From the NCBI RefSeq assembly GCF_042477335.2, contig NC_091247.1, positions 7,152,501 to 7,216,500 of the forward strand: a DNA stretch of 64,000 nucleotides, written 5' to 3'. A model generated the notes under the pieces. It was not told the DNA's origin. It did no database searches and saw only the letters and a list, made by a program, of their open reading frames with translations. Origin of the DNA: Ovis canadensis (Eukaryota > Chordata > Mammalia > Artiodactyla > Bovidae). This document shows positions 1 through 64,000 of this stretch, one piece after another. A program made the translations under genes and the position numbers. Position 1 is the first letter of the stretch; each line of letters opens with the position of its first letter.

Positions 1-84
1 TGGTCTGTGACTCCCCAGGTACCAGGAGCAATGCTCAGAGCTTCATGGGCTCCTTTCATGTCCCCCTCAACCTTGCTTATCTGG
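1..84. other. Unassigned DNA
   Basis: No repeat, RNA or exon is recognised here. Confidence refers to the absence of an assignable gene. Confidence 0.4.
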
Positions 85-172
85 GCCGAGTCACTGCTGC
101 ACCATTTTACAGATGAGGAAGCTGAGGCTCAGAGTGGGGACTTGCCCCAGGTCGAGTAGCTGGACAATGACT
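85..172 (-). repeat. MIR SINE fragment
   Basis: The core reads as the antisense MIR signature (ttttacagatgaggaagc followed by a ctgaggctcagag motif). It is an old, immobile mammalian SINE core. Confidence 0.8.
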
Positions 173-604
173 GATGGAGATTCAGGCTCTAGCGACGCAG
201 AGGGGTATCCTCACCCATCCTAGGCCAGGTCTGTGCTGCCCAGAGGGAAGGAGGCCCTTAGAGTCAGAGTTGCCCAGCCTGCCCCAGCCTAGTGACCTCA
301 GGCCCGACAGGACCCTGGGAAACACTGGTCTCTGATATGAAGCCTTCTCTTCCTTCTGTCATTTTCCATGAGCACAATGAGAGATGCATTGGGAAAATGA
401 CGCCTTCTAGATAATTATCTGCCACCTCTACATCCTGTGACTGGTGACACCCTCGCTGGCCTAGAGTGGTGGCTTTCAAGCCTTTCATTGACCCTAAGGG
501 GCATTGAGAGGAGGGGGCAAGGAGGGTCAGAGTGGGCTCCTCATTCCAGTGTGGATCACTTGGGTAAGATTTATTTGGAGAAGGTCTAAGGCACAGCTCT
601 AAAT
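173..604. other. Unassigned DNA with no supported gene
   Basis: Single-copy-looking sequence. The minus-strand open frame that crosses it runs on into the BovB fragment downstream and has no recognisable domain, so I do not call a gene. Confidence 0.4.
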
Positions 605-876
605 ATTCTTTGGAAGGACTGATGCTGAAGCTGAAGCTCCAATACTTTGGCCACCTGATGTGAAGATCTGACTCTTTGGAAAAGACCCTGATGCTGGGAA
701 AGATTGAAGGCAGGAGGAAAAGGGGACGACAGAGGATGAAATGGTTGGATGGCATCACCCACCCAATGGCCATGAGTTTGAACAAACTCTGGGAGATAGT
801 GAAGGGCAGGGAAGCCTGGCGTGCTGCAGTCCATGGGGTCGCAAAGAGTTGGACACGACTGAGCGACTGAACTACA
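605..876 (+). mobile_element. BovB LINE 3' end, 5'-truncated
   Basis: This is the last about 270 bases of BovB in sense orientation. A 64-codon open frame at 676-870 encodes the usual C-terminus ([25 protein letters not shown]) and stops at the normal TGA of the gactgagcgactgaa tail. Only the C-terminal tail of the reverse transcriptase polyprotein is present, so it is a dead 5'-truncated insertion. Confidence 0.92.
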
Positions 877-1199
877 ACAAGGCACAAGGCTGAGACCTTG
901 TGTAAGACTCGTGTGAAACAACAGTTTAAACCCATTTCATCTTTTTGAAACCCAGTTTCAAGCCAGTTTGAAACCCACTGTTGTGAATAATTAGGAGCCA
1001 TTTGGGACAGAAAATTGCAGCTTCCTGAGGTTCCCCACCTCCCCACCCCGGCCACTTACATATCTTGGCTGTCCCCTGGCTGCCACCCCAAGGGTGAGCA
1101 GATAAGCAAAAACCACAACTAAGAAGGCCTCTCCCAGGACTCACAGGCCTGCCCAGAATCCTTTATGAGGTCATTGCATTCAGTCATTCAAACAGGCCC

Positions 1200-1300
1200 A
1201 CCATGTGAGTGGGCAAACCGAGGCTCAGAGACCTTCAGTCATTTGCCAAAGGTCACACAGCCAGCACCAGCCCAGCTAGGACACTTGGGCTTCTGACACC
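1200..1300 (-). repeat. MIR SINE fragment
   Basis: Antisense MIR: ccgaggctcagagacc, then a caaaggtcacacagccag motif. Confidence 0.75.
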
Positions 1301-1880
1301 GCCTGGCCTCCCCTGAAGAGGCAGCACAGTCACCCGGCACATGTCATTCACTGGCTCTTGGCCCTGTCCTGATCATGGTCAATGTCAAGCCATCCCCAGG
1401 GGTTTCTTTGGGCACCAGAAGGACCCACGGATCCTCAGGAACAGACCTGAGGAGCTGCTGATAGAAAGAGCCATGGCCCTGGGCAGAGCTGCCCCTGCTG
1501 TGGGCACTGCCAGGTGCTTCACATACCCACCCCTCAGCCATGCTCCCCACCCCCCACTGCTGTGGATGACACAGCACCAGAGCCTTTGTGCCTCCGAGAG
1601 GCCCCAGAGGAGGAATGCCAGGCTTCCAAGAGCCTCTCTTCCTTCTAGCCCTCTCTCTGCCTCACATCTCTTCTGGGCTAGGTTCTGGGACCGCCACCAC
1701 ACTGCCCCCCATCAAGCCAGGTCCCAGTTAGTCCTGAGGTGCGGCCCCTTCCTCCCTAGAGATGGTCTGATGGAAGTGGCCTGGGGTTGGCCCACCCTCC
1801 ACCTTGCTAGACCGAGACCCAAACACATGGGACCACCTGGGTCCAAGCTGGGTCCTGCTATGAACTTAGGAAGACTCACT
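1301..1880. other. Unassigned DNA with no supported gene
   Basis: A 184-codon plus-strand frame (1341-1895) fills most of this stretch. It has no recognisable domain, runs into the adjoining BovB repeat and overlaps long frames on the other strand, as expected for GC-rich DNA. I treat it as non-coding. Confidence 0.4.
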
Positions 1881-2153
1881 GTTTGGAAGGACTGATGCTG
1901 AAGCTGAAACTCCAATCCTTTGGCCCCCACATGCGAAGAGCTGACTCATTGGAAAAGACCCTGATGGTGGGAAAGACTGAAGGCAGGAGGAGAAGGTGAC
2001 CACAGAGGATGGGATGGTTGGAGGGCTTCACCGACTAGATGGACATGAGTTTGAGTAAACTCCAGGAGCTGGTGACGGGCAGGAAAGCCTGATGTGCTGC
2101 AGTCCATGGGGTCGCAAAAAGTCAGACACAACTGAGAGACTGAACTGAACTGA
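1881..2153 (+). mobile_element. BovB LINE 3' end, 5'-truncated
   Basis: Sense BovB 3' end starting at the same region as the copy at 605 (tggaaggactgatgctgaag) and ending in gactgaactgaactgac, the short repeated tail typical of RTE elements, not poly(A). The C-terminal reading frame is broken by substitutions. Confidence 0.92.
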
Positions 2154-2982
2154 CCGTTGCTGATGGAGGTGGGGGGCAGGGGTGGGGGGGCAGAAAACCA
2201 GGGCAGAGGGATCAACTGTCCTTCCCACCAGCTGAAGGTGCAGCAGGGCAAACTGGGCTGGATCTTGGCCTCTGGGTGTCTGGGAGGTGAGGGGATGAAA
2301 TCCCTGCTCTCAGGTGTAGAGCGAGCAGAACTCTTTGGGGATAGGGAGTCGCCAGCCCCTGCTTCGCCGGTACCAAACTCTACAGGCTTTGCTCCCCGGA
2401 GCTGGAAAAGCAGCTTTCAAAGTGGAAGCAGAGCAGGGGGAGGGGAGTCCCAGGGGAGGCTGTGGGTGAAGGATAAGGGCCGGGAATGGGAGACTAAAAG
2501 CGACTTTCAGTCCCACTCAGGTGACTCACACACCCCACCTTTAGCGAGAAAGGTAGAGATTTTCATTATCATTATCATTAGAAGGGGTGGTTAGAAATGC
2601 TTAGAATCTACGGAAGAGGAAGGTCGTGCATGCACACATTAACCAGAGTTAGTCATCACTGGCTGATGCCTTTTACCTCCTTGCTCATAGCTTTCTGTGC
2701 TGCTTGAATTTATTTTTTTTATTTTACAAGAAGAGTGTTTGAGGTTTTTTTTTTCCAGAAACAACAGGGATGGTACTGCCCCCTCCCCGAAAAAACAAAA
2801 TGTAAAAATCAACAAGACTAAACTCTACATACCAAGATGCTCTTTCAAAACGATGCATCAGATATGAAAACAGCGAAGGGGGAAACTGAGAGGCTGATGG
2901 TTCTACAACCCAAGCAACCAGAGAACTGGACCCGGTGGGTCCCAAGAAAGCGAAGATGAGTTTCAGCAACTCCCTTGGGGAG
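2154..2982. other. Unassigned DNA with no supported gene
   Basis: GC-rich to about 2540, then AT-rich with short ATTATC repeats (about 2563-2582) and T-runs (2707-2755). No family or exon recognised. Confidence 0.4.
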
Positions 2983-3273
2983 CGACTTCCCTGGTGGCCC
3001 AGTGGTTAAGAATTCACCTGCCAGTGCAGGGGACACGGGTTTGATCCCTGGTCTGGGAAGACCACATGCCAAGCGGCAACTAAGCCTGTGCATCGCAACT
3101 ACGGAAGCCTGTGTACCTAGAGTCCGAGCTCTGCAACAAGAGGAGCCGCCGCAGTGAGAAGCCTCTGCACCACAACTTGACAGTAGCTTCCACTTACTGC
3201 AACTACAGAAGAGCCCTCACAGCAACAAAGACCCAGCACAGCCAAAAAAAAAATAATAATTAAAAAGAAAGCT
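2983..3273 (+). mobile_element. CHR-type tRNA-derived SINE
   Basis: The head gacttccctggtggcccagt, the B-box-like gtttgatccctgg and the body of repeated ...gcaactac... units identify the cetartiodactyl CHR family, ending in an A-rich tail. It is flanked by the 9-base duplication cttggggag (2974-2982 and 3274-3282), which fixes both ends. Confidence 0.9.
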
Positions 3274-3665
3274 CTTGGGGAGACATGAGTGCCTTTGAGA
3301 GAGGCCAGTAAAGAAAGGATCCAGGAGGTCTCCAGGAGGGAGCTGGGATCTTGGAACCCAGGAGGACTCAGCCCAGTCTGGGACCGTGGCTCAAAGGATG
3401 CTCACTGGGCATCACCAGCAAGCGACTCATCCCTCTGGAATTCGGCATTTGCTCTCTGTTAGATGGGCGTGGCAGAGCACCAGCATTAGGACCAGCATGG
3501 CAGAGTCAAGATGGGAGGGGCACCCCCTCTTCCTGCCTCCTCTCCTGTGTCCCCTTTGGAAACCCCCTGGGATGGAAACCCACTGGGCTCCATTAGCACT
3601 TGTTCTTAAAAGCCCCTCCTGACCCTGGAGGCAGCACCTGCCGCCAGAGAGTTGTCAGATGGCTC
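3274..3665. other. Unassigned DNA with no supported gene
   Basis: No repeat family or exon recognised. Short overlapping frames have no known domain. Confidence 0.4.
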
Positions 3666-3669
3666 CTTG

Positions 3670-3960
3670 CACCTGCCCTCTGACCAAGCAATTCCATTTT
3701 TAGGAATTTAAACCACAGAAACACTCACACGGGTGACAAGGGAAAATACACAGGAAATTGATTGCATCACTGTTTATAATAGCAGAACTTTGGAAAACGC
3801 CTAGACACCCATGGGCATGGGGTGGGGGTCGCTGATTGCATAAGGAGAAGGCACTGCCCAGTGGAAGAGCAAAAAGCTGTGACAAATACCTGCCTGCTCC
3901 TTTAAGGAGTGAAAAAGAGCAATAAGCTCTCATTTGTATTTTAACAAGGGCACCTGGCAC
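3670..3960 (+). mobile_element. Old L1 fragment (ORF2 end / 3' region)
   Basis: The series caagcaattccatttttagg, tgcatcactgtttataatag, then a diverged aactttggaaaacgcctaga matches the 3' end of old mammalian L1 elements in sense orientation. It is heavily diverged with no open frame. Confidence 0.7.
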
Positions 3961-4139
3961 ACAACTTGCTGCAGTTGCCCGGGGAAGGGAGCTGGGGGCT
4001 TGGGTAGGAGAGGACGTGATTCTAGCCTTAAACTCTTTTCTTTTTGATCCAGTTAACTGTGCACATGGCCTGCCTGGGAAAGCCATCCACTGGCCTTCCT
4101 CCCTCTCGGATACTGAGTAGAAACTTCTGGTTATTACCT

Positions 4140-4770
4140 ATCTTCAGTTCTCCTTCTCAGGGCCCATCAGCCTTGCCATGGAGTGAAGTCATGTGACCAG
4201 TGCTGGCCAATGAGTTGTGGGAAGAAGTGACCTGCCGCTCCCTCCTGTCTCAGTGACCTAGACAGGGAGGTGCCACGAGACAAAGGCAGCCTGGCCCACT
4301 GAGTTTGTATTTGTCTTTTTAATAATTTTGTCTGTTTGTTCATTTTTTGGCTATGCTGGATCTTCATTGCTGGGAGGGCTTTCTTTAGTTGCGGCAAGTA
4401 GGGGCTACTCTGGTTGCGGTGTGTGGACTCCTCCTTACAGGGGCTTCTCTCATTGCAGCTCCTGGGTTCTAGGTACACAGGCTTAGTAGTTGTGGCGCAC
4501 AAGGCTTATTTGCTCTGCAGCAGGGGGGATCTTCCCGGGATCAGGGATCAAATCCGTGACTCCTACATGGGCAGGTGGATTCTTCACCACTGAGCCACCA
4601 GGGAAGCCCCCACCCTGAGCTTTCACATGGAGGGTGGTTGCCATGGAGAATCACCTGGACTCCTGGCAGGCTTTTGTTGTGCAAAACAAACTTTCGCTGT
4701 GTTGACACACTTCAATGTGGGGCTCATTTGTTACTGTAGCACAACCTAGCCTGGCTAACTGATACAGATT
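4140..4770 (+). repeat. Ancient LTR-like relic split by a SINE
   Basis: The left part carries tcatgtgaccagtgctggcc. The right part ends in ttgttactgtagcacaacc and ctgatacag, the usual 3' end of a common mammalian relic. The CHR SINE at 4320-4612 interrupts it. I recognise the pattern but cannot name the family securely (MaLR-like is one option). Confidence 0.45.
4320..4612 (-). mobile_element. CHR-type tRNA-derived SINE
   Basis: Antisense copy: T-rich tail first, then ggctatgctggatcttcatt, a body with tagttgcggcaag, and finally the head read backwards as gccaccagggaagcccc. It inserted into the older relic at 4140-4770. Confidence 0.9.
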
Positions 4771-4954
4771 TGGAAAACCGCATTCTGGTTCAAGGGATAT
4801 CAGAGAACTTGGACAGGTCCCTTGACTCCTCCAGGCCTCAGTTTCCCTATATGTGTAGTGAGGCAAGTAGGCTTTTCTCCTCTGACTAGGCCCTGTGCTG
4901 CTCATTTTCCCAGACCCCAAAGGCCTGAGGAATATCTGCCAGTACTAAGTGCCG

Positions 4955-5112
4955 CTGGTTCAGAGTGCTCACTGGACACTGGGTGGGCCCCCTTGGGGGC
5001 ATCATGGAATCCTCACGGTAGCCCCAGGAGGGAGGGACTATCTTTATCCCCATTTCCTCAGGAGGAAACTGAGGCTCAAGGAGGTGAGATCACTTGCCCA
5101 GAAACCCCAGCA
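4955..5112 (-). repeat. MIR SINE
   Basis: Antisense MIR with ccccatttcctcaggaggaa, actgaggctcaagg and cacttgcccag motifs. Confidence 0.75.
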
Positions 5113-5329
5113 TCTATGATTCTTACCTGCTGTAATGACAATTACCATCTGATATTTTAATTTATCTCTTATAAACACAACAGAAGGCCAGTATTGACCA
5201 CTTGGGAGAGCTTAGAATAAGGGTTTTTTGTTTTTTTTTACCATCATAACCATTTGAAAGTATACAGTTCAGTGGCATTAAGTCCATTCACATTCTTGGG
5301 CAACCATCACCACCATCCATCTCGCAAAC

Positions 5330-5447
5330 CTTTGTTTTTTTGGCCACCACATGGCATGCCGGACCTCAGTTGCCCAATGAGAGACGGAACCTGTGCCCCT
5401 TCAGTGGAAGTTCGGATTCTTAACCACTGGGCTGCCAGGGAATTCCC
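5330..5447 (-). mobile_element. Short tRNA-derived SINE
   Basis: Antisense: tttttttggccaccacatgg at the tail end and gccagggaattccc at the head end. Inserted in the L1 3' region. Confidence 0.8.
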
Positions 5448-6020
5448 AGAACTCCTTTTACCTTGCCAAGCTCTGTACCTATTAAACATTAACTAACTCT
5501 CTATTTCCCTCTCTCCCCAGGCCTGGGCAGCCACCACTCCCTATGAACTTACCCATTCTAGGAACCTAATATAAGTGCAATCATACAATATTTGTCCTCT
5601 GGTGTCTGGCTTATTTCACTTAGCATAATGTCCTCCAGGTTCACCCAAAGTGAAGCGGGCGTCAGAATGGCCTTCCTTTCCAAGGCTGAACGACGTTCCG
5701 TTATATGTACACACCACACTTGGCTCATCTGTTCATCTGTTGATGGACATTTGGCTTGTTCCCACCTCTTGGCTGCTGTGACTAATGCTGCCGTGACCAT
5801 GGAATATGTACCTGTTGGAGACCTTGATTCAATTCTTTGGGATATATTCCCAAAGATGGAATTGCTAGATCATATGGTAATTCTTTGGAACTCTGCATTC
5901 AGATGCTTATATCTTTCCTTTTCTCCTTTGCTTTTCGCCTCTCTTCTTTTCACAGCTATTGTAAGGCCTCCCCAGACAGCCATTGTGCTGTTTTGCCTTT
6001 CTTTTCCATTGGGATGGTCT

Positions 6021-6851
6021 TCATCCCTGTCTCCTGTACAGTGTCACGAACCTCAGTCCATAGTTCATCAGGCACTCTATCAAATCTAGGCCCTTAAATC
6101 TATTCCTCACTTCCACTGTATAATCATAAGGGATTTGATTTAGGTCATACCTGAATGGTCTAGTGGTTTTCCCTACTTTCTTCAATTTGAGTCTGAATTT
6201 GGCAATAAGGAGCTCATGATCTGAGCCACAGTCAGCTCCTGGTCTTGTTTTTGTTGACTGTATAGAGCTTCTCCATCTTTGGCTGCAAAGAATATAATCA
6301 ATCTGATTTTGGTGTTGACCATCTGGTGATGTCCATGTGTAGAGTCTTCTCTTGTGTTGTTGGAAGAGGGTGTTTGCTATGACCAGTGCATTTTCCTGGC
6401 AAAATTCGATTAGCCTTTGCCCTGCTTCATTCCATACTCCAAGGCCAAATTTGCCTGTTACTCCAGGTGTTTCTTGACTTCCTACTTTTGCATTCCAGTC
6501 CCCTATTAGGAAAAGGACATCTTTTTTGGGTGTTAGTTCTAAAAGGTCTTGAAGGTCTTCATAAAACCGTTCAACTTCAGCTTCTTCAGCATTACTGGTT
6601 GGGGCATAGACTTGGATTACCGTGATATTGAACGGTTTGCCTTGGAGACGAACAGAGATCATTCTGTCGTTTTTGAGATTGCATCCAATTACTGCATTTC
6701 GGACTCTTTTGTTGACCACGATGGCTACTCCATTTCTTCTGAGGGATTCCTGCCTGCAGTAGTAGATATAATGGTCATCTGAGTTAAATTTACACATTCC
6801 ACTCCATTTTAGTTCACTGATTCCTAGAACGTCAACATTCACCCTTGCCAT
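6021..6851 (-). pseudogene. BovB apurinic-type endonuclease domain (inverted part)
   Basis: 276-codon open frame in the inverted 5' half of the BovB copy. It encodes most of the N-terminal endonuclease domain that nicks target DNA for reverse transcription. Visible landmarks are LGISELKW near residue 9, the metal-site block IGDWNAK near 115, QIDYILCSQRWRSS near 185 and GSDHELL near 212 (the catalytic His). The protein runs into BovB linker sequence, then loses the family frame near residue 260 (CLMNYGL in place of the usual linker) and ends. Because the reverse transcriptase lies in the opposite orientation at 7178-8966, the intact polyprotein cannot be made. It is a transposon relic, not a host gene. 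Confidence 0.9.
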
Positions 6852-7143
6852 CTCTCATTTGACCAATTCCAATTTGCCTTGATTCATGGACCTGACATTC
6901 CAGGTTCCTATGCAATATTGCTCTTTACAGCATCGGATCTTGCTTCTATCACCAGTCACATCCACAACTGAGTATTGTTTTTGCTTTGGCTCCATCCCTT
7001 CATTTTTTCTGGCGTTATTTCTCCACTGATCTCCAGTAGCATATTGGGCACCTACTGACCTGGGGAATTCCTCTTTCGGTATCCTATCATTTTGCCTTTT
7101 CATACTGTTAATGGGGTTCGCAAGGCAAGAATACTGAAGTGGC

Positions 7144-7557
7144 TTGCCATTCCCTTCTCCAGTGGACCACATTCTGTCAGAGTTCCAAAGAATAGCAAGA
7201 AGAGATAAGAAAGCCTTCTTCAGCGATCAATACAAAGAAATAGAGGAAAACAACAGAATGGGAAAGACTAGAGATCTCTTCAAGAAAATTAGAGATACCA
7301 AGGGAACATTTCATGCAAAGATGGGCTCGATAAAGGACAGAAATGGTATGGACCTAACAGAAGCAGAAGATATTAAGAAGAGGTGGCAAGAATACACAGA
7401 AGAACTGTACAAAAAAGATCTTCATGACCCAGATAATCATGATGATGTGATCACTAATCTAGAGCCAGACATCTTGGAATGTGAAGTCAAGTGGGCCTTA
7501 GAAAGCATCAAGTTACTGGAGGTGATAGAATTCCAGTTGAGCTGTTTCAAATCCTGA
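7144..7557 (+). pseudogene. BovB linker and start of reverse transcriptase
   Basis: The family frame starts after the inversion junction (about 7178) with EFQRIARRDKKAFFSD and continues through NGMDLTEAEDIKKRWQEYTE to EVKWALESIK, the region between endonuclease and polymerase. The first codons before 7178 come from the inverted part. The frame is lost near 7510, where about 11 bases present in other BovB copies (around the usual MNKASG block) are missing, and the polymerase continues in a different frame from 7491. Confidence 0.88.
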
Positions 7558-8090
7558 AAGATGATGCTGTGAAAGTGCTGCACTCAATATGCCAGCAAAT
7601 TTGGAAAACTCAGCAGTGGCCACAGGACTGGAAAAGGTCAGTTTCCATTCCAATCCCAAAGAAAGGCAATGCCAAAGAATGCTCAAACTACCGCACAATT
7701 GCACTCATCTCACATGCTAGTAAAGTAATGCTCAAAATTCTCCAAGCCAGGCTTCAGCAATATGTGAACCGTGAACTCCCCGATGTTCAAGCTGGTTTTA
7801 GAAAAGGCAGAGGAACCAGAGATCAAATTGCCAACATCTGCTGGATCATGGAAAAAGCAAGAGAGTTCCAGAAAAACATCTATTTCTGCTTTATTGACTA
7901 TGCCAAAGCCTTTGACTGTGTGGATCACAATAAACTGTGGAAAGTTCTGAAAGAGATGGGAATACCAGACCACCTAACCTGCCTCTTGAGAAATCTGTAT
8001 GCAGGTCAGGAAGAAACAGTTAGAACTGGACATGGAACAACAGACTGGTTCCAAATAGGAAAAGGAGTACGTCAAGGCTGTATATTGTGA
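7491..8090 (+). pseudogene. BovB reverse transcriptase, fingers/palm part
   Basis: Continues the polymerase after the frame change. Landmarks are the fingers motif WKRSVSIPIPKKGN, QAGFRKGRGTRDQ, palm motif A FIDYAKAFDCVDH with its catalytic Asp, and motif B GVRQGC. A TGA at 8088-8090 replaces the codon after CIL; the same frame then continues at 8124. Function in BovB: copies the element RNA at the nicked target. Dead here because of the stop, the upstream frameshift and the inverted endonuclease. Confidence 0.9.
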
Positions 8091-8123
8091 CCCTGCCTAT
8101 TTAACTTCTATGCAGAGTACATC

Positions 8124-8966
8124 ATGAGAAACGCTGGGCTGGAAGAATCACAAGCTGGAATCAAGCTTGCCGGGAGAAATATCAATAAGCTCAGATATGC
8201 AGATGACACCATCCTTATGGCAGAAAGTGAAGAGGAACTAAAAACCCTCTTGATGAAAGTGAAAGAGGAGAGGGAAAAAGTTGACTTAAAGCTCAACATT
8301 CAGAAAACAAAGATCATGGCATCTGGTCCCATCACTTTATGGGAAATAGATGGGGAAACAGTGGAAACAGTGTCAGACTTTATTTTGGGGGGCTCCAAAA
8401 TCACTGCAGATGGTGACTGCAGCCATGAAATTAAAAGACACTTGCTCCTTGGAAGAAAAGTTATGACCAACCTAGATAGCATATTCAAAAGCAGAGACAC
8501 TACTTTGCCAACTAAGGTCCATCTAGTCAAGGCTATGGTTTTTCCTGTGGTCATGTATGGATGTGAGAGTTGGACTGTGAAGAAGGCTGAGCGCCGAAGT
8601 ATTGATGCTTTTGAACTGTGGTGTTGGAGAAGACTCTTGAGAGTCCCTTGGACTGCAAAGAGATCCAACCAGTCCATTCTGAGGGAGATCAACCCTGGGA
8701 TTTCCTTGAAAGGAATGATGCTAAAGCTGAAGCTCCAGTACTTTGGCCACCTCATGCGAAGAGTTGACTCATTGGAAAAGTCTCTGACGCTGGGAGCGAT
8801 TGGGGGCAGGAGGAGAAGGGCACGACCGAGGATGAGATGGCTGGATGGCATCACGGACTTGATGGACTTGAGTCTGAGTGAACTCCGGGAGTTGGTTATG
8901 GACAGGGAGGCCTGGCGTGCTGCGATTCATGGCGTCGCAAAGAGTCGGACACGACTGAGTGACTGA
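8124..8966 (+). pseudogene. BovB reverse transcriptase, catalytic motif C to C-terminus
   Basis: 280-codon open frame, in phase with the preceding segment across one stop. It carries the RTE catalytic motif YADD (codons at 8196-8207), then the thumb and the long C-terminal domain ([49 protein letters not shown]) and ends at the normal stop in the BovB tail. This is the best-preserved polymerase part of this copy. It is a relic of a selfish element, with no sign of domestication. Confidence 0.92.
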
Positions 8967-9211
8967 ACTAACTGATGGTAATTCTATTTTTAATTGTTTG
9001 AGGAACCATCATACTGTTTTCCATAGTGGCTGGACCATTTTACATTCCCACCAACAGTATACAAGCTTCCAGTTTCTCCACATCCTCACCCACACTTGTT
9101 ATTTTCTGAGTTTTGATAGTAACCATCCTAGTAGGTGTTATGTGGGGTGGTATCTCATTGTGGTTTTGATTTACATTTCCGTGATGGTCACTGAGGGAAT
9201 AGGATTTTTTA

Positions 9212-9407
9212 TATATTTATGCATTTGGCCCTTCTGGGTCTTAGTTACAGCACATGGGATTTTCATTGCAGCATTTGGCATCTTTACTTGAGCCATGAAA
9301 ACTCTTAGTTGAGGCATGCGGGATCTAGCCCTCTGACCAGGGATCGAACCAGAGCCCCCTGAATCAGGAGCATGGAGTCTTAGCCACTGGACCAGTAGGG
9401 AAGTCCT
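9212..9407 (-). mobile_element. tRNA-derived SINE with 17-base perfect TSD
   Basis: Antisense SINE of the tRNA-derived class (ccagggatcgaacc, then accagtagggaagtcc at the head). It is bracketed by a perfect 17-base duplication, gggaataggatttttta (9195-9211 and 9408-9424). The insertion sits at the end of the old L1. Confidence 0.9.
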
Positions 9408-9504
9408 GGGAATAGGATTTTTTAAAATGCCACAGGTGTGATCCCCTGGATCTGCTTCCAGAGGGGGCAGCAGGGGGCTGCTCTGGTCCTGGGGATTCTT
9501 TGTG

Positions 9505-9727
9505 CTCTGCTGTGTCGTGGTTAGTTGCTCAGTTGTGCCCGACTCTTTGTGACCCCATGGACTGTAGCCTGCCAGGCTCTTCTGTCCATGGGTATTCTCT
9601 AGGCAAAGAATACTGGAGTAGGTTGCCATGCCCCCTTCCAGGGGAATCTTCCCAACCCAGGGATCAAACCCAGGTCTCCCGCATTGCAGGTGGATTCTTT
9701 ACCATCTGAGCCACCAGGGAAGCCCGG
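9505..9727 (-). mobile_element. Bov-tA SINE
   Basis: Antisense Bov-tA: the BovB-derived tail (agttgctcagttgtgcccg, actctttgtgaccccatgga) comes first, and the tRNA-Glu-like head, with gggatcaaacccagg and gccaccagggaagccc, comes last. In sense the head carries the pol III A and B boxes. Confidence 0.93.
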
Positions 9728-10074
9728 GAATGCTCTAGCCGTATCTCAAAGTCCTTGAATCCCAAACAGATGAGTGGGGCTGTGCTCTCCTGGGATTTGT
9801 GCCCCAATGACCTATCCACCCACACTGGGGTCCCAACTTCTCCAGAAGCTCAGCCTCTGATGTTGCAATGTCTACTTCCCTACTGGGCCTGAGCAGGGAC
9901 TGAGTTGGGCCTTTCCAGCCCTGGCTGACCTGGTGACAGAGTCCCCACCCACGCCTGGGACACAGCAGCGAGGAGGCAGTGCCACAGAGAGGTTGGGGGG
10001 AGGGGGCGACCATCTGCATGCCCCTTGTCCTTCTGTGTCCAAACTAGGGCAGCTTTGTGTGGGGGACAAGGGTA
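9728..10074. other. Unassigned DNA with no supported gene
   Basis: GC-rich, no family or exon recognised. Confidence 0.4.
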
Positions 10075-10395
10075 GAGACTCTGGAGCCAGCATACTCAGA
10101 GTTCCATCTTTGCTGTTTGCCAGCCATGTGACCTCAGATAAACCACTTCCCTTCCCAACCTTCACTTTTCTCATCTGTAGAATGGCTGAAATGGTGCTTG
10201 AATGCCTGCATGCATACTTAAGTGTCTCAGTTGTGTCTGACTCTTTGCAACCTCATGGACTGTAGCCAGGCTCCTCTGTCCACGGGCTTCTCCAGGCAAG
10301 AACACTGGAAAGGGTAGCCAGTGCTTGGCACATAGTAAGTGCTCACTAAACACTTCCCTTAATCACCAACATTGTCATCATCCTCATTATTATCC
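10075..10395 (+). repeat. MIR SINE interrupted by a Bov-A fragment
   Basis: Sense MIR: gactctggagccagc start, cagccatgtgacctc, tcatctgtagaatgg, then after the insertion tgcttggcacatagtaagtg. The interruption is the Bov-A segment at 10205-10318. Confidence 0.85.
10205..10318 (-). mobile_element. Bov-A / Bov-tA fragment
   Basis: Antisense tail unit (ctcagttgtgtctgactctt to ccaggcaagaacactgga) without the tRNA head. It lies inside the MIR. Confidence 0.85.
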
Positions 10396-10584
10396 ACATC
10401 CAGAAGGACAATCAGGTCCCACCTGTGCCAAACAGTCCCTGGCTCCCCATTGCCAGCAGGAGAATATCCACCATCTTCTTATGGACTGGTGGGCACTGCC
10501 TGCACCAGCCCCTGCTGACCTCTCCCACCTCCTCTTCCCCTCGCTCAGCACACTGCAGTCACCTGGGCAGCCTCCTGTCCCTCA

Positions 10585-11245
10585 AACACCCGGCCCTCCT
10601 TTCTGCCACTGGCCCTTTGCACATACCTTTCCTCCTGCCTAAAATGTACTTCCCTCACTCCAGTCCACTCCCATCCCTCCCACAGTAAACGCCCAAAGAG
10701 CTCAGTCTCACATCAAACTTCCTTTCCTCAAAGATGCCTTCCTGGGACTTCCTGGTGGTCCAGTGGATAAGAATCTGCCTGCCAAGGCAGGGGACACAGG
10801 TTCGATCCCTGGCCTGGGAAGATTCCACAGGCAGCGGAGCCACTAAGCCCGGTGGCCTGCAACTACTGAAGCCTGCCCGCCCTGGAGCCTGTGCGCTGCC
10901 GCAAGAGAAGCCCCTGCAATGAGAAGCTCACGCACCAAAACAAACAGCAGCCCGTGCTCACCGCAACTAGAGAAAGGCCTCAGCGACAAAGACCCTGAGC
11001 AGCCAAAAATAAAGAATTTAAAAAGATGTCTTCCTGGACATCCCGACTCGCAGTTCACATGGGAGTGGTTGGCCTTCATGGCCCTGTATGCCCCCCCACC
11101 CATTCCCCATACCACTTCTCTTGGTCCTAAAATGTGAAATTATTTAAGGAATGTCAGCCTCCCCACGTGAGCTCTGTGAGCCAGGATCACCCCTGTTTTG
11201 CTCCCCATTATTGCCCAAGCACCAAGGACAGGGTTGACCCAGGGG
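10585..11245 (+). mobile_element. L2 LINE 3' end split by a CHR SINE
   Basis: Sense L2. The left part has ccctttgcacataccttt and the cctcaaagatgccttcc region. The right part has gagctctgtgagccaggatc and cccaagcaccaaggacag, the usual L2 3' end. A CHR SINE lies between the halves. Confidence 0.75.
10746..11021 (+). mobile_element. CHR-type tRNA-derived SINE
   Basis: Sense CHR copy with head ggacttcctggtggtccagt, ggttcgatccctggcc and an A-rich tail. A 16-base duplication aaagatg-c/t-cttcctgg (10730-10745 and 11022-11037) with one mismatch flanks it. Confidence 0.92.
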
Positions 11246-13015
11246 CTCCCCACCCCAGCTATTCGTCAAACTGAAGTATCACCTTCCAGAATCTCCCTGA
11301 TTTGGGAAACTGAGAGGCTTTCAACAAGACAATGCATTACCTACATAACTACATAAGCTTAAGGTTTCGTACCTTTGCGAGACTTTTGCACTCATCGAAT
11401 GAACAAATCTGAGAAAACCCTCTGCTACATCCGGTGTCCTAATTTTTCAGCTCAGAAAAATATGGTCATTGCACTCAAAGCAGCTGCTCACAATTCCTGC
11501 TGTGCCTCCTCGAAGCCCAGCCTCCGGCCACCCCTTCCTCAGAACATGCAGGAGGCTGCGGCTGCTCCGAGGGTCACCCCTTGCTTGGGGATAAATGCCA
11601 ACAATGAGTAATGGCGGGTTGTGGAGGGAGGTGCAGACAAGAATTCAGCCCAGTCAGCAAGATCGGCGGGAGCCAAGGTGGCCCCTTGCCTGGGGTTAGG
11701 GCCCGACTCAGCCGGTCCACACACAGCAGCCTCCCCCCCTCCAACCCCGCCCAACCAGCTGGGGAGTAAGTGTGGACCCCAAAGGGGCCACGGGGCAAGC
11801 CGCACATCTATCCCCTCCCTTGTCCATTTCAACAGTCCAGAGACTACTGTGCGCTTGGCCCAGCTTGGGGGAGGCCCCAGTGAGTTCTTGATCACAGCGC
11901 CACTTGGGAAGCCGGTGGGAGGCCCTAAAGAATGCTTCAGAGGGTCCCAAGGGAAGAGGTATTCAGAGAGGGGCAATGTCCAGGTCCGTTCAAAATGGTT
12001 CTCAATGAAAGAATTTTCTTGACAGGCTGCAGAAAACAGTCACTTTAGTAACCACTGGTACTATGACTGGGGTTGGGGCCCGTTCAGGGGAGGTGACACC
12101 TTGAGGCCTGGAAGAAGGGTGGACTGTCCCAAAACACAAACCAGTTGGGGGAGGACTTGGAACATGGGGTCATCATCATCTGGTTGGGCTCCGGGGACAC
12201 GGAGGGTGAGCCTCAGGGTGAATAAGATCTGTCGAGAGCAAAGGACCTGAGCCTGGAAAAGGAGCCTGGCCTGGGCAGGGGTCCCGAGATGTTCACGAAC
12301 ATCAGGAACGTCCTAGAGAGAAACCCCCACTTTTTCGGTTCCCCTAGGGTTCACGTTCCTGAGGGATAGATGATGGAGACAAAATGAAACAGACAAGCAA
12401 CTGGTTGGGATGTAGGAGGTGGCGAAGGCAAGGGGAAGACGTGGCTGGTCAGGGAGGACTCCTGCAGGGAGCAGGGTTGTGGGGGAAGGGATGGGCCCAG
12501 GGGGTATCTGGGGGAAACTCCAGGAGAGATGGCCCGAGGGACTCCAGGGCAGGGTGAACTTGAGAGACTGGAGGAGGGTGGGGGTGAGCTGGGGGCCTGG
12601 GGATGGACCTGGAGGAGGGGTGGGAGGCGAGGAGGGATGGGGGCTGTGACACTCAGGTGCAGATACACAAGGTGAGCTTCTCCAGAGAGCTGTGCACGGC
12701 CCTCGTTTCCTTCCCAGAATTCCCAGGCTCACCCATCAGGCAACAGGCTACGCCCCATCCCCCTGTCACCACAGTCCTCATCTATGCGGGGCCTTAGGGG
12801 GGGCTCAGCCTTTTTGGATCCTCACAGCTGCCTGTGGGGTGTCCCGCCCTCCCTTCGGCTGCTGAAACAGCAGAGATGTTTGCTGGAAGGGGGAGCGGGT
12901 TTCCGGGTGGGGATGCAGGAGGCAGGAGGCCTACACTGCAGGGAGATGGAGACCCTCAGGGAAATTCACACCCCAGCTGCTTGCCAGCCTGAGGACAGGC
13001 GCTCTCAGCTGCTGT
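11246..13015. other. Unassigned GC-rich DNA with no supported gene
   Basis: About 1.8 kb with no repeat family I can name. Part of it (11370-11530) is a candidate conserved block reported separately. Frames such as 11539-11976 and 12313-12732 are proline- or glycine-rich composition effects that overlap frames on the other strand. No splice-bounded exon stands out. Confidence 0.4.
11370..11530. promoter_or_regulatory. Candidate conserved non-coding block (weak)
   Basis: AT-rich island in GC-rich surroundings, repeat-free, with a taatttttcagctcag stretch and tcattgcactcaaagcagct. Inference only, since no alignment is available. Confidence 0.2.
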
Positions 13016-13019
13016 CACG

Positions 13020-13188
13020 TCGACACACACACATGCATGCTGACACACACGTGTGTACATGGACACATGCACAATCCCGCCCTCACACTGAGACACACAC
13101 ACTGGCAAACAGATAAACACCCGCGATGACACACACACAGACCAGAACACTGCCACACGGCACACGCGCGCACACACACAACCGCCTC
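13020..13188. repeat. CA/GT-rich degenerate microsatellite
   Basis: Interrupted runs of (CA)n and (GT)n, for example gacacacacacatgcatg and cacacgcgcgcacacacaca. The open frames across it are composition artefacts. Confidence 0.9.
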
Positions 13189-13639
13189 TCCAGTTGGTCT
13201 GAGCTATCTGCTCCAGAACGGCCATCTCTTTAGGTTGGAGCCTCCTCTGGGAAATCTTTGCATCTTCATATGATCCTCCAGGCTGCCCCCCAGCTGCCGT
13301 TGTTGCCTAAAATCCTGAGAACTAAGGAAAGATTCCTTTAAAACTCACACTTCAGATTTTAGGCTGAAACAGTATTTCAGAAATTCTAGTCTTCAGGATC
13401 GTTCTGATGTGGGCTTGTGTTACCAGGCAGGTGGGGACAGGTAGGGTGCTGAGGGCCCTGCAAGGGGAGCTAGGGTTGGAGAGCAGGGGTTGTTGAGGAA
13501 GGGTTAGTCTGGGCAGATTCCACACCCGCCCCACCCTCCACGGCTGGGAGCAAACTCCACAAAGCAAGAGCTGGCCAAGGGCTGAGTGGGTCAAGGAATG
13601 GCTCTGAAAATCCCATCCACCCCCCACAACTCACTCTGC
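13189..13639. other. Unassigned DNA with no supported gene
   Basis: No family or exon recognised. Confidence 0.4.
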
Positions 13640-13770
13640 AACCCTCCCCAAGGGACTGTGAGCCTCAATTTCCCCATCTGTACAATGGATGTGGTCCACC
13701 TTTTAGGGCTAGTGCGAAGAGTTAAATGACACCCATGCACCTATAAAGTAAAAAGCCCTGGAAGCCCAAG
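13640..13770 (+). repeat. MIR SINE
   Basis: Sense MIR: gagcctcaatttccccatct, gtacaatgg, gagttaaatgacacccatg. Confidence 0.75.
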
Positions 13771-13839
13771 AAAATTAAGTTTTGGGGGGGGCGCGGGTGG
13801 GATGGCAAAAACTCGGCAGCAGTGGCCTCTCGGGTGTAA

Positions 13840-14420
13840 CAGGGCTGAAAATAACCGGCATTTTCCTTTTCTCTGCGGCTGAAGCCGCGCTTCCCATAGG
13901 ACCGAGCCTGCTTATCAGTAGCAAAGCCGCTCTCTCTGCCAGAAGGTGACTGTGGGGCTCGGCTCCCCTCTCCAGCCTTCAGCCCGACTCCTAGAGAGGA
14001 GAACAGTGAATTCCCTCCTCGTGGTTCAGGTTTCTACACCGCCCCCCAAAACCCCTAAACAATTTTGCATATATTTAAATCTTCTCTGCTGTTTCTAGGC
14101 TTGAGCCGACCCCCACCCAAAAGCCCCCGAAAAAGGGAGAAAGAAATTGCAAAAGCCCGTCATTTGTCTCCATCCCCGCACCCCATCTATCAGGGCCGCC
14201 GAGCCCGTCGCCTCGAATGATGCGCGCGCCCGGACGGCGCTTTAATGGGGCGCCGCGTGTGACTGTGCAGCCGGCCGGCATTTGCATACATATTAAACGG
14301 AGCAGTAAAAAATGCAGACATGCAAACCATTTGGACGGGCTCCTCGGCGAGCCTGCCAGGAAATCAATCTTCTGGTTTCTTAAAGGAAACCTGCTCGGGA
14401 GGAGGTGGTGAAGCCTCGCA
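13840..14420. promoter_or_regulatory. Candidate conserved enhancer with CpG-dense core
   Basis: Repeat-free block. Its core (14195-14280) keeps about 17 CpG sites in under 100 bases. A perfect octamer ATTTGCAT (14280-14287) follows at once, next to an acatattaaacgg homeodomain-type stretch. Other short motifs are cggctgaagccg (self-complementary apart from the centre), gcttatcag (GATA-type) and a TAATGG element near 14243. Rare CpG retention and dense developmental-factor motifs suggest a conserved enhancer or small CpG island. There is no exon or TATA box that would support a promoter. Conservation itself cannot be seen from one sequence. Confidence 0.4.
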
Positions 14421-14784
14421 GCCCGCCGGCCCTGGGAGGGGAGCGGCCAGCATCTGTCCATCTGTCTGCGGAGGCCAGTCGGTTGTGAGGGTCCTTCCCG
14501 GCCACGGACTTGGTGGAGCCTCGACAGGGAGCCAGAGGGGCCAGGGGACCAGAAGGCATCATCAATCGCTTCGAGAGTGGATCCTGGCTGGACCGGCTGT
14601 GTGCCCTGGAGTAATAGTGATAGTGCCCTAGGTGATAGCGATAATTTAGCGCAGCGCCTCCCCCACCCCCAGGGGATGCTGGAGATTTTCCTCTCAATTA
14701 ATGGCTCTGGGGCCTGATGACTAACCCAAGGTGGCCCATCTCCTCTATGAAGAGCCTGGATCCCAAACCAGGTTTGGAAGAGAT
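14421..14784. other. Unassigned GC-rich DNA with no supported gene
   Basis: Continues from the candidate enhancer. No repeat or exon recognised. The long minus-strand frame (14075-14833) has no domain. Confidence 0.4.
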
Positions 14785-14995
14785 CCCCTAAGAGCACAGG
14801 TTCTGGAGGCCTGAGTTCCAAGTCAGGCTCCATTCCTTACAAGCTGTGTGACCTTGAGCAAATGCATCCACCTCTCTGCTGGTTTTTTTTTTTTTAAGTG
14901 TGTGTGTGGGACCAATATACTTCCTTCTTAAGTGTGTTGTAGAATAAAGTAGGTCATTCATTATCTGGCTCACAGTAGTACTTAGATGCAGAGCA
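14785..14995 (+). repeat. MIR SINE
   Basis: Sense MIR: taagagcacaggttctggag, acaagctgtgtgaccttgag. A T-run and short GT stretch (14882-14909) interrupt it, followed by a weak 3' part. Confidence 0.8.
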
Positions 14996-15084
14996 AAGTG
15001 TAGGAAGGTCCTGGTATCACTGGTGTGGTTTTTCCAGGTGAAAATTCCTCACTATGTCTGCATGGCTTGGCGGCCGCTTGTCCT

Positions 15085-15510
15085 ACGAGCCTCCTCATCT
15101 CTAAACGCCTTGTTTGATTCTCACAGGAACTCCTAGCTCACACGGACCGCCCACCCTGCCCTCTGCAGAGGTGGGGTCCCAGGGGCTCCACTGCCCATTC
15201 CAGACAGATGTGGCCAAGAAGGCACCTCTGAGGGCTCTGAGACCATCATCTGCTGGCAAATTGGGCAAAGCCCGGGCCCTGGCGGGGGACACCCTGAGCC
15301 AGTCCCAAACAGTCTGAATGTCTGTGGGGCCAGAAAAGGCAAGTGGCCCAGAGTCTCCGTAGAACCAGAGCAGTCCTGCTGCTCCACCCACCCTCTCTCT
15401 CAATCCCACTTTACAGATGAGGAAACTGAGGCTTGGAAAGAGGTGTGTGGCCACAAACTCGAAGGTGGTGGAACCGGGATTAGAACTGGGTCTGAGTGAT
15501 GGCAAGGACC
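15085..15510 (-). repeat. MIR SINE, two parts
   Basis: Antisense MIR. A 3'-side part lies near 15085-15145 (tttgattctcacaggaac). The core at 15385-15510 has ccactttacagatgaggaaa and ctgaggcttgg. About 240 bases between them are unassigned; the two parts may or may not be one copy. Confidence 0.7.
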
Positions 15511-15694
15511 ACTCCCCAGAGGTCACTTGTAAATACTGTCGACAGAAGGAGCTCTTTCTGCGTTGTCAGGAATGCTGCTGTCCCTAAAGAAGGTGTGTGC
15601 TTGTGGAAAAAGACCAGTTTTGTGGGCTCAGCATGCTATTCAGAATTCACGAAGCTTCTTCCTTGAAGGGAACTGGAGGAAGCAGTGGACGGGT

Positions 15695-15850
15695 TTTTTG
15701 TTTTGTTTTGGCTGTACTGAGTCTTCACTGCCCTGTAGCAGGTGGGATCTTAGTTCAGTGTAGGACCTTAGTTCCCCTACGGGGCTTCAAACCCGTGTCC
15801 CCTGCACTGGAAGGCGGAGTCATTACCACGGGACCATCAAGGAAGTCCCA
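15695..15850 (-). mobile_element. tRNA-derived SINE
   Basis: Antisense: tttgttttgttttggctgta tail side, cttcaaacccgtgtcccctg and gaccatcaaggaagtccca at the head. Confidence 0.88.
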
Positions 15851-16164
15851 GGAGTGGGTGGCTTTTGAGAACCAGCTTGAGTGTGGTGGGTGTTCCTCCA
15901 TTTCCTCCACACTCCTGGACAGGCTGAGTACTGGACAGTGCTGGGGCAGTGATGGGCACAGTGGGTGCACCCAGCCCCATGAGAGCCGCCCTCCTCTCTG
16001 AGACCCTAGCCCTGAGTGAAGAGCCAGGCTAGGGGCAGGAGAGGCCCTGGCCTTCAGGTGGGAGAGAGTCTCCGGGAATCAAAGCTTCCCATCTGAGCGG
16101 CAAAGGGGCCTCCGCACGGTGCTGAGTTGCAGCCTGCTACCAAGGGAACAAAAAGGTCTGAATC
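15851..16164. other. Unassigned DNA with no supported gene
   Basis: No family or exon recognised. Confidence 0.4.
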
Positions 16165-16245
16165 CAGGGTGTGGTCCAGTTGGATGGTGGCGCCTCCCTG
16201 TGTGACCTTGGGCAAAAGCCTTAACCTCTCTGGGCCAGGGTGGCT
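16165..16245 (+). repeat. MIR SINE fragment
   Basis: Sense core: ctgtgtgaccttgggcaaaa, cttaacctctctgggcc. Confidence 0.75.
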
Positions 16246-17029
16246 GAGCTGACTGCACTCCTTCTCTCCCTCTCCCTTTGGAAGATCCTCCTTTTCACCC
16301 CTGGCCTCCAGGCTCTCAGGGGCCTCTGTTCCTCTACCTCTCGCTGCAGGCCCCAGAGGACAGGCCGCCCCCACTGCCTGGCAGGCAGCGGGTGGAGGAA
16401 GCCGGCAGGGCGGGAAAAGGCAGGAGGGGCAGGAGTTACAGGAACTGGCTGGGCCTGGGCGATTGCTCAACTGGGGAGCCTGGCCCGGCCGGCCTCCACA
16501 GGCCCCCACTTCCCCCAGTCACCCTCCCTCCTAGCTCTGCATTGCAAACATTCCTCGCCAACCTCGGCTGCTGCAGCCCCGGAAGGGGGAACTGCCGCAG
16601 ACACAGCACGAGGCAGCCAGAAACACTTAACCCCTTCCTCGCTTCCAGGCAGAGCCCGCAGGCTGGAGGATGGGGCTGGGCCTGGGTTCCCAGACTCCGG
16701 CGTGACCCGCTCAGGTGCACCGCCAGCAGCCCCGGTGGGCCCCAGGTTAGCAACCTGGATCAACAGGCCATCTGTGGGATCACAGAGTGACCGCTCAAGG
16801 ACTTACTGGGCAGACACTTCCAGAGTGTTCACTGGGTGCCCAGCACAGCATCTGGTATAAACAGGAACATCCAGTGGGGGGCACCCACAGAGCCCACCTT
16901 CTAGTGGGGGGTGGAGTGCAGATCAGACAAACAGGCTTTTTTTTTTTTTTTTTTTTAGCTCACGACAGTGATGAGTGTGTTACAAAGGAAAAGTACAGGG
17001 TGAGCCTGACTGTGAACTGAAGTCACTCA
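16246..17029. other. Unassigned GC-rich DNA with a poly(T) run
   Basis: Several 100-200 codon frames overlap on both strands at 16240-16860 and none carries a recognisable domain. A pure T-run of about 20 lies near 16938-16957 with no SINE or L1 body that I recognise attached. Confidence 0.4.
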
Positions 17030-17345
17030 GTTAGGCAAGGAGGGCTTCCTGGAAGAAGTGACATTTAGCAAGCAACAAGAAAAAGAGAAGGAGAATGTGT
17101 CAAGCAGAAGGGTGTGAGGCTCCCGAGAGGGGAGAGAGTTTTCATGGTTCAGTCTATGTGCCTGGAGGGCATAGGGTAAGGGGTCGAGAACCCCTAAGTG
17201 GGAGGGCTAGGCCTATGCCAGATCCCAAAAGGTTTGGGGTCATTTTTGAGCTTGGATTGTCTTCTAAGGGCAGTGAGGAGCCATGGAAAATGTTTACCTG
17301 GGGAATAACATGATCAAGTTCAGTCTTAGGCACCAAGAATCCCAT
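17030..17345 (-). mobile_element. L2-like LINE fragment
   Basis: Antisense L2-like series: gagggcttcctggaagaagt, then gtgaggagccatgg and aataacatgatcaagttc. Heavily diverged. Confidence 0.55.
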
Positions 17346-18284
17346 AGCCAAGAAATGAAACCAGCATGGTTTTCAGATACAGATCAAATATACGCGAAGA
17401 CCAGAATACCTGCAACTTACCAAAGTGCCACCAACAGGAGACGTTTCAAATGGCAGCCTGGCAGCTGGGCCTGACACCTGGGCCTCCTGGGGCCCAGGGG
17501 CCACTCTGAGCCCTGCCATACCCAGTCCAGCCGGAGGCAGCCAGCTGAGGGGGCTCCTCCTCCTAGGACAGCATCCACCCCTCCCCCATGCCAGACCCCG
17601 CTCTGCAGACAGCTGGAGCTTCATAAATGCAGCAATTTGTGTTGAAGTTGGAAGGGGCTAAGAGACCACCCAGGCCCACAGACTCCTCGCTTCAGAGGCA
17701 GCAAGGGCTGGCCCTGGCTTCTACTGGGGGCCCAAATGCAGCTGGGCCTTGGGCCCAAGCTGGGGATGCTTGGGCACAGGGGGGCCGAGGGGGCACGGAT
17801 CTGAGATGCCCACAGCATGTGTCCAGAGAGGAGGCCAGCACACCCAGCCTGTCCATGACCTTGGCACCTCAAGATCTCTGTGGACCGCCCCCTACCAACT
17901 AAAGCCCCTTCCTCTCCCCACCCTTCATGGGACCTCACAGAGGCTGAAAGAAACAGAGATTCAAATCCAGGAGACTAGGAACTGTTTGGAAGGGAGCGGT
18001 CACCAAACCTAGCTGATGGACTGCTCTACTCCTGTAGAGCTTGAAGGCACGAGTCAGGGGACAGAGTAAGTTGGTGGGAAACTTCTGTATTGGTTTTGCT
18101 GTAGCTGAGTTTCCTTTTCTTTTTTCTTCTTTTTAAAACTGAAGTGCTACTTAGATCGTCAATATACCAGAGATGGAAATGGAGCTCTCTTGATTGGAGA
18201 GGAAGCGGGTGGCCTGGGACTTCGCCGTGAACACCTACATAAGCTCTGTGTCCTCCTGGGCAACCCCAGGTTCCTAGGGTGGGC
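17346..18284. other. Unassigned GC-rich DNA with no supported gene
   Basis: No family or exon recognised. The T-rich piece at 18115-18140 is not tied to a recognisable element. Confidence 0.4.
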
Positions 18285-18385
18285 AGGCAGGCCCAGTCTG
18301 AGACTTTAGGGATGGGGAAACTGAGGGCCCGGGAGGCGGAGACACTTGTCTGGAGTCACACAGCCCTGAAGGATGGAGTCAAGGG
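18285..18385 (-). repeat. MIR SINE fragment
   Basis: Antisense core: gggatggggaaactgagggc, ggagtcacacagccctg. Confidence 0.7.
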
Positions 18386-18884
18386 CTGTCAAGCCAACCT
18401 GAGCCAAACACCTTCCATCAGGCCAGGCCCAGGCTGCAGGTCAGGAACTTGCACCCCCACTCTGGTTTCTGAGCATCTCTAAGCCTGGCCTGTTGGTTGG
18501 GGCAGCAAATTGAGCCAGGGCTCCCCAAATCCCACCTCAGCAGGGTGAGACTTCCGAGGGGAAAACACGCCCGGGACACTCCCTCTGTTGAAATCATGCT
18601 GGGACAGGACAGGAAAGGGCCGGGCCAGCTCCATGCCCACACATGCCCCCAGCAGAAGCAAGGGCTGAGCTCCTTCCAGCCCCCGGGGTCGCCCATAGGG
18701 GGTCCCCAGCAGCAGCGACTATCTGCTCTGTGGCTCTGGGTCCACGCTCGCTCACAGGGCAAAGATCTTTCCAGGCAATGGCACTTCTACGAAGGTTCTT
18801 TGAACCTAGGGTGCCACCACCTTGGTGATCCGCCATCAGCTTTGCCAGGATAAAGCATACCAGAACCTTCTGAAGCTTCATCAT
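18386..18884. other. Unassigned DNA with no supported gene
   Basis: No family or exon recognised. Confidence 0.4.
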
Positions 18885-19020
18885 AACAGGAGGAGTTGGC
18901 CATTTTCACCCCATTTCACAGACGGGAGACAGGGCTGTGAGGTCACTTGCCTGGTCACAGAGTTAGTAACAGACATGGTGACTCGAGCAACCAGGTGCCT
19001 GCTCCTCACCACTAGGTCAC
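18885..19020 (-). repeat. MIR SINE
   Basis: Antisense core: accccatttcacagacggga, gaggtcacttgcctggtcac. Confidence 0.75.
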
Positions 19021-19134
19021 CACCAGAGATGTGACCCTTTTTCCCAGCATGAGACTGAGGCAAAACCAAAGAACCCTCGGCTCACCGTGACTCCTCGTGT
19101 TCTTTGTTTGTATTTTAGAAATTTTACCTGTTAT

Positions 19135-19428
19135 CTTCCTTTATTTGTGGCAGGGCTGGATCTTCACTGCTGCGTGGTCTTCACTGCGGCGAGAATGGGC
19201 TACTCTGTCATGGCGTGCGGGCTTCTCCTTGCGGTGGCTTCCCTTATTGCACAGCACAGGCTCTAAGGGATGCGGGCTTCATACCTTAGTTGCAGCATGT
19301 GGACTCAGCAGTTGCGGTGCATGGGGCTTAGTTGCTCTGCAGCATGTGAGATCTTCCCAGACCAGGGATCCAATTCGTGTCCCCTGCATTGGCAGGTCAA
19401 GTCTTAACCACTGGACCGTCCCCCTCAT
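19135..19428 (-). mobile_element. CHR-type tRNA-derived SINE
   Basis: Antisense CHR: ggcagggctggatcttcact, repeated tagttgca/gcagttgcggtgc units, then ttcccagaccagggatcc and taaccactggaccgtcc. Confidence 0.9.
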
Positions 19429-19889
19429 ATTGCTAATGTACACAAAATAAATATTTCATCTCACCTATTTACTGTATTTTTGGCATTTATCCATCCTGAG
19501 TTTACACCCCATTTCAGTCTTCCCCGACATGGGTTCACACGGGTCATGGAATTTTTCTCTGTGTCTCCAGGAGGCAAAGCTACTTGTGTCCTTGTAGCCA
19601 TCATTGCCAAAACAAAAAAAACCTCACTTTATACATTTCATAAAAATGAGTGGCCTGACTTGGAAATATTGTGGAACCGGCTCCTTGGGGACATGGATTG
19701 CACACTGCCATGATGCTGTTGAGGCAGCAGGCATGGGGTGAAGGCTCAACAAACAGGCCTGGATGATTGTTATTGCTGCTGTTCATGGGGGTTGGTATAG
19801 CTGATAATTCCTAATCTTTTCCTCCTTCACATCACAGGTTACAGGGTCACTTCTCAAAGTTACTAATTGGCACTAAATGGTAAGAAGCC

Positions 19890-20600
19890 AGTTGTGAGAA
19901 TGAGGCAAGTTATCTGTCCTTGCGCTGGAGAGATGGTTACCGTGGCAGTCGGCCTGCAAGATGGTCTCCAGACGATTTCCACCCTCTTCAGCCCTTCCCA
20001 CAATGAAGAGGGCTGCCCCCGCGGGGCCAAGAGGACAGTGTGGAAAGGACCACACGTGCATTCCAAGGCACCAGGGTTTCAGTCTCGCTGGCATCCATCT
20101 AGGGGAAGCCATATACTGAGGAAACTCAAGCAGCTCTGTGGAGGACTCCATGGGGCAAGAAACCAAGGCCTCCTGCCAACAGCCAGCCAGTGAGCACTCC
20201 ATCTTGGAAGCCGGAAGCCAATCCCGCAGCCCCAGTCAGATGAGAGCAGCCCCAGCTGATGTTTGGACTGCAACTTCAGTGGAGACCACAAACTGGGACC
20301 AGACAGTTATGTTGTTGTGCAGTTGCTGAGTCATGTCTGACTCTTTGCAAACCCATGGACTGCAGCACGGCAGGCTTCCCCTGCCCTTCACTATCTCCCA
20401 GAGTTTGCTCAAATCATGTCTATTGAATTGGTGATGCCATCCAACCATTTCATCCTCTGTCACCCCCTTCTCCTCCTGCCCAGTTACGGCACTTCTGAAT
20501 TCCTGAGCCACAGACCCTTTGAGATAATAAATACCTATTGTTCTGAAGCGCTAAGTTAGGAGTGATTTGTTACACGGCAGTAGGTAACTGATACAGAAAC
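19890..20600 (+). repeat. Ancient LTR-like relic split by a BovB 3' end
   Basis: Carries ccaaggcctcctgccaacag, catcttggaagccgg, gcagccccagtcagatgag, and after the BovB insertion tttgagataataaatacc, tgatttgttacac and the end aactgatacag. The element is a widespread mammalian relic; I cannot name the family with confidence (MaLR-like). The left boundary is uncertain. Confidence 0.55.
20304..20480 (-). mobile_element. BovB LINE 3' end, 5'-truncated
   Basis: Antisense BovB tail (gttgctgagtcatgtctgac to ccttctcctcctgcc). An 8-base duplication cagtta-t/c-g (20304-20311 and 20481-20488; the left repeat is counted inside the stated span) places it inside the LTR-like relic. Confidence 0.88.
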
Positions 20601-21964
20601 AGAGAGACCTTTAGTTATGAGGCTGTTCCCAAAGTATGTTCCTTGGAATATTGACCCCAGGCTATATAACCCCAGGAAAACCAGTCTGTCAAGTAATGGC
20701 AGATTGTGGGCTTTCATCTCTTATTTAAGATTCCCAGTATACCTTGGCATAGCCAAGCAGACCCCTCTGGGCAAGGAGGCTGTTCCTCTGGAGTCTTGGT
20801 AGAACTCTGACATCATAGCTTCTTTGAGAAATACAGCTGAACTGCGACAGGAGTAGGCTCCTACTGCACATTAGATCGTTGCATCTAATATAAAAACAAA
20901 AACACTTCCAGCCGGATATTCAGAGTGTGGCCGATGGTGTCCTATACGAAGACAAGATGGCCGGCCTCTCTGAGCTCCTCTTCCGGCTGAGGGGGCTGGT
21001 TTGCCTTGGGTCCCCTCTGGTCCCACCAGTCACACCATCAGTGGTTCTGGTCAGGGCTTGGGGCCCGTGTTTGGCCGTGAACCTCAGTGTATCTGGGGAC
21101 CACTGGGGCTTCAGATTTTGGTTCCTGCTCTCTGCAGCGCCAACTCTCATCGCTCCGAAGCAATGGCCTTGAGCTCCCCACCCCTCGTGTCTGCCACATC
21201 CTCAATGACAATGCCTCAGAGTCGGATCCTTCTCGGCAGGAACATAACCATGGTCTTAAAACACGCACCACTGGAAAATAACGTTTGATATAGAAAAAAA
21301 AAATCATTTCGCAGGCAACTTTTTCAGAGCGAATCCACCCCCTTCAGCGAGGAAAAGCTGCGCTCAGAAAACCACATTCTTTCAAACCCCTGGGGTTGCA
21401 TGGGGGTGGGAACAGAGATCTTTCTACACGCTAGGAGGCAGAGGCCTTTTCTTCTGTTGAAAACGTAATTTTACCCTCATGTTGCTTCATCTTTCCCTGC
21501 ATGGCCTTTTGGGGGGCTTGCGGGCCTTTCTGGAGCCACTCCTTCCAGACACCAAGCAGCCTGCCCTCTTCCCTCAGACCTGAGGCCTTGGTGTGCAGCC
21601 CTGGCTGCCCCCCGCCCCGGCCTCACCTGGGAGCCCTGCCTAGGCCTGCTCCAGCAGAATCTGCACTGGGACAAGGTTCCCAGGTGATTCCAGGCACATG
21701 AAAGATGGGGAGCGCCCAGCTGCACCCCAGAACCGCCATCTCAAGGTGCCCTCTGCCTGCCCGCTAATGGGCCGCCAAGCTCACCTTCCTCACCCGGCTT
21801 CCAGGCTCCCATCACAGACGGCGTCTCAGAAGCGGCACTTCCGGACCCCCATTTCCACATGCACGCTGCCCACCCCTGCATCACGCTCTCATCATGTTTG
21901 AAATCCAGCGAGAGGGCCACACACATAGAGTGGGAAGTCAGGACCCCTGAACAAGCAGTAATGG
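20601..21964. other. Unassigned DNA with no supported gene
   Basis: No family or exon recognised, apart from the weak candidate conserved block at 21260-21480. Confidence 0.4.
21260..21480. promoter_or_regulatory. Candidate conserved non-coding block (weak)
   Basis: Repeat-free, moderately AT-rich, with isolated CpGs retained (aacgtttgatatag, tttcgcaggcaac, agcgaatcc, agctgcgctc). Inference only. Confidence 0.2.
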
Positions 21965-22095
21965 CAACAAAGACTCCCAGCCTTTACAGAGCACTGCCAA
22001 CCGAGGAGGAAAGCAGTGAGACCTAGAGGTTCAGAGAGGGAAAGCCACCACCCCAAGATCACACAGCTGGCAAGTGGCAGAGTCAGAGCCACCAA
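21965..22095 (-). repeat. MIR SINE
   Basis: Antisense: gaggttcagagagggaaagc, caagatcacacagctggcaa. Confidence 0.8.
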
Positions 22096-23512
22096 GCTCT
22101 CCTCCGACACCCTGCGGCAGGAAGCCTTCCCAATGAGAAAATGGGAGAGGCTGCAGGGAATATCAAAGGGTTGAACCCCCCACCCCAATTTAGCCCAGTG
22201 TTTCCCACTCTGGGGTTCCTTGGGGGACCCTCCGAGGCTTTCTGCAGCAGTGGTGGTGGTGGTGGTGGGGAGTTCTGTGCTCTTTTGAAATCCCTGGTGG
22301 TCACTACACCGTGACCAAGGGCCAGGCCACCATGGGATCCATACAGCATTGCCTTTGTTTGCTTTGGATGGGATTACATCAACCCACCATGCTGGTTCAG
22401 ACTCTCCGGCCCAATGGGAGTTGCAAGGCATTGGCATGGATGCCCTTGATTATCCTGAACTGAGGAAGCTTCTAGTACTTAACAAAGGCAGCTTTCTTGT
22501 TGGGCCAACGTGGGCCTGGAGACAGATAAGAACAGGAGGAGCTTTTCTGGTGGGAATGGAGAGGAATTAGCTTAGAAATTTGAGTTACTGAGGGGAGGGG
22601 ATTTGTCACCAGGATTTTCGGCAGCAGCAGGCGCTTTCTTCTGTTTTCTCTAAATCGAAGCTGGTGCTGCCCCACTCCCACCCAGCCCAGCCAGTGTTGG
22701 TGGAGGTGGAGCCCGACGGGCAGGACTGAGCTGTCCAGGCTCGCTCCCCAGGTCCTCACGAGATGCCCTCCCGCCACGCTCTCCATGGAAGCAGACCTTG
22801 AAGGCAACGGGTGAGCTCCTGTTTGCGGGAAGCCAGCCACAGACAAACCTTGAGTTTCTTGCAGAAACCTGCGGCAAGATGGGCTTGGGCTTCTGTGTGC
22901 GGTTTCCACACCGCCCTGCAGCTTTCTCCCCATCTTGGCTTGTCCGAGTGCACATGTGGAGCTGGAGTGGTGCCACCCTTGCTCCTCCCGGGCAGACCCC
23001 TCCCCTCCGCCCCCGACCTCCACCCCACACCCACAGCAGGTGCCAGGCCCTGGAGGTTCTGGTCAGGAGCACTCAGAGGTTAACGGTGGCTGGCAGCTCT
23101 AAAGTCCGAAGGATACAGGTGAGTTGTGATCAGTGTGAGCAACTGACAACTTCACCTCACAGCCCCGACCATGTGCTTCCTCCTTCTGGAGAAACCCTGT
23201 TGGAGTGGGGACTCCAGATTCTTGACCACTGGAAGCTGACCTTCCAGGAGGGACTTGAAGTCACCTTTGGATGGAGCAGGGAAGGGCACAGTCACTTCTT
23301 TAAAAATGATTCCCGTGGGTCTGAGTAGCAGGAACTGGAGCCCCCTGTCCAGAGATCCTGTGACCATGGGCTAGAAAATCACAGTGAAGGACAAGCTAGC
23401 TGGGCTTCAAATACAGCTCAGGAGGAGCTCATTTTGAGGTAAAAGAAATATGCACTATCCATCGGCCACGGCGAAGGGCTAGAATTGATGTCAGTGCACC
23501 AACCAGGGGACT
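22096..23512. other. Unassigned DNA; short (GGT)n at 22248-22268
   Basis: No repeat family or exon recognised apart from a short GGT run. Frames of up to 183 codons (22472-23023 minus) overlap others in several phases and lack domains. Confidence 0.4.
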
Positions 23513-23628
23513 CTTCTCTTTTTTTTTTGGCCACTCCAGGTGATATCTTAGGTCCACAACCAGTGATGGAAACCATGCTCCACGCAGTGGAAGCGTGGAG
23601 TCACCTGCTGGACCTCCAGAGATGTCTC
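23513..23628 (-). mobile_element. Short tRNA-derived SINE
   Basis: Antisense: ttttttttggccactccagg, gtggaagcgtggagtcacct. Flanked by ccaggggact at 23503-23512 and 23629-23638. Confidence 0.85.
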
Positions 23629-23879
23629 CCAGGGGACTTTTTTAAAGCAAGCTCCCCCTGGGGTCTTCTCTGGTGCTCCTTTAGGAGACGGATCAGCTAT
23701 GCAGCCTTGGGTGGCCCCTCTGACACCACACGCTTCTCTGGTCTGTCCGTGTGTCCCTCTCTCCCAGGAGACGCAGCTCCTCCCAGGCAGGGGCAGCCCA
23801 GGGTGGTCTCTGTGCCGTGAGAGCGCCCTTCGAGCCCTGCCATCAGGACTCACGTTTCTGTTCATTGGTAGAACAGAGC

Positions 23880-24075
23880 GCTCAGCTCCAAAGCCAGGCT
23901 CTTTAGTTTCTCAGTGTGGAACCTTAAGCACATCAGGTTCCCTCTCTGTGCCTGCCTCTTCTCTCTGGAAGTGGCGATCCTGGTCCCTGGCATTTCAGGT
24001 TTGCTGTGAGGACAGCCTGAGCAAGGACATGCCCACAACGGGGTTACCACTCTCCAGACCAACTCTGATGCAAGG
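23880..24075 (+). repeat. MIR SINE (diverged)
   Basis: Sense: agctccaaagccaggctc, aggttccctctctgtgcctg, tttgctgtgaggacagc. Confidence 0.5.
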
Positions 24076-24141
24076 CTGTGCACGCAGCAGGGACTCAGGG
24101 ACTGTTTGGTGTTCAGATTTTTTTTTTAACTAACATTTCTT

Positions 24142-24423
24142 CTTTCCCCCCTAAATTTTATTTCTCTATTTTTGGTGGTGCTGGGTCTTGGCTGCTGCAC
24201 AAGGGCTTTCTCTAGTCGCGGCGAAACTCACCAGTTTTGGTGCTCAGGCGTCTCCTTGCGTTGGCTTCGCTTGCTCCAGAGCATGCGGCTCCAGAGTGCG
24301 CACACTTCAGTAGTTTTGCCTCACAGCTTAGTTACCCTGAGGTATGTGGGATCTTCCTGGACCAGGGATGGAACCCTTGTCCGGTGCATTGGCAGCAGAT
24401 TCTTAACCCCCTGGGAAGCCCTA
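24142..24423 (-). mobile_element. CHR-type tRNA-derived SINE
   Basis: Antisense CHR (tggtggtgctgggtcttggc, ctctagtcgcggcg, ggaccagggatggaaccc). Flanked by the 14-base perfect duplication aactaacatttctt (24128-24141 and 24424-24437). Confidence 0.93.
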
Positions 24424-24506
24424 AACTAACATTTCTTAAAGTACAGGATAAACATAGTCTATGACTTGTGGAGAATGTGATTTTTTTTTGCAAAAGAGAA
24501 CACTTG

Positions 24507-24632
24507 GGGCTTCCCTGGTGGTCCAGTGGTTAAGACTCTGTGCTTCCAATGCAGGGGGTGCAGGTTTGATCCCTGGCCAGGGAAGTAGGATCCCACATGC
24601 GGCGCAGTGCAGCCCCAAAATGAATGAAAGAA
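24507..24632 (+). mobile_element. Short tRNA-derived SINE
   Basis: Sense: ggcttccctggtggtccagt, ggtttgatccctggcc, short tail ending near gaaagaaaac. Confidence 0.88.
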
Positions 24633-24689
24633 AACTTGACCTCTTTTTCCCCCACCGACAGCCAGTATTCAAGATAGATATTCCCCATG

Positions 24690-24795
24690 CATGTCTCCCT
24701 TTTATGAAAGAGTCAGTCAAGGCTCAGAGAGGCGAAATGAGGCTCCCAGGATCACTCAGTGACAGAATCAAGCTCTTAACCAAGAGCATCTTGGA
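24690..24795 (-). repeat. MIR SINE fragment
   Basis: Antisense: aaggctcagagaggcgaaat, gatcactcagtgacag. Confidence 0.65.
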
Positions 24796-25224
24796 TTTAT
24801 AACCCCTGGCCTCCCTGCGGGACTTAAACCCCTCAGAACCAGGGGCCCCCTCCCAGAGAGGAGCAGCAAAGATCAAGTGTGCCTATGAATTAAGCAGGCC
24901 AAGAATCACCCAGTAAAGTCATCCCCACTTCAAAGATCTCTCAAGTGGGAACCAATGTGACCAGGAAGGAAAATCTGAATCACGTCCCACCCAAAACACT
25001 GGGCAGTTTCAGCAGAATACAGCTTCCCCAAGCCTGAGCTAACTCAGACTACCTTCCATCCAATTCCCTGGGAAGCAAGCAAGAGGTGCAGAGGGGGCAG
25101 ATTCAAGTCAGAAGCCTCCTGGGGTTTAGAACAAGAGTGGAGACCAGGGGGCAGGGGGTGAGGGTGGGGAGACTTGTGCTCTGTGGCTTTCTTGAGGCAG
25201 GGACTTTTCAAGAGGGTCTTTCAA
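24796..25224. other. Unassigned DNA with no supported gene
   Basis: No family or exon recognised. Confidence 0.4.
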
Positions 25225-25345
25225 GCTGCCATGTGAGTTGGTGATTCTGGGCTCTCAAGCCACAGAAACCTAGGATTCCCTCCTGGCAAGCTATGTGACC
25301 TCTCTGACCCTCAGCCTCTTCATCTGAAATGTGTCCAGCCAAGCT
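25225..25345 (+). repeat. MIR SINE
   Basis: Sense: gcaagctatgtgacctctct, ctcagcctcttcatctg. Confidence 0.75.
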
Positions 25346-25384
25346 TTAATGTCCAGCTGCTCCTTGAGGAGCTGGTGCTGGGTA

Positions 25385-25560
25385 CTGGGGACTCAGCAGT
25401 GAATGGGAGAGACCAGACTGGGGCCTTCACCAAGCTCACTGCCTCACAGGGGAAACAGTGAGTGTGGAGACAAACAGGTTTAGGTATCAGCTATAAGGGA
25501 ATACCCCGAGGATGAGAGTCAACGCTCTCTCAAGCTGGTGGTGAGAGAGCTTGCATCCAA
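25385..25560 (-). mobile_element. L2 LINE fragment
   Basis: Antisense L2 3' end: actggggactcagcagtgaa, ggccttcaccaagctcactg. Confidence 0.65.
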
Positions 25561-25609
25561 TCAAGGCTGAGCCCGGCACTGAGCCCATGGTGAGTGCTCA
25601 GGCCGTGAA

Positions 25610-25830
25610 AATGGCTTTAGTTGCTGCTGTGGCGACTATTATTACCGTAACCTGAATAAAACTGGGCTGCCTTGGGGCCCAGTCTCGTCACAATGTTATG
25701 TTCAAAAGCAATATCAGCCTGACATCCCCAAATCATTGCAAAGCAGTTTAAATCTTCCCGACGATCTCTCAGAGACACCAAAAGCGAATTCCTTTGCACA
25801 CCACACAAAAAGCGTTCTCAAGACTCTCCA
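25610..25830. promoter_or_regulatory. Candidate conserved non-coding block
   Basis: Repeat-free block with clustered AT-rich motifs and isolated CpGs: gtcacaatgttatgttc, aatcattgcaaagcag, tttaaatcttcccgacg, aaaagcgaattcctttgc. No open frame or splice pair suggests an exon. Inference only. Confidence 0.3.
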
Positions 25831-25949
25831 TGACAATGTGTCTGCCTAGAAGGTCTCACGGCAGTTGCTCCCGAAACATCTCTGTTCCCTGCACCTCCCT
25901 GTCATCCTTCTCAGAAAGGCGGGGGCCATTGGGTTTGGCCTCAGGAGAG

Positions 25950-26066
25950 GGGGGACGGGGTGCGTCCAGGCTCTGCCCTCACTAGCTTTGTGGCCGCAGT
26001 TTGCTCATTTGCAAAATGTGGGTACAACAGCGCTGCCTCCAACGAGGTATGGTGGGGACTCAATGA
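25950..26066 (+). repeat. MIR SINE
   Basis: Sense: ctcactagctttgtggccg, cagtttgctcatttgcaaaa, gggactcaatgagatg. Confidence 0.7.
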
Positions 26067-26207
26067 GATGGTTGGATGGCATCATGAACTCAATGGACAT
26101 GAGTTTGAGCAAACTCCTGGAGATGGTATAGGACAGGGGAGTCTGGCGTGCTGCAGTCCATGGGGTCTCGAAGAGTTGAACATGACTGAGCGACTGAACA
26201 ACAATGA
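26066..26207 (+). mobile_element. BovB LINE 3' end, 5'-truncated
   Basis: Sense BovB tail beginning at tggttggatggcatcatgaa and ending gactgagcgactgaacaac. It lies directly against the MIR. A possible duplicated caatga is too short to rely on. Confidence 0.88.
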
Positions 26208-26529
26208 TACAATGGCTTTAAGGTGTTGAGGATGGGCAGGTACAGCTGGGCGAACCCTTCTCTTGCCTCCCCGACCTGCCCTTTGCATCTCATCATTAAT
26301 AGGAGCTCCAGCAGGGTCTCCTGTAGTCAGTCTGGGCTTTCTAGTGCCTAGCATCCAGTAGCAGCCGCTCTGCCCAGCACAGGGAAAGGGTCAGTACCCA
26401 GCAGGTACTGAGGCTCCCACCATCTGAGGCCATTGCTTGTCGGAAGGCTGGGCAGTGTGGTCCAAGCTGGCTTCTCCTCTTCCTCCTGATAGGGATCTGG
26501 TATCTGTCTTCTCAAGGGGCTCTGGGCCA

Positions 26530-26720
26530 GGCCCTTGCCAGGCATGCAGTTCCTGCCCCCATAGGGCTCACAGACCCAGATAATCAGGGCCTGACTTCAA
26601 GGGAGACACCCAGAGCTGCAAGAGAGGACCAGCCGGAACATCAGGGAGGGCTTCCAGGAGGAGGCAGCAAGGAAAGGAAGGCCACACCCAGGCAAAGGCC
26701 TGGAAGGAAGAAAGTGGTGG
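26530..26720 (-). mobile_element. L2 LINE fragment
   Basis: Antisense: cccccatagggctcacagac, gagggcttccaggaggagg, aggcaaaggcctggaa. Confidence 0.6.
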
Positions 26721-26849
26721 GTTCTAGAAGCTACAAAAAATTCTCACCCACTTGTCCCGACAGGTAGTTTGCTGAGCTCTGTCACCTACACCATGTCACT
26801 TGGCGCTCTCCTCCCTCAGATCCCAGAGGACAGAGGGCAAGAACTCTTA

Positions 26850-27045
26850 CTCCCAATTCAGAGTACGAGAGAAAGAGACAGTTCCTAGCTGGGACTAGAG
26901 CCCACATGGCCTGTCTTCCGGCTCAGATGAGAAAGCCAAGCTGCAAGGCTGCGCACTGAGCATCCCTAGCATCTCGCTGTGATCATCACCCCCATTTTAC
27001 AGATGAAGAAACGGAGGCTCGGCGAGACCACAACGTCCCTCCAGT
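26850..27045 (-). repeat. MIR SINE pieces
   Basis: Two antisense MIR-like pieces: 26850-26930 (weak; agctgggactagagccca) and 26975-27045 (clear; cattttacagatgaagaaac). Confidence 0.6.
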
Positions 27046-27539
27046 CCTGCTCTTTCTGTGCATCTCTGGGGACCTAGGACAAGCCTGGGGTGCCCAGATG
27101 CCCTCACCAGACGGGGCAGGAAACAGCCAGGAACACGGGTGACAGGGGGTGATGGAAGGAAGGGAGCCAGGATGGGCTTGCAAATCAACACCACGCTGGG
27201 GAAGGCGGAGGAATGTGGGTCGGGATGGGGTGAATCCTACATGGGAGGCCAGTTTGGGAGGGGCCCAGAACCCTAGGCAGACCCCCCTAAGCACCGGAGG
27301 GTGAGACCCTGACTTCCCGGAAGACACCACCCCCAAGCTGGGCGGGGTGAAGGACCACAGCCTCCTGGCTTGCCCAATCAAACGCACTCCCCCAGTCCGA
27401 TGGGGGAGGCGGCCAGGGCGGAGGGCTCCCTCGGCCTTCCTGGGGGAGCCCCCAGGGACCTGCCCAGGACTCGGCCGCCCACCGCCCACTGCCCACCCCC
27501 AGCCTCAATAGCCCCGACGCCCGACGTCCTCCCCTCGGC
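27046..27539. other. Unassigned GC-rich DNA with no supported gene
   Basis: No family or exon recognised. Confidence 0.4.
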
Positions 27540-27770
27540 TTTCGGTGGCTCCAGAATTTAAAGGTTAAATCCTAACCTCGTCTCAGCAGTTTCTCCCGGC
27601 TTTGCCTACCCAGCGCCAGTTGCTGGTAATTATATGCATCTCCGAGCAGCCAATCAGCTGTCAGACTGACAGATACTGATCTTTTCGTTTTATTTTTAGC
27701 TCTGTGCTTCCCCCTCTAGTTGCAAAAAAAAATTCTGTTTGTTCTGTGTGTGGCTGCTTGACTCCCAGCT
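27540..27770. promoter_or_regulatory. Candidate conserved regulatory element with TALE-type palindrome
   Basis: Repeat-free block. It contains, in order, TAATTA (27627-27632), ATGCAT (27634-27639), a CCAAT box (27650-27654), an E-box CAGCTG (27655-27660) and a perfect inverted repeat CTGTCAG-A-CTGACAG (27658-27672). The last is two opposed TGACAG half-sites of the kind bound by TALE homeodomain proteins (MEIS, TGIF). Spacing is tight and there is no coding signal. This is the densest set of developmental-factor motifs in the window. Function is inferred. Confidence 0.4.
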
Positions 27771-28165
27771 CTGCACCCGGCTCTCATCTCCGCCAGCCAG
27801 GCGGGAGCAGGAAGCCGGAGGGGCTGGAGCCCCGTGCCCCTCCAGAGACAGCGGTGGGGTCGGGGGTGGGGCGCGGGAGAAATGCACCCGCTGTCCCCCC
27901 GCCCCTCTCCAGCTGCAGACCCTGGGCTGAATTGGGGAGGGGAGGAGGCCGGTGCTGCCCAGAGGCGCCTTTGGAGGCCGAGGGAGCAAGAGAAGAGCTG
28001 GGCTTGGCGTGGGAGGGGAGCAGGTCCTCACTTACAGGCTGGAGGCTGGGGGAGAGACAAAGACGGAGAGAGACGTCTCTGCAGAGGCAGAGACGAAGCT
28101 AGACTGAGAACAAGGCAGAAACGGGAGTGGAAGGGGAAAGACCAGCCCTCGACCCCTGGAAATAT
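27771..28165. other. Unassigned GC-rich DNA with no supported gene
   Basis: Moderately CpG-rich. The 341-codon frame 27834-28859 is open only because it crosses the C-rich tract and then a Bov-tA SINE, so it is not a gene. Confidence 0.45.
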
Positions 28166-28167
28166 CC

Positions 28168-28305
28168 GCACCCCCCTAACACACCCCCCACCCCCACCCC
28201 CCCACCCCCACCCCCCCACCCCCACCCCCCCACCCCCCCACCCCCACCCCCCCACCCCCCCCCCCCCCCCCCCCCCCACCCCCACCCCCCCCCCTCCCCG
28301 CCACC
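28168..28305. repeat. C-rich tandem repeat, G-quadruplex-forming on minus strand
   Basis: Runs of 5-8 C separated by single A, with an approximate 14-base period (C5-A-C7-A), then an unbroken run of 23 C (28255-28277). The minus strand therefore has many consecutive G-runs of five or more. Frames across it give Pro/His/Thr or Gly/Val/Trp strings and are artefacts. Confidence 0.95.
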
Positions 28306-28581
28306 GCCTAACTGAACAGAAGAGGGCAGGGCCCAGGCGCGGCCTCTTGCAGGTCTGTGTGCCTCCCCTGCTCTGTGTAGGACAAGCGAAGTGCTCTTCA
28401 GAGTCCCTTTGGGGGGAACATTATGGAAGGTTCTGGAACCTCCTGAACGCACCAGGAGGCAGGCGGGTGTGGGGCGCGGCTGGCAGGAGGCCCCTGTTCA
28501 CCCAGGGTCTTTGGAAGGAAAGGCCAGGCAAGTTTTTAGGTCCCAAAGGGTCTCCCAGTCAAGGCCTCTGGTCCAGGAGTC
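28306..28581. other. Unassigned DNA
   Basis: No family or exon recognised. Confidence 0.4.
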
Positions 28582-28765
28582 ATTGTTTAGTCGCTAAATC
28601 ATGTCCAACTCTTTGCAACCCCATGGGCTGCAGCCGGCCAGGCTCCTCTGTCCTTGGGATTCTCCATGCAAGAGTGCTGGAGGCGGTTGCCATTCCCTTC
28701 TCCAGGGGAATCTTCCTGACCAAGGGATCAAACCTGCGTCTCCCTGGACCAGGGGCGGAGTCAGC
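28582..28765 (-). mobile_element. Bov-tA SINE
   Basis: Antisense: gtttagtcgctaaatcatgt, tttgcaaccccatgggctg, gaccaagggatcaaacctgc. The tRNA head is degraded at its far end. Confidence 0.88.
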
Positions 28766-28924
28766 AGATGGTCATGCTTCTTTCCACCATCAAGGCACAG
28801 TTTGCACAGCGTCTCCCCTCGCCCCAGGGGCCTCCACTCCTCCCCACAGGATGAAGTGACACGGGAGGAGGGGTACAGGAGGACCGGCGGGGAGCATCCC
28901 CATTCTGATCGGCCCTGAAGGAGG

Positions 28925-29060
28925 GGCAGCGGTGTAGCCTAATGGTTTGGGCTTTGGGGCTCAACGGACTGGGGTTCAAGCCCCAGGGCTGCTCTTCAAG
29001 CACCGTGAGGCTGAGCGAACACCCCGAACTCTCTTGGTTCTAGCATCACCATCTGGAAGG
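28925..29060 (+). repeat. MIR SINE with 5' tRNA-like part
   Basis: Sense MIR including the 5' tRNA-related section (gtgtagcctaatggtttggg, ggggttcaagcccc). Confidence 0.7.
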
Positions 29061-29154
29061 TAGGCCCCAGGCCAACCCCCTCCCTCACAAAACTGTCTGG
29101 GGAGCGCAGTCACCCTGCGCAGGTGCTCCTGACAGCCCCAGCATCCCCGGCCGG

Positions 29155-29250
29155 CTGGGGAGCGGGTATTATCAGCATCTCCGTTTTGCGGATGGGGAAA
29201 CTGAGGTTCATGTGACTCGTATTTGGCGGAACTGGGACCAGAACACTCTA
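29155..29250 (-). repeat. MIR SINE fragment
   Basis: Antisense: ttgcggatggggaaactgag, ggcggaactgggaccag. Confidence 0.75.
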
Positions 29251-29799
29251 CCCGCACCCTCCCCCCCTTCTTGGCTTCCTTTTCTCTGACACCACAGATG
29301 GCGCGCTGAGAAAAAAGAGAGAGGAGAGCGGAGAGAAGGGAATTAGGAGATGGAGCGAGGTGGAGGGAGGCAGCGGCACCGTGATCAATTACTTGGGCTG
29401 TAAATTTCTGCTGTTTTGCAAAGTGAGCACACAACCTCGGAGAGGCATCACTCCCTGGTCTGCTTGGAAGAAACCAAACGGCCAAGCCCACAGCAGCCGC
29501 TCCAATGGAGAGAGCCCTAGAGGGAGAGGGGAGATCCCTTGGTTGGGGTCAGAGCTGCTCCCAGCATGGATGGAGGGCAAGGGCCCCCGGAAGGAACCAG
29601 CGGAGGGCAAGCTTGGGAGCTGCCTAGAGCCCCCTTGGAAGGGGACTCGCCTTCCTCTTCTCTTTCCAGAAGATTCCTCTCCTGCTGGTGGGAGTAGGGA
29701 AGCCAGTCCTGGGCAGCCCTGTCTGCCACAACACCTCTGCCTGGCCAGACCCTTACCTCCACAGCTGCTCCTGGGAGCTGCTGGGGACATGGGGTAGCG
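29251..29799. other. Unassigned DNA with no supported gene
   Basis: No repeat family recognised. It includes the small candidate block 29370-29450. A 145-codon plus frame (29360-29797) has no domain. Confidence 0.4.
29370..29450. promoter_or_regulatory. Candidate conserved non-coding block (weak)
   Basis: Repeat-free, with gtgatcaattacttgggc and tttctgctgttttgcaaagt. Inference only. Confidence 0.2.
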
Positions 29800-29970
29800 G
29801 GAAGAAGGACTCAACTTTCTCACCTGTGAAATGGGAGTAATGCCAGCATTCATCCCCAGGGGTTGATCCAAAAGATCAAAAAAGTCTAGGATATAAATGG
29901 TCTAGCGTAGGGGGCCTGGCACACACACACCAAGGAAAGTTAATGTTGTTATTATTACTGTTAATATTAT
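29800..29970 (+). repeat. MIR SINE
   Basis: Sense: aactttctcacctgtgaaat, gggcctggcacacac, then tgttgttattattactg. Confidence 0.75.
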
Positions 29971-29989
29971 AAAGATAAGCAAGGGCTAA

Positions 29990-30215
29990 AGTGTTCCCTG
30001 GTGGCTCAGATAGTAAAGAATCTGCCTGCAGTGCAAGAGACTCAGGTTCAGTCCCTGGATTGGGAAGATCCTCTAGAGAAGGAAATGGCAACACCCTCCA
30101 GTATTCTTGCTTGGAAAATTCCATGGACAGAGGAGCCTGGCGGACTACAGTCCATGGGGTTGCAAAGAGTCAGGCAAGACTGAGCGACCAACATTTTCAC
30201 TTTCATTTTCAAAGG
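29990..30215 (+). mobile_element. Bov-tA SINE
   Basis: Sense: gttccctggtggctcagata, ggttcagtccctggattg, tccagtattcttgcttgg, and the BovB-like tail gcaaagagtcaggcaagact. Confidence 0.93.
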
Positions 30216-30579
30216 TAGTTTGGAAACTGATTTAATTATTTAAAAAGGGGGGACTGGTCCTCCATTGGAGGTTCAGTGATGGAAAGGCTGGTCCACATAT
30301 CATGGCCTTGACGTGACTCCATCTCCCAGCATGTAGGGTTTGGGGACGACGGGGTCAGGGTGCAATTTGTGCTTGGAAATGTGGTCAGAGCGAGGCAGCC
30401 CAGGCCCGGAGTTCTGGCCTTGACCTTCCGGGAGCCTTGTTACAGCGCATCTGGGGGATGAACATCGGTGGAGTCCAGCTTCTTCCTCTGGAGCCTGGGT
30501 GCTCCCGGGAGATGGATTCTAGCCATGGCGTTCTCAGGGCTTTCCACACGGTGGATCTGCAAAGACCAGAGCATTTCAA
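30216..30579. other. Unassigned DNA with no supported gene
   Basis: No family or exon recognised. Confidence 0.4.
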
Positions 30580-30790
30580 AAGCACCTGCTGCGTTCTTAT
30601 CTTCTGCTAGTCACAAGGAAATTCAGCAGTGAGCACTCCCCAAGCCCTGTCCTCAAGGAGCTATTCGGGAGAAAAGCTAATAGATTCGGCTGACTCTGAA
30701 CCATGGTCTTTGGACCCCAGACAACAGCCCAAGCAGTGGGAAGCCATGAGAAGGAACATGATCCCAGACTACAGACATGGTGAAATGAGA
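30580..30790 (-). mobile_element. L2 LINE fragment
   Basis: Antisense: aattcagcagtgagcactcc, gtcctcaaggagctattc, gaagccatgagaagg. Confidence 0.5.
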
Positions 30791-31039
30791 GAAGCCAGGT
30801 GGAGGGGCCTGGGAGCAAGGGATGAGGCCAAGACTGGTGGTAAATCCGGGTCCTGGAAAAGATGCCTTGAGTTCAGGTGGGTGCCAGGCAGAAGGCCCAT
30901 CATGCACCCTCAGCAGCCTCGAGGGTCCAGGCTGAAGGCAGTGGCGGAGATTTCTGCTTTAAAGGCAACCTAGGATGAATTCCTTTACAACAAAGAGCAG
31001 CTCCCCTGAATGCAGATAATAAAAATATTGTATTACTCA

Positions 31040-31430
31040 GGATGGGCTAATGGATATAACAAACCATCCCCAAATAAAAGTTTATTTCTTATTCACATCA
31101 CTGTCTACTCTGGGCTGGTAGAGAGGAAGTGGGGGCCCTGCTCCAGGCAGTAACTCAGGGGCCCAGGCTCCCTCATCCTGTGGTTCATCATCTTCTAGAG
31201 CCTTTTCCTTCTCTGCAGTAATCTTGTAGAAGGGTAAAGAGAGTGTGGAGGAAGGCATAGAAGGAATTTATGGAGCAGGCTAAAAGGGGTGGTGGGGCAG
31301 ATCACTTCAGCTCACATGCCATTGGCCAGAACCCAGTCATGTGGCCACACCTAACCACAAAGGACGCTGGGAAATGTAGTCCTGCTGGGTGCCCAAAAGG
31401 AAGAAAATGATCTAGGATTTGGTGAAAACA
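31040..31430. repeat. Ancient interspersed relic, family unassigned
   Basis: Contains aataaaagtttatttcttat, ccattggccagaacccagtc, atgtggccacacctaa and gctgggaaatgtagtcctgc, a combination seen in an old mammalian repeat that I recognise but cannot name. Confidence 0.45.
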
Positions 31431-31621
31431 GCAATCTCTACCACAAATGTGGTTCTCCTTACGTGCATCAGTGATGCTTACAAGGCATCTGATGTAGGGC
31501 CAGGCCACTGGCTTGTGCACTGAAGCTGGTTATTTGTCTCATAAAAGCAGAAGCTGCTTGCCTGAGGGTTAGGACTGGCATCGGGAGCCTGTGCCTAGTT
31601 CTCCTGAAATGGTGTGTTAAA

Positions 31622-31690
31622 GTGTGTGTGAGTGAGAGAGAGAGAAAGGAAGGGAGGGAAGAAGGGAGACAGAGATGGATGGAGGGATAT
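31622..31690. repeat. GA-rich low-complexity tract
   Basis: gtgtgtgtgagtgagagaga, then GGAA/GGGA-rich sequence. Confidence 0.85.
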
Positions 31691-31770
31691 TTTTTGGTCT
31701 AAGGGGAGCATCCAGAGGTTTTACCAGATTCTCAAAAATATGAGCATAGTGGCTAAAAGCAACGGCTTAG

Positions 31771-31974
31771 TAGGGACTTTCCTGGTGGTCCAATGGCCAA
31801 GACTCTGTGCTCCATGGGGACCCAGGTTCGATCCCTGTTCAGGAAACTAGATCCCACAAGCCTCAACTAGAAGATTCCACATGCCGTGATGAAGATGGAA
31901 GATTCAGAGTGGCACAACACAGACCTGGTGCAGCCAAATAAATAAAAGTAAATATTTTAAAAAAAAATAAAAAT
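31771..31974 (+). mobile_element. tRNA-derived SINE
   Basis: Sense: gggactttcctggtggtcca, ggttcgatccctgttcag, A-rich tail. Flanked by aaagcaac-g/a-gcttag (31756-31770 and 31975-31989), 15 bases with one mismatch. Confidence 0.92.
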
Positions 31975-32284
31975 AAAGCAACAGCTTAGCTGTGCAACGC
32001 TGAGGTTTTGGGGGCTTAGCAAGGTCTTGGTGCTGAGTACATCAATCCTTATGTACGCAGATGTACATATGGCCCCTTATGTACTTATGGTTCTACATAA
32101 GGAGGAGGTAAAACCAACGATTTCACAGCTACCGTCTTCCCTCCCTCCCTAAACACACCCCCAGAGACCCCAGGGTCGAGCAGAGAAGTCCTCAGCTGAT
32201 CCATGACAGCAGACACGTCCCTGCTGGTCAGCTGCAGTGGCCACGGCAGCCGTGGGGTCATTGATGTCAGCACAGGAGGCCAGC

Positions 32285-32385
32285 TGAGAGGTGCAGGTGG
32301 AGAAACTGAGGCCAGAAAGGGGCCACCTTGCCCAGGGTCACACAGAGAGTCAGGGCAGAGCCAGGACTGACATTCAGAGGCAGTC
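32285..32385 (-). repeat. MIR SINE
   Basis: Antisense: gtggagaaactgaggccag, ccagggtcacacagagag. Confidence 0.75.
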
Positions 32386-34544
32386 AGGTTTCTGTGGTTG
32401 TAAGCAACAGAAATTGGGCTCTGTTTGCCTTGAGCAGTAAAAGGTTTCATCCCCAGACCGAGGGCAAGTTCAGAGTGGAAGTAAACACAGGAGAGGCAGA
32501 CAGGCCCCAGCAAGGATGCAACCAAGGGGGCATGTTGGAGAGGAGCGACACCCGCCCCTCGGGCTGGCCATCAGGACAAGGAGTGAGAGTCCCGTCCTCA
32601 GGGAAGGGGGACTGCTGACCCAGCCGGGGCTATAGGCCCATCCCTTGGCACGGAGGGAGGGGCATCTGGACTGGCAGCCCACTCCCCAGGCTGCACACAT
32701 GGGGGGAATTCCCTGTGATGCAAATGGGGGACTTTTGCCAGAAAGAGGGGGGCCAGGGGTGTTGGGCGGCCAAAACAGCAGATGTCCACTCTGGCCTCTG
32801 GCCCCAGGGTTGTGCAATCGAAACAAAACAACCACAGGGTTGGCTTCCTGCAACCCAGAGCTGCAGGCTAACCAGAGAATCCTGCCCAGAGCCAGGCCTG
32901 AAGGCCCGAAAAACAGAGGCGCTCAGCAGACTGGTGTTCTGGACTCCTGACAGCTCCTCTAAATGACCGGCAGCTCTCTGAGGGTGGCTCCACACCAAAC
33001 TGGGCTCCTAGATGGCTTGCCCAGGCTGGTTAAGGGAGATTTCACAAGCAAGGGACACACAGCTGGAGGAAGAGCTGGGCTGAGCGCTGGGGGTCCAGGC
33101 GAATTCATGGCAGGAGGGAGCCCTGCTGATCTCACCCTGCCTCTGGTGGGGGCTGTCTGAAGAGTTGATGCTTGAGCAGGAAGGAGCTGGAAACCACTGA
33201 CAGAGGAAGAGTGAAGGGATGCTTGGTGCCTGCCTGGTAAAGCTGCCATTCCCAACTATTCCATCAAACACTAATCTTAGTGTCACTCCGAAGGTGCCCC
33301 GTGGAGGTGATTCCAGTCCATACTCGGCTGACTTAAAGTGAGACAGATTGTGCTAGACACTCTAGGTGAGCCTGGTTCCATCCCTTGGAAGACCTTCAGA
33401 GCAGAGCTGAGGCTTCCCTGATGGGGCAGAAATTCCGCCCACAGACAGCACCATCAGCCCTGGCCCCTCGGTCCAGCCTGCTCTTCAGATTCCAGGCTTG
33501 TCTAGCCAGCTCCACAGTTGCATAACCGATTCCTTGCGGTAAATCTCTTCATGTAGATCTGCTGGTTCTGTTTCTCTGGTTGGAGCCTGAGTGAGGCAGA
33601 TGGGGAAGGGAGGTTGCAGGGGTGCGCTTGCTAGGAGGCTCCCAGTTCTCTGGGAAAGAGCGCCCACATCCTTACAGACGAGTGCTAACTGGGTTGGGCC
33701 CCTTCACGCGGCCGGGGAGCAAGGACAGGGGTGCCTGGAGGGGCTCACAGCCCCGGGGCATCAGTGTTCAGAAAAGTGGCTCAGAGCCCTGGGGCTGGGG
33801 CCTGATACCTGCCGCCGCCGTTTGCGCCCTGCCCCACCTGCCACCCCCTGTGTAGCAGACACATCACTGAGCTGTGTTTTCCTGGACTTTCAGAAACATG
33901 GGGGCACGGATAGACTCTTGGACAAACCAGGAGACTGAGGCTTGGACTCGTTCACCCATCTGGGGAGTTCAGATGGCCTTGCACCCTCCCCTCTCTCAAT
34001 GCAGCCCCTCCCAGCCCACTCCATGGGTGCCACGGGCATGGACAGAGGCTGAGGTGCCCAGGGGATGGGCAGCACCCTCGCAGTGATGCCAGGGTGTCTG
34101 AGCTGTTCTGGCATTGTATAGGGGCTTCCAGATCCCCACGGGCAGAAACCAGCCCTGGCTGGCTGATGGTGCTCAGGGAAGGGCAGGGTCCTGGTGGGGA
34201 AGAGGCTGCCAAACCAGGGGTCACTGGAAACCTCAGGCCCCCTAAAGGTGTTCCCCAGCCTGTTAGTAGGAGGCCACATACAGAGGCTTGCAAAGCCCCT
34301 AGCCTGCCTTCTAGGGGCCTCAGCCATCAGCAGAGTGGGCTGATAGGGGTAGCTCTCTGCTTAGCACCCTTCTTCCCCTGCAACAAGCAGACTGGAGGCA
34401 CAGCAGAGGATGAAGGAAAGGGGCGACTCCCTGACACAGGCTGCAGGCCTGCACCAACAAGCAGCTGGGCCGCAGGCGTCCCCAGCGCACCTGCGGGCGG
34501 GGCTTCCACTTATTTATCCAAAAACTTGAATGTAGAGCCCACCC
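32386..34544. other. Unassigned GC-rich DNA with no supported gene
   Basis: About 2.2 kb without a repeat family that I can name. Frames of 90-170 codons occur on both strands in overlapping phases (for example 34094-34606 plus and 33890-34327 minus). None has a recognisable domain or clear splice borders. This is the longest repeat-poor stretch. Confidence 0.4.
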
Positions 34545-34715
34545 TGCCAGGCTCAGCTCCAAGCACTGTTGGTTGTTCCCTCCTTTCATCCCGACCACCA
34601 CCCTGAGAGGTGGAGGGGCTGGTGGCAGCTTCATCATCCCCATTTTATAGAGGGGGAGACTGGGGCGTCTCTTACCCAAGCCTCCACAGCCGGCAAGTGG
34701 CAGGCAAGCTCTGCT
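34545..34715 (-). repeat. MIR SINE
   Basis: Antisense: ctccaagcactgttggttg, catcatccccattttataga, gggagactggggc. Confidence 0.75.
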
Positions 34716-35259
34716 GCCCCGAGGTTCAGCTCTGTCTCTTTGATCCCAGGGTCTGGCCCATCTCTCTTTCTTCGCAGGCCTCCAAGGGACCTCCCAGAGG
34801 AGGCCCCCTTGGGGCATCACCTAGCCACCGCCCCCCCCACCCCATGTCAAGAAGATTCTGTCTTCTATTGTTGCGCGCACCACAGCCCTGGTCCTTTTCT
34901 CAATTTCTGCTTCTCTCTCATCATGCTGTTTGTTTGGTCTTTGGGTCTCTCACCCCCCATTATCACAGCAATAAACACTCACGATGGAAAGTTTGGAAAA
35001 CAGAGACCTCACACTGTGATGTAATTGATCTGTTCCCACACCCACCGGTTCCCCCCCAGACTTGTGGCTTCTGGAGGGGTGAGTTGGGGCCCAGCCCAGA
35101 GCAGGGGTGGGGAGGGTCCCTGCCGCCCACCACAGCCTTGCAAATCTTGGATTGGTTTGTTAACGCAGCACCCGGTGACATCCACCAGAGCCGTCGTTTG
35201 GGGCGCCAGGCCAGGTGCTTGCCTCCCCTTGTCCTCCCAGCCTTCCGAGATGAGCTGCT
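34716..35259. other. Unassigned DNA with no supported gene
   Basis: No family or exon recognised. The 217-codon plus frame 34610-35263 starts in MIR sequence and has no domain. Confidence 0.4.
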
Positions 35260-35350
35260 GTAGGCAGCCCCACTTCTTAGACGAAGACACTGAGGCTCAG
35301 GAGCACAGTTTGTCCAAGATCTTACATCATCTGGTCTCAGCGCTGGTGGC
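35260..35350 (-). repeat. MIR SINE fragment
   Basis: Antisense: gacgaagacactgaggctca, gtccaagatcttacatc. Confidence 0.65.
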
Positions 35351-35504
35351 TGTCAGCAGCCTCGCCTCCCCTGGAGAGGCATTTCCAGGGCTTAAGTGAC
35401 TTATTGCCTGCTTGGTGCAGACACGTTCTGCCTAAGACCTCACAATGCTAAGACAGAAACAAGAGGCTGCACGGAACAGCATCCACACACTTTATAAAAC
35501 AATG

Positions 35505-35636
35505 ACTGGGACTTCTCTGGCGGTCCAGTGGTTAAAATTCCGTACTTCCACTGCAGGGGATGTGGGTTTGATCCCTGATCGGGAAACTAAGATTCCATGT
35601 GTGGTGCACAGCCACACACACACAAAATTTTTTAAG
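35505..35636 (+). mobile_element. Short tRNA-derived SINE
   Basis: Sense: gggacttctctggcggtcca, ggtttgatccctgatcgg, CA-rich tail. Confidence 0.88.
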
Positions 35637-36545
35637 ATGATGGGCGGATGTCACCCTGAGACTATGCAGCCAGCAGACCCTGAGGCTAACTAGTATTTTA
35701 CCTTAACTGGGATCCCAGAGATTCCCATAAACCCAGTTTGCTGGAAGCAAAGGAAATGGGAATTAACTGAGTCTGGGTGGTTTCCATGGAGCCCGGATTG
35801 TACAAAACAACATTGAGCTTCTGCCAGGGGTATAGGGACCACAGGTTGGGCAGGAAGATCTCCTAAGAAGGAGCCTGAGAGATTGTTCCACCACCAACCA
35901 CCAGCAGTAGCAAAATGTCTGGGTCCCTGGACCATCCTAGCAGATAACACGGGGGCCGTTGGGCACTGGCCATACTTCCTGAGCACTCTCCTGGCCGGGA
36001 AAACATGGTTTTTCATTGATATATTGGCTCTAGCTCTCCCTACGCCAGGCTGCAGCAGCTCTGCCCAGTACTCTGTTCCCCAAGACCTGTCTAGGGCCAG
36101 GGGATGCCAAGGAGATAGAATTTCACTCTCAGGCAAGGAATTCCTCAGGGTCTCCAGTGCAATCATTTGTTCATTTAGTTCATGTATTCACCACAAAGTC
36201 TTTAATTTTTAGATCCTTTCTCAACAGTAGCTGAGGGGTTGGGAGCAGTCATTCCCTGCTCCCCAAATCCCCCAAGCCATCACTGACCCTCCATACCCCA
36301 CAATTCATTGAGGCTGAGCTGATGGGTGTGATGAATTGCATGCCTACAACAACACCTTCTCTGGGCATCAGATTCAAGTAGACCATATCTTTAGAGATAA
36401 CAGCAAGAGCTGGCACAGAGCTCTTCCCGTGGGCTCAGTGTATCGTATATTAGCCCATTTACAATGGCTCAAGATGTCAGTGCTAACACTGTATTCATTG
36501 TCATAAAATAGTGTGTTCGTTTATTAGTGCTCTCAACAAATTGCT
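35637..36545. other. Unassigned DNA with no supported gene
   Basis: No family or exon recognised with confidence. Confidence 0.35.
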
Positions 36546-36549
36546 CCTG

Positions 36550-36995
36550 AGGAGCTGGGGGTACGTGGCCGACTTCCAAGATGGCGCCTCCAGGTATTCG
36601 CATCCTTTAAGTCATAACCAACAGAGCGGACATGACGGTGTGTGATAATATGTGACTTCCCAGGCTGAGTCACAGGGGGCGCTGTGGCTTCCGCCTTGCT
36701 CCCATGAATCTAAAGGAAGCTAGCTGCCATGCTGTGAGGACATTCAAGCAGCCTTGAATGGAGAGGCCAGGAGCGGCGCAGGCTTGTACGTGGGCCTTGG
36801 GGGACGCAGTTTCTTTAGCCTCAGCAGTCCCCGAGGACACCTGACTTCAGCCTCCTAGGTGACTCTGAGCCAGAAATACCCAGCTAAGCCTTCAGCCAAA
36901 CTTCTGACCCATGGAAATAATGAGATAATAAGTGTTTATTGTTGTTTTAAGCTATTGTGTGTTTGGGAGGGGTGTGTTTGTTATACACTAACAGA
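36550..36995 (+). repeat. Ancient LTR-like relic
   Basis: Same relic type as at 19890-20600: tgtgacttcccaggctgagt, gtggcttccgccttgctc, aggacattcaagcagcc, aatgagataataagtgttta, and an end near tttgttatacactaac. Family unassigned. Confidence 0.55.
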
Positions 36996-37002
36996 CTACT
37001 AA

Positions 37003-37029
37003 GTGTGTGTGTGTGTGTGTGTGTGCGCG
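37003..37029. repeat. (GT)n microsatellite
   Basis: About 11 uninterrupted GT units, then a short GC-alternating end. Confidence 0.95.
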
Positions 37030-37225
37030 TCTGACACACACAAGTGACAAACTTGTAAACAAATGAATCAAGTGCAAACAGGGATGTAAGGGACTGTCTG
37101 GGGAAGGATGGCTCCCCCGGAGCTCAGTGAACTATTCCTAAACCTGACAGCCTCAGAGTATAGTAGAGATGCACAGGAAATAATGGTTCACTAACTGTTT
37201 CGTTCATTCAGAAGACAGAACTATG

Positions 37226-37438
37226 AGGGACTTCCCTGGTGATTCGGTGGCTAAGACTCTGTGTTCTCAATGCAAGGGGCCCAGGTTCAATCCCTGATCA
37301 GGGAACATGCCACATGCCGCAACTAAGTGTTCATATACCACAACTGAAAGATCCCACATGCCGCCACTAAAGATCAAAGTTTCCATATGCCACAACTAAG
37401 ACACAGAGCAGCTAAATAAATAAAACGAAACGCAACTG
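37226..37438 (+). mobile_element. tRNA-derived SINE
   Basis: Sense: gagggacttccctggtgatt, ggttcaatccctgatcag, body of gccgcaactaag-like units and an A-rich tail aataaataaaacg. Confidence 0.9.
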
Positions 37439-37439
37439 C

Positions 37440-37535
37440 GAGTGGATATAGGCATATATATGACTGATTCACTTTGCTGTACACCTGAAACTAACACTGT
37501 AAATCAATTATACTCTGATAAACATTTTTTAAAGA
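37440..37535 (+). mobile_element. Ruminant L1 3'-end fragment
   Basis: ctgattcactttgctgtaca and cctgaaactaacactgtaaa are characteristic of the 3' UTR of ruminant L1. Confidence 0.75.
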
Positions 37536-37539
37536 GATA

Positions 37540-38030
37540 CAACTGTGCACTTGCTGTGGGCTCCACAGTAGTAGGTACAGGGGCTAGGTGTGAAAAAAGC
37601 AGACCCAATGCCATCTGTGATAAAGCTTTCATCCCAGTGGGGATGCTAGATAAAGTGCTAGATAAAGTTGTAAATAAACACACAATTCCAGACGAGAAGA
37701 GATGGGGACGGTCTCACTTAAGGCTGTATAAACTGAGGCCAAAGGAATCTGAGAATTTAACCAGGTGCTGCAGGGAGACACAGGAAGAGAGAGCATTCCA
37801 GCCAGAGGGTACAGCGTGTACAAAGGCCTGGAGGTGGCGAGAAGCCTGGTGAGTGGGAAGAAAAAACTGAAGGCCAGTGTTGTGAGAAGAAAGTGAGCTC
37901 AGGGGAGAGGGATGTGAGGTGTGGCTGCAAAGGTTAGGCACAGGCTTTGTGGGTCAGGCTAAGGCTTTCCATTCTGTGCTGAGCAGAATGGAGAACTGCT
38001 GATGGTTGGAGCAGAAGAATAGGGGTGTGT
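37540..38030 (-). mobile_element. L2 LINE fragment
   Basis: Antisense: tttcatcccagtggggatgc, agagagcattccagccagag, gtacaaaggcctggagg. Confidence 0.65.
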
Positions 38031-38905
38031 CTCTGCTACCAGTAATAGAACACCAAGCTAGCTCTGAGTGGATTGAACCATAAAGGGTATTCAAGAAGAA
38101 TTACTGAGATAAGAAGTTCTAAGGTCAGTCCAGTAGCTTGAGTCAAGATCAAAATTCATAATCACATCTGCAAAATTCCTTTTGCCACATAAGGTAACCT
38201 GGGAAAGAGTGCCTTTCACCTTTTGACTCTGTTGTCCTTGAGTTTTTTTTTAACCTCAAATTTGTCACCTCATAGTTGCAAAACGGTTGCCACAGCTCCA
38301 GGCATCACACCCTCACACACCAGCATCCAGAAAGCTCCCTCTATACTTGTGAAGTGGAGGGAGGGACTCTTTCCAGAAGCTCCCAGCAGACTTCCCTTTC
38401 TATCTCATTGACCAGAATTGGGTCACATGCTTACCTCTGTCTACTCATTAGAAAGGGGGAACAAGATTGGCATGAATAATGAACTAATCATGATTGATCC
38501 CCTGGGGCTGGCCTTGGTGTTCTCCAAACAAGAGTGGGATTTGGTGAACAAGGAAAATTTACATGATTATGTAATCTTGATGTAATTTTCAAACAAGAAG
38601 TACCCCACCTCTTCCTAAATTTTACATGTGTTTGTCTAGCACAGGCTGTGTCCAGTGCTGAGGGAGAGCAAGCCCCAGCAAGAAGGAGCCTGCATGAGGT
38701 CAGAGGTCGTAAGCAGCCTGAGGAAGCGAATGATTCCACATCCACATCCGAGCAGATTCAGACCCTTCATCATCCACCTGGCCTCTCCAAACACTGGCTC
38801 CAATCTCTGGTTCCTGTTCAAGCCAGGAGCTCGGGGGTCTAGCCACTCTCCCTCAGCAGGGTGGGAGTCAGGTTGATGCTATTACTCTCAGGTATGAGAA
38901 GAGAG
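38031..38905. other. Unassigned DNA with no supported gene
   Basis: Some parts (38150-38220, aattcataatcacatctgca) look like old interspersed repeat but I cannot assign them. No exon recognised. Confidence 0.35.
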
Positions 38906-38907
38906 AG

Positions 38908-39135
38908 GCTTCCCAGGTGGTGTCAGTGGTAAAGAACCCGCCTACATATGCAAGAAATTTAAGAGATTCAGGTTCAATCCCTAGATTGGAAAGACCCCCT
39001 GGAGGAGGGCATGGCAACTCACTCTAGTATTCTTGCCTGGAGAATCCCATGGACGGAGGAACCTTGGAGGGCTATAGTCCATAGGGTCGCAAAGAGTTGG
39101 ACACAACTGAAGAGACTTAGCATGCACGCATGAGA
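38908..39135 (+). mobile_element. Bov-tA SINE, variant with extra bases before the B box
   Basis: Sense: ggcttcccaggtggtgtcag, tccctagattggaaagacc, tagtattcttgcctggag, tail agagttggacacaactgaag. It has about ten extra bases (ttaagagatt) before the B box, like the copy at 63047. Confidence 0.92.
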
Positions 39136-39164
39136 AGACATCCAGGCCTTTGCCAGATCACATC

Positions 39165-39350
39165 TCTTGTCAATAAAGGTCACATACTAACAGGGTCATT
39201 ATTCTGCCTTCTGCTCTGCGTCCTTCCACCAGAATGTAAGTCCCTGAGGCCAAAGGTACTTCCCTGATTTGCCCACGTGTAGGTCCCAAGAATCTTCAGG
39301 ACCTAGCACACAGCAGGAGCTGAACGAATATTCGGTGATTTATGAACATG
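39165..39350 (+). mobile_element. L2 LINE 3' end
   Basis: Sense: ccagaatgtaagtccctgag, ctagcacacagcaggagctg, aacgaatattcggtg. Confidence 0.65.
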
Positions 39351-39864
39351 GAAATGAAAATGCTCCAGATTTCACAGAGAAATCTTTACAAGACTGTGTC
39401 TGGAACGAAGGCACCCCATTCCCAGGTGAATTCTGATTACAAGGAGCAGGGCAGTGGTCCCCAGGGGCAGGTCGATTGAGGCACAACATTAGTCCTTGGC
39501 ACAGTGGAGGGTGGCCAGTTGGAGGACGTGTGAATCAAGCAAGTTGTGCCAGTGATGGAGAGAGAGCAGACATGAGCTGCCTTCCAGATACAGAGAGGCA
39601 AAGTGATGCTGTGGCAGCAGTGCCACGGGGCACCTCCCTTCTCCAGAATGTGGGAGAACTCTGCCTGCGACTGTGAGCAAGTACAGCAGGGGCAGCAAAG
39701 AGTTCTGCCCTCCCCACGCTTGGGGGTGGCCAAGCGAAGATGCAGCGAACTGTGGGTCTTTCATAGATCCAAGAGTCATGAACAGTGGCTGTCATTCCAC
39801 TGCAACACCTGCTGTTTGCTCAGTATTATTCTGAGTCTATGTTTGTTTACAGTTCAGAGTTTTT
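39351..39864. other. Unassigned DNA with no supported gene
   Basis: No family or exon recognised. Confidence 0.4.
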
Positions 39865-41690
39865 TAAGGTAAAATGTGCATAGAGTGAAATGCCCAAATC
39901 TCACGCGTACAATTCTATGAGCTTGGACGAATGCATGCGTCCATGTAACCCACACACTTATAAAGATACAGAACCTTTTCACCAACCCCCAAAATATCTT
40001 TGTGACTTCCAAGATGATCCTCACCCTGGAAAAAAAAAACAATATTCTGACTTTGTTCATCATTGAATAGTTTAGCCTGTTCTAGAACATCATATAAATG
40101 GCATCATACAGTTTGTGCTCTTTTGCGTCCGTTTTTTTCATTCAGCGTAGTGTCTGTGTGATTCATCTATGCTGTGTACGCTGATAGATCATTCCCATGT
40201 TATTAATAACTAGGATGCCATGGTATTAGATACACCACAGTTTGTATACCCACTCTCCTGGTAATGGATATTTGGGTTGTTCCCCGTTAGAGGTGTATTC
40301 TAAATAAAAGCTGCTATAAACAGTCACGTACACATCTTTTTTGTGAACATGTGCACTTATTTCTATCAGGAAAATACCTAGTAGTGGAGAATTCCTGGGT
40401 TAGAGGGTAAGTGTGTCTTTTACTTTATAAGCCACTGGTGAAACATTTTCCAAAATACTTGTAACATTCTGTGTTCCCATCAGCAATTTAGGAGCGCTCT
40501 GGTTGTTCCACATTCATACCAACATTTGGTGTCGTCAATCTTCTAAAATTTTAATCATAAAAATATCTTAATCGTGAGACACTGTCGTGGTGTCTCATGG
40601 GCTGTAAGTAGCATTTCCCAGAAAACTAGTGATGCTGAGCGCTCACTGCCCATTCATATGCATTCTTCATTTTTGTGTCTGGTTTTTTTTTTGACCATGC
40701 TTTACAGCTTGCAGGATCTCAGTCACCCTACCAGAGACTAAGCTCTGCACCCCCTGCGGTGGAAGTGCGGAGCCCTAACGACTGGACCACCAGGGAATTC
40801 CCATATGCATTTGTTTCTAAAGAGTCTGTTCAGATCTTTTGACCGTTTTGAACTGAGCGCATGCCCCTTGATCATTCAGTTGTAGGGTTTTCTGTCTAAT
40901 CTGGACACCAGTTCTTTACCAGTTATTTGGTTTGCTGCATTTTCTCCACCTTTGTGGTTTCCCTTTTCATTTTCTTCACAGTAAGCAGAAGTTTTCTACT
41001 TTGATGAAGTCAGTCTGGTGATCTTCCTTCTGGTCATTGCTTCCTGCGTCACACCTGAGGAATTTCATCCGGTTCATAGGTCATGACGATTTTTCTTAAT
41101 GTTTTCTTTGAGAAGCTTTATGGTTTGGTCTTTTCCTTTAGATCTATGATCCATGTTGAATGTCACATATGATGTGAAGTAAAGATAAAGTTTCATTCAT
41201 CTCAATATGGACTCCCAGCTGTTCCAGTACCATTTGTTCAAAAGACTTCTTTTCCCCGTTGAAATGCGTTTGCCCCTTTGTGAAAAATCAACATGCTGAT
41301 TAAGCATGGATCTACCTCTGATGCTCCTGTCAGCTACGTTAATCTGTCTGTTATGCCTTTATTCCTTAGTCCTGAAATCAGCTTGGGTAGGTTCTCCAAC
41401 TTCCAGCAATACAACAATTATTTTGGCTGTGATAGGGCATTTGCATTTTCATATAAGTCTTAGAATCAGCTTGACAATTTACATATTTCCACAAGGCTGC
41501 TGAGAATATAATTGAGATTGTGCTGAACCTATGGGTCACTGGGGGGAACTGGCCACTTTGACAACACCGAGTCTTCCAACTCATGAACATACTATTTTTT
41601 TCCATTTATCTTAAGACTTGAAAAATTTTGTTCTTTTGTTAAATTCATCACCAAGTATTTTATGTCTTTGTGTCATTACAAGTGGAATTT
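39865..41690 (-). mobile_element. Old L1 fragment, 3' end to mid ORF2
   Basis: Antisense L1: 3'-region motifs at the left (ggcatcatacagtttgtgct, tttgggttgttccccg) through ORF2 sequence at the right (cagctgttccagtaccattt, ttcccatttgttcaaaag-type region, aagtattttatgtctttgtg). One SINE (40665-40801) interrupts it. No long frame survives. Confidence 0.85.
40665..40801 (-). mobile_element. Short tRNA-derived SINE
   Basis: Antisense, with T-rich tail and gaccaccagggaattccc at the head. Flanked by catatgcatt at 40655-40664 and 40802-40811. Confidence 0.85.
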
Positions 41691-41694
41691 AAAA

Positions 41695-42516
41695 CTTTTT
41701 CATTTCTACCACTGTACACCTACTAAAATAGCCAAAATCCAGCACACTGACAGCACCAGATGCTGCCAAGGATGTGAAGCCACAAGAACTCTCGTTCATG
41801 GCTGGCAGGAATGTAAAACGGAACAACCAACTGGAAGACAGTTTGGCAGTTTTTACAAAATTAAACATAGTATTAGCATACGATCCACCCATCAAGCTCC
41901 TTGGTATTTATTCAAAGGAGTTAAAAACTTATGTCCACATAAAACCTGCACACAGGTGTTTCTAGCAGCTTTATTCATAATTGCCAAACCTTGGAAGCAA
42001 CCACGATGTCTTTCATCAGGTGAATGGATAGATAAACGGTGCTAATCCAGGCAACGGAATATTATTCAATGATCAAACAAAATGAGCTGTCAAGCCAGGA
42101 AAAGACATGGAGGAAACTTAAACACGTATTACTAAGTGAAAGAAGTCAATCTGAAAAGGTTGCATCCCGTATGATGCACACAATTTTGAAAAAGGGAAAA
42201 CAATGGAGATAGTAAAAAGATTAGCGGTTGCCAGGGACTGGGGGAAGGAGAGTATAGACAAAACACATTTTGGGCAGTGAAAATACTCAATATGGTGAAT
42301 ACTCTCTATGTGGCTAATGGGAGATATGTGTCATTTTACATATTAGCCAAACCCATAGAATACACAACACCAAGAGTCAGCCCTAGTGTAAGCCATGAAC
42401 TTTGGGTTATAATGGTGAGTCAATTTTGGTTCACCAGTTGTAATAAATGTACCACTGTGGTAAAGAATGTTGATAATGGGGGAGGCTATGCAAATATATC
42501 ATATCTGTTTTTTCAC
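41695..42516 (+). mobile_element. Old L1 fragment, ORF2 end and 3' UTR
   Basis: Sense L1: taaaatagccaaaatccagc, cttggtatttattcaaagg, agctttattcataattgcc, gcggttgccagggactgggg and gataatgggggaggctatgc. It lies head-to-head with the minus-strand L1 on its left. Confidence 0.88.
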
Positions 42517-42797
42517 TGATGCTGAAGCTAAAGCTCCAATACTTTGGCCACCTGATGGGAAGAACTGACTCATTGGAAAAGACCCTGATGCTTGGAAAGA
42601 TTGAAGGCAGATGGAGAAGGAGAAGGAGGAGATGGAGAAGGAGATGACAGAGGATAAGATGGTTGGGTGGAATCACTGAGTCGATGCATATGAGTTTGAG
42701 CAAGCTCCAGGAGTTGTGATGGACAGGGAAGCCTGGCATGCTGCAGTCCATGGGGTCAAAAAAAGTCAGACATGACTGAGTGACTGAACGGAACTGA
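42517..42797 (+). mobile_element. BovB LINE 3' end, 5'-truncated, with 21-base duplication
   Basis: Sense BovB end (actgatgctgaagctaaagc to gactgagtgactgaac). It contains a 21-base tandem duplication starting gatggagaaggag at 42610 and 42631, in the arginine-rich part of the coding tail. Confidence 0.9.
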
Positions 42798-42837
42798 TGC
42801 AAATGTGAAGGTAAGGGTTAGGAGAAATCTCAACAAA

Positions 42838-42979
42838 TTTATTTATTTTTATTTTATTTCTTTACTTTTTGGCTGTGTCTCAGGGCTTGTGGAATCTTAG
42901 TTTCCCAATCAGGGATTGAACCCTGAGCTACGGCAGTGATAGCATCAAGTCCTAACCAGGGGACCACCAGAGAATTCTC
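42838..42979 (-). mobile_element. Short tRNA-derived SINE
   Basis: Antisense (ctttttggctgtgtctcagg, gaccaccagagaattctc). Flanked by the 13-base perfect duplication aaatctcaacaaa (42825-42837 and 42980-42992). Confidence 0.93.
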
Positions 42980-43527
42980 AAATCTCAACAAACTGAAAAG
43001 AAGTGAAATCAGAGTGTGTTCTCTGATCGTGAGAGAATCGAAGCAGAAATTAATATCAGAAATACAACAGGAAAATCTCCAAACATTGGAAACAACACAC
43101 TTCTAAAAATTACCCATAGGTCAAAGAAGAAGTCTCAAAGGAAATTTTAAAAACACATAGAACCGAATGAAAACAAAAACACAGAATATAAAAATGTGTG
43201 GAATGCAGCTAAAGTGGTGTGGTGAGGGAATTTATAGCACTAATTATTTACATTCAGTTCAGTTCAGTCGCTCAGTCGTGTCCGACTCTTTGCGACCCCA
43301 TGGACTGAAGTACGCCAGGCCTCTCTGTCCATCGCCAACTCCCAGAATTTACTCAAACTCATGTCCATCCAGTCGGTGATGCCATCCAGCCATCTCATCC
43401 TCTGTCGTCCCTTTCTCCTCCCACCTTCAATCTTTCCCAGCATCAGGGTCTTTTCCAACCAGTCGGCTCCTCCCATAAGGTGGCCAAAGTATTGGAACTT
43501 CAGCTTCAGCATCAGTCTTTCCAATGA

Positions 43528-44274
43528 CTATTCAGTGTTAATTGCCTTTAGGATCAACCAGTTTGATTTTCTTGCTGTCCAAGGGACCCTCAAGAGTTTT
43601 CTCCAATGCCACAGTTCAAAAGCATCAGTTCTTTGGCGTTCAGCCTTCTTTATGGTCCAACTCTCACATTTGTACAAAACTACTGGAAAAACCATAGCTT
43701 TGATTATATGGACATTTGTTGGCAAAGTGATGTCACTGCTTTTTAATACACTGTCTAGATTTGGCATAGTTTTTCTTCCAAGGAGCAAGCTTCTTTTGGT
43801 TTTGTGACTATAGTCACCACCTGCAGTGATTTTGGAGCCCCCAAAACTAAACTCTGTCACTGTTTCCATTGTTGGCCCATCTATTCGCCATGAAGTGATG
43901 GGACCAGATGCCGTGATCTTAGTTTTCTGAATGTTGAGCTTTAAGCCAACTTTTTCACTCTCCTCTTTCACTTTCATCAAGAGGCTCTTTAGTTCTTCTT
44001 TGCTTTCTGCCGTAAGGGTAGTGTCATCTGCATATCTGAGGTTATTGATATTTGTCCTGGCAATCTTGATTCCAGCTTGTGCTTCATCCAGCCCGGCGTT
44101 TCGCATGATATACTCTGCATATAAGTTAAATATGCAGGGTGACAATATACAGCCTTGATGTACTCCTTTCCCAATTTGGAACCAGTCTGTAGTTCCATGT
44201 CCAGTTCTAACTGTTGCTTCTTGACCTGCATACAGATTTCTCAGGAGGCAGGTAAGGTGGTATGGTATTCCCAC
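43528..44274 (-). pseudogene. BovB reverse transcriptase, motif B to C-terminal domain
   Basis: 248-codon frame in the antisense part. Landmarks are [16 protein letters not shown] (motif B near residue 40), YADD at residues 81-84 (codons 44034-44023), [30 protein letters not shown] and a premature end after [22 protein letters not shown]. The C-terminal tail in 43264-43524 continues in another frame ([20 protein letters not shown] to [10 protein letters not shown]), so a frameshift near 43525 splits the domain. Dead LINE polymerase. Confidence 0.9.
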
Positions 44275-44549
44275 CTCTTTCAGAATTTTCCACAGTTTGT
44301 TGTGATCACACAGGCAAAGCCTTCGGCATAGTCAATAAAGCAGAAATAGATGTTTTTCTGGAACTCTCTTGCTTATTTGATGATCCAGTGGATGTTGGCA
44401 ATTTAATCTCTGGTTCCTCTGCCTTTTCTAAATCCAGCTTGAACATCTGGAAGTCCATGATTCATGTACTGTTGAAGCCTGGCTTGGAGAATTTCGAGCA
44501 TTGCTTTGCTAGCATGTGAGATGAGTGCAACAGGGCAGTAGTTTGTTCA

Positions 44550-44792
44550 TTATTTGGCATTGCCTTCCTTTGGGATTGGAATGAAACTTGACCTTTTCCA
44601 GTCCTGTGGCCACTGCTGAGTTTTCCAAATTTGCTGGCATATTGAGTGCAGCACCTTCACAGCATCATCTTTCAGGCTTTGAAATAGCTCAACTGGAATT
44701 TCATCACTTCCACTAGCTTTGTTCATAGTGATACTTCCTAAGGCCCACTTGACTTTGCATTTCAGGATGTCTGGCTCTAGTCCAGTGATCAT
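44550..44792 (-). pseudogene. BovB reverse transcriptase, fingers part
   Basis: Encodes ALGSITMNKASGSDEIPVEL, then WKTQQWPQDWKRSSFIPIPK. The frame ends at a broken site near 44550, where sequence equivalent to ECSNYRTI is disrupted. Part of the same BovB copy. Confidence 0.88.
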
Positions 44793-44852
44793 ACCATCAT
44801 GGTTATCTGGGTCATGAAGCTCTTTTTGTATAAGTTCGTCTGTGTATTCTTG

Positions 44853-45068
44853 TCACCTCATCTTCATATCTTCTGCTTCTGTTAGGTCCATACCATTTCT
44901 GTCCTTTATTGTGCCCATCTTTGCATGAAATGTGCCCTTGGTATCTCTAACTTTCTTGACGGGATCTCTAGTATTTCCTATTCTATTGTTTTCCTCTATT
45001 TCTTTGCATTGATCACTGAGGAAGGTTTTCTTATCTCTCCTTACTATTTTTTGGAACTCTACATTCAA
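44853..45068 (-). pseudogene. BovB linker region
   Basis: Encodes FQKIVRRDKKTFLSDQCKEI and NGMDLTEAEDMKMR, upstream of the polymerase in the same copy. Stops and frameshifts separate it from both neighbours. Confidence 0.85.
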
Positions 45069-45141
45069 ATGGGTATATCTTTTCTCCTTTGCCTTTAGCT
45101 TCTCTTCTTTTCTCAGCTATCTGTAAGGCCTCCTCAGACAA

Positions 45142-45756
45142 CTATTTTGCCTTTTTGCATTTCTTTTTCTTGGGGATGGTCTTGATCACTGCCTCCTGTA
45201 CAATGTCACAAACCTCCGTCCATAGTTCTTCAGGCACTCTGTCTATCAGTTCTAATCCCTTGAATCTGTTTGTGACTTCCACCATATAATCATAAGATAT
45301 TTGATTTAGGTCATACCTGAATGGTCTAGTGGTTTTCCCTATTTTCTTAAATTTAAGTCTGAATTTTACAATAAGAAGTTCATGATCTGAGCCACAGTCA
45401 GCTCCCAGCCTTGTTTTTGCTGACTGGATAGAGCTTCTCCATCTTTGGCTGCAAAGAATATAATCAATCTGATTTCTGTTTTGACCATCTGGTGATGTCC
45501 ATGTGTAGAGTCTTCTCTTGTGTTGTTGGAAAAGGGTGTTTGCTATGACCAGTGTGTTCTCTTGGCAAAACCCTGTTAACCTTTGCCCTGCTTCATTTTG
45601 CACTCCAAGGCCAAATTTGCCTGTTACTCCAACAAAACAGTAAGTACTGTTACTCTGATAAAACGTGGTCCAGTGGAGAAGGAAATGGCAAACCATTTCA
45701 GTATTCTTGCCTTGAGAACCCCATGAACAGGATGAAAAGGCAAAAAGATAGGACAC
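45142..45756 (-). pseudogene. BovB endonuclease C-terminal half
   Basis: 204-codon frame. From about residue 44 it is BovB: VTGKFGLGVQNEAGQRL, YTWTSPDGQNRNQIDYIL, GSDHELLIVKFRL, then KTTRPFRYDLNQISYDYMVE and a Lys-rich linker. The first about 43 codons lie across the inversion junction at 45631 and are not BovB endonuclease in this direction. The N-terminal half of the domain is at 45900-46380 on the other strand. Confidence 0.88.
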
Positions 45757-46206
45757 TGAAAGATGAATTCCCCAGGCCAGTAGGTGCCCAATATGCTACT
45801 GGAGATCAGTGGAGAAATAGCTCCAAAAAGAATGAAGAGATGGAGCCAAAGCAAAAACAACACCCAGTTGTGGATATGACTGGTGATGGAAGTCTGAGGC
45901 TGTAAAAAACAATATTGCATAGGAACCTGAAATGTTAGATCCACGAATCAAGATAAACTGGAAGCAGTTAAACAGGAGATCGGAAGAGTGAACATCAACA
46001 TTTTAGGAACAGTGAACTAAAATGGACTGGAATGGGTGAATTTAACTCAATGATCATTTATCTATTACTGTGGGCAAGAATCCCTGAGAAGAAATGGAGT
46101 AGCCCTCATAGTCAACAATAGAGTCCGAAATGCAGTACTTGGATGTGATCTGAAAAATGACAGAATGATCTCTGTTCGTTTCTAAAGCAAACCATTCAAT
46201 ATCACG

Positions 46207-46434
46207 GTGATCCTAGTCTATGCCTCAACCAGTAAAGCTGAAGAAGCTGAAGTTAAATGGTTCTATGAAGACCTAGAAGACCTTCTAGAACTAACACCAA
46301 AAAAAGATGTCTTTTTCTTTATAGGGGACTGGAATGCAAAAGCAGGAAGTCAAGAGATACCTGGAGTAACAGGCAAATTTGACCTTGAAAATGCTTACAT
46401 TAGAAAGAGAGAAAGTCTCAGGTCATTCATTTAA
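46207..46434 (+). pseudogene. BovB endonuclease N-terminal half, 3' piece (inverted part) fused to L1
   Basis: Encodes FYEDLEDLLELTPKKDVFFF and IGDWNAKAGSQEIPGVTGKF, the metal-binding part of the endonuclease, up to the junction at about 46388. The last about 15 codons come from the L1 target. Earlier parts of the domain (45950-46200) are broken by stops. This lies in the inverted 5' end of the BovB copy. Confidence 0.88.
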
Positions 46435-46851
46435 TCTCTCACCTTAAGAAAGTAGGCTTTAGAAAGTTTCGTGTGAATGAAATGTCCCACTTACAAAGTA
46501 TAAACTTTAAATGCAATATTGTATTGGGGAAAAAAAATTAAAGATGAAACTAGGGGGAAAAGAGCAAAATAAACCCAAAGCAAACAGAAGGAAGGAAATA
46601 ATAATTACAAACACAAAAACTCAGTAAATTAAAATCATAAAAATAGAGAAAATCATAGAAACAAAAAGCTGATTCTAATGATGAATAAAATTAGGAAGTC
46701 TCTGGCAAGAATAACAAAGGGAAAAAAAGAAGACATATCACCAATATCAGAAATGGAACAAGGGGTACTCTACAGACTACAAAGACATCAAAAGGATAGA
46801 AATGGAAAGTTGCGAATGGCTCTACAAATGTAAATCTGACAGAGAGATGAA

Positions 46852-47166
46852 ATGGACCAATCCCTTGGAAAGCACAGAGTATCACAATTTACCCAATATG
46901 AAATAAATCATTTGAATAACACTATAAGTATTAAAGAAATTGAAATAAGAAAAGAAGGAAACATCTCCAATTCCTTTTATGAGGGCAGTATTACCCTGAT
47001 ACCAAAACCATACAGGACAAAAAAGAAAAGTACAGATTATCATACACACAGATCAACATCCCTAATTAATGCAGATATAAATATCCTTAACAAAATACTA
47101 GAATTTGGCAATATATTAAAAAGATTTATACATTGTGACCAAGTGGGACTTATTTTAGAAGTGTAA
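46852..47166 (+). pseudogene. L1 ORF2 reverse transcriptase relic
   Basis: 105 codons of L1 ORF2: a diverged ...ITLIPKPYRTKKKSTDYHT and NADINILNKILEFGNI, then HCDQVGLI, equivalent to the start of the polymerase domain (the usual SLIPKP...RPISL...NKILA...HHDQVGFIPG series). It is flanked by stops and frameshifts. Part of the host L1 at 42805-50925. Confidence 0.8.
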
Positions 47167-47251
47167 GACTGGTTCAATATTTGAAATAGATCCATGTAAT
47201 CCACTGTAAACAGGCTTAAGAAGAAAAATCACATGATCATACTAAAGAATG

Positions 47252-47447
47252 GGCTTTCCTTGTGGCTCAGCTGGTAAAGAATCTGCCTGCAATGTGGGAG
47301 ACGTGGGTTTGATCCTTGGGTTGGGAAGATCCCCTGGAGAACGGAAAGGCTACCCACTCCAGTATTCTGGCCTGGAGAATTCCATGGACTGTATAGTCCA
47401 TGGGATTCCAAAGAGTCAGATACGACTGAGCGACTTTCACTTTCATA
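47252..47447 (+). mobile_element. Bov-tA SINE
   Basis: Sense: ggctttccttgtggctcagc, ggtttgatccttgggttggg, tattctggcctggagaattc, tail aaagagtcagatacgactga. Inserted in L1. Confidence 0.93.
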
Positions 47448-47540
47448 CATGAATACAGAAAAAAAATGGACAAAATTCAACTCCCAGTCGAAAAATTCTC
47501 TAAGGAAGCTAAGAGTAGAGGGGAATTTCCTCCACTTGAT

Positions 47541-47582
47541 CGACAACATCTACAAAAAAAAAAAAAACAAAACCCTACAACT
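47541..47582. repeat. A-rich tract
   Basis: Expanded A-run (acaaaaaaaaaaaaaacaaa) inside L1 ORF2 sequence. Confidence 0.8.
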
Positions 47583-48469
47583 AACATTGTCTAACAGTGA
47601 AAAATTGAGTTTTCACCTCCTAATAATGTGAAAAAGGGTGTCTGCTCTCAACAATCTATGTTTAGCGCTATAAGTTCTATCCAAAGCAATAAAGTAAGAA
47701 AAGGAAACTAAAGGCATACAGATCAGATATAAATTAAAATGTCATATTTGCTGATAAGAATATTAATGTAGAAAATAAATTTAAAAAACTACAAAAAATC
47801 TCCCAGAACTAATAACAGAGTTCATTCTGATCGCAGGATACAAGATCAGCACACAAAAATCAATTGTGTATCTATATATTAGCAATGAACACATGGAAAG
47901 TAAAATTAAAGGTATAACATCATTATAACAACTCTAAAAAAAGAAATATTTAGGTATAAACAATAAACATATACAGGGCTTACATGTTGAAAACTATAAA
48001 ACACTGATGAAAAGAATTTTTTCTTAGAGCTAAATAAATGGAGAGAGAATTCATGTTCATGGACTGGAAGACTCAACACATTAAAAATATCAATTCTCCC
48101 AGAACTGACATGTTAAGTTTAATGTGATTCCTGTCAATATTCAATAAAGATTTTTAAAGATAGGGATGATATTATACAATTTGCATTGAAAAATCAAAGG
48201 AATTAGAAAACCTAAAACAGTTTTGAAAAAGAGTAATAAAGTGAGAGGAATCACTCTACCCAATTGAAAACTATTACATAACTACAGTAATCAAGACTGT
48301 GTGATGCTGGTGGAGGGACAGACACATAGATCAATGGATAGGGACAGAGAACCAGAAAAAGGCACACGCAAATATATACATGTGATTTTTTTAAAATTAA
48401 TGTACAAAATGATTCAATGGAGAAAGGATAGCCTTTTCAACAAATGGTGCTGGAAAAACTGGACATCTG

Positions 48470-49378
48470 TCAGTTCAGTTCAGTCCTCAGTCGTGTCCAA
48501 CTCTTTGCGACCCCATGAATCGCAGCATGCCAGGCCTCCCTGTCCATCACCAACTCCCAGAGTTCACTCAGACTCACGTCCATCGAGTCGGTGATGCCAT
48601 CCAGCCATCTCATCCTCGGTTGTCCCCTTCTCCTCCTGCCCCCAATCCCTCCCAGCATCAGAGTCTTTTCCAATGAGTCAACTCTTCTCATCAGGTGGCC
48701 AAAGTACTGGAGTTTCAGCTTTAGCATCATTCCTTCCAAAGAAATCCCAGGGCTGATCTCCTTCAGAATGGACTGGTTGGATCTCTTTGCAGTCCAAGGG
48801 ACTCTCAAGAGTCTTCTCCAACACCACAGTTCAAAAGCATCAATTCTTTGGTGCTCAGCCTTCTTCACAGTCCAACTCTCACATCCATACATGACCACAG
48901 GAAAAACCATAGCCTTGACTAGACGGACCTTAGTCGGCAAAGTAATGTCTCTGCTTTTGAATATGCTATCTAGGTTGGTCATAACTTTTCTTCCAAGGAG
49001 TAAGCGTCTTTTAATTTCATGGCTGCAGTCACCATCTGCACTGATTTTGGAGCCCCAAAAAATAAAGTCTGACACTGTTTCCACTGTTTCCCCATCTATT
49101 TCCCATGAAGTGATGCGACCGGATGCCATGATCTTCATTTTCTGAATGTTGAGCTTTAAGCCAACTTTTTCACTCTCCTCTTTCACTTTCACCAAGAGGC
49201 TTTTGAGTTCCTCTTCACTTTCTGCCATAAGGGTGGTGTCATCTGCATATCTGAGGTTATTGATATTTCTCCTGGCAATCTTGATTCCAGCTTGTGCTTC
49301 TTCCAGCCCAGCATTTCTCATGATGTACTCTGCATATAAGTTAAATAAGTAGGGTGACAATATACAGCCTTGATGCAC
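48470..49378 (-). pseudogene. BovB reverse transcriptase, motif B to C-terminus
   Basis: 302 uninterrupted codons: [24 protein letters not shown] at residues 44-47 (codons 49249-49238), [51 protein letters not shown] and the end VAKSWTRL, then a short read-through. The preceding polymerase part (49318-49524: MDHNKLWKILREMGIPDHL to [11 protein letters not shown]) is in another frame because of an indel at about 49378, and the element is cut off before motif A. A C-terminal polymerase relic with an intact catalytic motif but no endonuclease or fingers. Confidence 0.9.
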
Positions 49379-49546
49379 CCTTTTCCTATTTGGAACCAGT
49401 CTGTTGTTCCATGTCCAGTTCTAACTATTGCTTCCTGACCTGCATACAGATTTCTCAAGAGGGAGGTCAGGTGGTCTGGTATTCCCATCTCTCTCAGAAT
49501 TTTCCACAGTTTATTGTGATCCACACAGTCAAAGGCTTTGGCATAG
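48470..49546 (-). mobile_element. BovB LINE, 5'-truncated in the reverse transcriptase
   Basis: Antisense copy from the cagttcagttcagtc tail to the motif A region (ctttggcatag at 49535-49546). It lies in the host L1, whose sequence resumes on the right with no obvious loss. No convincing target duplication is visible. This is the best-preserved polymerase C-terminus in the window. Confidence 0.9.
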
Positions 49547-50929
49547 CAGACCCCTCAAAAATAATTGAACCACAAACTAAGCCTTACTTATATAAAAATA
49601 ACTCAGGATGGATCACAAACTTCAATGTAAAACTATAAAATGTTTATTAAAAGCTCTTCTGGGGCTAGTATCTGGGTCTAGGAAAAGAGTTCTTAGACAT
49701 AGCACAAAAAAACACAGAAAAAAAATTGATAAATTGGACTTCATCAAACTTTAAAAGTTTTGCTTTGCCAAAGACTGTATTAAGAGGATGAAAAGACAAA
49801 CCACAAACTAGGAGAAAAGATTTGCAAATCACCTAATATTTAACATCACAAATAATCCAACAAAAAGCATATATCTAGATTATAAAGAATTCTCAAAACT
49901 CAATAGCAAAAAATCCTACAAAGAATCCAATTAGAAAATGAACTCAATAGCAAAACCCCCCCACAAACAATCCAATCAGAAAATGGACAGAATATATGAA
50001 GAGATATTTCACTGACAGTATACGGATGGCAAATAGGCATGTAAAAAAGATGTTCAACATCATTAGCCATTAAGGAAATGCAAATTTTGTCCACAATGAG
50101 ATAGCACTACAGACCTATTAAAACACCTAAAATAATAAAATACAAAAAAAAAAAATCGAATGCTGGTGAAGATGAAGAGAAACTGCGTCATTCATGCGTT
50201 CTTGTGGAAAATGGTCAGGCCACTCTGCAATATGGTTTGATAGCTTTTCCAAACACTAAATGTAGGGTTACCTTATGGCCCAGCAATCAAGCTTCTGAAC
50301 ATTTATCCCAGAGAAATGAAAGCTTGTAGCCACACTAAAGCCTGCACATGAGTATTCATAGCGATTTGTAGTAGCCAAAAACTGGAAATAACCCACATGC
50401 CCTTCAGTAGGTGAGCAGTTTTAAACAAACCATGGAATAGTACTCAGCAACAAAAAAGGAATGAACTATTTTATACACACAACAGCATGGATGGATCTCC
50501 AGGGCATCACACTGACTGAAAGAGTCATTCTGAAAAGATGACGTGGTGAATAACTTCATACACGAAATTCCCTAAATGAGAAGATGATAGAGCCGGGGAA
50601 GAGAGGAGTGGTTTGCTAGGATTAGGGGTGTAGGTGGCAGAGGTTGGGTGTGACTATAAAGGAGCTATTTGAGGATGATCTTTGGTTGATGGAATAGTCT
50701 GCATCTTGGTGGCTGTGGTAGTTACAAGAATCCATTCATGTGAAAAAGCAACACACAACTCGAACGCACACTGTGCCGATGCCAGTCTCCTGGCTCTGCC
50801 GTTGCACTCTGTGCGAGGCATAACCACTGGGGGAAACTGGCTCAGAGTACTCTCTCTGTTCTGTGTTTTGAACTTCCTATGAATCTATAATTATTTCAAA
50901 ACTAAAGGTTTTTTTAAAAAGAGAAAGGG

Positions 50930-51435
50930 AAAATTCTTCAACCCAATAATTCTATATCCGGCAAAAATACCCTATAAGATTGCAGACAAGACAGTCGCTT
51001 TCAGATTGAACAAAAGTTTAGACTTTTAAAAACCATTTTTAAAATTGAAAGATAGTTAATTTACAATACTGTGTTAGATTCAGGTGGTGAGCAAAGTGGT
51101 TCAGCTTTACATATAAATAAATATTCTTTTTCCAATGAATAAAAGTTGCTTTTTAGATAGGGACTTTTCACCAGAAGACATGTACTATAAGCAATCCTAA
51201 AAGGGAAAGAATATAAAATGGAAATTTAGATCTCCAGAAGCACAGACCTGAAGCTATCATAACATTGTTAATCAGCCATACCCCAATACAAAATGTTTCT
51301 GGTGTTAAAAACATTAAAATTAAATAATCTTGAAAAAATTGTTTTAAATGATAAATACCTAAGTAGAAAAGATGATTTTTTCCTCTTAATTTCTGTAAAC
51401 TATATAGAACTGTCTAAAGTAAAAATTGTATACAC
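50930..51435 (+). mobile_element. L1 fragments
   Basis: Sense L1 pieces (aattcttcaacccaataatt, ctatatccggcaaaaatacc, later ccagaagacatgtactataa). An inserted stretch at about 51025-51135 reads as an antisense ruminant L1 3' end (gttagattcaggtggtgagc, aagtggttcagctttacata). Confidence 0.6.
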
Positions 51436-51637
51436 TTCAGTTCAGTTCAATTCAGTCACTCAGTCGTGTCCAACTCTTTGCAACCCCATGAATCGCAGCA
51501 CGCCAGGCCTCCCTGTCCATTACCATCTCCTGGAGTTCACTCAAACTCATGTCCATCGAGTCCGTGATGCCATCCAGCCATCTCATCCTCTGTCGTCCCC
51601 TTCTCCTCCTGCCCCCAACCCCTCCCAGCATCAGAGC
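51436..51637 (-). mobile_element. BovB LINE 3' end, 5'-truncated
   Basis: Antisense: cagttcagttcaattcagtc, ccaactctttgcaacccc, ending cctcccagcatcagagc. Confidence 0.92.
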
Positions 51638-51887
51638 CTCAACTATAGCATAATGGGTAGCAGGGTGGGAGCCAATGGGCCTCCGCAGTTGCCAGGAGTT
51701 TACATTTTATGTGATGCATTTAGTTAACTTTTCAATGTTAACTCCAAGTTGAAAAGTTAGGGAGGAATGAATATTTTAATCCTTTAAGCAACCAGTAAAT
51801 AATAATAATAGTGTGAAGAGGGTAGGAAAGAGATTGCAGAGTTATGCTTTAAATATAGAGACACAGATGGATTGAAAGTAAATGGAT
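51638..51887. other. Unassigned AT-rich DNA
   Basis: No family recognised with confidence. Probably old L1-related sequence. Confidence 0.3.
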
Positions 51888-52079
51888 TGGGTCTTCCCTA
51901 GTGGTCCAGTAGTTAAGACTTCACCTTCCAATGCAGGGGGTATGGGTTCAATCCCTGGTTGGGGACTTAAGATCACACATGCCTTGTGGCCAAAATATCA
52001 AAACATAAAACAGGAGCAATAGTGTAACAGATTCAATAAAGACTTTAAAAATGGTCCACATCAAAAAAATCTTTAAAAA
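51888..52079 (+). mobile_element. tRNA-derived SINE
   Basis: Sense: gggtcttccctagtggtcca, ggttcaatccctggttgg, A-rich tail. Flanked by aaagtaaatg-g/a-at (51875-51887 and 52080-52092), 13 bases with one mismatch. Confidence 0.92.
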
Positions 52080-52092
52080 AAAGTAAATGAAT

Positions 52093-52494
52093 GGAAAAAG
52101 ATAACACAGGTGCACGGTAAGCCAGGGGAGCCTGGTGAGTTATATAAATATCACAGCAAAGACAGCTCTGTCGCACGTGCCCTCAAGACTCGCCCCTCAG
52201 CTTCATGCCCAACTCCACGTGGGCCCCCTTCTGGGAAGCCTCCTGTGATACTGCGGAGGGATGGGTGGGTGCACTTCAGGCAGGGCTGTGTGTGAACTCA
52301 GGGCGGGTCTTCCTCCAGCCCCTTTCCACCTACCGCAGAAGCCTGGCCTCGGTTTGGCACCTATGCGGGCAGTGCTCAGCGAGGACTGAGCAGATTCTCT
52401 GGGTGGCTGGGCGGTTTCTTGATACTGAAGGCTGTCGTTGCCTTGGTCTACCAGCTCCTGACGAGCCAGAGGGTGGGGAGGGATTCAAGGGATC
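52093..52494. other. Unassigned DNA with no supported gene
   Basis: No family or exon recognised. Confidence 0.4.
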
Positions 52495-52541
52495 AACAAA
52501 GCATTGACTGAGCACCTACTGTGTGCCAGACCTAGGGTTAC

Positions 52542-52668
52542 ACTGTGCGTGCCAAGTTGCTGAGTCATGTCTGACTCTTTGCAACCCTATGGACTGTAGC
52601 CCACCAGGCTCCTCTGTCCATGGGATTCTCCAAGCAAGAATACTGGAGTGGGTTGCCAAGTCCTCTTC
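52542..52668 (-). mobile_element. Bov-A / Bov-tA fragment
   Basis: Antisense tail unit (gttgctgagtcatgtctgac to gggttgccaagtcctc) without a head. Flanked by agggttac at 52534-52541 and 52669-52676, inside L2. Confidence 0.88.
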
Positions 52669-53013
52669 AGGGTTACGTTAGCAGACGTAACAAACCCAGA
52701 CCCTTGCCTCAAGGAACTTACATTCTGATGACGGGCTGAAGAGAGGGCTCTGTAAACAGGAAACATCATAAAAAATAAATCATGAAGTTGGTTAGGAGGC
52801 TAGTGCTATGGGCTTGTTATATATGACCTTTATTATGTTGAGGTAAGTTCCCTCTATACCCACTTTCCGGAGAGTTTTTACCATAAGCAGGTGTTGAATT
52901 TTGTCGAAAGATTTTTCGGCATCTATGAAGACGACCATATAGTTTTTATTCTTCAATTTGTTGATATGATATATCACACTGATTGATTTGCAGGTATTGA
53001 AAAATCCTTGTGA

Positions 53014-53219
53014 AGTGAAGTGAAGTCGCTCAGTCATGTCCGACTCTTTGCGACCCCATGGACTGTAGCCTACCAGGCTCCTTTGTCCATGGGACTTTCC
53101 AAGCAATAGTACTGGAGTAGATTGCCATTTCCTTCTCCAGGAGATCTTCCCGACCGAGGGATCGAACCCAGGTCTCCCGCATTGTAGACAGACGCTTTAC
53201 CGTCTAAGCCACATCCCTA
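53014..53219 (-). mobile_element. Bov-tA SINE, left member of inverted pair
   Basis: Antisense: gaagtcgctcagtcatgtcc, ccgagggatcgaacccaggt, gctttaccgtctaagccac. Confidence 0.93.
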
Positions 53220-53228
53220 GAATTTATG

Positions 53229-53432
53229 GGCTTCCCTGGTGACTCAGATGATAAGGAATCCGCCTGCAATGCAGGAGATCCGGGTTTGATCCCTGGGTCA
53301 GAAAGATCCTCTGGAGAAGGGAATGGCTACCCACTCCAGTATTCTTGTCTGGAGAATTCACGGACAAAGGAGCCTGGTGGGCTACAGTCCATGGGATTGC
53401 AGAGTCGGACACGACTGAGGGACTAACACTTA
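53229..53432 (+). mobile_element. Bov-tA SINE, right member of inverted pair
   Basis: Sense: ggcttccctggtgactcaga, gggtttgatccctgggtcag, tccagtattcttgtctgg, tail gagtcggacacgactgagg. It starts about ten bases after the opposite-strand copy. Confidence 0.93.
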
Positions 53433-53740
53433 ACCCCACTTGATCATGGGTAAACCAAGTGAGGCAGGGTAAAGGGTAGGGTGTGCAGGGGTGGGTCTGG
53501 ACAGGTTGCTCTGAGTGGACTTCTTGAAGAGGTGAAGCTTGAGCCAAGACTTGAAGGGGGAGGGAGTGAGCCCCCTGATCTCTGAGGAGGAGCTCCAGGC
53601 AGAGGGAACCAAGGGAGTCTGGAAGTTTCCAGGAAGAACAGTGTCTAGGAGGAAGGTGAGCACTGCTGAGATGCTCCTGCTGCGTAGGGAACACAAAGGC
53701 CAGGCACAAGCTCTTACTGAAGGACAGGTGATCCACCAGA

Positions 53741-54003
53741 TGATACCCCCTTTACAGGAAGGCTGGGGAGGCTGAGTCCCCAGTCTGGCAGGACTTACTG
53801 GGGAAACGGACTTCCTGTTGTCTCGGGCCAAGGCAGTCTAGGCTGCCTGGTGGCCACGCTGTCAGAGTCTCTGCTCTGTCCTTCCCAAACCCAGGCCTTG
53901 TTTGCCCTGCCCACCCACGTGTCCTTCCAACGGAGTTGGGGAATGTTTGGTGGAGGTCTCAATTTTGGACACAACTGCTCCCAAACCCTCCTTATAGGCA
54001 TCT
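53741..54003. other. Unassigned DNA
   Basis: No family or exon recognised. Confidence 0.4.
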
Positions 54004-54012
54004 AAGGAACCC

Positions 54013-54225
54013 TGATGGCTCAGAGGGTAAAAAATCTGCTTGCAATGTAGGAGACTGGGGTTCAATCCCTGGGTTGGGAAGATCCCCTGGAGAAGGGCAT
54101 GGCGACCCACTCCAGTATTCTTGCCTGGAAAATTCTGTGGACAGAGGAGCCTGGCGGGCTAGCGTCCATGGGGTTGCAAAGAGTCGGACACAACTGAGCA
54201 ACTAACACTTTCACTTTTCACTTTC
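54013..54225 (+). mobile_element. Bov-tA SINE
   Basis: Sense: tgatggctcagagggtaaaa, ggttcaatccctgggttggg, tail agagtcggacacaactgagc and a ttcacttttcactttc end. Flanked by aaggaaccc at 54004-54012 and 54226-54234. Confidence 0.93.
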
Positions 54226-54234
54226 AAGGAACCC

Positions 54235-55079
54235 ACAGTCTAGACCCAGTGGTCCCTCTTGTCCCTTTCTGCTCCTAAGGGCGCCCAGCCTGGCTCCTTG
54301 ACAACCACTGTGGCGTCACCTCCCTCTTCACTGGTTAACAGGCCTGTTTCACTCCAGAGGCTCCCTCACACCACCCTTCCAGCACCCAGCTCATCCCCTG
54401 TGCCCCTCCTTGGCTGGTATTAGCAAGCCCCGTTTGGGAACATTCCATATTATACAGGTATTTGATATTCCAAATAAAATCTCAGCAACCCCCGTGAACC
54501 ATCTTAACTGCTGAAATGCCCACAGGACTTGAGATTAGCTCCGCAGCACATGTGAAATGAGGGGATTTTGTTTGGGGTTTAGGATTTATACATGTATATT
54601 GTGTGTGGGGATGGGTCCCAAATATGTATTTAAATCAAGTAACTTAATCCACGGGGTTCAAGGCTAAAGCCACCCTAGGAAAATGGTATTTGCATATATT
54701 AATCTCTTGCCAACCACAAGAGAGAATGTGTGGGAGACAGCGGAGCGACCTGGAATTGGAGGAGCCCAGAGAAATCACCAGGTGGCTTCGCTTTCTCTCC
54801 TCACCTGCTCGGTTCCTACCTCACCGCCCCAACCCCGCCCCCCCAACACACACACCCCTGGCTGGACACAGATTCTCCCGGGTAAGGGACCGCTGGCGTC
54901 TACCCTGAATTTCCTAGGGCCTCGTGTTTCTTGCTGAATGAACAAAGAAATGGATGAATGTGTGTGCGGTGAGGATGACGCGCTAAACGAAAACGCGAGT
55001 TTACTGAGGCAGCCCACTTCCTACTCCGTTCAGCAGATACTGAGGAGTCGGAGAGGATATGAAGACGAGCCTGGAGGAG
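54235..55079. other. Unassigned DNA with no supported gene
   Basis: No repeat family recognised. It includes the candidate regulatory block 54560-54740. Confidence 0.4.
54560..54740. promoter_or_regulatory. Candidate conserved regulatory element with octamer
   Basis: AT-rich, repeat-free block with a perfect octamer ATTTGCAT (54688-54695) running into atattaatctc, and aaccacaag (RUNX-type) at 54712. The octamer plus ATATTAA arrangement resembles that at 14280-14296. Inference only. Confidence 0.3.
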
Positions 55080-55380
55080 GTTGTGTGCCGGCTGGGGCTA
55101 AGAGAACCGTGGAGGGGGCTTGAGGACACCTAGTGTCCATTGACCATCGAGGGGCCTCTCTGGGGAGCCAGAGCGGAATCAGCTGATGGGTGACGGATAT
55201 TTGCTCCAGTGGAGGGCACGGGGCAGGCCAAGAAAAGAACTTGGGGTGATTGAGACGGGCTGTGGGGTGAGCCCCATGGCAGGAGCCAGCTCTTGGGACT
55301 CCAAGAGCCTTGGGGCAGTTTGCATTTTATTCCAAGCACACGTGAGAGGCAGCGGTGACAATTTGGGAAAGCAGCCACCT
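55080..55380 (-). mobile_element. L2-like LINE fragment
   Basis: Antisense: cttggggcagtttgcatttt and ttccaagcacacgtgag. Diverged, so the assignment is weak. Confidence 0.4.
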
Positions 55381-55480
55381 TCCTGGAGCAAGGACAGCTA
55401 CTCTTCCTCAGCCAGGTGACACACACCCTTGTGAGCACACACCCTTCCTCTTGCCTAGAGTGCAGCCCATGCCTCCTCCT

Positions 55481-55543
55481 CAACACACACACACACACAC
55501 ACACACTCGTGCGTATGCACACATCCACACACACACACCAACA
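55481..55543. repeat. (CA)n microsatellite, interrupted
   Basis: About 12 CA units at 55483-55506, an interruption, then a shorter CA run. Confidence 0.95.
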
Positions 55544-55854
55544 GTCAAGATAGCCTCAGAGAGAAGGCAGATCCGTGTGGGGACCCACTGATCAGTGATT
55601 TGGCTGACCTTGACCATGGTGCCCTAGGCCAGGTGGAGAGGCTGGTTTCTTTTCTCAGCAGCTCCCAGTGGAGGAGCCAGAGACCAGGCCCTACCTGCAA
55701 AGATGCCCGAGGGCTCCTCGGAGTCCGGTGCTTGCGGCTCCTCTGCGCCAGGGCCCCCAGGGAAAGGCGGCCATGCCCTGTCCCTAATTACCTCCAGCAG
55801 CAGCAGCCACAGTGGTGGCACTTCTGGGGCCTTGTGGTGTCTGAATTAATTAAC
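55544..55854. other. Unassigned DNA with no supported gene
   Basis: No family or exon recognised. Confidence 0.4.
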
Positions 55855-55950
55855 TCCCTCTTGAGAAAAGGTGAAACCGAGGCAGTAACTTGCCTGAAGA
55901 CAGAGCCGATCAAGGGCAGGGCCTGGATTTGAACACCTCCTGGTCTGCCC
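55855..55950 (-). repeat. MIR SINE fragment
   Basis: Antisense: gaaaccgaggcagtaacttg, gggcctggatttgaacacc. Confidence 0.7.
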
Positions 55951-56284
55951 AGCTTATCCCCCTTCTCCAGTCACCCGGCCACCTCCCTGCCATGTCAGGA
56001 GTTTCTGTTCAGCAGATTCTCATTCATTCAAATCCTCCTTAAATCAGAATTCTGGAGAGGAGCAAAGTCTCCTTGGCAGCAAACGTGGAAAGAAGCAGGG
56101 CTTGCAGAATAAAGCATCTGCGTTAGCGAGATCAGTGGGGAAAGGGTTAACCTGGGAAGAAAGGCAGCTCAGAAACTTGACAAGTTCACGCAAGCTCCAC
56201 ACTATAAGTCCACTCAGCAAGCATCTTCACTACAGCGTCTTCCATCCCAGTTCACACCTTGGGGGAGTGGGGGTGCGTAGGCCT
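55951..56284. other. Unassigned DNA with no supported gene
   Basis: No family or exon recognised. Confidence 0.4.
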
Positions 56285-56445
56285 GGCTGGAGGAAGGTTT
56301 GCTCCCCACTGCGTGACCTGGGGCTGATACACCCCCTCTCTGAACCTCACTTTCCCATCGAAAGTGTAACTAATAACGCCTTCCCTGCAGAGCTGCTGTT
56401 AGAGTTGATGTGTATAAAACAGTATGAGGCTTGGTGTTTAGTAAA
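56285..56445 (+). repeat. MIR SINE
   Basis: Sense: cccactgcgtgacctgggg, ctctctgaacctcactttcc, gctgttagagttgatgtg. Confidence 0.75.
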
Positions 56446-56665
56446 GAAAGTGAAGTCGCTCAGTCATATCTGACTCTTTGGGAAGCCCCCGGACTGTAGC
56501 CCATCCCCTGGACTGTAGCCCACCAGGCTTCTCCATCTTTGGGATTCTCCAGGCAAGAATACTGGAGTGGGTTGCCGTTTCCTTCTCCAGGGGATCTTCC
56601 CGACTCAAGAATCAAACCCAGGTCTCCTGCATTGCAGTCAGACGCTTTAACCTCTGAGCCACCAA
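56446..56665 (-). mobile_element. Bov-tA SINE with internal tandem duplication
   Basis: Antisense Bov-tA (gaagtcgctcagtcatatct, gactcaagaatcaaaccc). The segment ggactgtagccca appears twice (56491-56503 and 56510-56522), a duplication of about 18-19 bases not present in the other copies here. Confidence 0.92.
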
Positions 56666-56704
56666 ATCATAGCCATCTTACAAGAGTTAAAAAAGTATCT
56701 CTTG

Positions 56705-56830
56705 GGACTTCCCTGGGGGTCCAGGGGCAAAGACTCTGCCTTCCCAATGCAGAGGGCCTGGGTTTGATCCCTGGTCAGGGACCTAGATCTTACATGCCTC
56801 AACTAACGGTTCGCATGCCACGGGCTCAGG
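56705..56830 (+). mobile_element. Short tRNA-derived SINE
   Basis: Sense: gggacttccctgggggtcca, gggtttgatccctggtca. The tail is lost. Confidence 0.85.
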
Positions 56831-56884
56831 GTGGGGTCCCCTGCACTTGACCTATCGATGGGTATCAGTCTGGCAACAGATTCA

Positions 56885-56965
56885 TGTCCGGTTCTCTGCT
56901 GAGGGCAGGGCACACAGCAGAGGCTGAGACAGATAAGACCCCTGCTGCCACACTCAACCAGCAGC
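56885..56965 (-). mobile_element. L2 LINE fragment
   Basis: Antisense: gctgagacagataagacccc, accagcagctcac. Weak. Confidence 0.4.
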
Positions 56966-57030
56966 TCACCCCCATCATCTGGCTATTGAGCGTGCGTGAC
57001 AAGGGGGCAAAGACAGGAGTGGAACGGAGT

Positions 57031-57206
57031 AGGGTTGCCAGGTTACATACAAAATGCTGAGTTACATTTGAATTTGAGATAAACAACATATTTTCAAAGT
57101 GTAAGTATATCCCATTCAATATTCAGGATATGCTTATACTCGAAAGTTGTTGCTTATCTGAAATTTGTGCTGTACTTTTCCTTTTGTTGCTAAATCTGGC
57201 AGCCCT
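57031..57206. mobile_element. Palindromic DNA-transposon relic
   Basis: The two halves are imperfect inverted copies. Left arm: agggttgccaggtt, tttgaatttgagataaacaa, gtaagtatatcc. Right arm, read backwards: agggctgccagattt, aaatttcagataagcaac, gtataagcatatcc. The centre is near cattcaatattcagg. It is a non-autonomous hairpin element with no coding capacity. I do not assign a family name. Confidence 0.75.
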
Positions 57207-57259
57207 ATAAGGCAGGTCTTTCTGCATTTAGCAGTTACCCAGCCCCTTCAACAGAAGTC

Positions 57260-57560
57260 TCTCTCCTGAATGAACAGACCTGTGGGCCTGGGGATAAACA
57301 GAGGGATGAGAGAAGTATTACTACAAGGGGTGGTCCCGGAGGTTCCTGACAAGGTGACTTTTGAGCTCCGACCTGAAGCTTGGAAAGCAAGAGAAGCGAT
57401 GTTACATTTACGAGGAGGAAGAGGGGTAGGAGAGCTAGGGGTAGGGAAGACGAGGCAGAGAGTCAAAAGCTTTGGAGGAGAAAGCATGGGCTTGGGGTGG
57501 CGGGGTATGGCAGGCTTCATGGAGGAGGCAGAACTGAGCCAGGCCTTGAAGCCTGAGGAT
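57260..57560 (-). mobile_element. L2 LINE fragment
   Basis: Antisense: gacttttgagctccgacctg, gggcttggggtggcgggg region diverged. Moderate support. Confidence 0.5.
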
Positions 57561-58294
57561 GAGGTCCCTGGACAGAGGGGAGGGGTGCTGAGGGACCCAG
57601 TTTGAACGGGGGAGGGTCTCCCCTTCCCGGTAATCCAGGTGGCAGACCCCTGAGGCATGGTGTCCCGCACCTCGCAGCAGTGCTCACAAGGAAATCTGAC
57701 ACACGGGGAAATGCACACATTACAGTGTTGGATGAGGAGTTCCAGTTACAAGACGGACGGCAGCCATGGTGTTTCAGGTGTTGAACTAGACCACCTGACC
57801 AGCGCATCACAGGCGATCAAGAAATGTGGAATCAGCGAAACCATCATCTTCCCACTTGCAAACAAACTCAGGGTAAGTAGCGGTATCTCTAAGGAGTCTT
57901 TCAGTTTTGAGAATATTTTACTGAATGGATGGATGGATGGATGAATCCAATAGATGGAAGTTTAACAGGACTCCATCCAGAAGCCACTGGTCCCAGACTT
58001 GGAAAGTAATGAAACAACAAGCAAAGACAGACCCTGCCTCCTGGTCCCCGACAGGAGCCATGCCTGTTGAACTTGAGATAATTAACGTGTTTGCGGATTC
58101 CTGCTCCCTTCTCAGCCTGCTGGGTCTGCGAAGCCTCCTGCCAAGCACAGCAGGACAGATCAGCTCCACAACCTCCAACGCCCCTGCCCTGTGTTCTCAG
58201 CCCACTGGGCCCGAATGGATATAAAATCCTGGCTTGCCTAGGAGGGTGTGGGGCCAAGGCAGGGAGCTCTGTGGGGAGGCCGTCTGGCACTGAC
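57561..58294. other. Unassigned DNA; short (GGAT)n at 57924-57942
   Basis: No repeat family apart from a short GGAT run. A GT-AAGT donor-like site at 57873 follows an open stretch, but I could not support an exon. Confidence 0.35.
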
Positions 58295-58395
58295 TGGAGG
58301 GCTCACTCACCACCACCCTCCTATGTGTCCTCAGGCAAGTGACTTCACCTCTCAGCCTCAGCGTCCTCTGTGAGGCAGGGATGGATAACCGCGAT
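58295..58395 (+). repeat. MIR SINE fragment
   Basis: Sense: gtcctcaggcaagtgacttc, ctctgtgaggcagggatgg. Confidence 0.65.
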
Positions 58396-58404
58396 GCCGC
58401 CCTT

Positions 58405-58500
58405 CACTGATTCACAAAGGTTCCACGCCTGTTCCATGCCAGGCACCACACCAGGGGTGGAGTTACCAGAAGAAGGTGTTGGGACACCCAGCTCAGGTTC
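58405..58500 (-). mobile_element. L2 LINE 3' end, weak
   Basis: Antisense: tgttccatgccaggcaccac, caggggtggagttacc. Confidence 0.4.
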
Positions 58501-58717
58501 TCACGCAGAAACACCAGAGAATGAACGGAGGCTCAGCCCACTGGATGACCACGTAGGGAGGTCTGGGAGGCACCCCACCCCCAAAGGATGATCTTGGAGG
58601 AGGGGACAAGACAGACCCCTCCCTTACAGGCTGTGGGCAAGGGGGTTCCTGACATCGCACTCCTGCTTCATAAAAGGACCTCCTACCCTAAGATCCCACC
58701 GTCGTGCTTAAAAGCCT

Positions 58718-58919
58718 GTGTGTGCTCAGTCGTGTCCAACTCTTTGCGACCCCATGGACTGTAGCCCACCAGGCTCCTCTATCCGAGGGATTTCCCAGGC
58801 AATACTGGAATGGGTTGTCATTTCCTTCTCCAGGGGATCTTTCTGATCCAGGGATTGAATCTGCGTCTCCTGTATTAGCAGGAGGTTCTTTACCACTTGC
58901 GCCACCAGGGAAAGTGATT
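58718..58919 (-). mobile_element. Bov-tA SINE
   Basis: Antisense: gtgctcagtcgtgtccaact, gatccagggattgaatctgc, gcgccaccagggaaagtg. Flanked by cttaaaag-c/g-ct (58707-58717 and 58920-58930). Confidence 0.93.
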
Positions 58920-58949
58920 CTTAAAAGGCTCCTCTTAATCCTTCCAGGC

Positions 58950-59102
58950 TTTTTTTTTTTTTTTTGAGTAGGGGGCCTGGCAATGACTTTTTAAATTGAA
59001 GTGTAGTAGATGCACTATATAATGTAAGTTACAGGTGTACAGTATAGTGATTCACAGCTTTTAAAGGTTATGCTTCATTTATAGTTACTATAAAATACTG
59101 CG
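58950..59102 (-). mobile_element. L1 3'-end fragment with poly(T)
   Basis: T-run (58950-58966), then ttttaaattgaagtgtagta and ggtgtacagtatagtgattc, an antisense L1 3' end. Confidence 0.75.
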
Positions 59103-60014
59103 ATTCCTCTAGCTTTTTAAGCACTTTGGTATTAATGATAACACATGGGTAAAGTTTATTGAGCAATTACCACGAGTCCACTCCTCCGTGCTTTGAGGGG
59201 TTAGCGTGCTCGGACCACGCAGCGGGATGGGGCAGCGGGGAGGGGAGGAGCCCTGCCGGGGGCGACGTGATGCAGGCAGCAGCAGGCAGAGCTGACCAAG
59301 TGGGACGGCCTGGATGCCCCCTGTGACCTCTCCTAAGGGGAGGAGGGAGACCAGGGCAGGGAGAAGCCCCCAAAGCCCCTCTGCCCATAAGGCCTCAGGC
59401 TTTCCCTCTGCAGGGAAGGGGAAGCTGAGGACCCCAACTCCCACTCTGCTCCCCTCACCGAGGCCCTCCTCAGTGCACCCAACCCAGCAGAGCTCCTCCA
59501 GAGCCCCTCCCGGGACTGATGGGCAGAGGATACACAGGAACAGGACGGGGGTTGGGAGGAGACCCAAACCTCTGCTCTGCAGCCAGGAGCCAGACCTGGG
59601 TGCCCAGCAACCCTCTAGGTCCACCCAGGTGTGCCAGGCCAGTGGCCACCAATGGCTAGCATAGCAACCCCTCCCTCTACACATCGCCACCCCCACCCAA
59701 AGTGTCTTGCTCAATGCCATTGTATGCCCCAGGGGTTGCCATGGTGGGGGTGGGGGGGTGCCTGGTGAGAGGAGACCCCTGCAGAATTGGGTGGTGGCGT
59801 GGACAGCAGATCCCAGGAGGGCGGGGTCCCTGGGTTCCAGGCTTCTCCTTCCAAGGCCCATACACACTCCCAGACTCCTGCGCCCCACTCTGTCCCCGCA
59901 GCCCCTCCCACCCCAGCACACTTCCATTTCTCCAGCCCCTTCCCCATCCAGATGACGAGGACTGGGTGACCGGAATGACCCCACCACCACTAGACCTCTC
60001 ACCCCGAGGTGAAG
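59103..60014. other. Unassigned GC-rich DNA with a 297-codon minus-strand frame
   Basis: The minus-strand frame 59109-60002 is the longest here that is not explained by a repeat. It is Gly/Leu/Trp/Arg-rich, with no domain, signal peptide or repeat pattern I recognise. Long frames overlap it on the plus strand (59702-60274), and its start lies near a MIR. I judge it a GC-driven chance frame. Confidence 0.35.
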
Positions 60015-60115
60015 TCAGGCCCGCACCCCAACTCGCCAGCTGTGTGACCTTGAGCACATCACCAGACCTCTCTGATCAGCTTTCTCGCCTTAAAATAGGA
60101 GTCACGTCAGCCCCA
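60015..60115 (+). repeat. MIR SINE
   Basis: Sense: cagctgtgtgaccttgagca, ccagacctctctgatcag. Confidence 0.8.
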
Positions 60116-60934
60116 ACCTTGCCAGGCTGCTGGAGGAGGGAGGGTCCCCAAAGCTGCGCTCAGCACAGACACAGCACCCAGGGCCCAAACCCCTCCTGGC
60201 CAAATGCAGTACCACCTTTGGGACAACCACAGAGTGAGCGTCAACCAAGTCTCCTGATGAGAGTGAAAGAGTAAAACTCTATCCACAGCTGCTGGTCTTG
60301 GCCCGGTCCTTCAGGTATCACCTTCAGTAGGTCTTAGTCAATCTGAATCATTGTATTATTTGATATTTTTCTTTAAATGAATCAACTATTCTTACCTGTA
60401 AATGTGTCTATCTGGGAACTTTATCTGAATACTGAAGGGGGAAACTAAGACCCCCAACGCCATAAATAGAAGCTAAAAGTAAAGGTGAATTATGACGAAA
60501 AGAAACAGTTGTCAACAGGTTCTATCCAGCTGTCACTGCCTGCCACGGTGTTCTGTTAGAAAGTATTAGAAGGTATAAGCCGCTCTTCCAGGAAACGAAG
60601 GGAGAGGGAAAAAGGGAGTCAGTAGGGATCCTGGAATCACTCCCTCCTATGTCACTGGGGTTGCTCATCAACAGCGGGGAAGACCTGACCAGTGGGGGAC
60701 AGCCCCCCGCCAGCCACTGATCCTGGGGATGGGGCTCCCTGCAAGGGAGGGACCAACCTCATTTATTGCTGAGAGATATGTACTGTCATTACCTCCCTGC
60801 AAGAGACAAGTGAAAGACATTGTGAAAACCACAATCACAGAAAACTAATCAAACTGATCACATGGACCACAGCCTTGTCTAATTCAATGAAACGATGAGT
60901 CATGCCGTGTAGCGCCACCCAGGACAGATGGGTC
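60116..60934. other. Unassigned DNA with no supported gene
   Basis: No repeat family or exon recognised. It is more AT-rich from 60330. Confidence 0.4.
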
Positions 60935-61019
60935 ATGGTGGAGAGTTCTGACAAAACGTGGTCCAATGGAGAAGGGAAAGGCAAACCACTTCAGTATTCT
61001 TGCCTTGAGAACCCCATGA

Positions 61020-61236
61020 AAGTGAAAGTGAGAGTGAAGTCGCTCAGTCCTGTCCGACTCTTTGCGACCCCGTGGACTGTAGCCCACCAGGCTCCTCCGT
61101 CCATGGGATTCTCCAGGCAAGATACTGGAGTGGGTTGCCGTTTCCTTCTCCAGAGGATCTTCCCGACCCAGGGATCGAACCCAGATCTCCCACACTGCGG
61201 GCAGATGCTTTAACCTCTGAGCCACCAGGGACGCCC
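61020..61236 (-). mobile_element. Bov-tA SINE
   Basis: Antisense: gtgaagtcgctcagtcctgt, cccagggatcgaacccagat, ccaccagggacgccc. Flanked by the 14-base perfect duplication tgagaaccccatga (61006-61019 and 61237-61250), inside BovB. Confidence 0.95.
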
Positions 61237-61247
61237 TGAGAACCCCA

Positions 61248-61643
61248 TGATTCATGGACCTAATATTCCAGGTTCCTAGGCAATATTGTCATGGACCTAA
61301 TATTCCAGGTTCCTAGGCAATATTGTGTTTTACAGCATCGGACTTGACTTCCATCACCTGTCACACCCACAACTGAGCGTTGTTTTCCCTTTGACTCTGT
61401 CTCTTCATTCTTTCTGGATTCTAGTTCACGAACAGGATGAAAAGGCAAAAAGATAGGACACTGGAAGATGAACTCCCCAGGTCGGTAGGTGCCCCGTATG
61501 CTACTAGAATCCAGAAAGAATGAAGAGACGGAGTCAAAGGGAAAACAACGCCCAATTGTGGATGTGACAGGTGATGAAAGTCAAGCCCGATGCTGTAAAA
61601 CACAATATTGCCTAGGAACCTGGAATATTAGGTCCATGAATCA
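61248..61643. repeat. 141-base inverted repeat inside BovB
   Basis: Left arm 61248-61425 (178 bases including a 37-base tandem duplication, 61252-61288 and 61289-61325, identical by eye). Right arm 61503-61643 (141 bases). With the duplication removed the arms have equal length and differ at about 6 positions, all transitions. Spacer 77 bases. Both arms contain the same BovB deletion junction (actagaatccagaaag), so one arm was copied from the other. Confidence 0.9.
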
Positions 61644-61824
61644 AGGCAAATTGGAAGTGGTCAAACAGGAGATGGCAAGAGTAGATGTCGACAATTTAGG
61701 AATCAGCCAACGAAAATGGACTGGAATGGGTGAATTTAACTCAGATGACCATTATATCTACTACTGTGGGCAAGAATCCCTTAGAAGAAATGGAGTAATC
61801 CTCATAGTCAACAAAAGAGTCTGA
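61489..61824 (+). pseudogene. BovB endonuclease N-terminal part
   Basis: 111-codon frame. It encodes the 5' leader-derived CCKTQYCLGTWNIRSMNQGK, then the start of the endonuclease (VDNLGISQRKWTGMGEFNSD, YYCGQESLRRNGV) and stops at a TGA (61822-61824) in place of the family codon after NKRV. Endonuclease sequence continues to 61983 (motif QVDAPTSNAEEAEVEH-like) without the metal-site block. Truncated and dead. Confidence 0.88.
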
Positions 61825-61983
61825 AATGCAGTACCTGGGTGCAATCTCAAAAATGACAGAATGATCTCTGTTCGTTTCCAAGGCAAACCATTCAAGATCA
61901 CAGTAATCCAAGTCGATGCCCCAACCAGTAATGCTGAAGAAGCTGAAGTTGAACACTCATATAAAGACCTAAAACTAACACCA

Positions 61984-62050
61984 GGCTCCTCTGCCCATGG
62001 GATTCTCTAGGCAAGAATACTGGAGTGGGTTGCCATTTCCTTCTCCAAGA
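61984..62050 (-). mobile_element. Bov-A fragment fused to BovB
   Basis: Antisense middle of a Bov-tA (aggctcctctgcccatggga to ccatttccttctcc). It has neither head nor tail and abuts the broken end of BovB at 61983. Confidence 0.85.
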
Positions 62051-63046
62051 GGAAGGAGGCCACCCCCCAAATCTTCACAAACTATCCTCTTGATTTCTCA
62101 GTGAAGTAGGTAAGTCAGATGGTAATCACTACATACACTAGCAATTTCCTTTATGAGAATGCAATTCTAAGTCTTAGGAAGGGATATGTGAGTGAAAACG
62201 GGCAGTGGTAACAAAGAGTGAGAAACTCACCCGGGTGCTAGGACAGTCCCTGAATGGTCCTCCACGGGGGAGGCCAAGACGGAAGGAGTACTTCATACAT
62301 GAAAGGGCTGGCAGCTGTCTGTCCCTTCTGTTTCCCCAAAGCAGAGGAGGCAGAGACAGTCCTGTGCACTGGCTGGCAGTGTCGGGGGCCAGGCACGCAG
62401 GCTGGCGGCATATGTCTCAGGTGCCAGTCGATCACCCGGCCCAAGTGTGGGCAGGGAAGCCTCTGTCCATGTGGGTCCCACTGAGTCATGACCCGCTTCT
62501 GAAGCCCACAATGCTCCCTACTCTGACCCCACAACTCACCTGGTTCCCCTCCAGTTCAGAGAGCAACCTGGACACTCTCTGAGATCTGGAAACTTCTGTA
62601 ACCCCCCCGTAAAGTGTTATCAGCTCTGATGGGGAGAACACAGGCGTTCCCAGGCTCCGTCTGGGGAGCGTCTGCCTTAGATCCAAATGGCAGGATGAAT
62701 TCAAAGATGAACAGCCCTTTGCAGCCTAGAATGGTAATTCTGCAAGTGAGGGCCTAGCTGGGGCTGTGGGGAGACCCCCTGGCTTACACGCAGACCCCTC
62801 ACGATAAATGCTCAGTCCCAGGACCCTCACCCCCAGGATCCTCAGAGTCGTCTTCTCTGGTCAGGGAGTAGGCGAGCAGGAGGGCCAGTGGTTGACAAGG
62901 CCAGCCCCCAGGCCTCCCACCCCCACCCCTCGGGTCCCCCTGAGCAACTGCTACCTTGACTCCTCCTAGGTCTTAGCCTGAAAGTCACATCTCAGCAAGT
63001 GAAACAGGCGCGCCCCTCTCAAAAAGACTCCCTAGGGCAGAACTCG
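62051..63046. other. Unassigned DNA with no supported gene
   Basis: About 1 kb with no repeat family or exon recognised. The 125-codon plus frame 62205-62582 has no domain. Confidence 0.4.
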
Positions 63047-63250
63047 GGCTTCCCACGTGGCCTGGTGATAAAGAACCCGCCTGCCAATGCAGGAAACTCA
63101 AGAGACACGGGTTCGATCCCTGGGTCGGAAAGATCTCCTGCAGTAGGAAATGGCACCCCACTCCATGGGAAAATTCCATGGACAGAGGAGCCTAGTGGGG
63201 TACAGTCTTTGGGATCCCAAAGAGTCGGACACTACTGAGCAACTAAGCAC
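63047..63250 (+). mobile_element. Bov-tA SINE, variant with extra bases before the B box
   Basis: Sense: ggcttcccacgtggcctggt, gggttcgatccctgggtc, tail agagtcggacactactgagc. It shares the extra caagagac-type segment with the copy at 38908. Confidence 0.92.
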
Positions 63251-63373
63251 AACACAACAACAGGGCAGAACCCCTTAAAAACAAGGACAACCACCGCGAG
63301 ATACAGACGGCAACCGGAAAGCAGTCCCCTAAAATGTCTAAGTGCTCTGGTGCCAACAAGAAGGAGACAGGGG

Positions 63374-63480
63374 CGGGACCTTCCCGGTGTTAAGACTGCG
63401 CTTCCAATGCAGGGGCACAGGTTCAAACCCTGGTCAGGAAACTAACATCCCACATGCCTAGCAGATTGGCCAAAAAAGGA
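63374..63480 (+). mobile_element. Short tRNA-derived SINE
   Basis: Sense: gggaccttcccggtgttaag, caggttcaaaccctggtcag, A-rich end. Several head bases are deleted. Confidence 0.82.
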
Positions 63481-63504
63481 AAAAAGGAGATGGAAGAGGG
63501 TGAT

Positions 63505-63731
63505 GGGTAGAGCAGGGGCTTTAGTGCTACCTGGACCTGGGTTCAAATCTCAGCTGCATCCAAGCCAGCTGTGTGATTCTAGGCAACTGGTTTCCCTTCT
63601 CGGAGCTTCGGTTTTCTCCTCTGCAGTTAAGATAGTAGCACTGACCCAACACAGGCTTTCTGTAGATTCCCAGACATTTGTATGGAAAGCGCACAATGCC
63701 TGGGATATGTCTAATAGATAACATTGGCTTG
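63505..63731 (+). repeat. MIR SINE
   Basis: Sense: gagcaggggctttagtgcta, gggttcaaatctcagctgca, gccagctgtgtgattctagg, 3' part gcacaatgcctgggatatgt. Confidence 0.85.
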
Positions 63732-63940
63732 CTGCTGAGTAGCTTCAGTCGTGTCCAGCTCTTTCCGATCCCATGGACTGTAGCCCACCAGGCTCCTCTG
63801 TCCATGGATTTTTCCCAGCAAGAATACTGGAGTGAGTTGCCCTTTCCTTCTTCAGGGGATCTTCCCAACCCAGGGATGGAACCTGCATCTCCTGCGTTGC
63901 AGGAGGATGTTTTACCACTGAGCCACTGGGAAAGGCCCAG
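63732..63940 (-). mobile_element. Bov-tA SINE
   Basis: Antisense: agcttcagtcgtgtccagct, cccagggatggaacctgc, ccactgagccactggg. It cuts the 3' end of the MIR; the gcaattattattattg sequence after it may be the MIR remainder. Confidence 0.92.
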
Positions 63941-64000
63941 ATTAGCATAGGTGACAGCAATTATTATTATTGAATGTTATGTACAGGCAAGTATTGGCAG

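Follow-up and report, generated by a model that had tools for sequence, protein, structure and literature searches.

Structure of a BovB insertion with an inverted front half

The analysed window is a 64,000-nucleotide stretch of the Ovis canadensis genome (contig NC_091247.1, positions 7,152,501 to 7,216,500). Within it, an insertion of the ruminant mobile element BovB, a LINE, occupies positions 5885–8974; it is most probably a single insertion and is sited within the 3' end of another element that we take to be an L1. The front half, which carries the endonuclease (EN), is inverted, while the reverse-transcriptase (RT) half lies in the sense orientation, and one perfect 11-bp target-site duplication (TSD) surrounds both. 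The features of the locus are as follows:

5874–5884: left copy of the TSD, ATGGTAATTCT, in the L1 3' end; the preceding base is T
5880–5884: microhomology ATTCT between the target end and the element RNA, the proposed second primer
5885–7181 (end uncertain within 7178–7181), minus strand: inverted 5' part of BovB with the endonuclease domain (Exo_endo_phos)
7178–7181: microhomology CAGA at the inversion joint, read by eye
7178–7193, plus strand: CAGAGTTCCAAAGAAT, the element stretch common to both halves
7178–8974, plus strand: sense 3' part of BovB with the reverse-transcriptase domain (RVT_1) and the 3' end
8975–8985: right copy of the TSD, ATGGTAATTCT, after which the L1 resumes

Compared with uninverted copies from the genome, 5885–7181 is antisense and 7178–8974 is sense. 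Pfam searches placed Exo_endo_phos (9.2e-16) on 6024–6854 in the inverted half and RVT_1 on 7485–8087 (2.2e-21) and 8091–8963 (2.6e-9) in the sense half. The combination of an apurinic-type endonuclease and a reverse transcriptase is that of BovB (RTE clade), both domains being common to many LINEs, and we use the name BovB/RTE as a presumptive one. The TSD, with its 11 bp and its first A following a T, also matches the published description of BovB/RTE insertions (10–12 bp, A after T). The insertion is long and not full length, since other copies extend up to ~680 bp further 5'; in L019, L020, L021, and L022, the BovB 5' UTR reaches at least ~680 bp further upstream and contains degenerate internal repeats.

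A sequence-only reading of this DNA had proposed that one 11-base TSD encloses both parts, and the copies at 5874–5884 and 8975–8985 were indeed identical at 11 of 11 positions. When boundary pairs were drawn at random in this repeat-rich window, a flush exact repeat of at least 11 nt appeared in 3 of 3981 draws. The same reading had suggested a comparison with the uninterrupted L1 3' end. Eleven L1 paralogs were retrieved with the right flank alone, and eight of them read through the insertion site without interruption; of the remaining three, L093 reaches the site only partly, and L088 and L091 do not align across it.

Junctions at single-base level

The uninverted genome copies, which give the local element sequence, served as the reference for the junctions. 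At the left junction, the target ends with GGTAATTCT and the element goes on with TTGGAACTC, while ATTCT fits both, making a 5-nt microhomology. Where the inverted part starts, the uninverted copies have ...TTGCTATTCTTTGGAACTC in the antisense direction, so that ATTCT can be RNA-templated. Measured against every element position, a microhomology of at least 5 nt to these target ends has a P of 0.0018, in agreement with the earlier proposal that the left target end is complementary to the element RNA at the starting point of the inverted cDNA.

Across the other end of the inverted piece, the uninverted copies read TCTGACAGAATGTGG in the sense direction. At this inversion joint, the antisense match runs through TGTCAGA and the sense match begins from CAGAGTTCC, with CAGA (7178–7181) common to the two. 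The parts had been given as 5885–7177 on the minus strand and 7178–8974 on the plus strand; their opposite orientation stands, but the exact 7177/7178 border does not, since it can shift by up to four bases (CAGA) given that the uninverted copies read ...TCTGACAGAATG there. The two halves overlap in the element by CAGAGTTCCAAAGAAT, a 16-nt stretch found antisense at 5880–5895 and sense at 7178–7193. As five of these nucleotides (ATTCT, 5880–5884) belong to the target too, the overlap amounts to 11–16 nt, confirming that both parts meet at the same point of the element. At the right junction, the element ends with AACTAACTG and is followed by the second TSD copy.

Inverted BovB copies elsewhere in the genome

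Other inverted BovB copies were sought in the window's own genome (2.97 Gb, 42 contigs; the window lies at C3:7152501-7216500). From 10,354 candidates matching 5885–7177 (the EN half), the best 40 were taken and the insertion's own place was dropped, leaving 39, of which 20 were examined with ~4 kb flanks and 19 on the flank expected to carry the RT half. Five of the 39 were 5'-inverted (L013, L021, L028 with L044, L033 with L045, and L041 with L046), a fraction that should not be taken as a genome-wide rate because the best 40 of 10,354 were chosen by similarity to the EN half of the given copy. Sampling by the EN half would also miss copies inverted inside that half. L026 has an internal deletion and no inversion. 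The window itself holds a second, older BovB that is also 5'-inverted:

43255–46387, minus strand: second BovB in the window, with its sense part at ~43255–45631 (minus) and its inverted part at ~45652–46387 (plus)

This copy is 86–87% identical to the given one and is uninterrupted where the given copy breaks. Together with its flanking repeats (43242–46401), it breaks at a different point and has, close to the inversion joint, 26 nt that are either duplicated or filler.

Among the seven inverted copies (the given one, the five sampled ones, and the second window copy), no pair has all junctions alike. TSDs were clear in four of the seven, weak in two, and absent in one. The clear ones are 11/11 in the given copy, 13/13 in L028, 10/11 in L013, and AACAGAACTTC in L021, where 11 bases are identical and the extension to 17 with one mismatch made by our script runs into the element tail. 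The weak ones are those of L041 (7 identical, longer only if gapped) and of the second window copy (43242–43254 and 46389–46401; 10/13 by eye with one extra base), for which the script found at best 8 with 2 mismatches; L033 has none. As a TSD control, 17 uninverted copies were inspected; most of them had short or ambiguous TSDs or none, as their 5' UTRs vary and the position of the 5' border is often unclear.

The earlier reading had further called for a genome-wide survey with scoring of the microhomology at the junction between target and inverted part. In the sample analysed here, this microhomology was 5 nt in the given copy, 3 nt in L021 and L028, 2 nt in L013, and 0 in L033, L041, and the second window copy. 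The sum over the seven copies was 13 against 3.08 expected (P 0.0005), and that over the six copies other than the given one was 8 against 2.55 expected (P 0.016). The recurrence of inverted copies and the pooled excess speak for twin priming; the three of seven copies with a score of zero speak against it, as do the missing TSD of L033 and the weak ones of L041 and the second window copy. Microhomology at the inversion joint, read by eye, was 4 nt in the given copy, ~3 in L021, 2 in L028, ~2 in the second window copy, 1 in L041, 0–2 in L013, and 0 with one extra base in L033. The halves overlap in two of the seven copies, namely the given one and the second window copy (~26 nt), and some element sequence is missing between the halves in the other five.

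A second sample consisted of 40 matches to window positions 45051–45631, or 39 after the own place was dropped. A 301-bp screen found eight of these 39 without a collinear RT half, and a 201-bp look at the far side of the eight revealed an antiparallel RT in L103, a possible one in L099, and no RT in six. None of the eight is included in the counts of inverted copies. A search of viral contigs for BovB yielded no relative.

Twin priming as the probable origin of the inverted insertion

These features most probably go back to a single BovB retrotransposition by twin priming, a reading that was proposed from the sequence of the locus and is now supported from several sides. It fits best because of the shared TSD of RTE-like length, the microhomologies ATTCT and CAGA, the small overlap, the eight uninterrupted L1 paralogs, and the recurrence of inversion in five of the 39 sampled copies and in the second window copy. 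In such an event, the endonuclease would nick the bottom strand, and copying of the BovB RNA would set out from its 3' end at that nick, giving a first cDNA that corresponds to the sense half. Cleavage of the second strand 11 nt away would free a top-strand end, ...GGTAATTCT-3', which could pair via ATTCT with AGAAU located ~1.8 kb from the RNA 3' end. The paired end would then prime a second cDNA, the inverted half, which would extend for ~1.3 kb in the direction of the 5' end of the RNA, and the two cDNAs, overlapping by 11–16 nt, may be joined via CAGA. The TSD, the orientations, the overlap, both microhomologies, the uninterrupted target in paralogs, and the recurrence in the genome are seen in the sequences themselves, and we infer the order of these steps, the polymerase, and the joining reaction.

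An alternative is that a single cDNA folded back or switched template (or that repair synthesis took place), with no second priming by a target end. This, too, would be expected to leave a single TSD and short microhomology at the joint, and the window contains a BovB 5' fragment (60947–61970), broken by a SINE-like piece, in which a short inverted piece lies between collinear parts and looks as if it came from fold-back or template switching. However, this process does not predict that the inverted half shares microhomology with the target end where it starts, and the 5 nt at this locus together with the pooled excess in the six other copies make it very improbable.

Another question is whether the two halves derive from two BovB copies that arrived separately, one landing within or next to the other and facing the opposite way. 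The two halves of the given copy hardly differ in their identity to 12 uninverted copies (94.5% and 94.4%). Departures from the column majority number 40 of 1271 positions in the EN half and 37 of 1735 in the RT half (Fisher P 0.10), a slight difference that would suit two sources. The 12 control copies lean the opposite way, with 2.05% (EN) and 2.57% (RT) departures, and for the EN-minus-RT difference in identity, the given copy (0.0014) lies ~3 sd from the control mean (0.0153, sd 0.0042); the control lean is biased to low EN departures because the 12 copies were selected for a good EN match. We read this divergence pattern neither as two sources nor as evidence for one. What favours a single event is the outer TSD pair, the inner joint with neither a TSD nor an element 3' end, and the common break point of the halves. 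Two insertions would have to yield a pair that is flanked by one TSD and whose members break at one and the same point of the element, overlapping by 16 nt, which we regard as highly unlikely.

An ordinary insertion whose 5' part was flipped later by a chromosomal inversion would likewise leave a single TSD pair around two halves of the same element, but it is extremely improbable, since one breakpoint would have to fall exactly at the TSD edge, where the inverted parts of L013, L021, and L028 also start, and neither the 11–16-nt overlap nor the ATTCT target microhomology is predicted. Both separate insertions and later inversion are less apt because they need several coincidences, repeated in other copies. 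Twin priming by a single BovB RNA accounts for the locus without them, and the earlier statement that the locus shows this process for an RTE-clade LINE holds for the footprints in the sequence and not beyond them.

Relation to inversions of L1 and other LINEs

Most work on twin priming concerns L1. According to a human and chimpanzee study (PMC2912911), L1 5' inversions resemble the BovB copies: a single TSD pair surrounds an inverted 5' part and a sense 3' part, the target junction and the inversion joint show microhomology, and there are small overlaps or deletions. In that study, 28 of 605 L1 5' inversions had no target-junction microhomology and ~70% had 2–5 bp, whereas it was absent in three of the seven BovB copies, a small and partly old sample. 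BovB also belongs to another clade and has a TSD of 11 bp here, compared with ~15 bp in L1.

Outside L1, the available part of a cell study (PMC4245944) gives a TSD peak of 10–12 bp for RTE and describes 5' inversions in human cells with L1 only, the exception being one insert of Nimb-2_DR in DT40; in that study, 5' inversion was linked to features of both L1 and the host cell. Like BovB, Nimb-2_DR (PMC4245944) is a non-L1 LINE with a 5' inversion and has a TSD peak of ~12 bp, but it is a zebrafish element seen in one insert in cultured cells, whereas several germline copies are seen for BovB. The BovB insertion signature is given as Tn-TA in PMC13295347. The given copy agrees with it in that its TSD starts with A after T, and it has no three successive T some ten bases before that point. 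By eye, the A-after-T start recurs in the five further inverted copies for which some TSD is seen. PMC13295347 does not use the terms inversion, inverted, or twin, and BovB inversion is not mentioned in the passages considered of PMC5389967, PMC4760211, PMC8620236, and PMC12075945. For snRNA chimeras, the available text of PMC4476161 connects twin priming with L1 and assigns those of L2 and RTE to template switching only. Among the matches listed, there was no report of twin priming in BovB, and the one paper combining the terms "twin priming" and "BovB" has twin priming only in its reference list; the likeliest place, Ichiyanagi & Okada 2008, lies outside the coverage.

Taken as sequence footprints, our findings indicate that an RTE-clade LINE may undergo twin priming too. 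Because BovB inversions recur with target microhomology, it seems that second priming arises as a by-product of target-primed reverse transcription (TPRT) in general. The presence of BovB and L1 side by side in a ruminant genome would permit a comparison of the two within the same host.

A possible preferred site of second priming

The linker between EN and RT (RNA GAGUUCCAAAGAAU) might be a preferred second-priming site, with the second cDNA often stopping near ...TGTCAGA, an idea that we consider rather doubtful. The second-priming starts of the given copy and L021 differ by at most 1 nt, and the starts of the five sampled inverted copies all fall within ~290 nt, out of some 1.8 kb in which they could have lain. 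This clustering is partly expected, because copies with starts further upstream could not enter the sample and because second cDNAs of great length should be less frequent. The border pattern at this site occurs at 46 genome places, 17 of them not explained by a single element indel; the comparison pattern (sense strand, 234 places) was swamped by indel copies and other repeats, with sequences covering part of the places. The inverted parts of three of the seven copies (the given one, L028, and the second window copy) end within 3 nt of each other.

Ends within a few bases of ...TCTGACAGAATG were observed for the inverted parts at 7170–7181, in L028 with L044, and at 45652–45662, and the 5' ends of the ordinary copies L024 and L009 also fall there, as if the RNA or its reverse transcription often ended near this sequence. 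At L009:2246-7080, a longer BovB is immediately preceded by a BovB RT half (88%) of the same orientation, forming a tandem.
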